NCBI GenBank assembly: GCA_937863385.1
Contig: CALMBW010000020.1
Span: forward strand, 124,001-188,000
Direction of reading: 5' to 3'
DNA: 64,000 bases
Origin: an uncultured Actinomycetes bacterium
GTDB lineage: Bacteria; Actinomycetota; CADDZG01; WHSQ01
Position numbers and translations under genes: made by a program. Below are positions 1-64,000 of this stretch, in pieces. The notes beneath the pieces are model-generated. The model saw nothing but the letters and a program-made list of their open reading frames with translations. It searched no databases and was not told the DNA's origin. Position 1 is the stretch's first letter, and every line of letters begins with the position of its first letter.

Positions 1-2647
1 CGCCGTCGTCACCAAAGCCCTGCGAGATGCGCTCGATGAACTCGACCCCGCTGAACGGAATCTCATATTCGTGGGATCTGCGCGCTTGAGCCGCCCTCTT
101 TTCGAACCCTTGACCCCTGGGGGCTCAGCGAGCGATCCACATGGCTTCTCCCGGTTACACGGTCTGTACTGGCTGTTGTCGAATCTCAGTGAAGCCACTC
201 CCGTGGTGTTCATGATCGACGATCTGCACTGGGCAGACGCGTCCTCGATGCGGTTCCTTCTGTACCTCGCACATCGTGTGGACACACTTCCTGTCGCTGT
301 CGTTGCAACGCGCAGGATCGAGGGACCTGGTGACTCCGAGGGATTGGTTTCCCAATTGCGCGCTCACCCGTCCGTTCAAAGCCTCCGACTCGAATCCCTC
401 AGCGCCGAGGCAACCCGGGACCTGCTCAAGACGCGGCTGAGCAGCAGCCCCACCGACAGCATGGTTAGGCGTGCACACGAACTAACGGGGGGTAACCCTT
501 TCTTGTTGAAAGAACTCGCAGACAGCATGCGCGAGGGCGCCGACACCGGGTCTAGAGATATCTCCTCGATCGGATCGGAAGTGAGCTCGGTTCACCAGAC
601 GATCCGGCGCAGACTCACCGGTCTGCCAGACAACGCGTACAGCTTGGCGCGCGCTCTCGCTGTGCTCGGAGACGGAACATCACTTCGCTCTGCCGCGCGG
701 CTCACCGGCCTCGAGTACGAGGGGGCGCAAGATGCTCTCACACTTCTGATCGAGCGAGGCCTGGCGATGGGGGGAGACCAGTTGAGCTTCGCGCACCCTT
801 TGATCGCGTCCGCCGTCTACGATGAGATCCCTCCTGCTCGGCGTATGGCGATGCACACCCGGGCGGCCCTGATCATCGATTCTGATGGTGCTTCTATCCA
901 ACGCGTTGCTTCACACCTCTTGCTAGGCGACATCACCGAAGAGGCCTGGGCGTTCGACAAGCTTAGGTCCGCTGGGCAGGATGCGGTATCGCTCGGCGCA
1001 CTCGAATCTGCGTCGATCTTCTTGCGAAAAGCTCTTGATCACGCGACAGAGCCCCACTTGCGGGCGGAGCTCTTGATGGAGCTTGCCGAGGTTGAGGCTC
1101 CGAACGATCTCCCAAGCTCGCTTGCTCACCTTAGAGAAGCATCCGAGATAGTTGACGATGCCGGTCGTAGAGCAGAGGTTCACCGGAGGATCGGGCGAGC
1201 TCTCTACGGTCTCGGAAAACCGGCCGAAGCTGTTCCCTTCTTCGAACTTGCCATGCAAGACCTCCATGGGCATCCTGAACTCCTTGCCGAAGTGAAGGGT
1301 GAAACGATCGCGGTCGCCCGGCTCGATCTGTCCACGCGACCTAGATCGCTGGAGTTGCTCGACGAGCTCACATCTTCTGAGCTGAAGCGGAACGACAACA
1401 ACCTCCGCAGCATCCACGTAGAACTTGCCCTTTCGAGCATCCGAGATATCGAGCCGGTTGAGAAGGCTGTAGCGCATCTGCAGAACGCCCGGTTCCCCCT
1501 CACGCAACCACTCGTCGAGAACGGTGACGGCGCCTTGATCCCGCCATTCATCATGGGGCTGGTGTGGTCCGATCAACTCGCCGAGGCACGCCGCGTCATG
1601 GATGCGGTGGTGGAAGACGCTCAAGTCAGAGGGTCCATCATGGCGTTCGCCACCGGCCGAGCCTTCGGTGCGACCGTTCTCTTCAGGATGGGCCAGGTAG
1701 ACGAGGCGGTCGCCGCCGCTCAAGATGCGATCGATGCCGAGCCTCACGGCTGGGGCGTGGGTCGATTCATCGTCCGTGCCTGGCTCGCCCATGGACTGAT
1801 GGAGCGTCATGAGCTTGCAGCCGCCGAGCACATCCTCGACCAGGCAATGGCGGACAGCTCGATCTCACAGTCGATACAACAGGTTTTCGTCTTCGACGCC
1901 CGAGCTCGGCTCCTCATCCTTCAGGGACGGCCTGTCGAGGCGATGGCCGAGGCGAATCGGGCTCGCTCTCTTGCCCTTGAGCAGCTCAACAACATCAACC
2001 CCGTGATCGTGTCTTGGAGGATGGCTCTCGCTGCCTCCCATCACGACCTCGGCGAACCGGCCAAAGGGATCGCGGTGATGGAGGAAGAGGTCGAGCTTGC
2101 CCGCGCTTTCGGGGCCAAGTCCTACCTCGCCCGGTCGCTGCGTTTGCTCGGCCAGCTGATGGGGGGCGACAAGGGGATGGATCTAGTGGAGGAGTCCTGG
2201 GAGACAGCCTTCGAGGGTCCTGCTGTGCTTGCTCGGGCTTGGTCGGCCGTCGTCTTCGGGCGGCACCTCAGGGCCCGGGGCGACACCGTCAAGGCTCGCG
2301 AGGTTCTCACCGATGGGCTGCGCATCGCCTCTCTGTGCGGGTCCCACCTGGCCGCAGACCGCCTCAAGGCGGAACTCACCCTGGCGGGTGCGAGGCCTCG
2401 CCGCGAAGCCGTGACGGGCCTAGCCTCTCTCACGCCCGGCGAACGCCGCATCGTCGACCTAGCGGCTTCGGGACTTTCGAACCGCGAGATCGCAGAGGCG
2501 CAATTCGTCACCGTGAAAGCGGTCGAATGGCACTTAGGTAACGCCTACAAGAAACTTGGGGTGCGAAGCCGAGCCGCCCTCCCCAAGATCATCGCCCAAG
2601 CCGAACAGAGATGGGCAGAAGAAGAGCGGCGCTCGCGGCCCTCCTAA
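1..2647 (+). CDS. LuxR-family transcriptional regulator with AAA ATPase domain (5' truncated by window)
   Basis: The frame is open to the left window edge (codons can be read from base 2), so the N-terminus with the expected Walker A loop lies outside. Visible parts are a Walker B-like stretch (VVFMIDDLHWAD, encoded near 205-240) typical of AAA/STAND ATPases, a long helical TPR-like middle, and a C-terminal LuxR helix-turn-helix (LTPGERRIVDLAASGLSNRE and the following recognition helix, about 2430-2590). The architecture matches large MalT/LAL-type ATP-dependent activators. Target genes cannot be read from the sequence. It ends with TAA at 2645 and is followed by the groEL control region; co-transcription is unlikely because groEL has its own promoter. 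Confidence 0.9.
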   Translation, partial: AVVTKALRDALDELDPAERNLIFVGSARLSRPLFEPLTPGGSASDPHGFSRLHGLYWLLSNLSEATPVVFMIDDLHWADASSMRFLLYLAHRVDTLPVAVVATRRIEGPGDSEGLVSQLRAHPSVQSLRLESLSAEATRDLLKTRLSSSPTDSMVRRAHELTGGNPFLLKELADSMREGADTGSRDISSIGSEVSSVHQTIRRRLTGLPDNAYSLARALAVLGDGTSLRSAARLTGLEYEGAQDALTLLIERGLAMGGDQLSFAHPLIASAVYDEIPPARRMAMHTRAALIIDSDGASIQRVASHLLLGDITEEAWAFDKLRSAGQDAVSLGALESASIFLRKALDHATEPHLRAELLMELAEVEAPNDLPSSLAHLREASEIVDDAGRRAEVHRRIGRALYGLGKPAEAVPFFELAMQDLHGHPELLAEVKGETIAVARLDLSTRPRSLELLDELTSSELKRNDNNLRSIHVELALSSIRDIEPVEKAVAHLQNARFPLTQPLVENGDGALIPPFIMGLVWSDQLAEARRVMDAVVEDAQVRGSIMAFATGRAFGATVLFRMGQVDEAVAAAQDAIDAEPHGWGVGRFIVRAWLAHGLMERHELAAAEHILDQAMADSSISQSIQQVFVFDARARLLILQGRPVEAMAEANRARSLALEQLNNINPVIVSWRMALAASHHDLGEPAKGIAVMEEEVELARAFGAKSYLARSLRLLGQLMGGDKGMDLVEESWETAFEGPAVLARAWSAVVFGRHLRARGDTVKAREVLTDGLRIASLCGSHLAADRLKAELTLAGARPRREAVTGLASLTPGERRIVDLAASGLSNREIAEAQFVTVKAVEWHLGNAYKKLGVRSRAALPKIIAQAEQRWAEEERRSRPS

Positions 2648-2752
2648 GGACCTTTGGCCCTGGTCCTGGGCGTGATGGTAGCGGCGTCACCACCCGGCTC
2701 GGGGGGGGTTCCGGTCTCGTGAGCTGCCCTTGGGTTGCGCGCTTCGGTCGAG

Positions 2753-2779
2753 TTAGCACTCGGGGCCGCCGCTTGCTAA
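2753..2779. promoter_or_regulatory. Second, degenerate CIRCE operator
   Basis: TTAGCACTC (2753-2761), a 9-nt spacer, then GCTTGCTAA (2771-2779), which matches the CIRCE right arm GAGTGCTAA at 7 of 9 positions. It lies 48 bp upstream of the perfect CIRCE and its right arm overlaps the predicted -35 element. Probably a second HrcA site; weaker binding is an inference from the two mismatches. Confidence 0.7.
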
Positions 2780-2801
2780 CGAGCGGGAGCGGCGGTATCT
2801 T
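2773..2801 (+). promoter_or_regulatory. Predicted groEL promoter
   Basis: TTGCTA (2773-2778) as -35, 17-nt spacer, TATCTT (2796-2801) as -10. The expected transcription start falls inside the perfect CIRCE, so HrcA would block initiation directly. Confidence 0.6.
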
Positions 2802-2827
2802 TAGCACTCGGTAAGGCAGAGTGCTAA
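2801..2827. promoter_or_regulatory. CIRCE operator (HrcA binding site)
   Basis: Perfect inverted repeat TTAGCACTC-N9-GAGTGCTAA (arms 2801-2809 and 2819-2827) located 24 bp before the groEL start codon. This is the classical HrcA operator for heat-shock control of chaperonin genes. Confidence 0.95.
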
Positions 2828-4474
<1,647 letters not shown>

Positions 4475-4519
4475 TTTTTACGGAAGAATCGCGTTGCATA
4501 GCAACGCGTTCTGTGCACG

Positions 4520-4550
4520 AAAAAGGCCCCCGGCAAGCGGGGGCCTTTTT
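4520..4550 (+). terminator. Rho-independent terminator of groEL
   Basis: Perfect hairpin: A5-GGCCCCC (4520-4531) pairs with GGGGGCC-T5 (4539-4550) around a 7-nt loop. It lies 46 nt after the groEL stop. Confidence 0.92.
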
Positions 4551-4600
4551 CCTCTATCAACCACCCGTGGTCTCATTCCCCCGCTAAGTGCTCACAAGCC

Positions 4601-4667
4601 CATCAGTTTCCGGGAAATGAACCGTAGAGGTACAAATCCCGGAAACAGAACGCGACGCATCACCGCT
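4601..4667. repeat. Palindrome-containing direct repeat, copy A
   Basis: A ~65-bp element that recurs at 5741-5806. It contains the inverted arms GTTTCCGGGA and TCCCGGAAAC about 20 nt apart, with an almost identical centre (AATGAACCGTAGAGGTACAA here). Similarity continues past the right arm through a CGCGACGC...CACCGCT tail. It lies just beyond the 3' end of the nuclease-like gene at 4702-5625. Confidence 0.88.
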
Positions 4668-4701
4668 CCTCCTCCCTACATATCAAAGCTCTCCCGCTGG
4701 G

Positions 4702-5625
4702 TCACGAGAACAGCTTGCGCACTCCCATCTTGCGCTCGATGGCAGCGCGGATCTCACGCTCGACGCGTCGGTCGTCGTCATGGAGGTCCGCCCAGGTGAA
4801 ATAGAGAAGCTCTATTCCGGCAGATGCGAGCTTGCGATCACGACGGGCATCCTCGTTGTGCTTTCCGATATGGAACTTGTAGCTGTGACACTCGATGCCG
4901 ATCAGTGAGAGGGGATGAAAGAAGTCGAGCACGAACCGTTCGCCATCGATGTCCAATTCGTGGTCCGCTTCGAAACGTTCCGACTTGATCCTCCGTAGGA
5001 TGCGGAGCATCCTTGCTTCGAACATCGAGCGGATCCGTTCATCTCTGTCGTCACGTTGCTTGAGAAGTTTCAAGAGCAGCGTACGGCCGGGCCGATACCG
5101 CCACTCTTTGTCCGCGAACTGAGACATCTTCTCGAGTGTCGTCATCCCTCGCCGTAAAGCGTCGTCAAGAGCTCGCCCGAGCGGTCCGGGCCCCAACGTT
5201 GCCGCCATCTCGGCGAGTACTCGCTCGGTACGGCAGATCCTGAACCCTTCAACATGGCGGCATTGCGGGCGATCACCACGACGCAGCTTCAGGACTTCTA
5301 CACCTTGGAGTGTGATGCCAGAGTGCATCGCGATGGTGATCCGATCGGGACGCTCGATCCCGTCAAATCGAAGGATGTAGCCGGCCGTGGGCCCAAAGAA
5401 GTGCCCTCGGTCCCCCATCCAAAGAACCACGGCCCACAGCCGTGTGTCAAAACCGTCGGGAACGCCCGGCAAGCGATAAACACCCGGCAGCACACGCTCC
5501 CAACCTCCAACAGTCGACCTGCGATGGAGCTGACGGTCGGTCAGCCCATTGGCCAGGGCTTGGCGTCGCGTGACGTGGCCCCTCTGCTTGGCAGCGAGTC
5601 GTTGAACACATCCGTCTGGGGTCAT
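4702..5625 (-). CDS. Putative AbiEi-like / DUF559 (PD-(D/E)XK nuclease fold) protein
   Basis: 307 residues. The N-terminal ~60 residues resemble the winged-helix of AbiEi-type antitoxins (QRGHVTRRQALANGLTDRQL, then ERVLPGVYRLPG). The C-terminal part (about 215-290) matches the Vsr-like DUF559 nuclease pattern: LDFF with Asp234, IECHSYKFH with Glu245, then DARRDRKLASAGIELLYFTW with acidic residues and Lys265. These are the residues expected of a PD-(D/E)XK metal site. Such fusions are common single genes in actinobacteria; whether this acts in toxin-antitoxin, defence or DNA repair is unknown. No partner toxin gene is adjacent. Two palindromic direct repeats bracket the gene, suggesting it may move or be regulated as a unit. 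Confidence 0.75.
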   Translation of the reverse strand: MTPDGCVQRLAAKQRGHVTRRQALANGLTDRQLHRRSTVGGWERVLPGVYRLPGVPDGFDTRLWAVVLWMGDRGHFFGPTAGYILRFDGIERPDRITIAMHSGITLQGVEVLKLRRGDRPQCRHVEGFRICRTERVLAEMAATLGPGPLGRALDDALRRGMTTLEKMSQFADKEWRYRPGRTLLLKLLKQRDDRDERIRSMFEARMLRILRRIKSERFEADHELDIDGERFVLDFFHPLSLIGIECHSYKFHIGKHNEDARRDRKLASAGIELLYFTWADLHDDDRRVEREIRAAIERKMGVRKLFS

Positions 5626-5740
5626 CTCCCGACCCGACCAGACTCAGGGAGACGACGTCATGCGTTAGCTCACAGGGCCGTCCTTATCGCCGGCCCTCAG
5701 CCGCGAGAGCGAGGAGGACCAGCCGGGGGAACACCCATCT

Positions 5741-5806
5741 CAACTGTTTCCGGGAAATGAACCGTGGAGGTACATATCCCGGAAACAGACGCGACGCCGC
5801 ACCGCT
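5741..5806. repeat. Palindrome-containing direct repeat, copy B
   Basis: Second copy of the element at 4601-4667, in the same orientation. Here the arms are a perfect 12-bp inverted repeat, CTGTTTCCGGGA and TCCCGGAAACAG, 21 nt apart. The downstream tail differs from copy A by one indel and a few substitutions. It sits about 115 bp upstream of the start of the nuclease-like gene. Confidence 0.88.
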
Positions 5807-5824
5807 ATGGATCGGAGAGGTGAC

Positions 5825-6784
5825 TTACATCCCATCACCTGATGGTGGGGCTGGGGGTGCCTCGGTCGTGGATGGCGCGGTAGCCGAGGCAGCAGCAGGC
5901 TTGTAGGGGGTGCCTAACCATGCACGGGCCGCCGTCACAACGGCGACACCGGCAACTCCCATCAAAGCTTGAGAGTCCAAGGCCAGCACAGCGAACTGCT
6001 GAAGCACGATGGCGGTACCCAGACCCATCAAGAGACCACCGATCAGTCCTTTGACGAGTCGGCCCCTAACCCACATCCCGCTCGAGGTCACTCCGACCGG
6101 CACTGCCATGAACATCATGAAGAAAGCGCCGCCCAAGACGAGGCAGATGAGCAAAGCTATGAGCCACACGAAGTCCGCGAGCAGATCCTTCGGTCCGTCA
6201 CGAACGAGGTCCTTGATCGTATCGACGATGGCTCGGCCCCCGGCATTGGGATCCTTGTTTAGCCTGCGTCTCCTGCCGCGCAGTCCGAGCGCGGCGCCGC
6301 CTGCGGCTACCCCGGCCCCGACATAGGTTGCCGGCTTAGTCAGTGCGTTGCCGTCGAGCTTGATGTAGCCGCTACCCTCGCACCTCCATCCGCCCGGTGA
6401 GCCCGTGGCGTCACCAGATACCCGGTAGACACCCGCAGCCAGATCTCGGATCAGTTTCGGAAGTTCGACGTTGCCACCCCAAGATGGTCCCTTCCCACTA
6501 ACGGTGCGGATCTTGACGGGGAACCCGAAAACGTCTACGTACACGGTCGTTCGGCTGCGAGCACCACGCCCCGCAGATCGCGCGGACGGGGGGATCTGGC
6601 CAGAGATCACCACAGCTTCATCCTTTTGCACGACCAATGGATCGTCTGCGGTCATCGAAGCGGGAGAGCGCCCGTTAACCGTGCCGCTGCACCCTCCCGT
6701 AACCCCCTGCCCGAAGGCCGCTCCCGAGAAGATGACCGCTCCCAACAGCGCGACGCTGAGTACCGCACGGATCTTCTGACTCAC
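5825..6784 (-). CDS. Hypothetical exported membrane protein
   Basis: About 319 residues with no family recognised. GTG at 6784 is chosen because GGGAGG lies 5-6 nt upstream and a signal peptide starts there (MSQKIRAVLSVALLGAVIF, cleavage likely after the small residues near GAAFGQ). An exported domain of ~120 residues with two cysteines follows (GGCSG, WRCEG), then a helix near TYVGAGVAAGGAALG followed by an Arg-rich stop (RGRRRR), then three hydrophobic segments and a Pro/Ala-rich tail (STTEAPPAPPSGDGM). It looks like an envelope protein with an outer sensing or binding domain. Confidence 0.65.
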   Translation of the reverse strand: MSQKIRAVLSVALLGAVIFSGAAFGQGVTGGCSGTVNGRSPASMTADDPLVVQKDEAVVISGQIPPSARSAGRGARSRTTVYVDVFGFPVKIRTVSGKGPSWGGNVELPKLIRDLAAGVYRVSGDATGSPGGWRCEGSGYIKLDGNALTKPATYVGAGVAAGGAALGLRGRRRRLNKDPNAGGRAIVDTIKDLVRDGPKDLLADFVWLIALLICLVLGGAFFMMFMAVPVGVTSSGMWVRGRLVKGLIGGLLMGLGTAIVLQQFAVLALDSQALMGVAGVAVVTAARAWLGTPYKPAAASATAPSTTEAPPAPPSGDGM

Positions 6785-6910
6785 CCCAACCTCCCAAGCT
6801 CTGCCCCTCACCCATAAATCTGCTCTCGCGCGGCCCCCGGGTCAATATGCATCGAAAACTCGGTCGTCCCGAAAGGCCCAGCCCCTCAGCCCCGGATGAC
6901 CCCCCATAGG

Positions 6911-6940
6911 AAAGGAGCCCCGGTTGCCCGGAGCTCCTTT
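6911..6940 (-). terminator. Terminator of the PD40/Calx-beta lipoprotein gene
   Basis: AAAGGAGC (6911-6918) pairs with GCTCCTTT (6933-6940), with further pairing potential inside. It lies about 33 nt past the stop of the minus-strand gene ending at 6973. Confidence 0.7.
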
Positions 6941-6972
6941 TCTGGTACTAGACGATGCCTAGCTAGCTATAG

Positions 6973-9297
6973 CTACTTGCGGCGATGCAAAAGCCAGGCT
7001 GCGGCAAGCATCGTTGGAAGCACGATGCCGACGGACAATCTGGGGTCGGTGTTCTGGCGGCCCTTGGCCGGGACCGAGTGACCAGGGTCCTCAGCGCTGG
7101 CTCCCGAAGGTGCATCGGGGTCGATACCCCAGGAAGGCTCGAAATCATCCACCGGGCGATTGGTGAAGTTCGTCTGCTGGGCTCCGGTCGCGGTCATGAT
7201 GTAGATCTCGGCATTGCCATCGCGATGCGAGGTGAAAGCGATGCTCGATCCGTCCGGTGACCACGACGGCCCCACGTCTTCACCGGTCGCCGTGGTCAAT
7301 CTGACCGGGGTCGCCCCAGCAACGGTTAGATCGAGCACGTAGATCTCGTAGTTGCCGTCCCGATCGCTCGAGAATGCAAGCTTGCGGCCATCAGGCGATA
7401 TCTCCGGGTGGATACCCTGCCCGTAGTCGGTCACAGCTCCGGTCGTGCGGTCGAGCAGCAACAGGTTGAAACCGGTGCCGTCCTGCTCTTGGAAGGCAAC
7501 CCCCTCATTGCCGTTATACAGCGTCTCCCAATCGGGATACGACTCATCTCCGGGAGTGTCGTGAAGCAGCGACGGCGAGCCGTTCGGTGGGGTCGCATAA
7601 ACGAGGTTCACCGTGCCGCCGAGGCTTGCCCACGCCACCTGGGAACCATCTGGGCTCCAGGTCGGCGTCACATCGGCGCTCGAAGAAGAACCTTGGATCT
7701 GCGTCGGAGCTGCACTTCCGTCCGACGGCACCCAGTAGATGTCCGGTGCTCCAGCACCACCATTGAACACGATCATCTCGCCATCAGGACTGAAGTCCGG
7801 CGACGCCTCGGTGTCGGACGACGAAGTGACGTGGCGGATGTTCGAACCATCCAAGCCCTTGACCCAGATGTCGTAGTCACCGTTCTGATCGGACGTCCAC
7901 GCGATCTGCCCATCGTCAGAAAGTGATGGTGGGGCCGTCGGAGTAGCCGACGGGCTCGGTGACGGTGAAGGTGGAGCGTCGTCGTTCTCGATCACACCCC
8001 GCGCCTCGTAGTCACCCAACACCGCGCCGGTTGGGCTCCACAAAGTCACCTTGAAGCTCTCGGATGTCTCCTCGACCGCGTCTGCAACCACTTGGACGGT
8101 GATCGTCTTGCTCTTCTGGCCGGGGCTAAAGGTGACGGTGCCCGTGCCACCTGACACATCGGATGGGATCGATGCCGAAATACTGGTGATGGTGTAGTTG
8201 ACCGACACGTTCGCTGTCGCTGCCTGCGAAAGCTTGACCTCGAAGGCGAAGGGGGTCTGGGTCGTCGGAGGGTTGCCCTCGGCCAGGGTGACGTCGGGTC
8301 CAGTCGAGACGGTCACAACGGGCATCCCCCAGCTCGGCGCGAAGTCCTCGGCGTCGTTGAAGGTAAGCCGCGTGACTCCAGAGCCGTCGATGTTCATGAC
8401 GTAGATCTCGTCGTCCTGGTCGGACGGCTGATCCTTACGGTGATATGCGATCTTGCTGTCATCCGGCGAGAACACCGGCGCGTAGTCGGCGATGGTCGCC
8501 GTCTGGGTCAGCTTGGTGGTGATATCTGCACGGATATCGGTGATGAAGATGTCCCGGGGGCCGTCATCACCGGAAGTTCCTTGGAAGACCAGAAGAAACC
8601 CGTCGGACGAGAAGTCCGGTTCGAGCTCGTGCTCGGTGGTCTCGTCGGTCAGGATGAACACCTCGTCGGAATCCCCGGAGTTATAGACGATCTCCCCATC
8701 GGCCGACCACGCCAGGCCACCCAACGGGTGCCACACCGGCGTGTAATCGGCAACCCCCGGAGTTTGAGTCAGGTTGCTAAGTGTTTGGGTCTCGAGGTTG
8801 TAAACGAAGATGTCCCAGGTCGCCCCCGGTTTGGCGGGCACCGCGGAGAACGCCAGCAGCTTGCCGTCGGGTGACAAGGCTGGGTCACTGAACTGATCGA
8901 TCTTTGAATCGCGAACGTAGAGGACCTTCTCGTTCTTGCCTTGAGAGTCACTCATGCAGATCGAGCCTTCGCACTGATAGACGATGCTCTCACCGTCCGG
9001 GGTCCACTGAGGGTCATATTCGGGATCGAGATCGTTCGTCAGACGAGTCAGCCCGGACCCGTTCGAGTTCATGCGGTAAAGCTCGGACGGCGTCAGCCAC
9101 TCGGGGCTCGACTGGAAGAGGATCTGGTCGGGCGACGGCTCCTCTGCGATCGTGATCGAGTTGGTCATGTCCGCGGGAGGTGCAGGTGCCTCGGCCGGAG
9201 CGCCGCTTGGAGACGGCACGCCGAGTTCACACCCGATGATGACGAAGGCGCTTGCGACCGCCGCAGCCAGCAGTTTGATAGGAGGTATCTTCATCAA
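6973..9297 (-). CDS. Lipoprotein with two TolB-like (PD40) propellers and a Calx-beta domain
   Basis: 774 residues. The N-terminal lipobox (AFVIIGC) predicts lipid anchoring outside the membrane. Two blocks of PD40 repeats (about 55-340 and 460-735) carry the typical phrases FSPDDSKIAYHR, WSPDGSQVAW and ISPDGRKLAFSS, and should form beta-propellers. Between them, about 345-450, sits a Calx-beta domain (VSVNYTITS, VTFSPGQKSKTITVQVV, VIENDD), followed by a Ser/Pro linker. A C-terminal hydrophobic stretch ends in HRRK, as in a tail anchor. It overlaps the upstream cupredoxin-like gene by 4 nt (ATGA), so the two are translationally coupled. Role unknown; PD40 proteins usually bind proteins or sugars. 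Confidence 0.85.
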   Translation of the reverse strand: MMKIPPIKLLAAAVASAFVIIGCELGVPSPSGAPAEAPAPPADMTNSITIAEEPSPDQILFQSSPEWLTPSELYRMNSNGSGLTRLTNDLDPEYDPQWTPDGESIVYQCEGSICMSDSQGKNEKVLYVRDSKIDQFSDPALSPDGKLLAFSAVPAKPGATWDIFVYNLETQTLSNLTQTPGVADYTPVWHPLGGLAWSADGEIVYNSGDSDEVFILTDETTEHELEPDFSSDGFLLVFQGTSGDDGPRDIFITDIRADITTKLTQTATIADYAPVFSPDDSKIAYHRKDQPSDQDDEIYVMNIDGSGVTRLTFNDAEDFAPSWGMPVVTVSTGPDVTLAEGNPPTTQTPFAFEVKLSQAATANVSVNYTITSISASIPSDVSGGTGTVTFSPGQKSKTITVQVVADAVEETSESFKVTLWSPTGAVLGDYEARGVIENDDAPPSPSPSPSATPTAPPSLSDDGQIAWTSDQNGDYDIWVKGLDGSNIRHVTSSSDTEASPDFSPDGEMIVFNGGAGAPDIYWVPSDGSAAPTQIQGSSSSADVTPTWSPDGSQVAWASLGGTVNLVYATPPNGSPSLLHDTPGDESYPDWETLYNGNEGVAFQEQDGTGFNLLLLDRTTGAVTDYGQGIHPEISPDGRKLAFSSDRDGNYEIYVLDLTVAGATPVRLTTATGEDVGPSWSPDGSSIAFTSHRDGNAEIYIMTATGAQQTNFTNRPVDDFEPSWGIDPDAPSGASAEDPGHSVPAKGRQNTDPRLSVGIVLPTMLAAAWLLHRRK

Positions 9298-10538
9298 CTT
9301 CCCTTCTTGACGATCACTTTGCCGCGCATCGGGGCGCGGGCGATCCCGTAGATGAGGTCCATGTAAGCGAAGCCCTTCTTGGAAGATGGCTTCATGAACT
9401 GCAAGAGATACTGGCTCGTCGACACACCGATCCCGGCCCCCCGAACGCCCGAGCTCTCAACGTCCTTGCCGGCTTTGTACTTGCCGTCGCCGGTTACGGA
9501 AGCGAAACCGTCCGGCACATCCAGCTCGAGCTGGAAAACGTCCGAGCAGTAGGGCGGCGAGCTGGTCGCCGCGGAATCGGGCTCGGTTCCGGTGTCACCG
9601 TCGGTGTCGCACACGAACTCCGGGAAGCTAGAAGAAAGAGCGACACCGGTCTTCACCGGGAAGGTGACCGTGTGCGAGGAGTAGAGGTTGGTGTTGAACA
9701 GCCAACGAACACCTTGTTTCTGCTTGATGGTCACCTTCTTGGGGAAGTAACCGCGCAGTGCGATGCCGTCCTTCTCGACCCCCGCCCACACGGTGCGATA
9801 TTTCTTTCCTTTGATCTTCTTGATCACCTTCTTCTTCGAATACTTCTTCGCCAGGGCTCTGGCAGCAGCCGCGTCATCCTCGAACTGAGCCTGCGACGCT
9901 GCAGCGACGGCGATGGGGTCACTTGCCGTCTCGTCGGCGGCGACCACCTCGACCTGCATCCGCATATCCGGGTGCAAGATGTCCACGACCGTCACCACCG
10001 CGCCTGGATCTGAGTTGATTGCCACCGTGAAGTCCAGTTGCTTGGTATCGGCAGACTGACCGTTGGGGAACAGTGCCAGACCGGAATGCAGCGTCTCCTC
10101 GTCGTAACCACTGAAAGAGCAGACCGCCTGACCGGGCCACCCGCACTGACGGGACGGCCAGATCGCCCTGAGGTTGGTCTTGAGTGCCCCCACACCGTCA
10201 TCCACGTCACCGAGGAACAGCGACCATTCCTTGTCCACGCCGCCCGCACGCTCCGCGGCCCACGCGTCCGCATCCGTTCCCACCGGTAGCAACGTCACCG
10301 CGTGGAACGACTTCGTCGAGAAACGCAGCCGGTCCCCCTGATGCACCTTCAGTGCCGAAGGAAAGAACCGCATGGCCTCCTTGGTGTGATCGGTCTCGTT
10401 AAAAAAGCGCCCGACCTCGACGTCATAGGTGGTCTGCGCTGAGGCAGGCGGCCCGGCCGCCACTCCCAAAGCCGAGGCCAGCAAGCCGATGGCCAATGAA
10501 CGCGCGGATACACGAAAGATACGACTATGGGTATTCAT
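9294..10538 (-). CDS. Secreted cupredoxin-like protein
   Basis: About 414 residues from ATG 10538, where a clear signal peptide starts (MNTHSRIFRVSARSLAIGLL, AxA near PPASAQ). A longer in-frame start at 10598 would put a Cys-rich, non-signal stretch in front and is rejected. The protein has two cupredoxin-like parts: residues ~25-180 (FFPSALKVHQGDRLRF, STKSFHAVTLLP) and ~220-410 (YFPKKVTIKQKQGVRWLFNT, SSHTVTFP). Each has the beta strands and a His typical of plastocyanin-like folds, but a complete Cys-His-Met copper loop is not evident, so copper binding is unproven. It is first in a two-gene operon with the PD40/Calx-beta lipoprotein; together they look like an exported pair. Confidence 0.75.
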   Translation of the reverse strand: MNTHSRIFRVSARSLAIGLLASALGVAAGPPASAQTTYDVEVGRFFNETDHTKEAMRFFPSALKVHQGDRLRFSTKSFHAVTLLPVGTDADAWAAERAGGVDKEWSLFLGDVDDGVGALKTNLRAIWPSRQCGWPGQAVCSFSGYDEETLHSGLALFPNGQSADTKQLDFTVAINSDPGAVVTVVDILHPDMRMQVEVVAADETASDPIAVAAASQAQFEDDAAAARALAKKYSKKKVIKKIKGKKYRTVWAGVEKDGIALRGYFPKKVTIKQKQGVRWLFNTNLYSSHTVTFPVKTGVALSSSFPEFVCDTDGDTGTEPDSAATSSPPYCSDVFQLELDVPDGFASVTGDGKYKAGKDVESSGVRGAGIGVSTSQYLLQFMKPSSKKGFAYMDLIYGIARAPMRGKVIVKKGS

Positions 10539-10670
10539 GATGGTGATTGAACCTTTTGCACATTTGCACTTACATACGCATGAAACGAAGCCGAGCATCC
10601 GCTTTGCCCCCTTCCCCTGGCACTGCCGGTGACTTCACCAGAACAGGCACATGCGTGCAGCGAACCAACC

Positions 10671-10676
10671 TAGGCT
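10671..10676 (+). promoter_or_regulatory. Putative leaderless -10 element (TAGGCT)
   Basis: TAGGCT lies exactly 6 nt before ATG 10683 and no Shine-Dalgarno sequence is present, as expected for a leaderless transcript. Confidence 0.5.
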
Positions 10677-10682
10677 GCAGCC

Positions 10683-12014
10683 ATGCATGACGTGATCGTG
10701 ATCGGTGCAGGACTTTCGGGTCTGACTGCTGCCGGTGCGCTCAAGAGCAACGGAGCGGATGTCGTTGTGCTCGAAGCGCGTGACCGTGTCGGCGGACGCA
10801 CTCACACGGTCGAGCTAGATGGCGTGCACCTGGATCTCGGGGGGCAGTGGCTCGCCCCCGATCAACACCGCATGCAGCAACTGTGCCGTGATCTTGGGGT
10901 CGAGACCTTTCCCCAGTTCCACACCGGTGAGAAGATCCTCGATCTCGCCGGCCACTTGAGCCGCTATTCGGGGGCCATACCGTCACTAGCGCCACACCTG
11001 CTCCTGCTCATGCAAGCGGCTCTATCGACGGTCGACCGAAAGACGAAGAAGGTCCACCCGCGCGCGCCCTGGTCCGCGAGGAACGCGACTGGACTAGACG
11101 CGGAAACCGTCGAGGGTTGGGCTCGCAAGCGGATCCCCTCGCAGCGCGTTAGAGACCTCATGACGGTTGGTACCAGAGTGATCTTCGGGGCCGAACCCGC
11201 AGAGATATCACTGCTGCAGTTCCTTTCTTACTCCGCTGCGGGCGGCGGCTTCCTCCACCTAGCAGAGATCGAAGGCGCGGCCCAAGAGACCCGGTTCGTC
11301 AAGGGAGCGCAGCAGGTCGCAAACTCGATCGCCACCCACCTGGGCGACACGATCCACCTCGAACACCCGGTCACTCGCTTGGTCCACGGCGAGTCGGTGA
11401 CGGCGCATACACCAGTTGGAAGCTTCACCGGCCGCCGGGCGCTCGTTTGCGTCCCACCGAATCTCGCTGCACGGATCGACTTCGAGCCCGGCCTCGGCCA
11501 CCGATCGGCGATCCAGAACCGGTACGTGATGGGCCAAACGATCAAGTGTCACGTCCTCTACGACGAACCCTTCTGGCGAAAGTCAGGCATGTCCGGCGAG
11601 GTCGTCGCAACTCACGGTCCCATCTCGGTCGTCTTCGATAACTCCCCTGCCGACGGATCATGCGGAGCACTCCTCGCATTCAGCGTCGGAAGCGCAGGCC
11701 TCGCCTTGGGCTCCAAGAGCGAAAGCGATCGCAAGGCCGTCGTCATCGGTCAACTCCAGCGCTGGTTCGGCCCGAAGGCGCGTGATGTGCGTGCATACAT
11801 CGACAGGGATTGGGCGGCCGAACGCTTCACCGGAGGCTGCCCGGTGGCGTCGCCCGTTCCGGGCGCTCTAGTCACCTACGGACCCGCCCTAAGAGCTCCT
11901 GTGGGATCGATCCATTGGGCCGGCACGGAGACCTCCGAACGCTGGACCGGATACATGGAAGGGGCAGTTCTCTCCGGTGAACGTGCCGCCGCCGAAGTCG
12001 CCGCAGCCCTCTAG
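10683..12014 (+). CDS. Flavin-containing amine oxidase (monoamine oxidase family)
   Basis: 443 residues. FAD-dependent oxidation of an amine substrate is the family reaction. The N-terminal Rossmann motif VIVIGAGLSGLTAAGAL continues into VLEARDRVGGRTHTVELDG and DLGGQWLAPDQHRM, the hallmarks of MAO/polyamine oxidases. The C-terminal FAD-binding segment is IHWAGTETSERWTGYMEGAV. No signal peptide is present, so it is probably cytosolic. The substrate cannot be told from sequence (monoamines, polyamines or putrescine are possible). It is a single gene, convergent with rpmG across a shared terminator. Confidence 0.9.
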   Translation: MHDVIVIGAGLSGLTAAGALKSNGADVVVLEARDRVGGRTHTVELDGVHLDLGGQWLAPDQHRMQQLCRDLGVETFPQFHTGEKILDLAGHLSRYSGAIPSLAPHLLLLMQAALSTVDRKTKKVHPRAPWSARNATGLDAETVEGWARKRIPSQRVRDLMTVGTRVIFGAEPAEISLLQFLSYSAAGGGFLHLAEIEGAAQETRFVKGAQQVANSIATHLGDTIHLEHPVTRLVHGESVTAHTPVGSFTGRRALVCVPPNLAARIDFEPGLGHRSAIQNRYVMGQTIKCHVLYDEPFWRKSGMSGEVVATHGPISVVFDNSPADGSCGALLAFSVGSAGLALGSKSESDRKAVVIGQLQRWFGPKARDVRAYIDRDWAAERFTGGCPVASPVPGALVTYGPALRAPVGSIHWAGTETSERWTGYMEGAVLSGERAAAEVAAAL

Positions 12015-12076
12015 GGGCAGACTCGTGGACGTGCGGCTGTTCAGCCTGGGTGAGAGACCACCGGCCTAGCCACGAA

Positions 12077-12104
12077 AAAAGGCCCGCCATCCGGCGGGCC
12101 TTTT
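12077..12104. terminator. Bidirectional terminator between amine oxidase gene and rpmG
   Basis: AAAAGGCCCGCC (12077-12088), loop ATCC, GGCGGGCCTTTT (12093-12104): a perfect 12-bp stem with A and T runs on both sides, between convergent genes. Confidence 0.93.
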
Positions 12105-12124
12105 GGTTCTCGGGTCCAAAGCCC

Positions 12125-12286
12125 CTAGCGGGTCTCTCGGTGAGCCGTGTGGTTGCGGCACCAGCGGCAGTATTTGTTGAATTCCATGCGGTCCCGCTGG
12201 TTCGTGCGGTTCTTGGTCGTTATGTAGTTGCGTCGCTTGCACTGGGTGCACTCGAGCGTCACGTGGACGCGCTTATCGCTGGCCAA
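12125..12286 (-). CDS. rpmG: 50S ribosomal protein L33
   Basis: A small gene of 53 codons encoding [20 protein letters not shown], continuing [20 protein letters not shown] and [13 protein letters not shown]. Two CxxC pairs (C13/C16, C40/C43) form the zinc ribbon, so this is the zinc-binding form of L33, a protein of the large ribosomal subunit. The start is TTG at 12284-12286, preceded by AGAGGTGG with about 5-nt spacing. tRNA-Met and tRNA-Thr lie about 2 kb upstream on the same strand, as near rpmG in many actinobacteria, but other genes intervene here and no secE/nusG follows. Confidence 0.93.
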
Positions 12287-12400
12287 TGATCCACCTCTTG
12301 GTCGAAACTCCGCTCTGCCAAGGGCACGAGCGCCGTCCGGAGCCGGACGGGAACGGAAAGTATAGCCGCTCTCAAAGGGGCGCGAGCTGGGAGGGTGAAG

Positions 12401-12829
12401 CTAGGCGTCCTTGCGGAGGCGCAACAGCCGGGGCGCACGGGCCGGACCCCAGTCCATCTGAGGGGGCGGGGCGAAGGCTTCGATCGGATCGGAGCCTGGA
12501 GAGCCGATGTGCGAGGTTGACAGCGACACGAATGCCCCTGCCGGAGGCGGAGGAGGAGGTACAGCGGCAGGTGCGGCCGGAACCGTCGGAGCCACCGGAA
12601 CCTCGAGAGCCGGAGCCACCGGCGCCAGAGGAGCCGTAGCCAGAGGGGTCAAAGGGGCAGGGGGGGCATCCACGACAACCGGAGCCGAGGGGATACTGAC
12701 GATGTGGGCCCGGGCGTCGGCGAACAGCTCGACCACCTGAGCCCGGATCGCCTCGAAATCCTCGGCAGCCTTTACGGCCTCTGGGACCGCATCCACGGTC
12801 TTGAGCGAACCTGCAACTGGCGGTGTCAT
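12401..12829 (-). CDS. Hypothetical Pro/Ala-rich protein
   Basis: About 142 residues with no family recognised. A short helical N-terminal part (DAVPEAVKAAEDFEAIRAQV, VELFADARAHIV) precedes a Pro/Ala/Val-rich middle (APLTPLATAPLAPVAPALEV) and a basic end (RAPRLLRLRKDA). ATG 12829 has AGGAGG only 1 nt upstream, and an in-frame TTG at 12850 is the alternative, so the start is uncertain. Another frame of the same strand is also open across this region; the frame given here has the more protein-like composition. Function unknown. Confidence 0.45.
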   Translation of the reverse strand: MTPPVAGSLKTVDAVPEAVKAAEDFEAIRAQVVELFADARAHIVSIPSAPVVVDAPPAPLTPLATAPLAPVAPALEVPVAPTVPAAPAAVPPPPPPAGAFVSLSTSHIGSPGSDPIEAFAPPPQMDWGPARAPRLLRLRKDA

Positions 12830-12883
12830 ACCTCCTATGTCGGAAGCCAAGCACCCCGGATTTAGCCCTAAGGGGGAGAAAAA

Positions 12884-12942
12884 CCCCCGTTCTGTTAACA
12901 GATCCCGCCACCAGTTGGCCGTTTTCGTTAACAGAACGGGGG
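12884..12942 (-). terminator. Long-loop terminator after the lipoprotein gene
   Basis: A perfect 16-bp inverted repeat: CCCCCGTTCTGTTAAC (12884-12899) and GTTAACAGAACGGGGG (12927-12942), with a 27-nt loop. On the minus strand the second arm is followed by TTTTT. It begins 6 nt beyond the stop of the gene ending at 12948. Each arm also contains the palindrome GTTAAC, so a regulator site is an alternative. Confidence 0.75.
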
Positions 12943-12947
12943 GGTGG

Positions 12948-13730
12948 CTATTCGACGGTGAACTCGGCGCTCATCCCTTCGGCGACGTGCGGAGGCCCAT
13001 CGGCTTTGTTCAGAGCTTCCATGTCGGTAGCTCCAACCGGCACGAAGCACACGGCCAGGTACTTGCCCGCTTCGAGGGGATAGGTCTCGGTATCCTGCGT
13101 CGAGGGAGGGCCGAAGACCGCTCCTATGAACTGGAGCTTGCTCTGAGCCTCTTCGTCGCTCATCTTCATCAGGTCGTCGACCGAGACGCTTTCGTCGAGC
13201 AGCTTCACCAACAACATCTCGTGGACCTCGGCGCCGTCGTTGGTCCAGTCGAAGGTCACATTGCCCGCCGGGACGCTTTCAGGAAGCCCGTCGAAGGCGT
13301 AATCGACCGCAGCAACCTCGAAAGACTCATAGCCGCACTCCGAGGCGACATACGCGTCGAGCTCTTCGTCCGCGGCTTGGAACTCCTCGGACTCGAACAC
13401 CGAAGGATCTTGAGTCTCAACCGCTGTGCGCACCTGAGGGATGAACTCGGCAACTACGTCGGCGATCTCCTCCGGAGGACTGTTCTCAACTTCATCGAGC
13501 AGACCCGGGATCACCGATGGGTCACTGCCCGACTGTGCCCCCACGACGGCAGCCTGAGCGGTGACGTAATCGTCGCACCAGGTCGAGTCGTCGGCCGTCT
13601 CTCCGCCGGTGCTTTCAGAGGCAGAAGGTGAGCCGGCATCGGCCCCAGGATCGTCTCCGCCACAGGCCACGGCGACCATCGAGATAGCGAGCACAAAGAC
13701 CAACGCGCGCGCGAGCTTGAACAGTTTCAA
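12948..13730 (-). CDS. Lipoprotein with a cupredoxin-like C-terminal domain
   Basis: About 260 residues. TTG 13730 is preferred: GGAGG lies 9 nt upstream and a lipoprotein signal follows at once (MKLFKLARALVFVLAISMVA, then VACGG as lipobox). Upstream in-frame starts would bury the signal. An acidic Ser/Gly linker is followed by a helical domain (~30-130) and then a beta-rich domain (VPAGNVTFDWTNDGAEVHEM, CFVPVGATDMEALN) resembling cupredoxin-like actinobacterial lipoproteins. The His, Cys and Met could form a metal site, but the spacing is not the classical type 1 copper loop. Function unknown; extracytoplasmic. Confidence 0.75.
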   Translation of the reverse strand: MKLFKLARALVFVLAISMVAVACGGDDPGADAGSPSASESTGGETADDSTWCDDYVTAQAAVVGAQSGSDPSVIPGLLDEVENSPPEEIADVVAEFIPQVRTAVETQDPSVFESEEFQAADEELDAYVASECGYESFEVAAVDYAFDGLPESVPAGNVTFDWTNDGAEVHEMLLVKLLDESVSVDDLMKMSDEEAQSKLQFIGAVFGPPSTQDTETYPLEAGKYLAVCFVPVGATDMEALNKADGPPHVAEGMSAEFTVE

Positions 13731-13861
13731 GAAAAGATCCCTCCGTAGATGAACTGGCCGGGTAACGCTAACCCCTCCAGCGGTATACGACATCAGAGCC
13801 ATCGAGCGCACTGAGAAGTGGGTGCAGACCGCTTCCTACGCTTGTAACACGCACCACACTC

Positions 13862-14208
13862 ATGCACCATGAGCCGATGCCGACCGATTCCAGGATCACC
13901 CAAACCGATGTCCTCACCAACGACGACAGAACTCTGCACGTACGGGAATCAGGTGATCGGACAGGTCTCCCTGTTCTCTTTCATCATGGGACGCCGATGG
14001 CGGGTTCGACGTTACCGACATCGAGGTCCCGGTTTCGATCTGGCAAGGGGCCCAAGATCTGATGGTCCCCTTCTCCCACGGTCACTGGTTGGCCGAAAAC
14101 ATCAAAGGAGCAGAACCGAAGCTGCTCGAAGAGTTCGGGCACTTCACCATCCCCGGCTCGAAGATCTCAGAACTTCACACCTGGCTCCTCGATGCCGGGG
14201 GCCGGTAG
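13862..14208 (+). pseudogene. Remnant of an alpha/beta-hydrolase gene (internal deletion and frameshift)
   Basis: The 5' part (13862 to about 14004) encodes a typical N-terminus: [20 protein letters not shown] then HHGTPMAG. From about 14008 a different frame encodes a typical C-terminus: [39 protein letters not shown], ending with TAG at 14206. The middle of the domain, including the nucleophile elbow GxSxG, is missing, and the two parts are out of frame. Seen directly: the two frames and their family-like content. Inferred: one deletion removed roughly 150-200 codons. Confidence 0.8.
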
Positions 14209-14237
14209 GCCGGTACCTATCAGGCTTCCATCAGAAA

Positions 14238-14259
14238 AGCCCTCACCGGGGTGAGGGCT
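14238..14259 (-). terminator. Terminator after tRNA-Met
   Basis: AGCCCTCAC (14238-14246), loop CGGG, GTGAGGGCT (14251-14259). On the minus strand the hairpin is followed by TTTT, 7 nt beyond the tRNA-Met 3' end. Confidence 0.88.
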
Positions 14260-14265
14260 CGTTGG

Positions 14266-14340
14266 TGGTAGCGGCGGGTGGACTTGAACCACCGACTCGG
14301 CGATTATGAGCCGCCTGCTCTGCCCCTGAGCTACGCCGCC
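14266..14340 (-). tRNA. tRNA-Met (anticodon CAU)
   Basis: On the minus strand a full cloverleaf can be drawn: acceptor GGCGGCG/CGCCGCT (one G-U pair), D arm GCTC/GAGC, anticodon loop CTCATAA, T arm GGTGG-TTCAAGT-CCACC, encoded CCA at the 3' end. It lacks the initiator features (1-72 mismatch, three G-C pairs in the anticodon stem), so it is most likely the elongator. Confidence 0.93.
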
Positions 14341-14366
14341 AGGGCAAGGGCCAGTGACCCTTACGG

Positions 14367-14439
14367 AGCCCCCTGACAGAATCGAACTGTCGACCTTCTC
14401 CTTACCATGGAGACGCTCTGCCGACTGAGCTAAGGGGGC
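14367..14439 (-). tRNA. tRNA-Thr (anticodon GGU)
   Basis: Minus strand: acceptor GCCCCCT/AGGGGGC, D arm GCTC/GAGC, anticodon stem TCTCC/GGAGA with loop ATGGTAA, T arm GACAG-TTCGATT-CTGTC. No encoded CCA. It lies 26 nt upstream of tRNA-Met and is probably co-transcribed with it. Confidence 0.95.
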
Positions 14440-14515
14440 CGGACCGCTAGAGGATAACAAGGCCATCGTGGCCCGCTTCCATGCTCTCGGACGACGGACC
14501 CTTGTCAGCAGGTGT

Positions 14516-16759
14516 CTAGGAAGCTGGGGCTTCTGTCTCGACGACCATCGGTTTGGCTAAGGGGAAGGTCACGTGGAAGGCGCTGCCGTGACCGCTGCTC
14601 GATTCGACCCAGGCTTGTCCCCCCATAGCTTCGGCCGACGTCTTCACGATGAACAAGCCGACGCCCGGCCCTTGGGTCTGGCGGGTCAGCACATCGCCCA
14701 GACGAACGAATCGTTCGAACACCCTTTCTTGGTCGGCGCGCGCGATGCCCGGGCCCTGGTCGATCACGCTGAGTTTGGCGAAGCCCGCCTCGCGCACGAG
14801 TCTGACCACGATCTCGCCGTCGGGATCGAACTTGGCGGCATTCTCGACGAGATGTTCAACGATCTGGGCCAAGCGTTCGCGGTCGGCGAGCACCGCGATC
14901 TCTTGGACCTCTTCGAGTTCGAATCTGACGGGATGGTCGCCGGCCATCGCCAAAGCTCGATCTTTGACCATCGGGATGACGTCCAGCTCTTCCAAGATGA
15001 TACGCGGCGCTCCATCGGCGTCCACCTGTGAAACGAAGAGCAGGTTCATGACTAGCCGTTCTAGACGAGCCGTCCCCCTTGTCATCACCGAGACCATCCG
15101 CTCGTAGATCTTCTCATCGAGCTTGTCGGGGCCGCGCTGAAGGATCTGCAGTGAGCCTTTGATCGCCGTAAGTGGCGTGCGCAACTCGTGCGACACAGTG
15201 GAAAGGAAGTCTGACTTCGCTTCCTCGACGAGGTGCTCGGCCGTGACGTCACGAACGATAACGACCCAGTAGCGATCCTGCGCCCCCTGCACGGGACTGG
15301 ATAGAACCGAGACCCATCGGGAAGGTCCATCTCGCGACACCAGCTCGAGTTCCTCACCCACTGGGGTCTCGAGCAACATCTGGCCCTCGACGCGGCGCGA
15401 GCCCCGATCCCTCATCACGACACGCTCGGACCATGGACGTCCGATCACTTCGATCGACTCGTGCCCACTGATACGAGCCAGGGCCGGGTTCCATGCCCTC
15501 ACGCACATCCGGTCGTCGAGCAACAAGATGCCTTCTTGCGAAGCTGTGAATATGCGGCGGAATCGTTCGCGCTCTTCGGAGACTTCGGCGAACAAGCGGT
15601 AGGAGTCGAGGGTGAGCACGAGTTCGTGTCCCAAAGCCTGGAGCAACCTGGCTTCGGACCTTCCGAACTGGTCGGCCCCCAACCTGTCCAGAACGAGCAA
15701 GCATCCGACGACGGCATCGCCGTCCATCAATGGGATCGCCATCAGGTTGGTCACTCCCAACGCCTGGGTCAATGCGCGCAGCGGACCCTGTTCGTCTGCA
15801 GTCACGATTACCGGTCCCTGAACCCGTTCGACCTCAGTTAGGACGTCGCGCATGACCGGAGAGTCATCCAACGGCACCATGTCGGCCACCACCTGGTCCG
15901 CTCGCACGCCCGACCAAACGAGGTTGCGGTGCGTATCGACGATCGCTCGTGCTTCGGCCGTGGATGCAACCTCACGTACCGATTGCAGGAAATCCGCTAG
16001 GGCTTCGTCGAGAGACGGGCTTGCAGCGAGAGCTCGGCTCGCCTTCAGAAGCTCTTCGACGCGCAGTCTCTCTGCGGTTTGAGAGAGAACCGCGCGGTAT
16101 CCGAAGTAGAGGAATGCAAGAGGCAGCGGGAACAGCAGGATCATCCATCGCGAGTAGAGATAAGAGGCAGCGAGGAAGGTTCCCAACGACAGGTTCCCCA
16201 CGAGGTTCCATCCGAGAGCATCGACGATGCCGTCGCCCCAAAGATTCAGCTTTTTTCTTCCCGCCAGGGAGATGACGACACTGACCAATACATGGGTGAG
16301 GACGCTGAACACGAGCGTGGCGGCGATAGCCACGGCGACGTTGCGTGGCCCGAAGGCTGCGTCATCGGCCCGCAACCCCTGCCAGATCCAGGCGGCAAGC
16401 GCGGCCGAACAACCGAGGTTGGCGACGTTGAACGCGGCCTTGATCGGTGTGACTCTGCGGTCTGCAACGCTTGCGAACCCGATGGCGATGGCCACACCCC
16501 AAACTGTCTGAGTGAACGTGAAACCGACCAGCAGCGGAACGAACACCGCCTCGGTCGAGCTCAGGCCCTCCCTATCGGCCTCGTGATGGAAAAGCAGGTC
16601 AGCCAGCTCGAGCACTGCTATCAGGCCGACCAGGAACAGCCAGTCGGCAACCCGCTCGTCCAGTCCATCACCCGTCAGCAGAGAGCCGACGAGCACCGTC
16701 AAAAGGACCGCGCCCAAGAGGCCTATATAGATGAGAACAGCGCGGCGGACGCCCGCCAT
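14516..16759 (-). CDS. Membrane sensor histidine kinase (GAF-PAS-HisKA-HATPase)
   Basis: 747 residues from ATG 16759. A longer in-frame start at 16840 would overlap the subtilase gene by 70 nt and only adds an Arg-rich stretch. Several transmembrane helices occupy the first ~225 residues. A GAF-like region (about 240-385), a PAS domain (about 400-510; GILLLDDRMCVRAWNPALAR), the phospho-acceptor box STVSHELRTPLTAIKGSL (His ~524), and a HATPase domain with N box LVENAAKFDP and G boxes IDQGPGIA and GPGVGLFIVK follow. No response regulator is adjacent, so it is an orphan kinase. It starts 10 nt after the stop of the secreted subtilase gene, suggesting one transcript. The ligand is unknown. Confidence 0.93.
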   Translation of the reverse strand: MAGVRRAVLIYIGLLGAVLLTVLVGSLLTGDGLDERVADWLFLVGLIAVLELADLLFHHEADREGLSSTEAVFVPLLVGFTFTQTVWGVAIAIGFASVADRRVTPIKAAFNVANLGCSAALAAWIWQGLRADDAAFGPRNVAVAIAATLVFSVLTHVLVSVVISLAGRKKLNLWGDGIVDALGWNLVGNLSLGTFLAASYLYSRWMILLFPLPLAFLYFGYRAVLSQTAERLRVEELLKASRALAASPSLDEALADFLQSVREVASTAEARAIVDTHRNLVWSGVRADQVVADMVPLDDSPVMRDVLTEVERVQGPVIVTADEQGPLRALTQALGVTNLMAIPLMDGDAVVGCLLVLDRLGADQFGRSEARLLQALGHELVLTLDSYRLFAEVSEERERFRRIFTASQEGILLLDDRMCVRAWNPALARISGHESIEVIGRPWSERVVMRDRGSRRVEGQMLLETPVGEELELVSRDGPSRWVSVLSSPVQGAQDRYWVVIVRDVTAEHLVEEAKSDFLSTVSHELRTPLTAIKGSLQILQRGPDKLDEKIYERMVSVMTRGTARLERLVMNLLFVSQVDADGAPRIILEELDVIPMVKDRALAMAGDHPVRFELEEVQEIAVLADRERLAQIVEHLVENAAKFDPDGEIVVRLVREAGFAKLSVIDQGPGIARADQERVFERFVRLGDVLTRQTQGPGVGLFIVKTSAEAMGGQAWVESSSGHGSAFHVTFPLAKPMVVETEAPAS

Positions 16760-16769
16760 CACGTTGTGC

Positions 16770-18746
16770 TCAGTCCCAAGCCACCGCGTACCACGCGCTC
16801 TTCCATGTGGAGGCCTTCCAGGTCGACGCGTTCCAATCATGATCCTTCCACGTCGAGGCGTCCCAATCTGGGTTACTCCACTCGGTGCCTTTCCAGGTCG
16901 AGGCTTCCCACTGGGTGGCCTTCCAGGTCGACGCCTTCCACGTCGAAGCTGCCCACTCGGAGGTCTTCCACGTGGACGCCGCCCACGACTCCGGGGTCCA
17001 GTCGCTCTGAGTGAAGTTCACCGCTGCCCACGGGACCAAGGCGGCGGGATCGGTCGGATCCACCTCAGACGGACTCGCCGCGACGACCTCACCATCGATC
17101 GTTAACTGGCCTAGTGGGGTGAGCACCTGGACCGTGTCGTCGTCGCGCGTGCCGGCCCCGAAGTCTTCGCTCGGCCGGTCGGCATCGATAGAGCCAAGAC
17201 CCGTCGAAGGAACCAGACCCACGTTGACAGGATCCGTGCACTCGCCATGCACCGCGGCGAAGGCATCCACGAGCCCCGCCCCAGCGAGCAACCGATCTGT
17301 GTCTGCGATCGAACGAGCGTTGTTCAACAACTTGCACTTGACCGCGTCGGGTGTCAACGATGGGTCTGCTTGCAACATCAGCGCGACGATGCCCGACACC
17401 GTGGCGGTCGACATCGACGTCCCGCTACCGCGGAAGTAGGAACCCTTGACCCGAGCCGACGGGAACTGTTGATCGATCGCACTGCCCGGTGAGCGCAGCG
17501 ATACCGTGTGCACACCGGGCGAGACGATGTCTGGCTTGGACAACCCATCAGCGCGTGTGGGCCCGCGGCTCGAGAAGGGCGGGACGCGATCGTCGGAGAC
17601 CTTCACGGTTCCGCCATCGTTAGAGGAACCGACGGTGATGACATAGGGATCGTCACCGGGTTTCATCACCGTGGAAGCATCCGGCCCCGAGTTACCTGCG
17701 GAGACGACGACCACGATCCCTGCCTGCCACGCTTTCTCGACCGCGTAGTTCAGAGGAGACAGCAGGTAAGGCTGCGCCGAATCACTGCCCAAGGAAAGGT
17801 TGAGCACACCGATGTCGTAGACGTCCTTGAACGACACTGCCCACTGGATACCGGCGAGGATCTTCGAGATGTCGGTCGAACCGTCATAGCCGGCAACCTT
17901 GATACCGACCAAGCCGGCATCCGGAGCGGTTCCCGAGTAGCGGCCCGCTGAAGTGGTCCCATCCCCCACGGCCAGTCCCGCCATGAAGGTCCCGTGACCG
18001 AACGGGTCGCTGCAACCCTGTTCGCTGATCGGAGGCCCGTCCTCGCTTCTTCTCACAACGGGGGGGATCGAGACTGCCGGTGTCGGTAACGGTGAAACAG
18101 AAGGTAGAGGTGTGGCGATGGGCAACGGTGTGATGGTGGGCAACGGCGTCACCGACTGCAAGGGGCCCGGCGACTCGGTGGGAAGCGTCGAAGGTCCATC
18201 GAACTCGTCGCTGAAATCTTCGCATGCCACCACCCTTCCCGCCAGGTCAGCGTGATCCGCGTAGATGCCGGTATCGAGGATCGCAACGTTCACTCCGCGC
18301 CCCGTAACCCCCTGCTCCCACAGGTCGTCGGCGTTCACGACCCGCTGGATGCGCAGCCCCTCGAGACGTCTGCGCTCGCGACACTTCTTGCGCTTGGCTT
18401 TCCTCTTGAATTCGCTGCAGGGACGCTCGGTGCCGGACTGGAACGCAACCGGAGAGTTGGGCGTCACCGACACCACGCCCGGTAGCTCGGCTAGACGATC
18501 GATGTCATCCAGTGCCAGGGTCGCACTAACGCCCGAGATCAGGTCGAACTCGCGCTCGACGGTTCCACCTGCCAGGCCGACAGCTTCTGAGGCAGTCCGA
18601 GTGCTGGTTGCGATCACGATCGCTCGAACTTGGGGGCCGGTCTCGTTGTCCGAATACCCCTGGACCCAGGGCGCGACCGACAGCGCAAGCACCAGGCTCA
18701 CGCTGACAAAGATCGCACTACGGTGGTTGCCTGTGGAATGTCGCAC
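16770..18746 (-). CDS. Secreted subtilisin-like serine protease (S8) with Trp-repeat tail
   Basis: 658 residues with an N-terminal signal (SAIFVSVSLVLALSVAPWV). An inhibitor-I9-like propeptide is followed by the S8 catalytic domain: Asp158 (VAILDTG), His251 (GHGTFMAG), oxyanion Asn352 (SAGNSG), Ser444 (GSGTSMSTATVSG), so the protease should be active. A Pro/Thr/Ser-rich insert (about 185-233, TPLP-type repeats) lies between Asp and His. After the catalytic domain (about 510-580) comes a Trp-rich repeat tail (about 583-658) built on ASTWKxxxW units. The start is GTG; GGAGG lies about 12 nt upstream. The sensor kinase gene follows after 10 nt. The substrate is unknown. Confidence 0.93.
   Translation of the reverse strand: MRHSTGNHRSAIFVSVSLVLALSVAPWVQGYSDNETGPQVRAIVIATSTRTASEAVGLAGGTVEREFDLISGVSATLALDDIDRLAELPGVVSVTPNSPVAFQSGTERPCSEFKRKAKRKKCRERRRLEGLRIQRVVNADDLWEQGVTGRGVNVAILDTGIYADHADLAGRVVACEDFSDEFDGPSTLPTESPGPLQSVTPLPTITPLPIATPLPSVSPLPTPAVSIPPVVRRSEDGPPISEQGCSDPFGHGTFMAGLAVGDGTTSAGRYSGTAPDAGLVGIKVAGYDGSTDISKILAGIQWAVSFKDVYDIGVLNLSLGSDSAQPYLLSPLNYAVEKAWQAGIVVVVSAGNSGPDASTVMKPGDDPYVITVGSSNDGGTVKVSDDRVPPFSSRGPTRADGLSKPDIVSPGVHTVSLRSPGSAIDQQFPSARVKGSYFRGSGTSMSTATVSGIVALMLQADPSLTPDAVKCKLLNNARSIADTDRLLAGAGLVDAFAAVHGECTDPVNVGLVPSTGLGSIDADRPSEDFGAGTRDDDTVQVLTPLGQLTIDGEVVAASPSEVDPTDPAALVPWAAVNFTQSDWTPESWAASTWKTSEWAASTWKASTWKATQWEASTWKGTEWSNPDWDASTWKDHDWNASTWKASTWKSAWYAVAWD
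16773..17000 (-). repeat. Tandem repeat encoding ASTWKxxxW units
   Basis: The 3' end of the subtilase gene is an imperfect tandem repeat of ~15-24-bp units (TTCCA-GTCGA-GC type on the plus strand). The encoded tail contains ASTWK seven times, with a Trp every 4-8 residues. Confidence 0.9.
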
Positions 18747-18833
18747 TATCGCCAGGTTCCTCCCGGTTCCACTATGGAGAACCCCGGAGCGCGTTGAAAT
18801 GGCCCTATGGAGTCAGATATGTGCGGAGATGGA

Positions 18834-20273
18834 CTAGTCCCCGACGATCCGGCCGATCAATGCCTCCAGGTGGCCGTAGAGCTCATCGGCCTCACCCGGT
18901 GATGCGGCGATGCAAACGGCCCCGAACTTGCCGAACCGCTTGAGTGCGCCCAGCAGGTGAAGGGTTACTCCCGTTGCCGTCGCAGGGTCGTACGCGAGGC
19001 CGGCATCCGCGACCGCTCTGATCAGGTCCTGCGGGGGCGTCCCTATGAGTCGCCCGTCTTTGAGGTTGTCGGTCGCAGAGTAGAAGCGCGGCTCGTCATC
19101 AACGAGGAGGTTCCCGGAGGCCTCGTCATAGGTGCCTTTGGTGACGTACTCGGCCATGAGGAACGGGTGGGTGGTGCCGCCCAAACGGAGATTGATCTCG
19201 CTGAGATAGACCGTTGTGGGGTCGCTTCCCAGATCGATCAGGCAGTCGATGCCGAAGGACCCGATCACACCTTGGGATGCCAGCTCGCGCGCGATCTGGC
19301 GCCCTGTCTCCTGGATGGCGAGGCGATAGTCCTGCTGGGCCGGGAAGCGGCAGCCGAGATACACGTGGCCATCGGCTCCCCCCAATATCTGGTCGTGCGT
19401 CGATACCACCTCGAATTCACCCGTCGCTCCGATGCGCATCTGCACACTTGGAGAAACGACGCTCTCCCCACGCAGCAACAGCTCGACCACGGCCCCCTCA
19501 CCGGCCACCTTGTCCAAGTAGCCGTCCCAATCTTCGTCTTCGGCGCAGAAACGATGTGTCGAGCTTCGAAGATCGCCGAAGTCCTCGAGCTCGACGATCA
19601 GGTTGCCTTGCCCTGAAAAGCCGTTGTTCAGCTTGACCACGCAGGCACCGGCCTCGGGATGTTCAGCACGTAAACGAGCGACCGCCTCTTGTATCGCTTC
19701 CTCTGAGTACAGGTCTTCGGCCCCCGGCAAGACCTCCACACCGGCCCGTTTAGCGCTGCGACGAGAGCCGCTCTTGGATCCGAGCGGGACGAGCTCGACC
19801 GGGCACCCATACAGAGGGGCACGGATCCGATCGGCGATCTCTACCTCCAACGAGGTCACGTTGAAGGTGAGCAGCACCCCGTCCTGCACCAGCTCCGCCA
19901 TGCGATCGAGTGCCCACTCGGATCGCATCAGTTTCTCGGAGAGCGCGTCGGGGGCCGGGTCCCACAGAGCGATCAGATATAGGCGCTCGCCCGGGCGCGA
20001 CTCTTCGTCGATGAACGACAAGTAGTAGTCGACGATCGGCTCATCGACACGAAGGGAAGTGACGAAAACGATCCGCAGTCCGGGTGCCCGCAGCAACAGG
20101 AGCAGGAATAGGAGTCGCTCCTCGTAGAACTGGATGCCCGTGATCTTGGCTAGCTCTCGTGCCGGGAATGTGATCGATGGGACGACGACCAGGGTCCCTT
20201 CGGTCATGTGAGATGCCGAAGACGATCCCAACCTTTCGATCAGCGCCTTGCGATCATCTCGTTCTTCCTGCAT
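18834..20273 (-). CDS. ATP-grasp peptide ligase, PGM1-related
   Basis: 479 residues, cytosolic. The ATP-grasp core is visible: CVVKLNNGFSGQGNLIVELE (phosphate-loop-like), VVELLLRGESVVSPSVQMRI, and the metal-site segment YLSEINLRLGGTTHPFLMAE. The C-terminal region (ATGVTLHLLGALKRFGKFGA, VCIAASPGEADELYGHLEAL) resembles the PGM1 family, whose founder joins peptides to an unusual N-terminal amino acid in pheganomycin synthesis. Family-level function: ATP-dependent carboxylate-amine ligation. The real substrates are unknown and no biosynthetic partners are adjacent. TACTCT lies 7 nt before the ATG, so the transcript may be leaderless. Confidence 0.8.
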   Translation of the reverse strand: MQEERDDRKALIERLGSSSASHMTEGTLVVVPSITFPARELAKITGIQFYEERLLFLLLLLRAPGLRIVFVTSLRVDEPIVDYYLSFIDEESRPGERLYLIALWDPAPDALSEKLMRSEWALDRMAELVQDGVLLTFNVTSLEVEIADRIRAPLYGCPVELVPLGSKSGSRRSAKRAGVEVLPGAEDLYSEEAIQEAVARLRAEHPEAGACVVKLNNGFSGQGNLIVELEDFGDLRSSTHRFCAEDEDWDGYLDKVAGEGAVVELLLRGESVVSPSVQMRIGATGEFEVVSTHDQILGGADGHVYLGCRFPAQQDYRLAIQETGRQIARELASQGVIGSFGIDCLIDLGSDPTTVYLSEINLRLGGTTHPFLMAEYVTKGTYDEASGNLLVDDEPRFYSATDNLKDGRLIGTPPQDLIRAVADAGLAYDPATATGVTLHLLGALKRFGKFGAVCIAASPGEADELYGHLEALIGRIVGD

Positions 20274-20280
20274 CGGCGAA

Positions 20281-20286
20281 AGAGTA
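20281..20286 (-). promoter_or_regulatory. Putative leaderless -10 element (TACTCT)
   Basis: On the minus strand TACTCT lies 7 nt before the ATG at 20273 of the ATP-grasp gene, with no Shine-Dalgarno sequence between. Confidence 0.45.
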
Positions 20287-20525
20287 TTCGTCCACCGACA
20301 CCCCTGCCGCTACCAGATCTTCGGATTGACCGCCTTATCATCCGAGGCACGGATGGAACGAGCCATCCGCCTCAACAAGTTCAAAACTGACCGCAAAAAC
20401 AGAACCTGCTCCCTCTCCCCACATCTGCTGCGGGGATCGTCCATCGCTATGGGGTCATCAACGGCCGTTTCGGGCATATCGTTTAGCCCTGGGGCCAAAT
20501 CCTGGGGTGTGCATCTTGTCCAAAC

Positions 20526-21071
20526 CTAGCTGTGGTCCTCAACGGTCAGGGCATAGAGATCGTGGTCTTCCCACACCCCGTTGATCCGTAGATAGCGAGG
20601 AGACCTGCCCTCGTAGCGGAAACCGTTGTTGATCAGCACTTTGGCCGAGGCCTGGTTGCGCGGCATGACCCCTGCCTGGACCCGATGAAGCTTCACCTCG
20701 GAGAAGGCGTATCCCACGGCCAAGCCAACCGCCTGGGATGCCAACCCACGCCCGTTGTAGGCCGAGGCGATGAAGTATCCGAGCGTTGCGTTCTGCCAGG
20801 CTCCACGAACGACATTGCTAAGAGCAACCCGTCCGATCAGCTCGTTGGAGTCTCGGTAGAAGATCCCGAATCCGTAGCCACGGTCTTGGGCCCAGTCCTG
20901 AAGGCCTTGCTCGATCTGCTCGCGCTGAGCCTCGAGGGTGAAGAAACGGTCGTTGCGCAGGGGCTCGAAGGGGGTGAGGAACTCCCGCTCTCTGACTCGC
21001 AGCTCGAGCAGCGCAGACGCATCGGCAACGGCAAGAGGGCGGAGATGGAGTTCGGGCCCGTCGAGGTTCAC
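20526..21071 (-). CDS. GNAT-family acetyltransferase (RimJ/RimL-like)
   Basis: 181 residues from GTG 21071. The open frame runs up to 21194, but its first 41 codons read through tRNA-Tyr and its terminator, so the longer start is rejected. The protein begins VNLDGPELHLRPLAVADASA and shows the RimJ/RimL acetyltransferase pattern: GYFIASAYNGRGLASQAVGL (acetyl-CoA loop), LHRVQAGVMPRNQASAKVLI, NNGFRYEGRSPRYLRINGVW. Family function is acetyl transfer from acetyl-CoA to a protein N-terminus or small amine; the target is unknown. No clear ribosome binding site is seen, so the exact start is uncertain. Confidence 0.88.
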   Translation of the reverse strand: MNLDGPELHLRPLAVADASALLELRVREREFLTPFEPLRNDRFFTLEAQREQIEQGLQDWAQDRGYGFGIFYRDSNELIGRVALSNVVRGAWQNATLGYFIASAYNGRGLASQAVGLAVGYAFSEVKLHRVQAGVMPRNQASAKVLINNGFRYEGRSPRYLRINGVWEDHDLYALTVEDHS

Positions 21072-21088
21072 GGTTGGCGATGATAAAG

Positions 21089-21116
21089 GCGCCCGGCCCC
21101 CCAGGGGGCCGGGCGC
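21089..21116 (-). terminator. Terminator of tRNA-Tyr
   Basis: A very stable hairpin: GCGCCCGGCCCC pairs with GGGGCCGGGCGC, short CCAG-type loop, followed on the minus strand by CTTTAT. It starts 3 nt after the tRNA 3' end and lies just upstream of the acetyltransferase start. Confidence 0.85.
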
Positions 21117-21118
21117 AG

Positions 21119-21200
21119 TGGCGGGAACAGGATTTGAACCTGTGAAGGCTAAGCCGGCGATTTTACAGACCGCTCCCTTTGGCCACTCGGGCATCCCGCC
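21119..21200 (-). tRNA. tRNA-Tyr (anticodon GUA)
   Basis: Minus strand: acceptor GGCGGGA/TCCCGCC, anticodon loop CTGTAAA, a long class II variable arm, T arm ACAGG-TTCAAAT-CCTGT, discriminator A, no encoded CCA. 82 nt, right for a class II tRNA-Tyr. Confidence 0.94.
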
Positions 21201-21308
21201 GTGAGTGCGAAGGATACCGACTTTTGACCTGCGGATAGCACGGCGCGTAGGGGCCGGTGACCATCAAGGAACGAGATGAAGCTGGGGCCAGAGCGAGCCG
21301 CGGTTTGC

Positions 21309-22508
21309 TCAGTCGCCCTCTTCGTGCGCAGGGATCGGAGCGCCCTCGACAACCTCTTCTTCCTTAGCGTTCAGGTCTTCGACCGGCGCTACACCAACAG
21401 AGGAACCAAGCGAGGATCCTTCGAGGGCTTCGGCAAGAGCGGCCTGCAGCGCGGTCTCGGCGACCGAGAAAGCACCGGTGGCAGGAGACGAACCGCTCGC
21501 CAGCAGCGATTCACCGGAGATATCGATCTCGGCAAGGTCCGGAGCGAAAGCATCACCGAAGAGTCGCTCGGTGATCCGTGCGTCGCTGGTACGGATCACT
21601 CGCTTCTGCTGCTTCACGACGATGCCGAGCACGCGGCGTTCTGCCTCTCTTACCCAACGGACAAGATCCCGCATCGGGTTCACCGCCACTCCACCGACGT
21701 AGTGGCCGAAGTGGACATGGGGTGGCGTCGATGCTGCGTTACCCGAATTACCGCAGTAGCCCACGACATCACCAGGTTGGACCGCAGAACCCGAAGGGAT
21801 CTCAGAGGCGTTGCTCGCTGAAAGATGGGCCATGTACCAGTAGTCGTTGGATGAGGTGTGCACCCGTGCAACGACACCTCCGAGCCCACCCTCGCTGTAA
21901 GAGACGGTTCCAGACTCAGGAGCCAAGATCGGGTCACCGTAGCGGCAGAAAACGTCTTGGCCTTCGTGGGTGCGCACGAGGGGGCCGGGGCCGTACCGGG
22001 GGGCACCCCAGGTATCGGTCCATCCCGCCTCACCGCCGATGATGAACGGCGTGAAAACCTCGGCCACAGCCTTTTCGGCCGGCACTCCAAGCGCACGGAG
22101 CCGGGCTGCTGCAGCGACCAACCGGTCGGTCGAGAAGGCACCCGCGATGGGTGAGTCACCTCCGACGAAGGTGTTGCCGCCGGGCGCTCCGCCCCGGCCC
22201 TCGCCCTGCTTGCCCGGCTTCCCGTTGCCTTTGCCGGGCTTGTTCCCGTCTCCGTCACCCTGCTCGTTCTCGGACGGCTCGGGTTCCTCGATCACCTCTT
22301 CGGGGTCGGTGGGCTCCTCGGGCTGCTCTTCGCCATCTCCGTCGTCTTCACTTCCGCCTCCTCCGGGCAGGATCGGCGGGAGCGAGGGCGTGGGGACGAT
22401 CTGGGCTTGGGCGTCGGCCGTGAACAGGCGTGACGAGGACCGTGGGAGGGCGAATAGGCCTCCTGCGATCAGCACTGCCACTAGACAAAGTCTTGCGAGT
22501 TTCCTCAT
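21309..22508 (-). CDS. Secreted M23-family (LytM-like) metallopeptidase
   Basis: About 399 residues from ATG 22508, which begins a signal peptide (MRKLARLCLVAVLIAGGLFA). A Pro/Glu-rich acidic linker and a Gly/Lys-rich stretch (GDGNKPGKGNGKPGKQGEGR) precede the peptidase domain. The zinc-site motifs are RTHEGQDVFC (HxxxD) and PHVHFGHY (HxH); nearby are AHLSAS and QPGDVVGYCGNSGNA. Such domains cut peptide cross-links of cell wall or act as scaffolds; with all ligands present it is probably active. A C-terminal extension of ~110 residues after the domain is unassigned. Upstream in-frame codons to 22547 lack a signal and are rejected. Confidence 0.9.
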   Translation of the reverse strand: MRKLARLCLVAVLIAGGLFALPRSSSRLFTADAQAQIVPTPSLPPILPGGGGSEDDGDGEEQPEEPTDPEEVIEEPEPSENEQGDGDGNKPGKGNGKPGKQGEGRGGAPGGNTFVGGDSPIAGAFSTDRLVAAAARLRALGVPAEKAVAEVFTPFIIGGEAGWTDTWGAPRYGPGPLVRTHEGQDVFCRYGDPILAPESGTVSYSEGGLGGVVARVHTSSNDYWYMAHLSASNASEIPSGSAVQPGDVVGYCGNSGNAASTPPHVHFGHYVGGVAVNPMRDLVRWVREAERRVLGIVVKQQKRVIRTSDARITERLFGDAFAPDLAEIDISGESLLASGSSPATGAFSVAETALQAALAEALEGSSLGSSVGVAPVEDLNAKEEEVVEGAPIPAHEEGD

Positions 22509-22817
22509 GGGTGTTTCAGCTTCCTCCCCCTCGGGCTCGGCTCTCAAACACTCAGCGTGGTCATATGACTACACGCGAACCGTCGCTACATAGATGGTTC
22601 TTCACGACCCCACGGTTCCCTTCAACGCCCGGTCCCCACGAGAGGTCGCGCTTTTGAGCCTAGATGTCCGTATCACCCCGGTCTATGGCCCATTCGGGTG
22701 GTTCCTGGCCACCCGGAAAGGATCGCCCACCCCGGCTCGGCCGGCCTCGGTCGCCCGGGAACTGTTTTTCGCGCGCACCAGCCGCGGGATAAGCGCGTGA
22801 TTCTTCGGTAAAAACGG
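22509..22817. other. Non-coding gap with nothing recognised
   Basis: Between the start of the M23 peptidase gene and the end of the first nuo operon. Short open frames exist on both strands but none has a protein-like composition or ribosome binding site. I see no RNA gene, repeat or convincing terminator. It should contain the promoter of the M23 gene. Confidence 0.5.
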
Positions 22818-24305
22818 TTAGAGGGGAGCTTTGTCGGCTAGGTCGGTGATCAGTGGCGGGTACACGAAGACGGCAACCAGGGCCGCGGCGGCCAGGCCCA
22901 TAGCGGCTCGCAGCAGGTACGGCACCTCGACGGCCTCGGTCGAATCGGGCTGATCGAAGAACATCGCCTTTACCACCGCCAGGTAGTACCAGGCCGCGAT
23001 CACTGCGTTGACGCCCATGACCACCGCAAGCCAGTAGACCTCGGCTTGAACCGTCGCCAAGAAGACGAACAACTTCGCCCAGGCGCCGGCCATCGGTGGG
23101 GTCCCGGCCAGCGAAACGAGGAAGCCTGCCATCAGGGTGGCAAGCACCGGAGATCTGCGCCACAGGCCCGAGTAGTCGCTGATGAAGTAGCTGCCACCCT
23201 TACGGGCGAACGAAACCGCAGCAGCGAACGCACCCGCATCCATGACCGCATAGATGGCCAGATAGACGATGGCCGAGGTAAGCGCCTGCCGGTTGGCTTC
23301 GGCGGCCCCCGGGCCACTCTCGATCAAGGCGAAGCACACCAGCACGTAACCAGACTGGGCGATACCCGAGTAAGCGAGCAGACGGATGATCTGGGTCTGC
23401 CTCAAGGCGACGAGGTTGCCGACCGTCATGGTTGCAACCGCGAGGATGGCGAACAGGGGCCGCCAGGTATCGGCCACCGACGGGAACGCCTCGAACATCA
23501 AGATCAGCAGACCGACGAACCCACCGACCTTCGAGGCGGTGGACAGAAAAGCTGCGACCGGTGACGGTGCCCCCTCGTAGGTGTCGGGCGCCCAGAAGTG
23601 GAACGGCACCGCCGAGATCTTGAATGCGAAGCCCACCAGCAGGAAGAAGACGGCCAGAACGACGACCGGCTCACTCGACGCCTCGATACTCCCGATGGAC
23701 GAGGCGATGTCTGTGAGGACCGTGCTGCCCGTGAGTCCGTAGATCAGGGACATCCCGTAGAGCATCAAGGCCGACGAGAGCACGCTGAATAAGAAGAACT
23801 TCAGGCCGGCCTCGTTGCTGCGCGCGTCACCCTTGCGCATCGCCGACATCACGATCGCCGGGATGCTGATCAACTCGATCGCGATGAATATCGAGATCAG
23901 ATCGCGCGCGCTCGCCATAGCCAGCCCGCCCAGCAGCGACGTGAGCATCAGGAAGTAGTACTCGCCCTGGTAATAGCGGCCACTACGGAAATGATGGAAC
24001 GAGATGGCCAGGACGAAGAGTCCGATCACGCAGAAGAGGCCCTTGAACAACAGCGCGAAGTCGTTCACCACGAAGGTCGCGCTGCCGGCTACCTCGAATG
24101 TTCCTCGATCGTCACCGGCCAACGACACCACCGCCGCCAGGGTGGCAACGATGCCGGCCGCAGCCAGCGGCATCGCGATCCACTTGCCTTCCTTGGGCAG
24201 GAAGAGATCCGCGACCAGCACGATGAATGCGCTGACCGCGAGCACCAGCTCTGGCGCTATCGCGTGCCAGTCGACCGACTGCTGGACGAGACCCGTTAGT
24301 TCCAC
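22818..24305 (-). CDS. nuoN: NADH-quinone oxidoreductase-like subunit N (11-subunit cluster)
   Basis: 495 residues, about 14 transmembrane helices. It is the antiporter-like proton-pumping subunit of the complex I membrane arm. The key TM5 glutamate lies in FIAIELISIPAIVMSAMRKG, and the VPFHFWAPDTYEGAPSPVAA loop is typical of NuoN. It is the last gene of the 11-gene operon, only 1 nt after nuoM. Clearly divergent from the second NuoN in this window (34606-36120), so this is not a recent duplicate. Confidence 0.95.
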   Translation of the reverse strand: MELTGLVQQSVDWHAIAPELVLAVSAFIVLVADLFLPKEGKWIAMPLAAAGIVATLAAVVSLAGDDRGTFEVAGSATFVVNDFALLFKGLFCVIGLFVLAISFHHFRSGRYYQGEYYFLMLTSLLGGLAMASARDLISIFIAIELISIPAIVMSAMRKGDARSNEAGLKFFLFSVLSSALMLYGMSLIYGLTGSTVLTDIASSIGSIEASSEPVVVLAVFFLLVGFAFKISAVPFHFWAPDTYEGAPSPVAAFLSTASKVGGFVGLLILMFEAFPSVADTWRPLFAILAVATMTVGNLVALRQTQIIRLLAYSGIAQSGYVLVCFALIESGPGAAEANRQALTSAIVYLAIYAVMDAGAFAAAVSFARKGGSYFISDYSGLWRRSPVLATLMAGFLVSLAGTPPMAGAWAKLFVFLATVQAEVYWLAVVMGVNAVIAAWYYLAVVKAMFFDQPDSTEAVEVPYLLRAAMGLAAAALVAVFVYPPLITDLADKAPL

Positions 24306-24306
24306 G

Positions 24307-25821
24307 CTAGCCGCCCAGAACCCCTACGAGGCCTTGAACCGCACCGTCGGTGACGTGAAGGATCAGCTTGGGGAACAATCCTGCGACCAGGATCAGGACG
24401 AGCAGCGGCGTCCATGCGATCCACTCCAGGGGCTGCACGTCGAAGATCGGCTTGCCCTCGAAGTTGGCAGGCACCTTGCCGAGGTTGACACGCTGGATCG
24501 TCCACAACAGATATCCGGCCGTCAGCACGGTCCCGATCCCACCACCGACCATGAGCACACGGAACAGAGCGGGGCTGAGCCCTGCCCCGGGCTCGTAAGA
24601 ACCCAGCAGGGACAGCATCTCGCCCCAGAATCCCGCAAGGCCGGGAAGGCCCAGCGAGGCGATGGCCGCGTACGTGAACAACGAACCGAACCGAGGGATC
24701 TGAGCGAGCATCCCACCCAGCTCGGAGATCTCGCGGGTGTGATAGCGCTCGTGGATCGAGCCCGCGAGGAAGAACAACATGCCGGTGATCAACCCGTGGG
24801 CAACCATGCCGAAGATGGCACCGTTGATGCCCTTGTCGTTCAAAGTGGCGAGACCAAGCATCACGAAGCCCATGTGCCCCACCGAAGAGAACGCGATCAA
24901 GCGTTTCAGGTCAGTCTGCGCCAGACAACAGAGCGCACCGTAGATGATCGCTATCACCGCCAGGATGCCGATGACGGGAGCGAAGTCACGGGCGGCATCC
25001 GGAAGGATCGGGTACGCGATCCGAACGAAGCCGTAGGTCCCCATCTTCAGCATGATGGCCGCCAGAAGTACCGACCCCACGGTCGGAGCTTCGGTGTGGG
25101 CGTCCGGCAACCAAGTGTGGAATGGCCACATCGGCACCTTGATCGCGAACCCCAAGGCGAGGCCGGCGAACACTAGGTTCTTGAACATCGACGACCCGCT
25201 CACGCCGCCATCGACCATCTGGACGATGTCGAAGGTTCCGGTGTTAAGGCGCAATGCCAGGAACCCGAGCAGCATGAAGATCGAGCCGAACAACGTGTAG
25301 AGGAAGAACTTGACCGACGCGTACTGCCGGTTCGGTCCGCCCCAGATGCCGATCATGAAGTACATCGGAACCAACACGATCTCCCAGAAGATGAAGAAGA
25401 GCATCAGGTCCAGGGCGATGAAGGTCCCGGTCATCCCCGTCTCCAGCAGCAGCACGAGGGCAAGGAAAGCCTTGGGCTTGCCGGGCTCGGGAACGTGCCA
25501 GCGCATGTAGATGATGCATAGGAACGAAACCAGCAGTGAAAGGACGAACAGCGGGAAGGCCATCCCGTCCACCCCGATGTGGTAGTTGGCGCCGATCTGC
25601 GGGATCCATTCCTTGTTCAACTCGAACTGCAAGGCCCCGGCGTTGCCGTAATCGAACTCGAAGCACAGCAAGATCCCGACGAGCAGAGTGACGCCCGTGA
25701 TGACGAGTGCCGCAGTGTTCATCAGCTTCTCTTTGGCACTGGGGATCAACAGCAGTGCGACGGCGCCGATGGCTGGCAGGAACGTCGCGATGCTCAGTCC
25801 CCAATCGTTAAGCCAGTCCAT
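24307..25821 (-). CDS. nuoM: NADH-quinone oxidoreductase-like subunit M (11-subunit cluster)
   Basis: 504 residues, about 14 transmembrane helices. Proton-pumping antiporter-like subunit. The essential TM5 glutamate is in FFIFWEIVLVPMYFMIGIWG; MWPFHTWLPDAHTEAPTVGS and LKRLIAFSSVGHMGFVMLG are further family signatures with the conserved Lys and His residues. Located between nuoL (25-nt gap) and nuoN. All pumping residues look intact, so the membrane arm should be functional. Confidence 0.96.
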   Translation of the reverse strand: MDWLNDWGLSIATFLPAIGAVALLLIPSAKEKLMNTAALVITGVTLLVGILLCFEFDYGNAGALQFELNKEWIPQIGANYHIGVDGMAFPLFVLSLLVSFLCIIYMRWHVPEPGKPKAFLALVLLLETGMTGTFIALDLMLFFIFWEIVLVPMYFMIGIWGGPNRQYASVKFFLYTLFGSIFMLLGFLALRLNTGTFDIVQMVDGGVSGSSMFKNLVFAGLALGFAIKVPMWPFHTWLPDAHTEAPTVGSVLLAAIMLKMGTYGFVRIAYPILPDAARDFAPVIGILAVIAIIYGALCCLAQTDLKRLIAFSSVGHMGFVMLGLATLNDKGINGAIFGMVAHGLITGMLFFLAGSIHERYHTREISELGGMLAQIPRFGSLFTYAAIASLGLPGLAGFWGEMLSLLGSYEPGAGLSPALFRVLMVGGGIGTVLTAGYLLWTIQRVNLGKVPANFEGKPIFDVQPLEWIAWTPLLVLILVAGLFPKLILHVTDGAVQGLVGVLGG

Positions 25822-25846
25822 GCTCTAGTCGCTCCTTTACTTCCCT

Positions 25847-27874
25847 CTAGACGATCGCGAACAGTGCTACGAAAACGGCGATAGACACGAACAGCACCGC
25901 CGCATACCTCTGTACGTTTCCTGACTGGATGTAGCGCAACAATCCACCGGTGCTACCCGTGAGGCCGGCCGACCCGTTGATGACACCGTCGATGCCCTTC
26001 TGGTCCAGGTACTTGTAGACCCAACGGCCTTGTTTGACCGACCCGGCAGCTGCGCCATTGACGATCCCATCGATGACCTTCTGGTTGAACCAGTTCGAAG
26101 CCCTTGCTATCGGGTACTGGATCGGCTTGACGACCCCGCGCAGGTAGATGTCGTCAAGGTAGTACTTGTTCTCGACGAATCGATAGACCCACGCGAATGG
26201 ACTCGACAAGATGTCGACCTTGAAGCGGTCCTTGGCATACATCTGCCAGCCGAGCCAGATCGCACTCAGCGCGAGCCCGACAGAGACCGCCGGCAACACG
26301 AGGTTATAGAAGGTCGAGAAACCGTAATGCTCCTCGCCCGGGACGAAGATCCAATCTGCGAACACACCGATCACGGGGATACCGAGGAACCCAACGGTGC
26401 ACGACAGTATCGCCAGCACCCAGAGCGGGGTCACCATCGCGCCGTCACTCTCGTGCGGTTGCCCATGACCCCGGTACTCGCCCCAGAACGTCTTCACACA
26501 CGCGCGGGTCATGTAGAAGGCCGTCAAGAAGGCAACGATCATCCCGGTGATGAACACGACCCACCCTACGAATCGCCCACCGTCGAGGCCGGCGCGCAAA
26601 GCGCCGCCGAGGATCTCGTCCTTGGACCAGAACCCGGCGAGCGGGAAGATCCCGGCCAACGCTAGCGATCCGATGATGAACGTCTTGAAGGTGTGCGGCA
26701 TGTACTTGCGGAGCCCACCCATGTCGCTCATGTTGTTGCTGTGCACCGCATGGATCAGAGAACCAGATCCGAGGAACAGCAATGCCTTGAACATGGCGTG
26801 GGTGAACAGGTGGAAGATTCCCGCCGTGTAGGCGCCCACCCCAAGCGCAGCCATCATGTAACCCAGCTGAGACACCGTCGAGTAGGCGAGCACCTTCTTG
26901 ATGTCGTCTTGCACCAAGGCCAGCACGGCTGCGATCAGCATAGTTATCGAGGCGACGATCGCCACAACATCCAATGCGATCCCGGCGTGCTCGAACACGA
27001 TGAACATCCGAGCGACGAGATAGATGCCTGCGACCACCATCGTCGCCGCGTGAATGAGAGCCGACACGGGTGTCGGTCCGGCCATGGCGTCGGGCAACCA
27101 GACGTGCAAGGGGAACTGGGCCGACTTTCCTACCGCGCCACAGAACAGCAACAGAGCACCAGCCGTCAGCCACCCCTCGGAGATGCTCGCGGTCTCCGCC
27201 GCGTGGTTCAGCTCGGTGATGTTGAAGGTGCGGCCGGCAAAGAACAAAGCGAAGATGCCGAACATGAACCCCGTGTCGCCGACACGTGTGGTGAGGAATG
27301 CCTTCATGGCAGCCGAGCTGTTGGGCTTCTCCTCCCAGAAGTGGCCGATCAAGAAGTACGAACAGACCCCGACCCCTTCCCAACCGACGATCATCTGGAT
27401 CAGGTTGTTCGCGATGACCAGAAAGAGCATCGAACAGGTGAACAAAGAGAGCACTGCGTAGAACCAGGTGTAACGCGAGTCGTCGTGCATGTAGCTGGTG
27501 GAGTAGATCTGCACCAGCAACGAGATAAAGGTCACGACCACGAACATCAAGGCCGCGAGGAAGTCGTAGTTCATCCCTAGCTCGAGCTTGAGCGACTCGC
27601 CCCCGTCTCCGAACTGGAACCAGGTGAAGGACTTCTCGACGGTTTCGGCCCCAGATGCCAGGTCGATGAACCCGATCAACGAGATGACGAAGGCGGCAGC
27701 AACCGCGAACAGTCCGATGCTGTGGCCCTTGCCGGGAAGCTTCTTGCCGAAGAACAAGATGACGAAGAAGGAAAGGAAAGGCAACAGAGGCACCAACCAC
27801 ATGAAGTTGGTGATGAAGCCCTCACGCGCTACGGAGGCGACCTCTTCTACAGCGAACAGCAGTTCCTGGCTCAT
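25847..27874 (-). CDS. nuoL: NADH-quinone oxidoreductase-like subunit L (11-subunit cluster)
   Basis: 675 residues, the usual NuoL length with about 16 transmembrane helices including the long lateral helix near the C-terminus. The TM5 glutamate is in GWEGVGVCSYFLIGHFW. Further signatures are KSAQFPLHVWLPDAMAGPTP and KKVLAYSTVSQLGYMMAALG. Distal proton pump of the membrane arm. It starts 10 nt after nuoK. The C-terminal ~100 residues (VNGAAAGSVKQGRWVYKYLD) are typical for NuoL. Confidence 0.96.
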   Translation of the reverse strand: MSQELLFAVEEVASVAREGFITNFMWLVPLLPFLSFFVILFFGKKLPGKGHSIGLFAVAAAFVISLIGFIDLASGAETVEKSFTWFQFGDGGESLKLELGMNYDFLAALMFVVVTFISLLVQIYSTSYMHDDSRYTWFYAVLSLFTCSMLFLVIANNLIQMIVGWEGVGVCSYFLIGHFWEEKPNSSAAMKAFLTTRVGDTGFMFGIFALFFAGRTFNITELNHAAETASISEGWLTAGALLLFCGAVGKSAQFPLHVWLPDAMAGPTPVSALIHAATMVVAGIYLVARMFIVFEHAGIALDVVAIVASITMLIAAVLALVQDDIKKVLAYSTVSQLGYMMAALGVGAYTAGIFHLFTHAMFKALLFLGSGSLIHAVHSNNMSDMGGLRKYMPHTFKTFIIGSLALAGIFPLAGFWSKDEILGGALRAGLDGGRFVGWVVFITGMIVAFLTAFYMTRACVKTFWGEYRGHGQPHESDGAMVTPLWVLAILSCTVGFLGIPVIGVFADWIFVPGEEHYGFSTFYNLVLPAVSVGLALSAIWLGWQMYAKDRFKVDILSSPFAWVYRFVENKYYLDDIYLRGVVKPIQYPIARASNWFNQKVIDGIVNGAAAGSVKQGRWVYKYLDQKGIDGVINGSAGLTGSTGGLLRYIQSGNVQRYAAVLFVSIAVFVALFAIV

Positions 27875-27884
27875 CTCTTTGTCA

Positions 27885-28190
27885 TCACCACTTCATCAGT
27901 GACATCTCATCGACGTCGACGTTCTGACGGTTCCTGAATATGAGGATCACGATCGCGAGACCAACACCCACCTCGGCCGCTGCCACCGCGATGACGAACA
28001 AGGCGAAGATCTGCCCCGGTACACCGGCTTCGGCAAGGTGAGCCGAGAATGCCAGCAGGTTGATGTTCACCGCGTTCAGCATCAGCTCGATCGACAGCAG
28101 GATAAGCACTGCGTTCTGACGTGCCAGCACGCCGTAGACACCGATGCAGAACAGAAGCGACGAAAGGACCAAGAAGTAGGCGATAGGCAT
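27885..28190 (-). CDS. nuoK: NADH-quinone oxidoreductase-like subunit K (11-subunit cluster)
   Basis: 101 residues, three transmembrane helices. The two membrane-buried glutamates of the proton path are present in [16 protein letters not shown] and AAAEVGVGLAIVILIFR. The start overlaps the nuoJ stop by 1 nt, consistent with coupled translation. It ends in MSLMKW, a common NuoK C-terminus. Confidence 0.95.
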   Translation of the reverse strand: MPIAYFLVLSSLLFCIGVYGVLARQNAVLILLSIELMLNAVNINLLAFSAHLAEAGVPGQIFALFVIAVAAAEVGVGLAIVILIFRNRQNVDVDEMSLMKW

Positions 28191-28723
28191 CAGCTGCCAA
28201 CCTCCTTGTCGGCCTCGGGCTCATCGCGGCGGGCGATCATGACCGCGCCGATCAGCGCCGCTAGCAGCAAGACGGACACGATCTCGAAAGGCCACACGTA
28301 GGACGAGAAGATCACGGCACCGATGTCTTGGGTCCGCGGAGCGTTCTCGCCGGCAAGCTCAAGCTCGGTTCCCGAAAAAGCGTCGATCAAGATCCAACTC
28401 ATGACCCCGAACAGCACCGCAGCCACGACAGCCGCCAGCGGACGCTGCGAGTTGTCGTAGTTGGCCTTGCCGATGGGAGCCCGGGTGAGCATCAGACCGA
28501 AGAGCATCAGTACGACGACCGCTCCGACGTAGATCAGTACCTGGGCCCACGCTACGAACTCAGCCAATAGCAAGACGTAGAGGGCCGCGGCCCCCATCAG
28601 GGTTCCAACGAGATAGAGCGCGGCATGCACGACGTTCTGAGTGGTCACGACCCGCAGAGCCGCGATCACCATGATGGCGCCAACGCCCCAGAAGAAGACC
28701 TCACGCACGACGTCTGCGTTCAC
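28190..28723 (-). CDS. nuoJ: NADH-quinone oxidoreductase-like subunit J (11-subunit cluster)
   Basis: 177 residues, five transmembrane helices. The conserved TM3 region [20 protein letters not shown], whose bulge is part of the coupling path, is intact. It overlaps the end of the extended nuoI by 4 nt (ATGA), so nuoI and its long extension are translated as part of the same coupled operon. Confidence 0.95.
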
Positions 28724-30111
28724 TTCTGTGCCCTCTCTGCCTTGACGCGGGCAGCCTTGGCGCGGCCCTGGGCCACCGCGTCGCTCGAACCTTTCGCCTT
28801 TTCTTCTTGAAGGACCCGCTCGAAAACCTGATCTGGGGTCTCGTCTGAGCCACCAACCGCGGGTGCTGCCGCTTGGGGATCTGGGGTGGAAACCGGTTCG
28901 GCGCTGGGCGGCTCTTCGGCAGCCGGCTCTTTGGCAGCCGCCGGGGCGGAAGTCTCGGCCTCATCCGAGCCGGCGGCGCCGGCTTCCGCAGGGGCGGCAA
29001 CGGGGCCCGGGTCGGGCTGAGGGGCTTTCGCCTCGGGAGCACCCGACGGCTCTGGTCGTGGTGCACCCTTGGTTGGGGCCGACGGTACCGGCTTGTCCAC
29101 CGTGAGCGGAGTGGGGCCGCGCTTGATGCCACGCTCGGCCTTGGCCCGGGCGACGCGCGCCCGAGCTTCGGCTACCTGGGCCGATGAGCCCTTGTCGAGT
29201 TGTTCTTTCAGAACCTGCTGGTAAACCGCCTCGGCGTCTTCGCTGCGCTCGAGGGCCACCGGTTGGGGTTGCTCTGCGGGGACGTCGACGTTCGGGCCCG
29301 GATCTTCTTGGTAAACGGCCTTCTCCTGGTCCGACAACACCGTCTCTTGGCCGGTGGTGGGTACTTCTGGCGACCGCCCGGCCGCCTCTGGATCGGTCGT
29401 AGCGCGCGGCGCGGGATGCGCGGGTGGTGCGGGGAGGCGGGCTTTGTCGGCCTCGGTGGTTTCGGCTGGGGCCGACATCGACGGAGCCGGAGTCGGAGTG
29501 GTGGCACCGGCCGGTTGCACTGCAGGCGCCACAGCCGTTGGGGCAGGGGCGACAGCCGTTGGGGCAGGAGCGGCAGCGGCAGGTGTGGCAGCGACAGGTT
29601 GGCCGGGCTGCTCCGCACCGGCTTCGAGGGCAGGCGGCGGCAACACGGTAGCCATCCAGTCCGACAGTTTCTCTTTCTCGTGGGTGAGCTGGCGGATGTC
29701 GTACTCGGCGTATTCGAACTCACGTGACCAGAACAGCGCGTCGTACGGACAGACCTCGACGCAGATCCCGCAGTACATGCACAGCGCGTAGTCGATCGCG
29801 AAACGATCGAGAACGTTGCGCTTGCGCGGGCGACCCCCTTCACGCTTTGGTGGAAGGGTTTCCTTGTGGGAGTCGATGTAGATGCACCAGTCCGGGCACT
29901 CACGTGCACACAGCATGCAGACCGTGCAGTTCTCTTCCTTCAGCGCGATGACACCGCGAGTGCGTGGGCCGAGGTCCTGCTTCTCGTCGGGATACTCGAT
30001 GACGGTGTTGTGCTTGAAGAGGTGCTTGAGCGTCACTGCCATGCCCTTGAGCAGGCCTATCCCGTAAGTCCTCTTTCGGGCTGCGCTCAGCTTGCGTTCG
30101 TCCAACATCAC
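28720..30111 (-). CDS. nuoI: NuoI-like 2x[4Fe-4S] subunit with ~300-residue Ala/Pro-rich extension
   Basis: 463 residues; ordinary NuoI has about 140-180. The core (1-157) carries two [4Fe-4S] motifs, C62xxC65xxC68xxxC72 and C111xxC114xxC117xxxC121, that relay electrons toward NuoB. Residues 158-463 form an extension of Ala/Pro-rich linker ([16 protein letters not shown] and similar) with two copies of a ~35-residue charged motif: 292-327 ([20 protein letters not shown] and the Arg/Ala-rich continuation) and 425-461 ([20 protein letters not shown], then [12 protein letters not shown]). The same motif opens the cupredoxin at 50886-51866. The reading frame is uninterrupted and overlaps nuoH and nuoJ, so it is not a misread fusion. 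Docking or tethering is an inference. Confidence 0.92.
28729..28839 (-). repeat. Protein motif copy 2 in the NuoI extension (C-terminal end)
   Basis: Encodes residues 425-461: [20 protein letters not shown], then [18 protein letters not shown]. This is the copy most like the N-terminus of the cupredoxin at 50886-51866. Confidence 0.85.
29131..29238 (-). repeat. Protein motif copy 1 in the NuoI extension
   Basis: Encodes residues 292-327: [20 protein letters not shown], then [17 protein letters not shown]. It is separated from copy 2 by about 100 residues of Ala/Pro-rich linker. Confidence 0.85.
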
Positions 30112-31124
30112 TTCAGCCCTTCGGGTGCGTACAGAACCCAGGCACCAGCGGCGAGGATCAGGACCAGGCTCGTGGGGATCAGGAACTTCCAGGCGAACTT
30201 CTGCAGTTGGTCCTCACGTAGACGCGGGAAGGTCGGGCGTATCCACAAGAGCATGAAGACCATGAATGCCGTCTTGAGGGTGAACCACACGAGTCCCGGG
30301 ACCGCGTCGAGGAAGCCCAGCGGCACGATCGGCTGATAGCCACCCAGAAAGAGCGTCGTTGCTACACCCGAGATGATGACCATGTTGGCCACCTCGGGGA
30401 AGAACGTAGAGAAGATGAAGCGCATGCCGGAGTACTCGGTGAAGGCCCCGGTGATGATCTCGGACTCGGCGACCGGCATATCGAACGGAGGGCGGGTCAG
30501 CTCGGCCACCCCGGCCCCGAAGAACACCAAGAACGCGATCAATCCGATGCCCGGTGGCCACAACACGAAGGGCCATTCCTGCGCCTCGACGATCCCGTTG
30601 AGCGACAGCGTTCCGGCCAACATGGCGGCGACGGCAGCACTCAACACGATGGGAAGCTCGTAGGCGATCAACTGTGCTGCGGCTCGCAGCGCTCCGATCA
30701 AGGCGTACTTGTTGCTGGACGACCATCCCGCCATCAACATCCCGATGGTCGAGATCGAAGACACCGCAAGCAGATAGAAGAGACCTAGGTCCAGTTCCTC
30801 GACCACGAGGGTTTCGTCCAACGGCAGCACCAACACCGTAAGCACCGTCGGTACGAAGATGGCAAGCGGCGCCAAAGAGAAGACCTTGCGGTCCGCTGCA
30901 GCCGGGATGATGTCCTCTTTGTAGATGAACTTGAGACCATCGGCCAGAAGCGTCGCCCAGCCGTGGAACCCACCCGGATACATCGGCCCGAGCCGGTGCT
31001 GGAGGTGGGCCATCACCTTGTGCTCGGCGTATCCAGCGACCAACGTGATCGCCGGAACGATGGCTAGAACGAGGCCCAGTTTCACGAGCAGGATCTGCCA
31101 GTCGGAGAGGTTGAGTTCGAACAT
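30108..31124 (-). CDS. nuoH: NADH-quinone oxidoreductase-like subunit H (11-subunit cluster)
   Basis: 338 residues, about eight transmembrane helices. NuoH forms the quinone entry channel with NuoB and NuoD. The signature loop reads [16 protein letters not shown] followed by [12 protein letters not shown], with the conserved acidic residues. It overlaps nuoD by 1 nt and nuoI by 4 nt. It is shorter than the second NuoH (409 residues), which has N- and C-terminal additions. Confidence 0.96.
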
Positions 31125-32290
31125 CAGCGATCGATGTCCCCCAGCACGAAGAAGAATGACCCCAAGATGGCGATCATGTCGGACACGAAAGTGTTGCGAA
31201 GCACCACCGGTAGTACTGACACGTTGTTGTAAGACGGGGTTCGGATCTTGAGGCGATAAGGCCGGCGGTCACCGTCGGAGACCAGGTACATGCCGAGCTC
31301 GCCGAGAGGGTTCTCACACCTCACGTAGACCTCGCCTTCGGGAGCCTGGATAACGCGTGGCACCTTGCCGAGTATCGGACCCGAAGGCATCCCTTCGATG
31401 GCTTGCTCGACGATGCGTGCGCTCTCGTAGACCTCGTGCAACAGGACCCAGAATCGATCGAAGCAATCACCGTTAAGGCCAACCGGGACCTCGAAATCGA
31501 AATCGGCGTAGGCCAGATAGGGCTCGTCCTTGCGAACGTCGAAGTCGATATTGCTTCCCCGGGCTATCGGGCCAGAAACGCCGTAGTTGTAGGCAAGTTC
31601 CTTGTCGAGAACCCCCACACCGATGGTGCGCTGCTTGTAGATCTCGTTGCCGATGATCAGGTTGTAGTAGTCGTCGATCCGATCCATCACCTGACGCACT
31701 CCGAACAGAGCCTGGTCGAAGAAGCCCTTGGGTACGTCTTCCTTGAGACCACCGGGTCGCATGTAACCGAAGTGCATACGACCACCGGTTGCCATCTCCA
31801 TCGCAGCTTGGATGTCCTCGCGCTCCCTGAACGCGTAGAAGGTCGGAGTGATAGCGCCAAGCTCGGCGGCGAAGGATGCGAAGAACATCAGGTGATTCAA
31901 GATCCGGTTCATCTCGAGCAGGACCACACGCAGGTACTGAGCGCGTGGGGGCACCTCGAGCTCCATCAGAGTTTCGACCGCCAGCGCGAGTGGCATCTCG
32001 TTGTTGATCCCCGAGAGCCAATCCATCCGCGAGACCAGGTTGGTGATCTGGCGATAGTCCCGAGCTTCGACGAGCTTCTCGTAACCGCGATGCATATAGC
32101 CGATGACGGGTTCGGCGTCGACGAGCACTTCGCCGTCGATGGTCGCGAGCAACCGGAACACTCCGTGGGTGGCTGGATGCTGCGGGCCAACGTTGAGCAC
32201 CATCTGTTCGGTCTGCAGGCGGCCCTCGGCGACCTCTTGCGCAACCTCATCGGGGAGCCGGATGTTCTCTTCGGTCCTAGCCACGTCCAC
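31124..32290 (-). CDS. nuoD: NADH-quinone oxidoreductase-like subunit D (11-subunit cluster)
   Basis: 388 residues, 49 kDa-type subunit lining the quinone site. It is not fused to NuoC. The quinone-site His is present (PQHPATHGVFRLL, His42). The position of the quinone-contacting tyrosine (Tyr87 in Thermus Nqo4, Tyr108 in bovine 49 kDa), 49 residues after this His, is Trp91 here (SRMDWLSG; codon TGG, read from 32018-32020). The second NuoD in this window keeps Tyr. The GTG start at 32290 has GAGGAAG upstream; a second GTG two codons on is possible. It overlaps nuoC by 14 nt. Confidence 0.95.
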   Translation of the reverse strand: MDVARTEENIRLPDEVAQEVAEGRLQTEQMVLNVGPQHPATHGVFRLLATIDGEVLVDAEPVIGYMHRGYEKLVEARDYRQITNLVSRMDWLSGINNEMPLALAVETLMELEVPPRAQYLRVVLLEMNRILNHLMFFASFAAELGAITPTFYAFREREDIQAAMEMATGGRMHFGYMRPGGLKEDVPKGFFDQALFGVRQVMDRIDDYYNLIIGNEIYKQRTIGVGVLDKELAYNYGVSGPIARGSNIDFDVRKDEPYLAYADFDFEVPVGLNGDCFDRFWVLLHEVYESARIVEQAIEGMPSGPILGKVPRVIQAPEGEVYVRCENPLGELGMYLVSDGDRRPYRLKIRTPSYNNVSVLPVVLRNTFVSDMIAILGSFFFVLGDIDR

Positions 32291-32843
32291 CCCCCGCAGC
32301 TTCCTCTGGGTCCTTGGCCCCCGGCCACGGCTTGACCATCCTCGTCGGCAGCTTGAACGCCTTGCGCAGAGGGTTCCCCTCGAAATCCTCGGGGAGATAC
32401 AGGTTTGTCAGGTTGGGGTGATCGGTGAAATCGATCCCGAACATCTCGGCGCACTCGCGCTCGGCCCACAACGCCCCACCGAACACCGAAGTGATCGACG
32501 GGCAGCGGGGATCGGCTTGATCGACGGGAACGTGGATGTTGATGTGGGTGGCGTGGTCGGGTGAATAGAGGTGAACGAGAACCTCCAGGGGTGTGCCTCG
32601 TTCGGTATCGGGGCGCTCCTCGCCACCGAAAGCGGTCCGGTCGACCGCCGACAAGAAGGTGAAGAACCGAGCCTCGATGCCCGCTGCCTCACGCAACTTG
32701 GCGACGACCTCGACAAGATTGCCGGGAGTACACGTGACATCGATCTGATCGAAGTTCACACGAGCATCGCCGACCAGCGATCCAAGTTCCGCAGTTACGC
32801 GGTCAAGAGCCTGCTGTCCTACCACCCTCTCGGTGACCGGCAC
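32277..32843 (-). CDS. nuoC: NADH-quinone oxidoreductase-like subunit C (11-subunit cluster)
   Basis: 188 residues (30 kDa-type). GTG 32843 is chosen because GGGGAGG lies just upstream and homology begins there; the open frame extends to 33008, but that part overlaps nuoB and looks like out-of-frame coding. Signatures: LVHLYSPDHATHINIHVPVD and ERECAEMFGIDFTDHPNLTN, then LPEDFEGNPLRKAF. Peripheral-arm subunit bracing NuoD and NuoB. Confidence 0.93.
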   Translation of the reverse strand: MPVTERVVGQQALDRVTAELGSLVGDARVNFDQIDVTCTPGNLVEVVAKLREAAGIEARFFTFLSAVDRTAFGGEERPDTERGTPLEVLVHLYSPDHATHINIHVPVDQADPRCPSITSVFGGALWAERECAEMFGIDFTDHPNLTNLYLPEDFEGNPLRKAFKLPTRMVKPWPGAKDPEEAAGGGRG

Positions 32844-32857
32844 TAGCCTCCCCCCAC

Positions 32858-33394
32858 TTAGATGCCCCCCGCCAACCCGGGCTCGGGGATGTGTGGGATC
32901 TCGACGTTCGCCTCGTGTCCCTGCCACTTCTTGCTGGGATCCTCGCCGGCGATCTTCTCTTGCAAACGGATGATGCCCTGCAGCAGGGCCTCGGGACGGG
33001 GTGGACATCCCGGAACGTAAACATCGACCGGAAGGATCTGATCCACGCCCTTGGTGACCGAGTAGCTATCCCAATATGGGCCACCGCAGTTGGCGCACGA
33101 ACCCATCGAGATGACGTACTTGGGTTCGGGCATCTGGTCGTACACCCGCTTCAGGGGTGCCGCCATCTTGTCCGTAACGGTTCCGGCAACAACCAGCAGA
33201 TCAGATTGGCGAGGGGATGCGGGGAAGGGGATGACGCCGAAACGGATCACGTCGAACTTCGATCCGATCGCAGCCCCCATCTCGATACCGCAGCACGCAA
33301 GGCCGAACTGCATCATCCACAACGAATACTTTCGCGACCAGTTGAGCGCCCACGAAACCCCCTTGGGGAGCTTGACCTTCTCGATCACAGCCAT
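32858..33394 (-). CDS. nuoB: NADH-quinone oxidoreductase-like subunit B (11-subunit cluster)
   Basis: 178 residues from ATG 33394; the open frame extends to 33505, but those codons lie over nuoA and are not NuoB-like. Ligands of cluster N2, the last cluster before quinone, are present: Cys34-Cys35 (GLACCGIEM), Cys100 (GSCANCGG), Cys130 (VPGCPPRPE). An extra Cys at 103 is seen next to the third ligand. It overlaps nuoA by 10 nt. Confidence 0.95.
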
Positions 33395-33750
33395 TCGAGC
33401 AGCCTCTTCTTGATCGCGTACAACAAGGCCAGGGCAAGGATGCCGACGAAGATGACCATCTCGACGAAAGCTTGGGTCCCGAGAGACTCGAACACGGTCG
33501 CCCACGGGAAGAGGAAAACGGCTTCCACATCGAAGATGACGAACAGAAGCGCGTAGACGTAATAGCGAACGCTGGTCTGCGCCCAGCCGGCACCGATCGG
33601 GTCGATACCGGATTCATAAGTGGTCAGCTTCTCGGCGGTTGGATGGGACGGGCGTAGCAGCCTGGACAGCTGCAGGGTGCCCACCACCAGCACCGCCGCC
33701 ACGATCGCAAAGATGCCGATCGTCACGTACTGCGCGTAGTAGTCCCGCAA
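33385..33750 (-). CDS. nuoA: NADH-quinone oxidoreductase-like subunit A (11-subunit cluster)
   Basis: 121 residues, three transmembrane helices. TTG 33750 is preferred (GAGG about 5 nt upstream; the protein then begins with the usual short [13 protein letters not shown]); the frame is open to 33864 without homology. The loop after TM1 reads [11 protein letters not shown], with Ser where the second NuoA has Cys (YECGITP). [12 protein letters not shown] carries the conserved acidic residues. It is the first gene of the 11-gene operon, so the promoter should lie in 33751-33985. Confidence 0.92.
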
Positions 33751-33985
33751 AGTTGCCTCGAGCCTTCCCCTTGTCGGTACCGGATACCAAGAGCCCAGAC
33801 TCGATCCCCGGATGAACGCGCCGACAAGCTCCGGAGGGCCTGGAAACCGCCCGAAAACTAACACGCAGCGCCCTGCGCCCGTAGGGCTTGTGCGTTCGTT
33901 CCCCCCCGTTTCTACGTCGGAATACGGTTGCTATGCAGCCACTGGCACGCGCGGAAACCTCCGGTCGCTATAGTCAGAGGTGGGC

Positions 33986-34555
33986 ATGCATCCACTGGTA
34001 GCGGCGTCACAGTTCATCGTCCACCCCAGTAACACCGGAGGTGGGCACACAGCGGAAGTGACCGACCCGAGCGGGTCCAAGATCGGCGCGTGGACCGCAG
34101 CCGGCGACATCCTCGATGAAGCCGGGACCAAAGTGCTGGAGACCCCTGTTAAGTGGGACGCCCCCCGGCACGGCCCCATCACCGTCGAGATGCAGATCAA
34201 CGACGCTGCCGGATCCACCCTCGGTGCCGCCCGGGTCGCCAAGTACACCCTGGGGCCCCGGGCCAAGAGACTGACCGTGGCCATCTCGGACGCAGCCGGG
34301 ACCCAGGTGGGCCGGATCGAACCCACAGACAAGAAGGGCGAACAACTCAAGGTTTCCGTGGGCGAGATCCCCGTCGCGTCGGTGGACGTCGCCGAAGTCA
34401 AGGCCGGGTTCCTGCGCAAGAAGCGCGTCTACGCCACCCAAGTCACGGGGGCGATGAGCGATGCGGCTCGTCCCCTAGTGATCGCGGCACTCCTTCGTTA
34501 CGACGCCCTCCTAGACGGCGTCCTTTCCGCCTCCATGACGAAGTCGAACCGCTAG
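33986..34555 (+). CDS. LURP-one / scramblase-like small protein
   Basis: About 189 residues from ATG 33986 (AGAGGTG 4-5 nt upstream). A GTG two codons earlier is the alternative. It has a beta-rich pattern resembling LURP-one/phospholipid-scramblase-related proteins: FIVHPSNTGGGHTAEVTDPS, GSKIGAWTAAGDILDEAGTK, LTVAISDAAGTQVGRIEPTD, then a C-terminal helix (AARPLVIAALLRYDALLDGV). No transmembrane segment is evident. It lies alone on the plus strand between the two nuo operons, convergent with the end of the 14-gene one. Function unknown. Confidence 0.65.
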   Translation: MHPLVAASQFIVHPSNTGGGHTAEVTDPSGSKIGAWTAAGDILDEAGTKVLETPVKWDAPRHGPITVEMQINDAAGSTLGAARVAKYTLGPRAKRLTVAISDAAGTQVGRIEPTDKKGEQLKVSVGEIPVASVDVAEVKAGFLRKKRVYATQVTGAMSDAARPLVIAALLRYDALLDGVLSASMTKSNR

Positions 34556-34605
34556 ACGGCCCCCCGGCAAGAAAGGCCGACCACCCCGCACGACCGGCCA
34601 TAGCC

Positions 34606-36120
34606 CTAGGTCGAGAAGAAGATGGTGGCTTTCTCGGCTAGGTCGAGCAGTGGGGTGGGCATGACGCCAAGCGCCAGCGTCGCCACCACGCTTAGGGCGA
34701 GGACGGCTCCGGCCACGGGGCGAAGTGCGATCGCAGCGACTCCCTCATCGGGCTTCTGCATGTACATGACGACCATGATCCGAAGGTAGAAGAACGCCGC
34801 GATGGCGCTGGCGATCATGCCGACGATCACCACCCATGCGAACCCGGCCTCGATGGCGGGCTCGAACACGACCAGCTTTCCGATGAAGCCAGAAGTAAGC
34901 GGGACACCCGCCAAGGAGAGCAATAGTAAGGAGAGCGCTCCCGCGAGCATCGGGCGCCGATAGAAGAGCCCCTTGTAGTCGGTCAGACGAACGGCGCGTT
35001 CTTCGCTGCCGCCCAGCATCGCCACTAGGGCGAAAGCGCCCAGCACGGTCACGCCATAGGTAGCCAGATAGAACAGCGATCCGGAGACGCCCCGGTCGCT
35101 CGCCGCAAGGATGCCGGTGAAAACGAAACCCGCGTGCGCTATCGAGGAATAGGCAAGGATGCGCTTCACGTCCTCTTGGACCACCGCCATCACGGCCCCA
35201 ACGATCATCGTAAGAACCGCGATGCCGATGACGATGGGCTGCCAGTCCCCTCGCAACTGGAAGAGCGACACGTCGAGAAGCCTCAGCAATGCCGCGAACC
35301 CGGCGAGCTTGGAACCTGCCGCCATGAACCCCGTGACGGGGGCCGGCGCACCCTGGTAGGCATCTGGGGTCCACATATGAAATGGGACGGCGGCCACCTT
35401 GAAGCCAAGTCCGATGATCAGCAAGCCTGCGCCTAGAACGAGCAGACCCGTGCCCTGAGGCGTAGTCGTGGCTAGGAACTGCGCCATGCCCAGCTCGGTT
35501 CCCGATCCTGCAACCCCGTACAGATTCGTGGAACCAACCGCGCCATAGACCAAAGCGATGCCCAGCAAGAAGAAGGCCGACGAGAACGCGCCCAGCAGGA
35601 AGTACTTCATCGCAGCTTCTTGGCTGATCAACGAGCGGCGACGAAACCCGACCATCACGTACAACGACAGCGAGAAGGTCTCGAGAGCGATGAACATCAC
35701 AATCAGGTCGGACGCAGTCGCCATCAGCATCATGCCTGCCACGGCAAAGAGGGTCAGCGCGTAGTACTCGGGCTCCTCGAGCTTCTCGCGCACCAAGTAC
35801 TCACGGCTAAGCCACAAGGAAAGGAAACCGAAGACCAGCAGACTAAGCTTCACGAACAGCGCGAATCCATCCAACACCACCATCCCTGCCAGCTGCATCA
35901 AGGGTCCGGTCTGGTCCAGGTCGTTCCATTGGGTGAACGCGAATCCGAAGGCAACTATCAAGCCCAGACTGGTCAGCACCGGGAGGTGCAGTCCGTTCTT
36001 GATCCGGTCTCCCACCAAAGCATCGAAGACGAGCAGAAGCAACGCCGTGAGCGATAGCACCACTTCTGGTGCGATCGCGGCAAGCTCTACGTTGGGGAGG
36101 TCGAGCTGCATCTCACTCAT
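34606..36120 (-). CDS. nuoN: NADH-quinone oxidoreductase subunit N (14-subunit cluster)
   Basis: About 504 residues from ATG 36120 (8-nt overlap with nuoM); upstream codons to 36144 are not NuoN-like. About 14 transmembrane helices; the TM5 glutamate is in FIALETFSLSLYVMVGFRRR. VPFHMWTPDAYQGAPAPVTG and KRILAYSSIAHAGFVFTGIL are NuoN signatures. Last gene of the complete complex I operon, convergent with the LURP-one-like gene 50 nt away. Confidence 0.95.
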   Translation of the reverse strand: MSEMQLDLPNVELAAIAPEVVLSLTALLLLVFDALVGDRIKNGLHLPVLTSLGLIVAFGFAFTQWNDLDQTGPLMQLAGMVVLDGFALFVKLSLLVFGFLSLWLSREYLVREKLEEPEYYALTLFAVAGMMLMATASDLIVMFIALETFSLSLYVMVGFRRRSLISQEAAMKYFLLGAFSSAFFLLGIALVYGAVGSTNLYGVAGSGTELGMAQFLATTTPQGTGLLVLGAGLLIIGLGFKVAAVPFHMWTPDAYQGAPAPVTGFMAAGSKLAGFAALLRLLDVSLFQLRGDWQPIVIGIAVLTMIVGAVMAVVQEDVKRILAYSSIAHAGFVFTGILAASDRGVSGSLFYLATYGVTVLGAFALVAMLGGSEERAVRLTDYKGLFYRRPMLAGALSLLLLSLAGVPLTSGFIGKLVVFEPAIEAGFAWVVIVGMIASAIAAFFYLRIMVVMYMQKPDEGVAAIALRPVAGAVLALSVVATLALGVMPTPLLDLAEKATIFFST

Positions 36121-37642
36121 CCTCCTCGTGGGCTCGCGGAGCAACCACTCCCTCGATGCGAGAGCAATCGGCGTCGGGATCGAGCTGGATCACGACGCGG
36201 CACGCAGCAGGATTGATCCGATCGAGAAATGGTTTGGGGTAGACGCCTATCGCGACTATCAGAACCAACAGCGGCGCCAGCATCGCGACCTCGCGACTGT
36301 TCACGTCGGCGATCCGGGCATTGGCTTCATCGGTTACCGGACCCTGGAACACCCGCTGGTAAGCCCACAGCAGATAGATCGCCGCGAGCACGACTCCGAA
36401 CGCAGCCGGTACCACCCACCACCTGTAGTTGAGGAACGTTCCGAGCAGAACCAGGAACTCGCCGACGAAACCGTTGAGGCCCGGGAGCCCGATCGACGAC
36501 AGCACGACGAACAAGAAGATGCCCGAGAAGATCGGGATCGTCTTGCCCAGCCCACCGAAATCTGCGATCTGGCGTGTGTGCCGCCGCTCGTAGAGCATGC
36601 CGACAAGCATGAAGAGAGCGCCGGTCGACAACCCGTGGCTGACCATCTGAAGGATCCCGCCGCTCATGCCCTGAACGGTGCCGACAAACATCCCTAGAAC
36701 CACGAACCCAAGGTGTGCAACCGATGAGTAAGCGATGAGCCGCTTGAGATCTTTCTGCACGATCGCTACGACCGCTCCGTAAACGATCCCGATCGTAGCC
36801 AGAGCGATGATCAGAGGAACGAAGTAACGGGCGGCATCTGGGAACAAGGGGATGGCGAATCGCAACAGCCCGTAGGCCCCCATCTTCAAGAGCACCCCCG
36901 CCAGCATCACCGAGCCCGCGGTCGGAGCCTCGGTATGCGCATCGGGCAACCAGGTGTGGAACGGCACCAATGGGACCTTGACCGCGAACGAAGCGAAGAA
37001 GCCGAGGAACAACCAGCGCTGGGTTCCAGACGACAACTCGGTCGCGAGCATGTCGGTGAGACTGAACGAGTTCGGTTCCGTCGCGAAGTACATAAACATG
37101 ATCGCCACAAGCATCAGCAACGAGCCGACCAACGTGAACAAGAAGAACTTCATGGCCGCGTAGATACGACGGCCGTATCCCCACATCCCGATCAAGAAGT
37201 ACATCGGAACGAGGGTGACTTCCCAGAACAGGTAGAACAGGAAGAGATCGAGCGAAGAGAACACGCCGAGCATCCCGGTCTCTAGGGCAAGAAGGAGTGC
37301 GAAATAGGCCTTGGGCCTCTCGCCGATCGACCAAGAGGCAAGCACGCCCAGCGGCATCAGGAAGGTCGTGAGCATGACCATCCACAAGCTGATCCCATCG
37401 ACGCCGGTGATGTAGCTGATGCCCCAGTCTTTTATCCAGACTGCCTCGGAACCCAGCTGGAACCCACCGAGGGAGGCTTCGAAGTCAACGAGTACCCCGA
37501 TGGAAACGGCGAACGTTGCCAAGGTCACGATCAGGGCCGCCCACCGAGCAAGGTTGGCGTTCGACCTGGGCAAGAACGCGATCAGGAGAGCGCCGGCAAG
37601 CGGCAGGAAGATGGCGATATCCAAGAACCTGAGGTCGCTCAT
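36113..37642 (-). CDS. nuoM: NADH-quinone oxidoreductase subunit M (14-subunit cluster)
   Basis: 509 residues, about 14 transmembrane helices. The TM5 glutamate is in FYLFWEVTLVPMYFLIGMWG; VPFHTWLPDAHTEAPTAGSV and LKRLIAYSSVAHLGFVVLGM are conserved. A polar C-terminal tail (SRIEGVVAPRAHEEDE) extends past the last helix. It overlaps nuoL by 4 nt. Confidence 0.96.
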   Translation of the reverse strand: MSDLRFLDIAIFLPLAGALLIAFLPRSNANLARWAALIVTLATFAVSIGVLVDFEASLGGFQLGSEAVWIKDWGISYITGVDGISLWMVMLTTFLMPLGVLASWSIGERPKAYFALLLALETGMLGVFSSLDLFLFYLFWEVTLVPMYFLIGMWGYGRRIYAAMKFFLFTLVGSLLMLVAIMFMYFATEPNSFSLTDMLATELSSGTQRWLFLGFFASFAVKVPLVPFHTWLPDAHTEAPTAGSVMLAGVLLKMGAYGLLRFAIPLFPDAARYFVPLIIALATIGIVYGAVVAIVQKDLKRLIAYSSVAHLGFVVLGMFVGTVQGMSGGILQMVSHGLSTGALFMLVGMLYERRHTRQIADFGGLGKTIPIFSGIFLFVVLSSIGLPGLNGFVGEFLVLLGTFLNYRWWVVPAAFGVVLAAIYLLWAYQRVFQGPVTDEANARIADVNSREVAMLAPLLVLIVAIGVYPKPFLDRINPAACRVVIQLDPDADCSRIEGVVAPRAHEEDE

Positions 37643-39648
37643 CCGAGGGGTCCCACTCGCAGGATCAGAGCCGATAGCAGCACTACTACGCCCAGCAAGA
37701 ACAGAGCCGCGTAGTTGCGCACGTAACCGCTCTGAAGGCGACGCACTCCATCCGACAGCCAGGCGACCAACGCTCCGGCTCCGTTAACCACGCCGTCGAT
37801 GCCCTTCGCATCGACCTTGTAGGCCGAGAACATAGCGAACCGATGCCCCGGTCGTTGGATGGTCGCTTCGTAGACCTCATCCACCTTGAACTTGTTCCGT
37901 GATGCCGTGAGCAGCTTGTCGAGCCAACTCCCCGTCACGAGACGAGCACGCAATTCGGCCCCCCGCTGGGTCAGGAACAAGAACCGAGCTAGGGCGATGC
38001 CCGAGACCGCAACACACAAAGCGACGCCCGCCAAGATCCAAGCGGTCGCTCCATGCGGAACCTCAAACTCACCGAGGACCGGGGTAAGGAAATGCTCGAG
38101 CCGAAGATCCCACGGAAGGTTGATGGCTCCTCCGACGACAGACAGCCCTCCGAGAACCGCCAGAGGGACCCACATGGTCCATGGCGACTCATGGGGGTGA
38201 ACGTCAGGGTCATGCTTGAGGGGACCTTCGAACACGCGTAGATAGAGACGCGACATGTAATAGGCCGTAAGCAGGGCGGTGAACAGACCGATGCCCCACA
38301 AGGCGTATTCGCCCTGCTCCCATGCCGCGGCGAGGATCGCATCCTTGGACCAGAAGCCCGCGAACGGCACGATGCCGGAGATGGCCAGCCATCCCAAGAG
38401 GAAGGTAGCGCCGGTGATCGGCATGACCTTGCGCAGCCCGCCCATCTTGCGCATGTCGGTCTCGTTCGCTAGGGCGTGCATCACGGACCCGGCCCCCATG
38501 AACATCAGAGCCTTGAAGAAAGCGTGGGTGATCAGGTGGAAGATCCCGCCCGAGAATGCCCCGAGCCCATTGGCAAGAAACATGTACCCAAGCTGCGACA
38601 CCGTCGAGTAAGCGAGCACTCGTTTGATGTCGTACTCAGTGCAAGCGATCAGCGCCGCCCACAACGCGGTCAGCGCGCCCACCCATGCCACAACTGTCAG
38701 AGCCAGGTCCCCCTCCGAGGCCAGGAACACCGGCCCCATGCGAGCGACCATGTACACGCCGGCCGTAACCATCGTCGCGGCATGGATCAAGGCGCTGGCG
38801 GGGGTGGGACCTTCCATCGCGTCGGGAAGCCACACATATAGAGGTATCTGGGCACTCTTGCCGACCGCGCCCCCGAACAACAAGAGTGCGGCGATCGTTG
38901 CGATCCCGCCGGAGATCTGACCGCCGCTTGCCGCAGCATTGATGTCTTCGATCTTCAAGCTTCCGACCGCGGCGACGAGCAAGAACATACCCAGCAAGAA
39001 GCTGAAGTCTCCGATGCGATTGACGATGAAGGCCTTCTTCGCCGCTGTGGCAGCAGCCGGTCGCTCGAACCAGAAACCGATCAAAAGGTAGGAGCAGAGA
39101 CCCACCCCTTCCCATCCAACGAAGGTCACGAGCAAGTTGTCGCCGAAGATCAACATCAACATCGCGGATGCGAACAGGGACAGGTATGCGAAGTAGCGAT
39201 GGAATCTAGGGTCGTGATGCATGTAACCGATCGAGTACAAGGCGATCAGTGTGCCGACACCCGTGACCACTAGAGCCAGAACAACCGAGAGCTGGTCGAT
39301 CAAGAAATCGGCACCAACTGCGAACCCACCGACCTGCATCCAGTCGAACATGTGGACGGTGAAGGTCCGAGCGTTCTCTACGTTTGCCCCCCCGTGGCCG
39401 ACGGCCCCCTCAGCCAGCTCGACGCCAACGATGTCTACGAACATCGCCACGGCCGCAACGAATGAGCGCAGCAGTGTAAGAACGGCGATGACGCCGGCCC
39501 ACGGGATCTCGCGGCCCCCCACCTTGAAGGTGCTCAGTCGTTTGCCGAACAACAACAGGAAAAGAGCAGTTCCCAACGGCCACAAGATGATCGTGGCCGT
39601 CAGCCCCATATAGTCGGGCCCCGGTATCAGAGAAGCCGAAAGATCCAC
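37639..39648 (-). CDS. nuoL: NADH-quinone oxidoreductase subunit L (14-subunit cluster)
   Basis: 669 residues with ~16 transmembrane helices and the lateral helix region. The TM5 glutamate is in GWEGVGLCSYLLIGFWF; KSAQIPLYVWLPDAMEGPTP and IKRVLAYSTVSQLGYMFLAN are the typical channel motifs. The distal proton pump of the NADH-oxidising complex. It starts 8 nt after nuoK. Confidence 0.96.
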   Translation of the reverse strand: MDLSASLIPGPDYMGLTATIILWPLGTALFLLLFGKRLSTFKVGGREIPWAGVIAVLTLLRSFVAAVAMFVDIVGVELAEGAVGHGGANVENARTFTVHMFDWMQVGGFAVGADFLIDQLSVVLALVVTGVGTLIALYSIGYMHHDPRFHRYFAYLSLFASAMLMLIFGDNLLVTFVGWEGVGLCSYLLIGFWFERPAAATAAKKAFIVNRIGDFSFLLGMFLLVAAVGSLKIEDINAAASGGQISGGIATIAALLLFGGAVGKSAQIPLYVWLPDAMEGPTPASALIHAATMVTAGVYMVARMGPVFLASEGDLALTVVAWVGALTALWAALIACTEYDIKRVLAYSTVSQLGYMFLANGLGAFSGGIFHLITHAFFKALMFMGAGSVMHALANETDMRKMGGLRKVMPITGATFLLGWLAISGIVPFAGFWSKDAILAAAWEQGEYALWGIGLFTALLTAYYMSRLYLRVFEGPLKHDPDVHPHESPWTMWVPLAVLGGLSVVGGAINLPWDLRLEHFLTPVLGEFEVPHGATAWILAGVALCVAVSGIALARFLFLTQRGAELRARLVTGSWLDKLLTASRNKFKVDEVYEATIQRPGHRFAMFSAYKVDAKGIDGVVNGAGALVAWLSDGVRRLQSGYVRNYAALFLLGVVVLLSALILRVGPLG

Positions 39649-39656
39649 TTACGAGC

Positions 39657-39965
39657 TCACCACTTCAGCAGGTTGACGTCATCGACGTCGGCCGAGGCCC
39701 TACGCCGAAAGATGGACACGATGATGGCGAGGCCGACCACGACCTCTGCGGCAGCAACCACCAAGACGAAGAACACCAGAACCTGGCCATCAAGGTTGCC
39801 TCGCATACGAGCAAAGGTCACGAAGGCAAGGTTGACGGCGTTCAGCATCAACTCAACGAACATGAAGATGACGATGGCGTTGCGCCGTACGAGCGCACCT
39901 ACCGCACCGATCGTGAACATGAGACCGGCAAGGGCCAGATAGAAGCCAGGAGGGACTTCGCTCAT
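39657..39965 (-). CDS. nuoK: NADH-quinone oxidoreductase subunit K (14-subunit cluster)
   Basis: 102 residues, three transmembrane helices, buried glutamates in [17 protein letters not shown] and [19 protein letters not shown] 4-nt overlap with nuoJ indicates coupled translation. Confidence 0.95.
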
Positions 39966-40549
39966 ACCGCAATCTCCTTGACGGGCGCACCTGCCGGGAG
40001 ATCCTCAGGGGTTTGGAGGTCGGCGACATCACTGATCCGGCGGGTGAGCACCATGACGCCAACGACCGCAACCACGAGCAGGATCGAGGTTGCTTCGAAC
40101 GGCAACAGGTAGCGAGAGAACAGCACCCGCGCCACTGCTAAGACGTTGCCCGGGTCCCTATTCAAGGCAGTGATCGCCTCACCACCGGCATCCCCTACCA
40201 GATCGATCCCTTTGAAAACGATGTAGATGACCTCGGCGGCAAGCAGGGCACCCAGCCCTACGGCAAGGGGACGTTGTGCCGGCAAAGGTTCGATAAGCGC
40301 GTCGCGCTTATCGACCCCGAGCAGCATGATGACGAACAGAAAGAGCACCATGATCGCCCCTGCGTAGACGATGATCTGCAAAGCAGCCACGAAATAGGCA
40401 CCTTGTAAGAGAAAGGTCACGGCCAACGCGACCTGGGCTATGACAAGGAACAAGGCAGCATGGACGGCGTTGCGCGCGAACACCATCGCCAGCGAGGAGC
40501 CCAACGCCACCACGAAAGTAACCCCGAACACGACCATCTCCAGTGTCAA
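39962..40549 (-). CDS. nuoJ: NADH-quinone oxidoreductase subunit J (14-subunit cluster)
   Basis: 195 residues, five transmembrane helices. [20 protein letters not shown] matches the conserved TM3 region. A short polar C-terminus ([19 protein letters not shown]) follows. It overlaps nuoI and nuoK by 4 nt each. Confidence 0.95.
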
Positions 40550-41082
40550 GGTTCGATCACCTTCTTCTTGGAGTCGGCACGGTTCTGCGGCCCGCCGGTT
40601 ACGCCTTCGAGACGCGATCCCGGCTCGACAACCTTCTTGGTCTTCCAGTGACGCTCGATGGGAGCGTCAACGATGAGCTGGTCCTTAGTGAAGATCAAGC
40701 CGTCACGCGAGATCCCCGAGATCTCGTACTCGGTAGACATCAGCAATGCTTCGGTTGGACATGCCTCGACACAAAGGCCACAGAAGATGCAGCGCAGGTA
40801 GTTGATCTGATAGATCTGCGCGTAGCGCTCGCCCGGCGAGAATCTCGCTTCCGGGGTGTTCTCGGCCCCCACGACCAAGATCGCATCGGCGGGACAAACA
40901 CCCGCACACAGTTCGCACCCGATGCACTTCTCGAGACCATCCTCATGCCGATCCAGGACGTGACGTCCCCTGAATCGGGGGAACGGCTGGCGGCGAACCT
41001 CTGGATACGACACCGTGTCCTTCTTACGGAAGACATTGCGGATAACCACCTTCATTCCGGTGAGGATCTCAGGTAGTGCCAT
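40546..41082 (-). CDS. nuoI: NADH-quinone oxidoreductase subunit I (14-subunit cluster)
   Basis: 178 residues, normal length, with no Ala/Pro extension. Two [4Fe-4S] motifs: C53xxC56xxC59xxxC63 and C98xxC101xxC104xxxC108, clusters N6a and N6b of the electron chain. It overlaps nuoH by 14 nt. This ordinary form makes the 463-residue NuoI of the other cluster stand out. Confidence 0.96.
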
Positions 41083-42298
41083 CGAGCCTCCTCTGAGGAG
41101 ATACGGCTGAACGCAAACGCGGGTCGCCCTTGCCGACCCAGACCATCACGACGGCGAACATCACCCCAAAAGCTCCGAGCTTCCAGTTGCGGCTCAACTG
41201 CGCGTTGTCGATGTTCACGACTGCGGTTACTGCGATCCATAGCAAGGAGGCCGGGATAAGGCGCTTCCACCCAAGCCACATCAAGCGGTCGTACCGCAGT
41301 CTGGGAAGGGTGGCCCGCAGCCACACGAATAGATAAACGAAGAGACCCGTCTTGAACAGGAACCAAGCTAATGGCCAGACCCACCCAAGGAAGTCGGGGG
41401 CAGGACCGTTCCAGCCACCGAAGAACAAGGTGACGGCCATGGCCGAGACCGTGACGATGTGCAGGTACTCGCCAAGGAAGAACATCAGGAACTTGGCGCC
41501 CCCGTACTCGGTCATGTAACCCGCCACGAGCTCGCTCTCGGCTTCAGGCAGGTCGAAGGGTGCACGGTTGGTCTCGGCGATCCCCGCGATCAAGAAGATG
41601 AGGAAGGCCGGCCACTGCGACCAGATGTACCAGTTGGGCACGTACTCGAAGTAACGGCTGATGCTTTCGAGGACCGGGATGCCGTCGAAGAAGGTGACGT
41701 TCTGAACCGACCCCGCTTGTGCAGCCACGATCGCCTTCGTAGACAAGCTCCCCGATACGAGCACGATGGGGATCAACGAGAGACCCAGGGCGATCTCGTA
41801 CGAGATCATCTGGGCACTCGCCCGAACCGCACCCAACAGCGGGTACTTCGAACCCGATGACCACCCGGCAAGCGCCACGCCGTAGACGCCGATCGAACCG
41901 GCCGCCAGGAAGAAGAGCAGTCCGATGTTCAGGTCCGAAAGGATGAAGTCGATCCGATGTCCCGCGATGGTGACCTCGTCGCCGAAAGGAACGACGGCAA
42001 AGGCAAGGAACGATGCCACGGCAGCGATAACCGGTGCGGCTGCATACGTCCAACGATCGGCAAGCTGCGGGCGGAAATCTTCCTTCGTTATCAGCTTGAT
42101 GCCATCGGCCAGCGTCTGAAGGAGCCCGAAAGGACCCCACCGGTTCGGGCCGATGCGAGCTTGCATGTCGGCAAGGATCCGGCGTTCGGCCCACACCACG
42201 AGGATCATCAACACCAGCAGAGAGGCGAAAACGATGAGCACTTTGGCGATGGCGATGACGGTCTGCGGACCGCCGATCAGATCGATGACCCAGTTCAT
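41069..42298 (-). CDS. nuoH: NADH-quinone oxidoreductase subunit H (14-subunit cluster)
   Basis: 409 residues, longer than the other NuoH because of a C-terminal helix region ([20 protein letters not shown] and beyond). The quinone-channel signature reads [20 protein letters not shown], the classical NuoH form. [20 protein letters not shown] near the N-terminus is also diagnostic. It overlaps nuoG by 4 nt. Confidence 0.96.
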
Positions 42299-44826
42299 GC
42301 GTCCGCCTTACGGATCTCGACGCACGGGTCGACTCCGGACATCAACCTGTTCGCGCGGCAGTCTTTCTGGTCGTAAGGAACGAACACACAGCCTTCAGCG
42401 ACCCCATTCACCCGAGCCTTGACCGCGATCTCGTTCCCAGCCCCGGAGACGATGACGGGGTCGCCGTCGGCGATTCCAAGACGTTTCGCATCGGAATCGT
42501 TGATCTCGATGAAGGGATCTGGCTGCAAACCACGTAAGGCTGCGCTGCGCGACACCATCGCGCCCTCGTCGTAGATCAGCCGGCCGCTGAGTAGCTCGAA
42601 GCTCCCTTCCGACACGGCCTCGGGACTGGTCATGGCAGGCGCCTCGGTCACCTCTGGAGCTGGGAACACATAGCCCGGTCGTTGCCGCGCCTCGAACGCT
42701 CGTAGCTCCCACGACAAGGGCCAGTTCTGACCGGTTGCGAAAGGGGCACCCGATCGATGGCCCTTGGGGTACTGACCTCCGGGACCCGACATGCGAAGCG
42801 GCGATGGATGCTCGCCCTCGAAGCCTTGCTCATCGAACGGATGGGGAAGTGGCGCCTCCTGGGTCAGCTTGTCAATATCGACGTCCGCGTGGGTACGGAC
42901 ATTGCCCTTGATGTCGGTCCAGACATCCCCGAAACCATGCCACCCCCAGTCCTCATCGAGCGCCGATGCGATCGCTGCGCATGTCTTCCACACCTCGCGA
43001 GCGGTACCGGGTGGTTTCGTCAGAGGCTCGAGCTTCTGCAGCCTGCGTTCGAGGTTAGTGAAAGTGCCCTCACGCTCGGGAGAAGCCGCCGACGGGAACA
43101 CCACATCGGAAAGCAGTGCCGTCTCGGTGGAAAACAGCTCGACGCATACGACGAAGGCCTTGCCCCCCAGTGCCTTGCGAGCAAGATCGGCATCGGGGAA
43201 ATCAGCAACGACGTCGGCTCCGAAGATCAGCAGAACATCGAGTTCGCCGTCTGCTGCCGCCTGCAAGATCTGACGGGTACCGCGACCAGGTTCGGCTACC
43301 ACAGCGTGACCTGCCTCAAGAGCTGGATGCAGACCCATGTCCAAAGCACCTTGCGAACCGGCGTGGGGGGGGCAAACGAGCAGCTTCCCACCCACCTTCT
43401 GAGCCAGAGCGACGGCTGCTCGAAGCGTCGGGGACTCATCTCGCCCCGCGTAGCCCGGTGACCAACAAACGACGGTTGGACCTTCGAGCTTGTCTCCCAG
43501 CGCCTCGATCGCTGCTGGCTGTGCGGACGGAGCGACCCGTGTGACCTGTGCGGCGTGTATGTCCAGCGAGGTCGAGCTCGAAGAGACGATGAACAGGTCC
43601 GTGTTCCGGTCGCGTACGCCGGTATGGAGGTGCAGGTACAGCACCGGGAGAGACTCCTTCGGGTCGGGCCCCACCCACACCACGTTGCTCGCCGCTTTGA
43701 GATCGTCGATCGTGGCGTTGGACCCGGCGACTCCGGTCAGCGACATCGCCAGTTCGTAGGGAGCCCCTGCGTCCTGGATGCGTGAGTCAACATCCTTGGT
43801 ACCGATGACCTTGCGGGCAAGTTTGCCGATCGCGTATGAGTCCTCGGTCGTCAGATGACCGCCTGCGATGACACCAACGTTCGCTGCGCCTTTCAGCTTG
43901 CCGGCGACCACAGCGAGTGCCTGAGCCCATCCGGTTTGCTCGAAGTCCTCCCCGCTGCGGACCAGTGGCGTCGTCAGACGATCCTCGGAGGAGACGTAGT
44001 GGTAGCCGAAGCGGCCCTTGTCGCAGATCCAGAAGTCGTTGACCTGCTCGTTCGGAAGAGCTTGACGACGAACGAGATTCCCTGCCCGGGTCTCGTTCGT
44101 CAAGGGGCAGCCGACCGAGCAGTAGTCGCACACGCTCGGAGCTGTTTCCAGATCCCACGGCCGAGATACGAACCGGTAAGGCTTGCTCGTAAGTGCGCCC
44201 ACCGGACAGATCTGGATCGTGTTGCCCGAGAAGTAGCTGTCGAAGGGATCGTCGGTGAAATTGAGGATCTGTGTCCCGTCGCCCCGATCAACAAGTTGGA
44301 TGAATCGATCGCCGGCGATCTCGTCAGAGAATCGAACGCAGCGCCAGCAGAGCACGCAACGCTCTCGATCTAGCACGACGAGCTCGGAGATATCGAGCGC
44401 CTTCTCGTAGTGACGCTTCTCTTCCACGTAGCGCGACGAACCCGGGCCGTGCTTGTAGGTCTGGTCCTGAAGCGGGCACTCGCCTGCCCGGTCACAGATG
44501 GGGCAATCGAGCGGGTGGTTGATCAGCAGGAGTTCGAGCACACCCTTCTGCGCTTCGACGGCCTCATCCGACACTGTGTTGGCGATCATGCCGTCTGCAA
44601 CTGGAGTCGCGCATGCAGGTTGAAGCTTTGGCATGCCCTCGACGTTCACGAGGCACATGCGGCAGACCGCCACCGACTTCATGCCGGGGTGATAGCAGAA
44701 GCGAGGGATGAAGTTGCCGATCTCCTCGGCGACATCGATGAGCAACCGTCCCTTCTCGGTCTGAACGGTGGTCCCGTTGATAGTTACCGTCACGAGATCA
44801 TCGCGGGCCGGGGCTTGATCGCTCAT
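42295..44826 (-). CDS. nuoG: NADH-quinone oxidoreductase subunit G (14-subunit cluster)
   Basis: 843 residues. The N-terminal ferredoxin-like domain holds the [2Fe-2S] ligands (CYHPGMKSVAVCRMCLV, Cys44/55/58/72), followed by a DCPICDRAGECPLQDQTYKH segment and a CVLCWRCVRF/CPVGAL [4Fe-4S] region. A CDYCSVGCPL motif, as in molybdopterin-oxidoreductase homologues, follows near residue 237, then a long degenerate molybdopterin-type domain with a C-terminal aspartate-decarboxylase-like beta fold. Part of the NADH dehydrogenase module together with NuoE and NuoF. It overlaps nuoF by 1 nt. Confidence 0.95.
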   Translation of the reverse strand: MSDQAPARDDLVTVTINGTTVQTEKGRLLIDVAEEIGNFIPRFCYHPGMKSVAVCRMCLVNVEGMPKLQPACATPVADGMIANTVSDEAVEAQKGVLELLLINHPLDCPICDRAGECPLQDQTYKHGPGSSRYVEEKRHYEKALDISELVVLDRERCVLCWRCVRFSDEIAGDRFIQLVDRGDGTQILNFTDDPFDSYFSGNTIQICPVGALTSKPYRFVSRPWDLETAPSVCDYCSVGCPLTNETRAGNLVRRQALPNEQVNDFWICDKGRFGYHYVSSEDRLTTPLVRSGEDFEQTGWAQALAVVAGKLKGAANVGVIAGGHLTTEDSYAIGKLARKVIGTKDVDSRIQDAGAPYELAMSLTGVAGSNATIDDLKAASNVVWVGPDPKESLPVLYLHLHTGVRDRNTDLFIVSSSSTSLDIHAAQVTRVAPSAQPAAIEALGDKLEGPTVVCWSPGYAGRDESPTLRAAVALAQKVGGKLLVCPPHAGSQGALDMGLHPALEAGHAVVAEPGRGTRQILQAAADGELDVLLIFGADVVADFPDADLARKALGGKAFVVCVELFSTETALLSDVVFPSAASPEREGTFTNLERRLQKLEPLTKPPGTAREVWKTCAAIASALDEDWGWHGFGDVWTDIKGNVRTHADVDIDKLTQEAPLPHPFDEQGFEGEHPSPLRMSGPGGQYPKGHRSGAPFATGQNWPLSWELRAFEARQRPGYVFPAPEVTEAPAMTSPEAVSEGSFELLSGRLIYDEGAMVSRSAALRGLQPDPFIEINDSDAKRLGIADGDPVIVSGAGNEIAVKARVNGVAEGCVFVPYDQKDCRANRLMSGVDPCVEIRKADA

Positions 44827-46181
44827 CAGACCCCTTCCTCGCCGACACCGGCGTTCTGCTCACCCACGAAACCACTCCCGCGGCCCGTGTGCGCGCCGAC
44901 CAGCATCTCGTCGTGGTCATCGAACGGGCAACGCCCCAAGGCAACGTGCTGCTCGAACTCCTCCCAGAACAACTTCACGTTGCTGCGAACCGCCCATGAC
45001 GATGCATCACCCAACGGACAGAAGCACTTCCCGTCCATCGAGTTGCAGATATCCAGGAGCAGTTGAAGGTCTTCCTGGCGGCCTTCCCCGTGCTCGATGC
45101 GTTCGAGCACTTTCACTTTCCACCAGGTTCCCTCACGGCACGGCGTGCACTTCCCGCACGACTCGTGCTCGAAGAAGTGGGCGGTCAGCAGAGCGTTTCT
45201 CACCATGCAAGTTGAGTCATCCATGAACACGACAGCGCCTGACCCCAACATCGTCCCGGCCTCTTTGAGCGACTCGAAATCCATGCCCACATTGAGATCG
45301 GTAACCAAGGGAGCACTTGCTCCGCCGGGGATGACTGCCTTAACGGGCTTGGAGCCGATCATCCCCCCGGCCACCTGCAGCAGGTCACCGAGTGACATCC
45401 CGTATTCAACCTCGTAGTTGCCGGGCTTGTTGACGTGTCCCGACACGGACATGACCTTGGTGCCCGGAGCCTTCTCCGTACCCCACTGCTTGAACCACGC
45501 AGCGTCGTTGCCGACGATGTGCGGGAGCGTCGAGATCGTTTCGGTGTTGTTGATAACGGTGGGCTGCCCGTAAAGACCCTTGATGGCCGGGAAAGGTGGC
45601 TTCAACCGCGGCTGACCGCGGAAACCTTCGAGCGAGTCCAGAAGGGCCGACTCTTCGCCACAGATGTAGGCCCCGGCGCCACGGTGCACGACGATGTCCA
45701 GGTTGAAGTCGGTGTCAAAGAGGCCAGTGCCCAGATATCCGGCCCTATACGCCTCTGCGACCGCTGCGTCGAGGCGGCGAGCGCCGAGCGCGAACTCGCC
45801 CCTGCAATACACGAAGGCCTTATTGGCTCCGACCGCCCACGCCGCGATGATGATGCCTTCGATCAGTTGATGGGGATCCTTCTCCATGAGCTCGCGGTCC
45901 TTGAAGGTGCCGGGTTCGCCCTCGTCGTGATTGATGACTACATAGCGCGGAAAGATGTCCTGGGGCACGAAGGACCATTTCATCCCGGTCGGGAATCCGG
46001 CCCCCCCTTTGCCGCGAAGGCCTGCATCTTTCACGAGGGCGATGAGGTCAGCCGAGCTCATGTCGGCAACCGCCTTACGGGCATTGTTGTACCCATCCGT
46101 AGCTAGGTAGCGATCCAGGGTCCAGGAGTCCTCTGGGTATTCCCGCAAGCGCTTCATGACCATGAGGGTCTCGTTAGGCAT
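44826..46181 (-). CDS. nuoF: NADH-quinone oxidoreductase subunit F (14-subunit cluster)
   Basis: 451 residues. NADH- and FMN-binding subunit, the site of NADH oxidation. The glycine-rich FMN/NADH loop is GLRGKGGAGFPTG (54-66); NHDEGEPGTFKDRELM and GAGAYICGEESALLDSLEGF are typical. The N3 [4Fe-4S] cluster ligands are in ESCGKCTPCREG with a later Cys in DGKCFCPLGD. It overlaps nuoE by 8 nt. Its presence, and its absence from the 11-gene cluster, is the main functional difference between the two complexes. Confidence 0.96.
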   Translation of the reverse strand: MPNETLMVMKRLREYPEDSWTLDRYLATDGYNNARKAVADMSSADLIALVKDAGLRGKGGAGFPTGMKWSFVPQDIFPRYVVINHDEGEPGTFKDRELMEKDPHQLIEGIIIAAWAVGANKAFVYCRGEFALGARRLDAAVAEAYRAGYLGTGLFDTDFNLDIVVHRGAGAYICGEESALLDSLEGFRGQPRLKPPFPAIKGLYGQPTVINNTETISTLPHIVGNDAAWFKQWGTEKAPGTKVMSVSGHVNKPGNYEVEYGMSLGDLLQVAGGMIGSKPVKAVIPGGASAPLVTDLNVGMDFESLKEAGTMLGSGAVVFMDDSTCMVRNALLTAHFFEHESCGKCTPCREGTWWKVKVLERIEHGEGRQEDLQLLLDICNSMDGKCFCPLGDASSWAVRSNVKLFWEEFEQHVALGRCPFDDHDEMLVGAHTGRGSGFVGEQNAGVGEEGV

Positions 46182-46866
46182 CCGGGTCCTCCTTGGCGCC
46201 GTGACCCTTCACCGGTGGACGGAATCCAGGCGCCATATCGGCCGGGGGAACCTCGCCGCTCACGGTGCGCGCACCTTGTTCCTGGTTCCCGTGCCCCTCG
46301 ATCACGCCCGTCATCGCAACCTCACGCGAGACATCCTTGTGCGTTTGGATCGCCTCTCCGGCGACACTTCGCACCTCATCACCCCGTTCGAGCTTGTCGA
46401 TGATCTCAACCATCTCCTCGGGCGACACTTTGTAGAAGTCCTCGTAGTTGATCTGCAGACTCGGTGCTCCGTCACACGTAGCCAGACACTCGGCCGCCTC
46501 CAAAGTGAAGCGTCCGTCGGGGGTGCTTTGTCCTGCGGGGACGCCGAGACGTTCTTCGGCAGCGCGCAGCACCTTACGTCCGCCCAGGTGAGTGCAAGTG
46601 ATGTTGCGGCACACCGAGATCAGGTACTCACCTGTGGCCTGCTTCTTGAGCATCGTGTAGAAGCTCGCGACGGAAAGCACCTCTGCCGGAGTGAGGCCCA
46701 GGACCTGAGCCACATCACGCATCCCCTCTTCGGTGACATGGCCCTGGACCGACTGCACGTAGAAAAGCAAAGGGATCAGTGCAGAACGGGCATTGGGATA
46801 CTTGCCCACGATCGCATCGACGTCGCCCTGATGGTCACCGAGCACGGCAAGCTGCCGAACGCTCAT
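46174..46866 (-). CDS. nuoE: NADH-quinone oxidoreductase subunit E (14-subunit cluster)
   Basis: 230 residues. The thioredoxin-like [2Fe-2S] domain has ligands Cys86, Cys91, Cys127 and Cys131 (SVCRNITC, AECLATC). A polar C-terminal extension of about 70 residues (VIEGHGNQEQGARTVSGEVP and on) lies beyond the usual ~160-residue domain; actinobacterial NuoE proteins often have such tails. It overlaps nuoD by 4 nt. Confidence 0.95.
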   Translation of the reverse strand: MSVRQLAVLGDHQGDVDAIVGKYPNARSALIPLLFYVQSVQGHVTEEGMRDVAQVLGLTPAEVLSVASFYTMLKKQATGEYLISVCRNITCTHLGGRKVLRAAEERLGVPAGQSTPDGRFTLEAAECLATCDGAPSLQINYEDFYKVSPEEMVEIIDKLERGDEVRSVAGEAIQTHKDVSREVAMTGVIEGHGNQEQGARTVSGEVPPADMAPGFRPPVKGHGAKEDPDA

Positions 46867-48110
46867 CGGTCCACCCCACCCATGACTGGGTCGACCGACG
46901 CGATCGTTGAGATCAGGTCGGCAACGAGGCCGCCGCGCGCCATCGGGCCCAGGGATTGAAGGTTCACGAAGGACGGGTCACGCACGTGGCATCTGTAGGG
47001 AGACGACCCACCGTCTGAGATCGCATACACGCCCAACTCTCCGCGCGGCGATTCGACGGCTGCGTACGTCTCACCAGGCGGCACTGTGTACCCCTGGGTT
47101 GAAAGCTTGAAGTGGTGGATGACAGCCTCCATAGAGCGGTTCAGCTCGTCACGAGGAGGATGAGTGATCTTGGGGTCCATGTTCTTGTGATCCCCTGAGG
47201 GCATGCGGTCGATGAGCTGCTCGACGAGCTTGGTGGACTCCCGGATCTCAGCGATACGTACCTTGTACCGGGCATAGACGTCACCCTCGGCAGCTACGGG
47301 GACCGAGAAACTCAAGCCATCCTCGAAAGCGTCGTAGGGCATGTCTCGGCGAAGATCCCAGTCGTATCCCGTGGCCCGGAGGATCGGTCCGGTTGCCCCT
47401 AGTGCGAGAGCTTCTTCAGTCGTGATCGCACCGATGCCCTTGGTCCGTTCTAGGAAGATCGGGTTCTCTGTGATGAGCTGCTCGTACTCCTCGACACGCC
47501 GTTTCATCATCTCGACGATGGTTCGGGCGGCACGCTCCCAATCCTCGGGAAGGTCCTCCCACACACCACCAGGCAGGAAGTAGTTGTTGTTCATGCGAAG
47601 TCCGGTGACCATCTCGAAGAAATCAAGGATCACTTCACGCTCGCGAAAGCCATAGAACATCGCCGACATCGCGCCCATGTCCAACCCCTGGGTGCCGAAC
47701 GCGACCAGATGACTCGACAGCCGGTTCATCTCGGTGATCAAAGAGCGGATGTACTTCCCACGCGGAGGTACCTCGATGTCGAGAAGCTTCTCCACCGCCA
47801 GCGAGTAGGCCTGCTCGTTGAAGAAGGGGGCCAGATAGTCCATCCGCGTGACGATCGTGATCGCTGCCCGCCAGGTCTGGTCCTCACATTCCTTCTCCAT
47901 GCCGGTGTGCAGATAGCCGATGATCGGCTTGCACTCCAAGACGGTCTCACCATCCAGCGTCAGAAGCAGCCTCAGCACCCCATGTGTGGACGGATGAACC
48001 GGCCCCATGTTGATGACCATCCGCTCGTCGGTCTCGTCGAACCACTCGACGAAAGCCCCCTGACCGTCGGCTTCCAGTCGCCCTACCAACTCTTCGCGCG
48101 AGACGGTCAT
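46863..48110 (-). CDS. nuoD: NADH-quinone oxidoreductase subunit D (14-subunit cluster)
   Basis: 415 residues, 49 kDa-type. The quinone-site pair is intact: His43 (VHPSTHGVLRLL) and, 49 residues on, Tyr92 (TRMDYLAP), in contrast to Trp in the other NuoD. Downstream signatures MRVNN-like GLRMNNNYFLPGGVWEDLP and YAAVESPRGELGVYAISDGG are typical. It overlaps nuoC and nuoE by 4 nt each. Confidence 0.96.
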   Translation of the reverse strand: MTVSREELVGRLEADGQGAFVEWFDETDERMVINMGPVHPSTHGVLRLLLTLDGETVLECKPIIGYLHTGMEKECEDQTWRAAITIVTRMDYLAPFFNEQAYSLAVEKLLDIEVPPRGKYIRSLITEMNRLSSHLVAFGTQGLDMGAMSAMFYGFREREVILDFFEMVTGLRMNNNYFLPGGVWEDLPEDWERAARTIVEMMKRRVEEYEQLITENPIFLERTKGIGAITTEEALALGATGPILRATGYDWDLRRDMPYDAFEDGLSFSVPVAAEGDVYARYKVRIAEIRESTKLVEQLIDRMPSGDHKNMDPKITHPPRDELNRSMEAVIHHFKLSTQGYTVPPGETYAAVESPRGELGVYAISDGGSSPYRCHVRDPSFVNLQSLGPMARGGLVADLISTIASVDPVMGGVDR

Positions 48111-48601
48111 GACTGGCCGTCCTTAGCGGTCTGACCGTAACCATCGACTTCTTGTTGCGCTTCGATCGTGTTCGGACCTTGCCCGGGGCCCTGGATCTGC
48201 AGGAATGGTTGCTTCACGAAATCGACAGGCACCTTGCCGACGCCGTAGTCCTTTCGTAGCGGATGGCCCTCCCAATCATCAGGAAGCAGGATGCGGGTCA
48301 GATCGGGATGTCCCTCGAAAACGATCCCAAACAGGTCGTACGCCTCGCGCTCGAGGAAGTTCGCGGTCGGCCACACAGACGTCACTGAAGGCACGGACGG
48401 TGGCTCGCCCGCTGCTGCAACGTGGAGAGTGCGGCGCTCTTTTCGTTCGCGATGCAGCAGCTGCACCGCGATGCCGAAACGGTCATCGAACCCGAGATGC
48501 ATCCTGTCCACGCCACAGAGGTCGGCGAGCCACCATCCCTGTGCGACCAACTCGCGCGCAGAGTCCAACCACTCTTCGGAGCGGATCTCGACGTCGGTCA
48601 T
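48107..48601 (-). CDS. nuoC: NADH-quinone oxidoreductase subunit C (14-subunit cluster)
   Basis: 164 residues, 30 kDa-type. [20 protein letters not shown] and [17 protein letters not shown] are the family signatures. The C-terminal tail ([15 protein letters not shown]) is polar. It overlaps nuoB and nuoD by 4 nt. Confidence 0.94.
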
Positions 48602-49143
48602 GCGTGTACGGTGCCCTCGGCCTGGTCCGCGTACGGAGAAGGAACCCAGACATCATCGGTGTTACGGCCCGCGTCGTATTCGCCTCGCATTATGCGCTCG
48701 TGCAGGACCATGATCCCGTCGATCAGCATCTCCGGGCGAGGCGGGCACCCCGGCACGTACACATCGACAGGCACGATCTGGTCGACACCTTGAACCAAGG
48801 CATAGTTGTTGAACACGCCCGAGGTCGAAGCGCAAGCCCCCATCGAGATGACCCATTTGGGTTCGGTCATCTGGTCGTAGATCTGTCTGAGTATCGGAGC
48901 CATCTTCTGGCTGACACGTCCGGCCACGATCATGAGATCGGCCTGCCGCGGAGAAGCACGGAAGGCTTCCATCCCGAAGCGCGCGAGGTCGTGGCGCGGC
49001 ATGGTCGTGGCCATCATCTCGATTGCACAGCAGGCGAGGCCGAAACTCATGGGAAAGACCGACGACCTGCGCGCCCAGTTCACGACCTTGTCGAGCTGCG
49101 CGGTCACGAAGTTCGCGCCGAGAGCGTCGCTTACTCCGCCCAC
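48598..49143 (-). CDS. nuoB: NADH-quinone oxidoreductase subunit B (14-subunit cluster)
   Basis: 181 residues. N2 cluster ligands: Cys38-Cys39 (GLACCAIEM), Cys103 (GACAST), Cys133 (VPGCPPRPE). [20 protein letters not shown] is typical of bacterial NuoB in NADH-linked complexes. It overlaps nuoA by 13 nt. Confidence 0.96.
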
Positions 49144-49502
49144 TCGAGAGCTCCTCGCTTCCAGACGTACACGTACGCCGCCAGCAAGATCCCGATGAAG
49201 ACACCCATCTCGATCAAGCCGAAGAGTTTGAGCTCGTCATAGGCAACCGCCCACGGGTACATGAATGCCGTCTCGATGTCGAAAACGATGAACAACATCG
49301 CCACTAGGTAGAACTTGACTGGGAACCGTTCACGGCCAACCTCTTCGCCATCCTCGGGTGTGATGCCGCACTCGTAGGGGGCAAGCTTCGCCGGCGTCCA
49401 TCGACGCGGAGAGATCTTCGAAGCCATCCATAGCGAGAACACAGCGAATCCGGTGGACAGGACCAACAGGATCAGGATCGGCAGATATGCAGGCAGTGTC
49501 AT
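49131..49502 (-). CDS. nuoA: NADH-quinone oxidoreductase subunit A (14-subunit cluster)
   Basis: 123 residues, three transmembrane helices. The TM1-TM2 loop has the conserved Cys ([20 protein letters not shown]), and [12 protein letters not shown] carries the conserved acidic residues. It overlaps the upstream reductase gene by 4 nt, so transcription of the complex I operon begins at or before that gene. Confidence 0.95.
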
Positions 49503-50731
49503 GGCTTGATCTCCGCGAGCTTCTTCATGAACTTGAACGCGACCTGGTCATAGGTCTTGCCCTTCGAATCCTCGAGGTTAGCCAACAAAGTGAGGGTGAA
49601 GTTCATCAGTTTGCGGCTGCGCATCCCGATCGAGACAAGCTTCTCCATGAGAGCCGGGTGGCCGATCACTCGAACGAAGCGGCGGCCCAACCGGTAGTAC
49701 GCGCCGTATGTATCGTGCAGTTCCCTCGAGTACGAGTTGACGATCGCAGGTGATCCTTCACGCAGGGCCCCATCGATGTGCTTTCCTGCCATGCGTCCAG
49801 TTTCGTACGCATAAGCGATCCCCTCGCCATTGCATGGGTTTATGAATCCCGCGGCGTCGCCGGTCATCAGGAAGCCCGGGCCAACCACTGGTTGAACGCT
49901 GCCCCCCATGAACAAACGGCCGGCCCGAGGCTTGCTGCGCACCGTCTCGGCTGTGATGTTCCACTCAGCAGGCAGGGAGGTGATGAAGTCGTGCTGCAGC
50001 TCGTGGAGATTCACCTCGCGCCAACGGCCGTAGGTCGACAGGAGCCCAACGCCTGCGTTGACAACGCCCTCCGACACGGGAAAGACCCACCCGTAGGCGG
50101 GCAGGGCATCGTTGCGCGACCTCACCGTGAGGAACGCCTCGAACCAATCGGAAGATCCGACCGGAGAGTCGAAGTACTGGCGTATCGCCAGCCCCATCGG
50201 GTAGCTGGTATCGCGCTCTCGCCCGAGCGCCCGCGAGAACTTCGTGGCCGCCCCCTCGGAACAGACCACGTAGCGTGCACGGACCTCCTCGGTTTCACCT
50301 TCACGCTTGGCGATGAAACCGTTGCAGACACCCGCATCGAAGGTCGGGGCGATGGCCTGAGTGTGGAACAGGACCTTGGCCCCTGAACGTTCCGCGTGGG
50401 ACAGGACGATCGAGTCGAGATCGGCCCTCGGCTTGATAGCGCCGTAAGCGGGCCAGTCGTGAAGGTCGGGGAAAGGCAACTCCATCGACTGCTCGTTCGA
50501 GTAGATCCGGAGACCTTTGACCGAAGTCCACTGAGCGAGCTCGTCACCTAGTCCCATCAGCTCGAGCTGCTTCACGGCCCGGGGAGTCAGTCCGTCGCCG
50601 CAGGTCTTCTCGCGTGGGAAAGACTTCTTCTCGGCGACGAGCACCGAGTAACCGCGGGTGGCGAGATAGTGCGCGGTCGCCGCGCCCGATGGACCGCCTC
50701 CGACGATGGCGACATCGACCTCGGTCGGCAC
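49499..50731 (-). CDS. Geranylgeranyl reductase-family (menaquinone/isoprenoid) FAD reductase
   Basis: 410 residues. N-terminal FAD motif VDVAIVGGGPSGAATAHYLA, the family signature SFPREKTCGDGLTPRAVKQL, and the second FAD segment GFLMTGDAAGFINPCNGEGI. Family members saturate isoprenoid chains; MenJ in mycobacteria reduces the menaquinone side chain. GTG start with AGGAGG about 8 nt upstream. It is the first gene of the complex I operon (4-nt overlap with nuoA), an order also known from Streptomyces, which supports a menaquinone role. The exact substrate is an inference. Confidence 0.9.
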   Translation of the reverse strand: MPTEVDVAIVGGGPSGAATAHYLATRGYSVLVAEKKSFPREKTCGDGLTPRAVKQLELMGLGDELAQWTSVKGLRIYSNEQSMELPFPDLHDWPAYGAIKPRADLDSIVLSHAERSGAKVLFHTQAIAPTFDAGVCNGFIAKREGETEEVRARYVVCSEGAATKFSRALGRERDTSYPMGLAIRQYFDSPVGSSDWFEAFLTVRSRNDALPAYGWVFPVSEGVVNAGVGLLSTYGRWREVNLHELQHDFITSLPAEWNITAETVRSKPRAGRLFMGGSVQPVVGPGFLMTGDAAGFINPCNGEGIAYAYETGRMAGKHIDGALREGSPAIVNSYSRELHDTYGAYYRLGRRFVRVIGHPALMEKLVSIGMRSRKLMNFTLTLLANLEDSKGKTYDQVAFKFMKKLAEIKP

Positions 50732-50885
50732 GTAACACCCCTCCTCTCGCGTGCGGCTCGGCTCCGGCAGGCACCGGCGGAGAGCTTGTGAAAACTTTCA
50801 CGAACTGACCCGTCGAGTCTAACTCCGCCCGAAGCTACCCGGTCGAGAAGGGATCCGTTTGTGGGAATGTGAAGCGCTGCTGCTC

Positions 50886-51866
50886 CTACTCGGCTACGTA
50901 AGCCCCGTTCATGTTGGGGTGCACGTCGCACTGGAAGAAGTACTCGCCTGCGTTCTGAGCGGGGACGTCGTAAGTGATCTCCTGCCCCCCTTGGATGATG
51001 TCTCCGGTGAAGAACGCGTTTGCCTTGCCTACACCAGCTTGTTGGTCGGGATAGACCGAGATGTTGTGCTCGACGGAGTCCTCGTTGATGAAGTCGATCA
51101 CGGCCTCCTCATCGGCGGGAACGGTGATCAAATCCGTATCAAAGGAGATGTTTGCTGCTGAAACGGTTAGAGCACCGCCTTCGGCAGGCGCCTCTGCCGC
51201 GGGCTCGCCCTCGCCCCCGCCGGCTTCTCCGCCACCGTCGTCGTTGGCGAGTAAGACGAAGATCGCCAAGATGGGGATGAGGATGTAGAGGATCGCAAGG
51301 AACGGCGCGGCGGGACGGCCACTTCCCTGCGCGGCTACCGCCGGAACGCCCGAGTTCACGAGTTCGTCGATCAACTTACGGCGTTCGTAGTGCGCCTGCT
51401 GAGCATCGAATTGGGCCTGCGTCGCAACCCCGTCCTCGGGACGGAGACGGTTGCCGCTCGGAGTGCCGTGAGTCACACCGGTCGGGGCGGCTGCCGCAGC
51501 GGCTGCTAGCGGTTGCGGTGCGGCTTCGGTCGCAGGAGCCGCTGGCGCGGGCTCTGCCGGTGCTGGAGCTTCGGCCGCGGGTTGTTCTGCAGCAGGAGCT
51601 GGAGCTTCGGCCGCGGGTTGCTCTGCGGGCGTCTCCTCTACAGGCTCCTCGGCTACTTCCTCGTCTTGCGGTTCGGCCGCGGGTGACGCTTCGCCACCTT
51701 CCCAGCGTGGCTGCGATCCCGGCCACCATCTCGCTTCTTTGGGATGCGGTGAGCCGTGGTTCGCACGCTGGCGCGCTGCTTTGGCACGCCCTTCGGCAAC
51801 GGCGGTAACGCTGCCCTTTGCTTGTTCTTCCTGAAGCACTTCCTGATAGATCTGTTCTGGGTCCAC
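50886..51866 (-). CDS. Membrane-anchored cupredoxin with NuoI-extension-like N-terminal motif
   Basis: About 326 residues. The GTG at 51866 is preferred, since GGGAG is 5 nt upstream; the GTG two codons earlier overlaps that site. Order: motif (about 2-35: YQEVLQEEQAKGSVTAVAEG, then RAKAARQRA), a long Ala/Pro/Glu-rich linker, a helix (HYERRKLIDELVNSGVPAV), one transmembrane segment (about 188-207), and a C-terminal cupredoxin. Copper ligands of type 1 pattern: His267 (EHNISVY), Cys313, His316, Met319 (QCDVHPNMNG). The domain should lie outside the membrane, with the motif inside. Its likely role is electron transfer or copper delivery near the respiratory complexes; the partner is not known. 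Confidence 0.88.
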   Translation of the reverse strand: MDPEQIYQEVLQEEQAKGSVTAVAEGRAKAARQRANHGSPHPKEARWWPGSQPRWEGGEASPAAEPQDEEVAEEPVEETPAEQPAAEAPAPAAEQPAAEAPAPAEPAPAAPATEAAPQPLAAAAAAAPTGVTHGTPSGNRLRPEDGVATQAQFDAQQAHYERRKLIDELVNSGVPAVAAQGSGRPAAPFLAILYILIPILAIFVLLANDDGGGEAGGGEGEPAAEAPAEGGALTVSAANISFDTDLITVPADEEAVIDFINEDSVEHNISVYPDQQAGVGKANAFFTGDIIQGGQEITYDVPAQNAGEYFFQCDVHPNMNGAYVAE

Positions 51867-51923
51867 ATCCACTCCCGGATGAGCGAGGGTTTGAGCGATA
51901 GGAAAACGCTGCGTAAATGTAAC

Positions 51924-52937
51924 TCAGAGGACCCGGTCGGTGGCTCTTAGGGCCAACTCCGTTAGAGCAGACGAAAGCTCGGCGTCGAGGAGGAGGTCGT
52001 CCAAGGCCTTCAACCCCTGGTCACGGAGACCGGTCAGAAGACCTTCGCACCGGGCCCTGGCCCCACTATCCACCAAGATCTGCTTCAACTCGGCAACGTC
52101 CTCGCTGCTGAGGGAGTCGCCGCCGCCCCATCGCTGCTGGAAGGACGACCTCGCCGAGCCCTCGAGGGATCCGAGCGCGAAGGCATAGAGCACATGTCTC
52201 TTTCCTTGGCGGATGTCTGAGTCGGCGGGCTTGCCGGTCTCGCTGGTGTCTCCGAAACTGCCAAGAAGATCGTCTCGCAGCTGGAATGCCTCCCCGATGG
52301 GCCCGCCGAACGCCGCCAGCCCCTTCATCAGATCCGATGTAGCGCCGGCGAGGGCAGCTCCGATCGCCAACGGCTCTTGGATCGTGTACCTGCCCGACTT
52401 CAGCACCGCGATACGACGAGCTTTCTCAACCGACATCTCGGCAGCACGCGCTGCCACGACATCGAGATACTGGCCGGCGATGACCTGCTGGCGCATGCGC
52501 GAATAGGGTTCGAATGCGCGACGCAACGCCGCGGGTTCGAAACCCGATTCCATCAAGGCCGCGTCCGCCAGCACCAGCGCAAGATCACCTACCAGAAGAG
52601 CCACATCGGTTCCGTGCAGCGAGTAGGTGGTTGGTAACCCGCGGCGCTCGTGCGACCGATCCATGATGTCGTCGTGGACCAGCGCGAAGGTATGCAGCAA
52701 CTCTAGCGATGAGGAGGCGGCAACGATCTGAGCGCCGTCATCGCCTCCGGCAGCGCGATAGCCCCAATAACAGAAACAAGGCCGCAAACGCTTGCCACCG
52801 GCCGAGATAGACCGGGAGATCTCGTCGATCATCGGACGTGCTTCGGACAACTCCTCCCGTTTGGACTGAAGGAAGGATGCTAAGAACGCGTCGAACTCTT
52901 CTACCGAAGCCGCAAGCTCTGGCCAAAACGGTGGCAT
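51924..52937 (-). CDS. Polyprenyl diphosphate synthase
   Basis: 337 residues from ATG 52937; the frame is open to 53141, but that part runs across the divergent lipoprotein gene. The first Asp-rich motif is LVHDDIMDRSHERRG (DDxxD) and the second FQLRDDLLGSFGD (DDxxG, a common variant). AGGKRLRP-type segment ISAGGKRLRPCFCYWGYRAA is present. It chains isopentenyl diphosphate onto an allylic primer, making precursors for menaquinone side chains or other isoprenoids. Together with the reductase gene by nuoA it suggests a local isoprenoid-quinone theme. Product chain length cannot be read confidently. Confidence 0.92.
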   Translation of the reverse strand: MPPFWPELAASVEEFDAFLASFLQSKREELSEARPMIDEISRSISAGGKRLRPCFCYWGYRAAGGDDGAQIVAASSSLELLHTFALVHDDIMDRSHERRGLPTTYSLHGTDVALLVGDLALVLADAALMESGFEPAALRRAFEPYSRMRQQVIAGQYLDVVAARAAEMSVEKARRIAVLKSGRYTIQEPLAIGAALAGATSDLMKGLAAFGGPIGEAFQLRDDLLGSFGDTSETGKPADSDIRQGKRHVLYAFALGSLEGSARSSFQQRWGGGDSLSSEDVAELKQILVDSGARARCEGLLTGLRDQGLKALDDLLLDAELSSALTELALRATDRVL

Positions 52938-52944
52938 CACTGGG

Positions 52945-52950
52945 TACCCT
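52945..52950 (+). promoter_or_regulatory. Putative leaderless -10 element (TACCCT) in a 19-nt divergent gap
   Basis: TACCCT ends 6 nt before ATG 52957. The overlapping ACCCTA reads TAGGGT on the minus strand, 8 nt before the synthase ATG. The two divergent starts are only 19 nt apart. Confidence 0.5.
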
Positions 52951-52956
52951 AGCGGC

Positions 52957-53286
52957 ATGAAGCACTCGCTCGCCGTGTGGATGCTGGTTCTTGCCCTGAC
53001 GCTGGGCGCTTGCACCACCGAGGATCCGCTCCAGGATCCCTCAGACGAATTCCCGGAGAAGATCACCGGAGTGCTCCTCAGCATCGAATCGACAGGGTTC
53101 GCCCAAGTCGAGAGCTTCAAGCTGAAAGTGCAGGAGCGCATCTACACCGTTCTGACCGATCCAGACATCGAATACGGATCCTTCTTGGGCCATCTCAGCG
53201 AACACTTGCGAAGGGCCGAACCCGTGACCGTCACGCTGGATGAACGCGATGGCGATCTATACGCGCTCACCATCGAAGACGGGTAA
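52957..53286 (+). CDS. Small hypothetical lipoprotein
   Basis: 109 residues. Lipoprotein signal MKHSLAVWMLVLALTLGACT with lipobox LGAC (Cys19). The mature part is acidic with a beta-rich pattern (EKITGVLLSIESTGFAQVES, FKLKVQERIYTVLTDPDIEY), resembling a small OB-like fold, but no family is recognised. It starts 19 nt from the divergent polyprenyl synthase and is convergent with the thioredoxin-like lipoprotein gene, 6 nt away. Confidence 0.75.
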   Translation: MKHSLAVWMLVLALTLGACTTEDPLQDPSDEFPEKITGVLLSIESTGFAQVESFKLKVQERIYTVLTDPDIEYGSFLGHLSEHLRRAEPVTVTLDERDGDLYALTIEDG

Positions 53287-53292
53287 CAGCGT

Positions 53293-54201
53293 CTACTTCA
53301 GGTCCTCGAGAATGGGGCGCAGCTCTTGCGGGGGGGCCGAGCCTTCGAACTTCGCCACGAGGCGACCGTCTCCATCAACAACGAACACCCAAGGTTCAGA
53401 TGGAAGGCCCCAGTCGGTCACCACCTGCAGCGGGGGCTTCGTGGGATCGTTGTCGGTGTAGATCTCGGTATGGATGAAAGTGATGTTCGGGAAATCGTCT
53501 GCGAACTTCTTGACGTCGTCAAGGGTCGGCCCACAGACCGCCGACTCGCAGAACTTCGGTGTGGCGAAAACAGCGACGAAGGGTTCGCCGCGCTCGATCG
53601 CTTGCGCGATCGAGGTGTCGTAGAAACGCGGATCGGGATCTTCATCGGTCGAGATCTTCTTGATGCCTGCGGCCGAGCTTGCCGTCGCCGTTTCCGAAAC
53701 AGGGACCTTTTCGCCGACAGCCGGCGTGGTAGACGCATCGGCAACCTGGAACCCGGCGCGCAACTGCTCGTCATACCCACCGCCCGAGATCGTCAGCTCA
53801 GCCCCCCAATCTCCTGCATGAGGGAAGTCGGGGTATGCAACGTAAAGACCACGACCTTGGTCCTTGACTATCCAGACGAAGCGAGCAGACTCCTCGAACA
53901 CCGGCTCTTTCGACGACTCGTCGAGATCGTAGAAAGAAACGTCGACCTCGATCTCAGGAGAGCCGGCCGGGGCGTCGTTGGAGTCGAGCAGCCCGATGAG
54001 GAACCTGTTCGGTCCCGCGACGATCTCCGAGGACACAAAGACGGGATAGATGTCCGCATCCGAGAAAGGAGTAGCGAAGCTAGACGGAGTGGTGCCCTGC
54101 TGCTCGTTGCCCGGCGACGTCTCGTCCGTCCCGCTGCCGCCTCCACAGGCAGACAGGAGAGCGGACATGACGACGATGGCCACTAAAGATTTGGGTCGCA
54201 T
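53293..54201 (-). CDS. Lipoprotein with thioredoxin-like domain (CX4C)
   Basis: 302 residues. Lipobox LLSAC (Cys19). Residues ~45-155 form a beta-rich domain; ~195-300 form a thioredoxin-like domain with FVAVFATPKFCESAVCGPTL (Cys218, Cys223, a CX4C pair) and PWVFVVDGDGRLVAKFEGSA. Such lipoproteins occur in actinobacteria. The position next to ctaA/ctaB and the oxidase genes suggests a redox or copper-insertion role similar to Sco proteins, but the Sco CxxxC-plus-His pattern is not present, so this is an inference. Confidence 0.8.
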   Translation of the reverse strand: MRPKSLVAIVVMSALLSACGGGSGTDETSPGNEQQGTTPSSFATPFSDADIYPVFVSSEIVAGPNRFLIGLLDSNDAPAGSPEIEVDVSFYDLDESSKEPVFEESARFVWIVKDQGRGLYVAYPDFPHAGDWGAELTISGGGYDEQLRAGFQVADASTTPAVGEKVPVSETATASSAAGIKKISTDEDPDPRFYDTSIAQAIERGEPFVAVFATPKFCESAVCGPTLDDVKKFADDFPNITFIHTEIYTDNDPTKPPLQVVTDWGLPSEPWVFVVDGDGRLVAKFEGSAPPQELRPILEDLK

Positions 54202-54278
54202 AGCCCAAACTGTAAGGCCCCGCTCAGATTACCTGTCACGGTCTGAGAAACCCGGCCCTCGGTTAGCATTGCGTGCTC

Positions 54279-55223
54279 ATGACCTCGTTCCGCAAGCTCT
54301 CGGTGATCTCCACCGTCGCGACCCTCGCTTTGATCACGCTTGGTGCCGTGGTTCGCTCGACCGACTCCGGACTGGGGTGTTCTGACCATTGGCCCGGCTG
54401 CAATGGGAGCCTCATCCCCGACTTCACCAACCACCAGGTAGTGATCGAGTTCAGTCACCGCTTCGTGGCCCTGATCGTCATGATCCTGATAGCGACCATG
54501 GCCTCGCGCGCTTTCAAGGCCCGCGATACCCAGCCGCAGCTCTTGGTTCCCAGCGTGTCGGCCCTTGCCTTGGTGCTCTTCCAAGCGGGGCTGGGGGCAG
54601 TGGTTGTGAAGCTAGAGCTTGAAGCGGCGTCGGTCGTGATCCACATGGTCACGGCGATGTCCCTTCTCGCCCTTCTTATCTACATCGCGGTGCTGGCCGG
54701 CCCCTCATCCAGCGCCTTTCACACGCATCCCGTCGATGCCCAACTCTCCAAGACGATGCGGCGGGCGGCCCTCGCCGTCCTCGCTCTGATGGCCGTCGGC
54801 TCTTACATGTCTGGGGTCGAAGGCTCGGGCCGGGTCTTCAACGACTGGCCGCTGATGGACGGCGCGCTGATTCCCGATCTCGGGATCGAGTTGATGGCCG
54901 TGCATTTCTTCCATCGTGCGGCGGCTTTGGTAGTCGGCCTAGCCCTGGTCGTAGCAGCGATGGGAGTGTTGCGACGCAAGTCCGAATTCCCCATCGCATC
55001 AAAGCTCGTTCATGCCGCGATCGGGCTCTTCGCCGTCGAGGTCCTGATCGGTGCGGCTAACGTCTGGTTCGACCTGAACCCCGTGGTGGTCACTCTGCAC
55101 CTGCTGGTATCGGCCTGCATCTGGGCGGCCCTGTTCGCTGCTTCCCTGATGCTTTCACCCTCGCTGAGGACCAAACTGCAGTCATCTCCGGCCCCGGCCC
55201 CCTCTGCCCGAGCGACGGCCTAG
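54279..55223 (+). CDS. ctaA: Heme A synthase
   Basis: About 314 residues, eight transmembrane helices. Converts heme O to heme A for the oxidase. The pattern STDSGLGCSDHWPGCNGS gives the paired cysteines of the first extracytoplasmic loop; heme-ligand histidines lie in VVIEFSHRFVAL and HMVTAM, and repeat in VHFFHRAAALVVG and LHLLVSA. ATG 54279 is chosen over an in-frame GTG at 54273; neither has a strong ribosome binding site. Divergent from the thioredoxin-like lipoprotein; ctaB follows 13 nt later. Confidence 0.94.
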   Translation: MTSFRKLSVISTVATLALITLGAVVRSTDSGLGCSDHWPGCNGSLIPDFTNHQVVIEFSHRFVALIVMILIATMASRAFKARDTQPQLLVPSVSALALVLFQAGLGAVVVKLELEAASVVIHMVTAMSLLALLIYIAVLAGPSSSAFHTHPVDAQLSKTMRRAALAVLALMAVGSYMSGVEGSGRVFNDWPLMDGALIPDLGIELMAVHFFHRAAALVVGLALVVAAMGVLRRKSEFPIASKLVHAAIGLFAVEVLIGAANVWFDLNPVVVTLHLLVSACIWAALFAASLMLSPSLRTKLQSSPAPAPSARATA

Positions 55224-55224
55224 G

Positions 55225-55230
55225 TATCCT
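55225..55230 (+). promoter_or_regulatory. Putative leaderless -10 element (TATCCT) before ctaB
   Basis: TATCCT lies exactly 6 nt before the GTG start at 55237, overlapping the end of ctaA. ctaB may have its own leaderless promoter in addition to read-through from ctaA. Confidence 0.45.
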
Positions 55231-55236
55231 GACATC

Positions 55237-56178
55237 GTGGCCCGCAGACTGACCCTCGACGCTTCCTCGGCTCTCGCATTCGGCGACGACGACGTTCGTC
55301 CTCTCAGCCGGGGCCAGCGGGCTCTCGCCTACGTTGCCCTCACCAAACCGCGCATCATCGAGCTGCTTCTGATCACCACCGTTCCACCGATGATCGTTGC
55401 GCAGCGCGGCATGCCCTCGATCTGGTTGATCCTCGCGACCCTGGTAGGCGGAGCCATCTCAGCGGGAGGTGCCAACGCCATCAACTGCTACGTCGATCGC
55501 GACATCGACCAGGTGATGACCCGAACCCGGAAGCGACCACTCCCGCAGCATTCGGTTGCACCCCGCAACGCACTGATCTTCGGGGTGATCCTGGGAATCA
55601 TCGCCTTCTTGTTCCTCTGGGCAACGGTGAACCTGATCTCGGCTTGGCTTGCAACCGCCGCGCTGTTGTTCTACGTATTCGTGTACACCATCGCCATGAA
55701 GCGCAGCACGCCGCAGAACATCGTCATCGGTGGCGCGGCAGGAGCGGTCCCCGCACTGGTCGGGTGGACCGCCGTCACAGGGGAGTTGGACTTCCCGGCC
55801 CTAGCGATGTTCGCGATCATCTTCTATTGGACCCCACCTCATTTCTGGGCCCTGTCATTGCGCTACGAGAAGGAGTACGCCGCGGCGGGTGTCCCGATGA
55901 TGCCGGTGGTGTACGGCCGGGAAGAGACCGCCAAGCACATCTTGCTCTACACGTTCTTGTTGTTCGCGATGACCCTGGTGCTGTTCTCGGTCGCGCAACT
56001 GGGTGCTGTCTATCTGGGTTCTAGCCTCGTCTTGAACGCGATCTTCATCTGGTACGCCGTACGGCTGTATCGCAAGCCTCAGCCGCGCCTCGCCTGGGGG
56101 CTCTTCAAATATTCGATCTACTACCTCGCCGTGCTCTTCATCGCGATGGCGGCCGACGCTCTGATCTACGCCACCTGA
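55237..56178 (+). CDS. ctaB: Heme O synthase (protoheme IX farnesyltransferase)
   Basis: 313 residues, UbiA-type prenyltransferase with ~9 transmembrane helices. Adds a farnesyl group to heme b. The first Asp motif is NAINCYVDRDIDQVMTRTRK, the second region YTIAMKRSTPQNIVIGGAAG. GTG start; no Shine-Dalgarno sequence. It supplies heme O to CtaA. Its 3' end overlaps the 3' end of the convergent ctaG-like gene by 13 nt. Confidence 0.95.
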   Translation: MARRLTLDASSALAFGDDDVRPLSRGQRALAYVALTKPRIIELLLITTVPPMIVAQRGMPSIWLILATLVGGAISAGGANAINCYVDRDIDQVMTRTRKRPLPQHSVAPRNALIFGVILGIIAFLFLWATVNLISAWLATAALLFYVFVYTIAMKRSTPQNIVIGGAAGAVPALVGWTAVTGELDFPALAMFAIIFYWTPPHFWALSLRYEKEYAAAGVPMMPVVYGREETAKHILLYTFLLFAMTLVLFSVAQLGAVYLGSSLVLNAIFIWYAVRLYRKPQPRLAWGLFKYSIYYLAVLFIAMAADALIYAT

Positions 56179-56783
56179 TCCTCCGCCCGTTCCTGTTGGC
56201 CGAGGTGCTTGAGCCACAACGCTCCGCACACTCCAAGCGCGATGAGCATCACGGCGTCTCCGCCAAGCCACATCACGAGCGCCCCGGCCCTTTGTTCGTC
56301 GAGCGACGGGTAGTGAGAGTAGAGAGATCGGTCGGCGGAGTAGATCAACAGCCCCAAGAAGCTCTGGGTCGGCAACGCTGCGATCAGATAGCCCATCCTG
56401 ATGGGCCAGTCGTAGGTCTTGGCCCCGAACCCAACCACGCATGCCCAGAAGCAGAGCCCGGCTCCCAGAAAGAGACCATGCTCGAGGATGTGGACCGGTT
56501 CGGCATCGAGAGCAGCGTCGTAGAGGGGTGACAGATGGACCCCCCACATCACGCCCACGAAGATCAGCCATCCCACCACCGGGTTGGTGAGCAGACGCAC
56601 CCATCTCATCCGGGCGACGGCAGAACCGGAGAGCCCCATGAGGAGCAGAGGAGCAACGACCATCGACAGCAGCAGGTGCTGCGTCATGTGCCACACCAGC
56701 TCGTCTTGAGCCAGCGAGGCGAGCGGGGGGCCGAGGGCCGCGGCCGCGACGATGGTGGCGGCAGCGAGAGGGCCGGTGTGCAG
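56166..56783 (-). CDS. Second CtaG-like (caa3 oxidase assembly) membrane protein, probable CTG start
   Basis: 205 residues if translation starts at CTG 56783. The typical CtaG segment QDELVWHMTQHLLLSMVVAP is visible, as is ILEHGLFLGAGLCFWACVVG. Family-like codons continue upstream of the only standard start (GTG 56696, just before the HMTQH motif) to the end of the cupredoxin gene, and no ATG, GTG or TTG lies between 56696 and an in-frame TGA at about 56829. CTG 56783 has GGAG 5 nt upstream and follows the previous stop by 2 nt. It is shorter than the first CtaG (289 residues) and lacks the first helices, so it may be an accessory form. Confidence 0.75.
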   Translation of the reverse strand: MHTGPLAAATIVAAAALGPPLASLAQDELVWHMTQHLLLSMVVAPLLLMGLSGSAVARMRWVRLLTNPVVGWLIFVGVMWGVHLSPLYDAALDAEPVHILEHGLFLGAGLCFWACVVGFGAKTYDWPIRMGYLIAALPTQSFLGLLIYSADRSLYSHYPSLDEQRAGALVMWLGGDAVMLIALGVCGALWLKHLGQQERAEDQVA

Positions 56784-56785
56784 AG

Positions 56786-57433
56786 CTACTCCGCTACAAG
56801 AGCACCGTTCATGTTGGGGTGCACGTCACACTGGAAGAAATACTCGCCGGGCTTGAACGGTCCCATCGGGTAGGTGATGCTTTCGCCTCCATTGATGATG
56901 TCGCCGGTGAACAATGCATCGGCCTTCTCGACCCCAGCAGCTTGATCCGGATACACGGAAACATTGTGCTCGACGGAATCGGGGTTCTCGAAAGTCAGTT
57001 CGAACTCTTTCTCCGCAGGAACCGCCAGTTCGGCGGTGTTGAAAGCGATGTTCTCGGCCGTGATGCTTAGACCACCACCGCCACCGCCCGCCGGAGCTTC
57101 CTCAGCCGGAGCCTCGTGCTCACCGATGTTTAGCGCAGCAACAGCGACCCCGATAACGATCGGGTAGAGCAGGATCGCCCCAAGCTCGAACAGAGATGCG
57201 CCACCGACCTTGCGCCGCAGGGCAACGTAGGCAAAGACCCCCATGACGTTAGCAGCTACACCGACGGCGACAGCCGTAGCGGCCTGATGCGGAAGCGCCA
57301 GAAGAACCTGCGAGATGCCGATAGCAACTGCCGCTATCACTGCGAGACCAACGATGGGTATGACGATCGGCAACGGCACGCGGAAGCGAACCTCACCTAC
57401 TAGTGGCTCTCCTGACTGGTCGCGTGTGCTCAT
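56786..57433 (-). CDS. Membrane-anchored cupredoxin in the oxidase cluster
   Basis: 215 residues from ATG 57433 (4-nt overlap with ctaG). Three transmembrane helices (about 20-105) precede a Gly-rich linker and a C-terminal cupredoxin. Copper ligands: His156 (EHNVSVYPD), Cys202, His205, Met208 (QCDVHPNMNG). The domain is strongly similar to that of the cupredoxin at 50886-51866 (shared FTGDII-GG, GEYFFQCDVHPNMNGA and VAE end) but lacks its N-terminal motif. Located inside the caa3 oxidase cluster, it may carry electrons to or copper for the oxidase. Confidence 0.9.
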   Translation of the reverse strand: MSTRDQSGEPLVGEVRFRVPLPIVIPIVGLAVIAAVAIGISQVLLALPHQAATAVAVGVAANVMGVFAYVALRRKVGGASLFELGAILLYPIVIGVAVAALNIGEHEAPAEEAPAGGGGGGLSITAENIAFNTAELAVPAEKEFELTFENPDSVEHNVSVYPDQAAGVEKADALFTGDIINGGESITYPMGPFKPGEYFFQCDVHPNMNGALVAE

Positions 57434-58299
57434 GTTCTCCTCAGATCCCAAGCTTTAAGTGAGCTCTCGAAATCGTCCCAACCGACCGGCTCGTGCTCTT
57501 GACGCTCTTCGCGCGCGTGCCACCGGAAGAAGATCACCGTGATGATGGCCCACAATATCAAGCCACCGCCCAGCTTCATGATCAGCCCGGCGATCATCTG
57601 ATCGATCTCGACCGTCAAGCCCCACATCCTCGGGAACGACGCATAGGACGAGTAGATGGGCGTGTCGGCAAAGGTCAGAAACGATGCCGGCACGGTCGGC
57701 AGGACCGACTGACCGAACAGATAGAGCATCTTTACCGGAGCCGACAGGCCCGCGATCTCGGGCAATGGATGGATCACCGGCCACCACATGGCGAAGGCGC
57801 TGGCAACGAGTGCCACGTGAACCGAGAAGTGAACCCATTCGTTAGAGACCGCTCCGTTGACGATCACAGGCCAGTGGGTAAACACAACCAGGGCGTTGAA
57901 GATAGCGAACGCAACCAGAGGCCGGGTGAAGAATCTCAACGCGGCGAACATCTTGGGGGCCGAGAACATCCATCGCAGGAGCCACGACGGCATCCCCATC
58001 AAGATCATGCCCGGAGAGACCAGGGTCAGAAGCAAGTGCTGGACCATGTGGACCGAGAAGAGATAGTCCTCTGAAAGATCGTGGATCGGAGCGTCGGAGG
58101 CGATCCACATCACACCGATGCCGGCGAAGAACCACGCCTTCTGCCGGGTCGTCGCCGGCGCGGCAGAAGGCGACAAGCGCGGCCCCAGGATGGTGACGGC
58201 CAGCACGTAGCAGACCACCAGCGAGATCATCAGCAGCCAAACGTCCGGGTGCGGATGCCAGGTCACCTGAGGCGACATGAAGGGATCAGCCCCCGCCAT
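57430..58299 (-). CDS. ctaG: Cytochrome c oxidase assembly protein CtaG (caa3 type)
   Basis: 289 residues, about seven transmembrane helices. FSVHMVQHLLLTLVSPGMIL and HFSVHVALVASAFAMWWPVI are the CtaG signature regions with conserved His residues; PSWLLRWMFS is also typical. In Bacillus this family is needed for caa3 oxidase assembly. ATG 58299 overlaps ctaF by 14 nt; an ATG seven codons later is possible. Confidence 0.9.
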   Translation of the reverse strand: MAGADPFMSPQVTWHPHPDVWLLMISLVVCYVLAVTILGPRLSPSAAPATTRQKAWFFAGIGVMWIASDAPIHDLSEDYLFSVHMVQHLLLTLVSPGMILMGMPSWLLRWMFSAPKMFAALRFFTRPLVAFAIFNALVVFTHWPVIVNGAVSNEWVHFSVHVALVASAFAMWWPVIHPLPEIAGLSAPVKMLYLFGQSVLPTVPASFLTFADTPIYSSYASFPRMWGLTVEIDQMIAGLIMKLGGGLILWAIITVIFFRWHAREERQEHEPVGWDDFESSLKAWDLRRT

Positions 58300-58639
58300 T
58301 CACCAGCGGCGCCGGACCACCGTCGCCGGCCAGGAAGAAGATCGAGAGCACGATGGAGAAAACGAAGAGGGCGGTGATGATCCCCGTGAGGAAGAGCATC
58401 CGAAACACACGCTCATCGAACTTGAGATGCATGAACCAACGGGCGACGAAAAGGAACTTGATAAGTGCGAAGATCAGCAGTCCCGCGATCAGTGCCCAAT
58501 CCGGCAGGTTGAAGTAGTAGATCGCGACCTCGATAGCCGTTACTAAGGCGAGCAAGATGGCCACCCACACATAAGCACGAGGGGTGGGGTGCTCGGTGTG
58601 ATGGTCGTGATACTCGACGTGTTGTACGGGCTCGGTCAT
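58286..58639 (-). CDS. ctaF: Cytochrome c oxidase subunit IV (CtaF-like)
   Basis: 117 residues, three transmembrane helices, His-rich N-terminus (HVEYHDHHTEHPTPRAYVWV). LPDWALIAGLLIFALIKFLF and VARWFMHLKFDERVFRMLFL match prokaryotic COX subunit IV. Small accessory subunit of the oxidase. It lies 13 nt after ctaE. Confidence 0.88.
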   Translation of the reverse strand: MTEPVQHVEYHDHHTEHPTPRAYVWVAILLALVTAIEVAIYYFNLPDWALIAGLLIFALIKFLFVARWFMHLKFDERVFRMLFLTGIITALFVFSIVLSIFFLAGDGGPAPLVNGGG

Positions 58640-58652
58640 GGCCTACTCCTCG

Positions 58653-59258
58653 TCAACCGTTCGTGGGGATCAGATAAACGACCGTAAAGATGACAACCCA
58701 GACGATGTCCACGAAGTGCCAGTAGAGACCGATCATCTCGACCTTGCGTTCGGCCCCCGGAGACAACCGTCCGAACAGACTCATCATCACTAGTGTCAGC
58801 AGCAAGAGGATGCCAACGGTCACGTGCGCTCCGTGAAAACCCGTTAGGACGAAGAACGCACTTGAGAATGTCGATGTGTCGAGCTTCATACCTTCTTCGA
58901 CGAAAGTCGTGAACTCGTAGATCTGTCCTCCGATGAAGACCATCCCGAGTACAGCGGTAGCGAGCAGCCACACGCGCATCTGACGCTCGTCCTTGCGATG
59001 GATCGCGCCGAGGGCGAGCACCATCGTCAGAGACGACATCAGCAGCACGAAGGAGCTGACCGAAGTGAAGGGGATGTCGTAGATCTCGCTTGGCGTTGGG
59101 CCGCTCAAGACATCGTTGCGGTATAGCAGGTAGGTCGAGATGAGCGAAGCAAAGAACAAGCACTCTGACCCGAGGAACGCCCACATCGCCAGCTTGACGT
59201 TGTCGACCCCCGTCGATGTGTGTTCCTGGGTATCCAGCACTATGTCTTGAGTTGCCAT
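58653..59258 (-). CDS. ctaE: Cytochrome c oxidase subunit III
   Basis: 201 residues, five transmembrane helices. Signatures: WAFLGSECLFFASLISTYLL, LTGFHGAHVTVGILLLLTLV and IGLYWHFVDIVWVVIFTVVY. It overlaps ctaD by 1 nt. Integral subunit of the caa3 oxidase. A second, shorter COX III lies at 62891-63439. Confidence 0.95.
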   Translation of the reverse strand: MATQDIVLDTQEHTSTGVDNVKLAMWAFLGSECLFFASLISTYLLYRNDVLSGPTPSEIYDIPFTSVSSFVLLMSSLTMVLALGAIHRKDERQMRVWLLATAVLGMVFIGGQIYEFTTFVEEGMKLDTSTFSSAFFVLTGFHGAHVTVGILLLLTLVMMSLFGRLSPGAERKVEMIGLYWHFVDIVWVVIFTVVYLIPTNG

Positions 59259-61129
59259 CAGTGCTCCTCAGCAGAAGGCTCGAGACCCCAGCCGAAGAGT
59301 CCGACGAGAAGGATCAGCCCACCGACCACGAGCGTTGGGGTGCTGATGTAGAGGACGCCGAACGCCAGCACCGGTAGTCCGAACGCTGCCACCACGGGCC
59401 AGAAAGACGGGTCGGGCATATGGATGTGACCGGTGTGGTGAACCTGATCGATGTTCTCATCCGACCCGGAACCCCCCGCGAACACTTTGACGGGCTCACC
59501 CTCTTCGTCGGTGGCGTACTTCGTGTGCCAGAAGTCATCTCGGTGCGTGACGTGCGGTATCACGTCGAAGTTGTGCTCTGGGGGAGGCGATGCGGTCGCC
59601 CACTCCAGCGTTCGGCCGTCCCACGGATCGGCCCCAGCCTCTTCACCCTTGGTCCGAGATCGAACCACGTTCCAAAAGAACACCAGGATCGACACGGCGA
59701 TCAGGAACGCTCCGACGGTCGAGATCAGATTCCAGAAGTTCCACCCCATGTTGTCCGGGTAAGTGTCCTGACGCCGCGGCATGCCCTGAAGACCGAGGAT
59801 GTGCATAGGCCCGAAGGCAAGGTTGAATCCGATCAGCATCAACCAGAAGTGCACCTTGCCGAGGCCCTCACCCAGGTGTCTGCCGAACATCTTGGGCCAC
59901 CAGTAGTACATGCCACCGAAGAGCCCGAACACCGCGCCGCCGAACAGCACGTAGTGGAAGTGAGCAACGATGTAGTACGTGTCCGTCTGTTGACCGTCGT
60001 GCGGCACGATCGCGTGACTGACGCCGGAAAGACCACCGATGACGAACATCGTCACGAAACCAACGGCGAAAAGCAGTGGAGTCTTGAACCGGATCGAGCC
60101 TCCCCACATGGTCCCCAGCCAGTTGAAGATCTTCACCCCTGTAGGGACGGCGATGAACATCGTGGAGAGAGCGAAGGCGGAGTTCGCGACCGGACCCAAT
60201 CCAACCGAGAACATATGGTGAGCCCACACACCCCATCCCATGAATCCGATCGCGATGCCCGCGAACACGATCGCCGCATACCCGAAGATCGGCTTGCCTG
60301 AGAAGGTCGGCAGGATGTCGGAGACGATGCCCATGGCGGGCAGGATCATGATGTAGACCTCGGGATGGCCGAACAACCAGAACAAGTGCTGCCACAACAC
60401 CGGATCACCGCCGACGGTGGCATCGAAGAAGTTGGCCCCCCAGACTCTGTCGAACATCAACTGGAACAACGCGACCGCGATAACCGGCATCGCGAACAGA
60501 AGAAGGAATGACGTGACTAGCGTCATCCAAACGAACACCGGCATCCGCATCAACGTCATGCCCGGAGCCCGCATGTTCAGGATCGTGACGATGAAGTTGA
60601 TCGCACCACCGAGCGACGCGATACCCAAGATCTGCAAGCCCAACGCATAGAAGGTCATCCCGTCGCTGGTCTGGAGCGTGCTAAGCGGCGCGTATCCGAA
60701 CCAACCACCATCGGGAGCCCCACCGAGAGCGAAGCTCGTGTACAGGAACAGCCCACCGAACAGGTAGACCCAATACGAAAATGCGTTGATCCGCGGGAAC
60801 GCGACGTCACGTGCACCAATCATCAGCGGCACGAAATAGTTCATCAGTGCCGAGCCCAGCGGCATGACCACCAGAAAGATCATCGTCAAGCCGTGCATCG
60901 TGAAGACCTGGTTGTAGGCATCGGCCGAGAGAACCTGGCCGTTCGGTTGTGCAAGCTGCGCCCTGATCAACAAAGCTTCGACACCACCCACGATGAAGAA
61001 GAACAGGGCGGTGAACATGTACATGATGCCGATCTTCTTGTGATCGACAGTTGTCACCCAGGAGAACCAACCCGTCTTGGCTCTAGGTCGCGAGAACAGG
61101 CCCTTCTGCGCGTGTGCAGCTGTTGCCAT
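59258..61129 (-). CDS. ctaD: Cytochrome c oxidase subunit I
   Basis: 623 residues, 12 core helices plus extra C-terminal ones. Low-spin heme ligands His79 (FTMHGLTM) and His392; high-spin heme ligand His390 (IVAHFHYVLFGG). CuB ligands His255 (with Tyr259, GHPEVYIM, the His-Tyr cross-link), His304 and His305. The K-channel Lys333 (GVKIFNW) indicates an A-type heme-copper oxidase. The C-terminal extension (PPEHNFDVIPHVTHRDDFWH and later hydrophobic helices) is typical of actinobacterial CtaD. It starts 32 nt after ctaC. Confidence 0.97.
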   Translation of the reverse strand: MATAAHAQKGLFSRPRAKTGWFSWVTTVDHKKIGIMYMFTALFFFIVGGVEALLIRAQLAQPNGQVLSADAYNQVFTMHGLTMIFLVVMPLGSALMNYFVPLMIGARDVAFPRINAFSYWVYLFGGLFLYTSFALGGAPDGGWFGYAPLSTLQTSDGMTFYALGLQILGIASLGGAINFIVTILNMRAPGMTLMRMPVFVWMTLVTSFLLLFAMPVIAVALFQLMFDRVWGANFFDATVGGDPVLWQHLFWLFGHPEVYIMILPAMGIVSDILPTFSGKPIFGYAAIVFAGIAIGFMGWGVWAHHMFSVGLGPVANSAFALSTMFIAVPTGVKIFNWLGTMWGGSIRFKTPLLFAVGFVTMFVIGGLSGVSHAIVPHDGQQTDTYYIVAHFHYVLFGGAVFGLFGGMYYWWPKMFGRHLGEGLGKVHFWLMLIGFNLAFGPMHILGLQGMPRRQDTYPDNMGWNFWNLISTVGAFLIAVSILVFFWNVVRSRTKGEEAGADPWDGRTLEWATASPPPEHNFDVIPHVTHRDDFWHTKYATDEEGEPVKVFAGGSGSDENIDQVHHTGHIHMPDPSFWPVVAAFGLPVLAFGVLYISTPTLVVGGLILLVGLFGWGLEPSAEEH

Positions 61130-61161
61130 CAGTGCTCCTCTATCACTTCAGGTCGCTCCAT

Positions 61162-62187
61162 CTACTCAAGCGTTAACAAGTAGGCGACGATCGCGTCCAC
61201 ATCACTTTGCGACAAACCCATGCTCTTCAAACCGGACGGCATGATCGAACCCGGCTTCATCGCCGGCGCGTCGGCAACCCAGTCCCTAAGATTGCCCTCA
61301 TTCATCCGGAAGATGGCACCGGCGAAGGTTCGGCGGGACATCAAGTGGGTCAGGTTCGGACCCGTGGTTCCCGCAGCGTTCGTACCAGAGATGGTGTGAC
61401 AAGCTGCACACTGACCATTCACGAACAGCTCCTGGCCCTGCTGGGCAAGACTGTCGGTCGGTTCGGCGGCCTCCTCACCCTGATCTGCCACCCACTGGTC
61501 AAACGTTGAGCGATCCTCGACGAAGACGCGTAGTCGCATCCGAGAGTGAGACAGACCACAGAACTCTTTGCACTGACCCCAGAACTGACCTGTTGCCGTG
61601 GGAGTGATCACCGTGGTGTTCGTTCTACCGGGAACGGCGTCCTGCGCCCCCGTCAGACGAGGAACCCAGAAAGAGTGGATCACGTCGTTGGTGGGAGAGG
61701 TGATCTCGATGTAGGCGGTCTGGTCGACCGGCAGGTGCAATTCGTTCGCCGTGACGATGCCCAGGTCTGGGTAGTTGAACTCCCACCAGAACTGCTTGGC
61801 GACGACCTGGATGCGCAGTGCATCGGGGGGTTGCTTTGAGTTCTCGAAGATGGTCTGCACGGTGGGCACCGCCAAGCCGGCAAGGATCAGGGAGGGAATC
61901 ACCGTAAGGATGATCTCGACCTTGGTGTTGCCGTGGAACTGAGCCGCCTCACGCCCCGGACGCTGACGGAAACGGATCAAGGCATAGATGATCAAGCCTT
62001 CGACGACAACGAAGATGAACACGGCGATGGCGAACGTGACATCCCACAGAGAGTCAGCCTTCTGTGTCTGCACGCTTGCTTGGGACTTCAGGAAATCCTG
62101 CGGGCCCGTATCGCAGGCGATCGCGAACACGGCCAGTAGCGCCAAGAGCGCGAGCAGTCTTCTCTTTGCTGCTGGGGAGCCATTCAT
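61162..62187 (-). CDS. ctaC: Cytochrome c oxidase subunit II fused to cytochrome c (caa3)
   Basis: 341 residues from ATG 62187, where a lipoprotein signal begins (MNGSPAAKRRLLALLALLAV; lipobox FAIAC). Two transmembrane helices, then the CuA domain (WWEFNYPD; GQCKEFCGLSHSRMRL with both Cys, His and Met), then a C-terminal cytochrome c domain with heme motif CAACH and an axial Met in the GSIMPSGLKSM region. It receives electrons from a c-type or copper carrier. First gene of the minus-strand oxidase cluster. Confidence 0.96.
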   Translation of the reverse strand: MNGSPAAKRRLLALLALLAVFAIACDTGPQDFLKSQASVQTQKADSLWDVTFAIAVFIFVVVEGLIIYALIRFRQRPGREAAQFHGNTKVEIILTVIPSLILAGLAVPTVQTIFENSKQPPDALRIQVVAKQFWWEFNYPDLGIVTANELHLPVDQTAYIEITSPTNDVIHSFWVPRLTGAQDAVPGRTNTTVITPTATGQFWGQCKEFCGLSHSRMRLRVFVEDRSTFDQWVADQGEEAAEPTDSLAQQGQELFVNGQCAACHTISGTNAAGTTGPNLTHLMSRRTFAGAIFRMNEGNLRDWVADAPAMKPGSIMPSGLKSMGLSQSDVDAIVAYLLTLE

Positions 62188-62288
62188 CGGATAGGCGGAA
62201 TATATATGACACGGAGGCACGCCTCGCTAGTTAGCGCCTTTGTGAGCGAGGAACCCACCGGGCGCGGCCGGAGCTAGGCTGCTTGGCG
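62188..62288. promoter_or_regulatory. Divergent control region between ctaC and the tlpA-ccm cluster
   Basis: 101 nt between divergent starts. It contains the palindrome CGCTA-GT-TAGCG (62225-62236), a possible operator, and an AT-rich TATATAT run (about 62200-62207), a plausible -10 for ctaC. TAGGCT lies 8 nt before the tlpA ATG. Functions are inferred from position only. Confidence 0.4.
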
Positions 62289-62894
62289 ATGAGCAACGAG
62301 CGTGCTTCTGACGACCTCGGCGATGCGGAGCGCGAGCCAAATCCGGTCCGGGAGAGGAACCCCTGGATCCTCAGAGTCGTTGCACTCTGTGGGATCGCCG
62401 TCCTCGCGGTGGTGATGCTCCGACCGGCCTCGAAGGCCGACTCGTTCCCCATCCCTCAGTTCTCTCTAGATCATCTCTCCGGGGACGGATCGATCTCTTC
62501 CGACGAGATTGCAGGAAAGATCGCGATCATCAACTTCTGGGCGTCGTGGTGCGGACCGTGCCGCCGCGAAGCGCCACTCCTGAACCAGATCGCATCGGAG
62601 TACTCGGAGGAGGAACTCGTGGTCATCGGCGTCGTGGTCCAGGACACGCCCGAAGAGGCTCAGGCGTTCGTCCGCAAGTTCGGATTGACCTACACGATCG
62701 CCGATGGCCTGGATCAAGAGCTGTACCGAGCCCTGCGCAAGAGCGCTTCCGCCCAAGAAGGCTTACCTCAGACCTACTTCGTGGGACCGGACGGACAGAT
62801 ATCGCTGGTGGGAGACGGCGCGCCGGTGCTTGGGGAACTTGACGAAGCGGAGCTGCGGGCGGCGATCGCAGCGCTTGGGGGCGACGCTGGATGA
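62289..62894 (+). CDS. TlpA/ResA-like thiol-disulfide oxidoreductase
   Basis: 201 residues. N-terminal membrane anchor (ILRVVALCGIAVLAVVMLRP) and an outside thioredoxin domain with INFWASWCGPCRREAPLL (Cys88, Cys91) and GLPQTYFVGPDGQISLVGDG. ResA/CcmG proteins reduce apocytochrome c cysteines for heme attachment; the neighbours ccmE and probable ccmF support that role. ATG 62289 is preferred; an in-frame TTG two codons earlier is possible. The stop overlaps the next start by 4 nt. Confidence 0.9.
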   Translation: MSNERASDDLGDAEREPNPVRERNPWILRVVALCGIAVLAVVMLRPASKADSFPIPQFSLDHLSGDGSISSDEIAGKIAIINFWASWCGPCRREAPLLNQIASEYSEEELVVIGVVVQDTPEEAQAFVRKFGLTYTIADGLDQELYRALRKSASAQEGLPQTYFVGPDGQISLVGDGAPVLGELDEAELRAAIAALGGDAG

Positions 62895-63439
62895 CTTCCG
62901 AACGCCTCGGATCGATGACCCTTGGCATGCTGCTGTTCGTCGTTTCGGAAGTGATGTTCTTCGGTGGGCTGTTCGCTGCCTACTTCACCTTGAAGGATCT
63001 GACCCAACCATGGCCGCCAGGATCCATGGAGCTCAGGCTAGGAATCCCAGCCATCATCACGGCGCTGCTCATCTCCTCTTCGGCCACCGCCCACAAGGCC
63101 GAAGTGGCCGCCACGAACGGGGATCTCAAGGAGATGCGCCGGTGGATCTCGGTCACGCTCGCTCTTGCGGGGATCTTCCTGGCAGGCCAGGTTCTCGAAT
63201 ACTCGGAACTCGGGTTCTCCATCTCTGATGGCAGCTTCGCCAGTCTCTTCTTCACGATGACCGGGTTCCACGGGGCTCACGTCGCCGCTGGCATGGTGAT
63301 GCTTGCTGCTGCCACCGTTACCACTTCTCGAAGTCAGGGCCGCTGGGGACGGGCTCATCTCAGAGGCGCGGTGATGTATTGGCACTTCGTCGATGTGGTG
63401 TGGATCGGGCTGTTCGTAACGCTCTACATACTTCGCTAG
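62891..63439 (+). CDS. Second cytochrome c oxidase subunit III-like protein
   Basis: 182 residues, five transmembrane helices. LLFVVSEVMFFGGLFAAYFT, MTGFHGAHVAAGMVMLAAAT and VMYWHFVDVVWIGLFVTLYI match COX III. It is not a close copy of ctaE in the main cluster. It overlaps tlpA by 4 nt and precedes ccmE by 21 nt, so it is co-transcribed with cytochrome c maturation genes and lacks a local subunit I partner. It may be an alternative subunit for this oxidase or for one encoded elsewhere. Confidence 0.9.
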   Translation: MTSERLGSMTLGMLLFVVSEVMFFGGLFAAYFTLKDLTQPWPPGSMELRLGIPAIITALLISSSATAHKAEVAATNGDLKEMRRWISVTLALAGIFLAGQVLEYSELGFSISDGSFASLFFTMTGFHGAHVAAGMVMLAAATVTTSRSQGRWGRAHLRGAVMYWHFVDVVWIGLFVTLYILR

Positions 63440-63460
63440 AACGGTACTCTTAAGCCCCCG

Positions 63461-63880
63461 ATGGACACTCCCCTGCCGCAACGAACCTCATCTTCCAAGC
63501 GCCGAGCGAAGTTCGCCCTCGGAGGCTTCGCCGTGGTCGTGATCCTGATCGGCCTGGTCGTCTGGGCCACCACCCGCCAGGGGTCGATCTCCTTCTACAT
63601 GACACCGACCGAGCTCCTGGCTGCAGGGGATGCCCAACCTAGCGACTCCTACCGGGTTAACGGCGAGGTCGTGCCCGGCTCTATCTCGAAAGATGGGCTG
63701 AGCACGAGCTTCACGATCTCCGACGGAACCACCGAGATCGATGTCGTGACCGATCGCCCTCTTCCCGACACCTTCATGGAGCGCTCCGACGTGGTGGCCC
63801 GGGGCAACTACGACGGGGCAGTCTTCACGGCGGATGAGGTGCTGGCCAAGTGCCCATCGAAATTCAAGGCCAAGGCCTGA
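63461..63880 (+). CDS. ccmE: Cytochrome c maturation heme chaperone CcmE (Cys-type)
   Basis: 139 residues. N-terminal membrane anchor (AKFALGGFAVVVILIGLVVW) and an outside beta-barrel domain (SYRVNGEVVPGSISKDGLST, FTISDGTTEIDVVTDRPLPD). The heme-binding site of classical CcmE is His in HxxxY; here it is ADEVLAKCPSKF, with Cys131 in place of His and Phe135 in place of Tyr. Cys-type CcmE proteins are known in archaea and some Gram-positive bacteria. CcmE receives heme and passes it to CcmF. Confidence 0.92.
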   Translation: MDTPLPQRTSSSKRRAKFALGGFAVVVILIGLVVWATTRQGSISFYMTPTELLAAGDAQPSDSYRVNGEVVPGSISKDGLSTSFTISDGTTEIDVVTDRPLPDTFMERSDVVARGNYDGAVFTADEVLAKCPSKFKAKA

Positions 63881-63899
63881 CCGGCCTCTCCCGGCGTTC

Positions 63900-64000
63900 A
63901 TGACCTCGGCAGCTGAGCTCGGCCGTCCCGCACTGATAGCAGCTCTGGCGTTCGCGTCGGGGGGAGGGGTCCTTTGCGCGGTCGGCGCGATGCGCGGCCG
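63900..64000 (+). CDS. ccmF: Probable CcmF heme lyase, N-terminus only (cut by window end)
   Basis: ATG 63900, 19 nt after ccmE. The 33 visible codons read MTSAAELGRPALIAALAFAS and GGGVLCAVGAM, a short polar start and a first membrane helix as in CcmF. Length and the WWD motif lie outside the window, so the call rests mainly on position after ccmE. Confidence 0.5.
   Translation, partial: MTSAAELGRPALIAALAFASGGGVLCAVGAMRG

Follow-up and report, generated by a model that had tools for sequence, protein, structure and literature searches.

Why does a single nuclease-like gene of an uncultured actinobacterium lie between two near-identical palindromes, and what, if anything, ties those palindromes to the gene that they enclose? 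The locus that raises this question sits in a 64,000-nt stretch of DNA (here called the window, meaning the whole stretch that was analyzed) on contig C20 of a 2.77-Mb genome, which is assembled in 27 contigs and is 99.8% complete.

Two near-identical palindromes enclose one gene

The repeats form a direct pair, 4601-4649 and 5741-5789, that is 92% identical and spaced 1140 nt from start to start, and the full unit consists of a 49-nt imperfect palindrome followed by an 18-nt tail (Table 1), with the tails (4650-4667 and 5789-5806) being 89% identical in a register shifted by one base. Each copy has 12-bp outer arms, which in the upstream copy are CTGTTTCCGGGA/TCCCGGAAACAG with a spacing of 21 nt, an inner ACC/GGT stem adds to these arms, and the RNA-folding z values of the two copies on the plus strand are -3.9 and -4.6. 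A chance origin of the pair is excluded, because a 41-mer searched through the whole window with up to three mismatches gave two matches where zero were expected. An earlier note on this DNA had described near-identical repeats about 1.14 kb apart in the same orientation, an inverted repeat with arms of up to 12 bp about 21 nt apart, and no third copy in the window; the pair is as it described, the arms are those of the upstream copy, and the window indeed holds no third copy, though the genome has two further solo copies. The palindromes themselves have no match in Rfam, where the only weak matches were at the groEL terminator, and the exact focal pattern is absent from the viral and genome contigs searched. 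When the focal palindrome was searched as DNA in 198 genomes, only chance-like matches (for example in G054 and G108) were obtained outside its own genome.

Just one open reading frame lies between the repeats. It is neighbored by groEL (2846-4474) and by an unrelated 328-amino acid ORF that has no Pfam match, and none of the neighboring ORFs encodes an AbiEii nucleotidyltransferase toxin.

Table 1. Positions in the window of the focal gene, its bracketing repeats and a solo copy of a second palindrome family
Feature	Coordinates	Strand	Description
Downstream palindromic repeat	4601-4667 (palindrome 4603-4649, tail to 4667)	.	Past the stop of the gene, 52 bp from stop to palindrome
Nuclease-like gene	4702-5625	-	307 aa; winged helix of the AbiEi antitoxin type at the N-terminus, EDxHD (Vsr/DUF559-like) nuclease domain at the C-terminus
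Upstream palindromic repeat	5741-5806 (palindrome 5744-5788, tail to 5806)	.	About 115 bp ahead of the start codon
Solo copy of the palindrome cognate to the C27 paralog (L043)	12888-12938	.	9 bp past the stop of the 12948-13811 (-) ORF

The focal protein joins an AbiEi winged helix to an EDxHD nuclease domain

The earlier note had also placed an AbiEi/DUF559-type gene between the repeats; in the domain searches, Pfam AbiEi_4 (PF13338) was found matching residues 8-53 at 31.7 bits against a cut-off of 25, and DUF559/MTES_1575 matching residues 209-296 below threshold. All three Pfam models are matched at E<=0.01 by 36/36 aligned relatives, and the AbiEi models of PADLOC match residues 8-189. 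In the AlphaFold model, whose mean pLDDT is 79, with values of about 93 for the winged helix and for a large part of the nuclease domain, the fold of the N-terminal part matches Streptococcus agalactiae AbiEi (6y8q) and Mycobacterium tuberculosis Rv2827c, and that of the C-terminal part matches the catalytic domain of the homing endonuclease I-Bth0305I (3r3p), which was also found by profile search with the focal protein (E 1.2e-5). Residues E203, D234, H252, and D259 are invariant across the 36-row alignment and are consistent with the EDxHD motif, the assignment of residues to letters being our own. Pfam, PADLOC, and fold searches of the focal protein detected no HUH or transposase domain. 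Two relatives have features of their own: in one (L486, G007:C363:46500-51472), the N- and C-terminal halves are split about 1.8 kb apart, as if interrupted by an insertion, and the gene for another, 48% identical to the focal protein (L048, G014), is bracketed by an inverted 48-nt repeat of different sequence at 157-204 and 1166-1213.

Bracketing by its own palindrome is specific to this gene type

The same genome contains two other full-length genes of the AbiEi-EDxHD type, on contigs C27 and C19, and each is bracketed by its own, unrelated repeats, which at C27 are a 61-nt direct repeat with 98% identity and at C19 are inverted repeats of a tandem type. The true AbiEi/AbiEii pair of this genome (L045) has no bracketing repeats. 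At the C19 gene, the bracket consists of a 74-nt unit repeated in tandem, in two clusters of opposite orientation (L044 1135-1440 and 2405-2643), and pieces related to this unit recur on C19 only between 230 and 269 kb.

Beyond this genome, 32/63 diverse actinobacterial genes (51%) reached an ungapped bracket score >=20, compared with 6/1170 control positions (0.5%), which were shifted positions on the same contigs, and with a gapped score >=50 the counts were 35/66 and 4/477; about half of the diverse genes have no detectable repeat pair. Among 80 named genes, nearly all at mycobacterial loci, 62 (78%) were bracketed at a score >=40, as opposed to 0/466 controls. None of nine AbiEi genes without a nuclease was bracketed, and 1/62 viral DUF559 genes was, that one in AT-rich DNA. 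The bracketing pairs occur in direct as well as inverted orientation, and for 115 of 116 mycobacterial copies the fold is more stable than the mean obtained with shuffled versions of the copy. Annotated phages yielded no relative, viral contigs have mainly the nuclease domain in common, and plasmids yielded one full-length relative (Tsukamurella), which is likewise bracketed (score 70.5). The focal locus is one case of a widespread and apparently undescribed actinobacterial arrangement; searches of the open full-text literature, a coverage that leaves subscription papers and preprints mostly outside, found no paper that connects AbiEi/DUF559 proteins to such palindromic repeats.

Each gene is matched to its own palindrome

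The two copies within one locus have a median identity of 87%, compared with 60% between loci, and in 98% of loci the best match of a copy is its own partner. At orthologous loci (for example, L096 and L099), the palindrome core is altered in both copies, and at L130 there are several paired arm changes between the two copies, the arms covarying. In mycobacteria, the downstream palindrome includes the last codons of the gene (ISAR-stop in many). Just inside the upstream palindrome, and mostly 8-10 bases ahead of the start, 69/80 named genes (L260-L339) have the motif GGAACC-N17/18-GTC, which by motif similarity resembles an ECF sigma promoter with a leaderless start.

Solo copies are dispersed in the genome

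Sequence searches within the own genome found the focal family at four places, of which two are solo (C3:129850-129903 and C11:1039-1092); the C11 copy carries a paired change, CCAGG/CCTGG in place of CCGGG/CCCGG. The C3 solo palindrome (L003 1501-1543) has a sigma-factor-like gene pair on one side and an HD-GYP-like gene on the other, and its loop is reversed compared with the window copies. A further weak match on C11 (28013-28039) is in coding-looking DNA and is probably due to chance. The C27 family is larger, with 18 places, of which the 16 solo ones are 79-94% identical, and in it the outer 12 bp and the inner stem are nearly always paired, with the block between them mostly unpaired. 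Of 15 C27 solo copies examined, nine lie beside a stop codon that ends a long ORF, compared with 35/715 random positions. The copy at 12888-12938 is intergenic, and flanking C-runs and G-runs lengthen its dyad.

In mycobacteria, an exact-arm pattern, which covers one arm type only, was found in 24/148 genomes with up to 24 copies per genome, and a control pattern was found in none. The palindrome of a second mycobacterial gene copy occupies about 37 places in G479, 23 in G410, 15 in G434, and 10 in G522, counts that include a few flank matches and both-strand matches of one copy. It is absent from G058, G360, G416, and G403, where the flanks alone match and only the other gene copy is seen. 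Genomes G479, G410, and G522 carry the second gene copy, bracketed by its cognate palindrome; G434 is without the gene at threshold, so that palindromes appear to outlast a lost gene. A site that holds a solo copy in both G410 and G479 is without it in G522, G058, G360, and G416. The gene (E<=1e-30) is found in 18/24 palindrome-positive and 48/124 palindrome-negative genomes, a comparison of one arm type, uncorrected for relatedness, in which the correlation is confounded by phylogeny; six of the 24 positive genomes are without the gene at this threshold. The earlier note had named as a refutation of its reading that the element be REP-like, dispersed, and without relation to this gene: dispersal is indeed observed, but the repeats match their gene.

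Some loci have one palindrome or none

Mycobacterial loci take three forms, palindrome-gene-palindrome, one palindrome with an exact junction to the downstream flank, or neither. At the locus beside purC in 70 genomes, the gene was present in 36, one palindrome without the gene in nine, and neither in 22, with three loci cut off. In a comparison of sister species, the upstream flank of the gene-less locus L181 (G516) leads into one palindrome, and the palindrome continues directly into the downstream flank that the filled form, L198 (G455), also has. The same is seen at L137, L141, and L142 when they are compared with L099, and in L137 both flanks are likewise continuous, as judged against the L099 downstream flank. 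No target-site duplication was identified at single-palindrome sites. A mobile cassette with recombination sites, the better of the guesses in the earlier note, is thereby partly supported, in that a one-repeat, gene-less locus exists in these mycobacterial relatives.

The tree of the flanks at the purC locus needs 15 state changes. Across the 80 loci, the gene is found in 14 upstream-flank clusters, and the protein tree needs 17 changes compared with 35 for shuffled labels: gene movement is rare and inheritance mostly vertical. The L198 gene groups with the genes that two other Mycolicibacter carry at this same position, which favors gene loss in L181, but L194, with a solo palindrome, is the sister of the L181 and L198 pair, and the change may also have been an insertion. 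Broken nuclease genes, with a frame break or an internal stop, are found in G481:C4, G531:C202, G508:C32, and G476:C12, suggesting that decay is still going on.

Discussion

The explanation that we consider probable is a partnership like that of REP elements in REPtrons, in which the AbiEi-EDxHD nuclease is the enzyme and binds, and probably also cleaves, at the palindrome. The AbiEi winged-helix part would bind a palindrome of about 41-60 bp as a private recognition site, probably as a dimer, and the EDxHD nuclease would cut or nick at the bound palindrome. AbiEi binds a pair of 23-bp inverted repeats with 3 bp between them, 49 bp in all (PMC7319586), and I-Bth0305I forms a dimer on a target that is nearly 60 bp long (PMC3943268), so that the length of the palindrome is the size expected for a fusion of the two. 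Repair would then homogenize the copies and occasionally seed copies elsewhere, and recombination of the two bracketing copies would delete the gene and leave one palindrome. The gene would be mostly vertical in its inheritance, and the palindromes would be the mobile population.

REP elements and TnpA_REP work in a similar way (PMC8266576), and the REPtrons share with the present loci short, dispersed intergenic palindromes that are cognate to a low-copy, mostly vertical gene flanked by them. The dispersal is evident for the C27 family and in mycobacteria, but the focal family has few members. The enzyme is an AbiEi-EDxHD nuclease here and an HUH-Y1 transposase (TnpA_REP/RAYT) there, and the palindromes described here are longer, with an internal unpaired block. 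REP elements are defined by a conserved tetranucleotide, GTAG or CGTC, next to the palindrome (PMC8266576, PMC3733652), and neither tag was seen when the flanking DNA of the C27-family and focal copies was inspected. With neither an HUH enzyme nor the GTAG tag, the system is not a member of the REP/TnpA_REP family. The IS200/IS605-type insertion sequences likewise have one small gene between palindromic ends, but they differ in their HUH transposase, and in the present case the ends are near-identical, occur in either relative orientation, and leave single-palindrome remnants.

Among the alternatives, the best survivor, though unlikely, is that the palindrome is an operator: the AbiEi winged helix would repress its own promoter via the upstream copy, the downstream and scattered copies would be secondary regulatory or decoy sites, and the nuclease would act elsewhere. 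Both AbiEi and Rv2827c autoregulate via 23-bp inverted repeats in their own promoters (PMC7319586), and the promoter-like motif is suitably placed in the mycobacterial genes. An operator is not needed, however, at or over the stop codon, where a near-identical copy lies, nor does this account explain solo copies behind the stop codons of unrelated genes, one copy kept at gene-less loci, or the unbracketed AbiEi genes that have no nuclease. An operator role for the upstream copy is possible alongside the preferred partnership of nuclease and palindrome, in which that copy may serve both purposes. It is improbable that these are ordinary dispersed REP-like or terminator elements, spread by another enzyme, which the nuclease gene is merely apt to collect. 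Their dispersal, their position at gene 3' ends, and their occurrence in some genomes without the gene would suit such elements, but each nuclease locus has a palindrome sequence of its own, the dispersed copies fit the bracket of one gene and not that of another in the same genome, and control positions on the same contigs are almost never bracketed.

Strict homing, in which a homologous chromosome that bears the palindrome would receive a copy of the cassette at the same site and nowhere else, the dispersed palindromes being inconsequential relics, seems quite improbable to us. The focal protein shares with EDxHD homing endonucleases such as I-Bth0305I the fold and motif of the catalytic domain and, if the palindrome is the target, a long target size, genes are mostly retained at few sites, and single-palindrome sites exist. 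Yet a homing gene normally destroys its target on insertion, whereas here two intact copies flank the gene and the target, if it is the palindrome, is uninterrupted; tens of dispersed copies are not a homing trait; and the gene is free-standing rather than in an intron or intein, with an AbiEi winged helix as its DNA-binding part. Very improbable is an AbiE-type gene for phage defense or a toxin-antitoxin system whose repeats are incidental, a reading to which the PADLOC matches point. The type IV antitoxins (S. agalactiae AbiEi, Rv2827c) share the fold of the N-terminal domain and, as predicted here, long inverted repeats as binding sites, but differ in that the present gene has a nuclease fusion, adjoins no AbiEii partner, and has repeats on both sides and dispersed, and the true AbiEi/AbiEii pair of this genome is without them. 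Finally, the guide-like RNA hairpins that the earlier note had also raised are unlikely, as the pairs are both direct and inverted and thus have no fixed strand, and in mycobacteria the upstream palindrome precedes the promoter-like motif.

Whether the loci amount to a new class of mobile DNA, in which an AbiEi-EDxHD nuclease spreads and homogenizes its own long palindromes, with a private palindrome for each gene lineage, as a second, independent solution of the REP/REPtron type, is a proposition that we regard as evenly balanced. It suggests that at least two unrelated enzymes are behind REP-like repeats, and it offers an origin for palindromic repeat families of mycobacteria and other actinobacteria. 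The natural gene-palindrome pairs, each with its own sequence, are a panel for how a long-target nuclease shifts its specificity, and a testable function is offered for the many unexplained proteins that are named "AbiEi / DUF559 domain-containing" and at present labeled as antitoxins.
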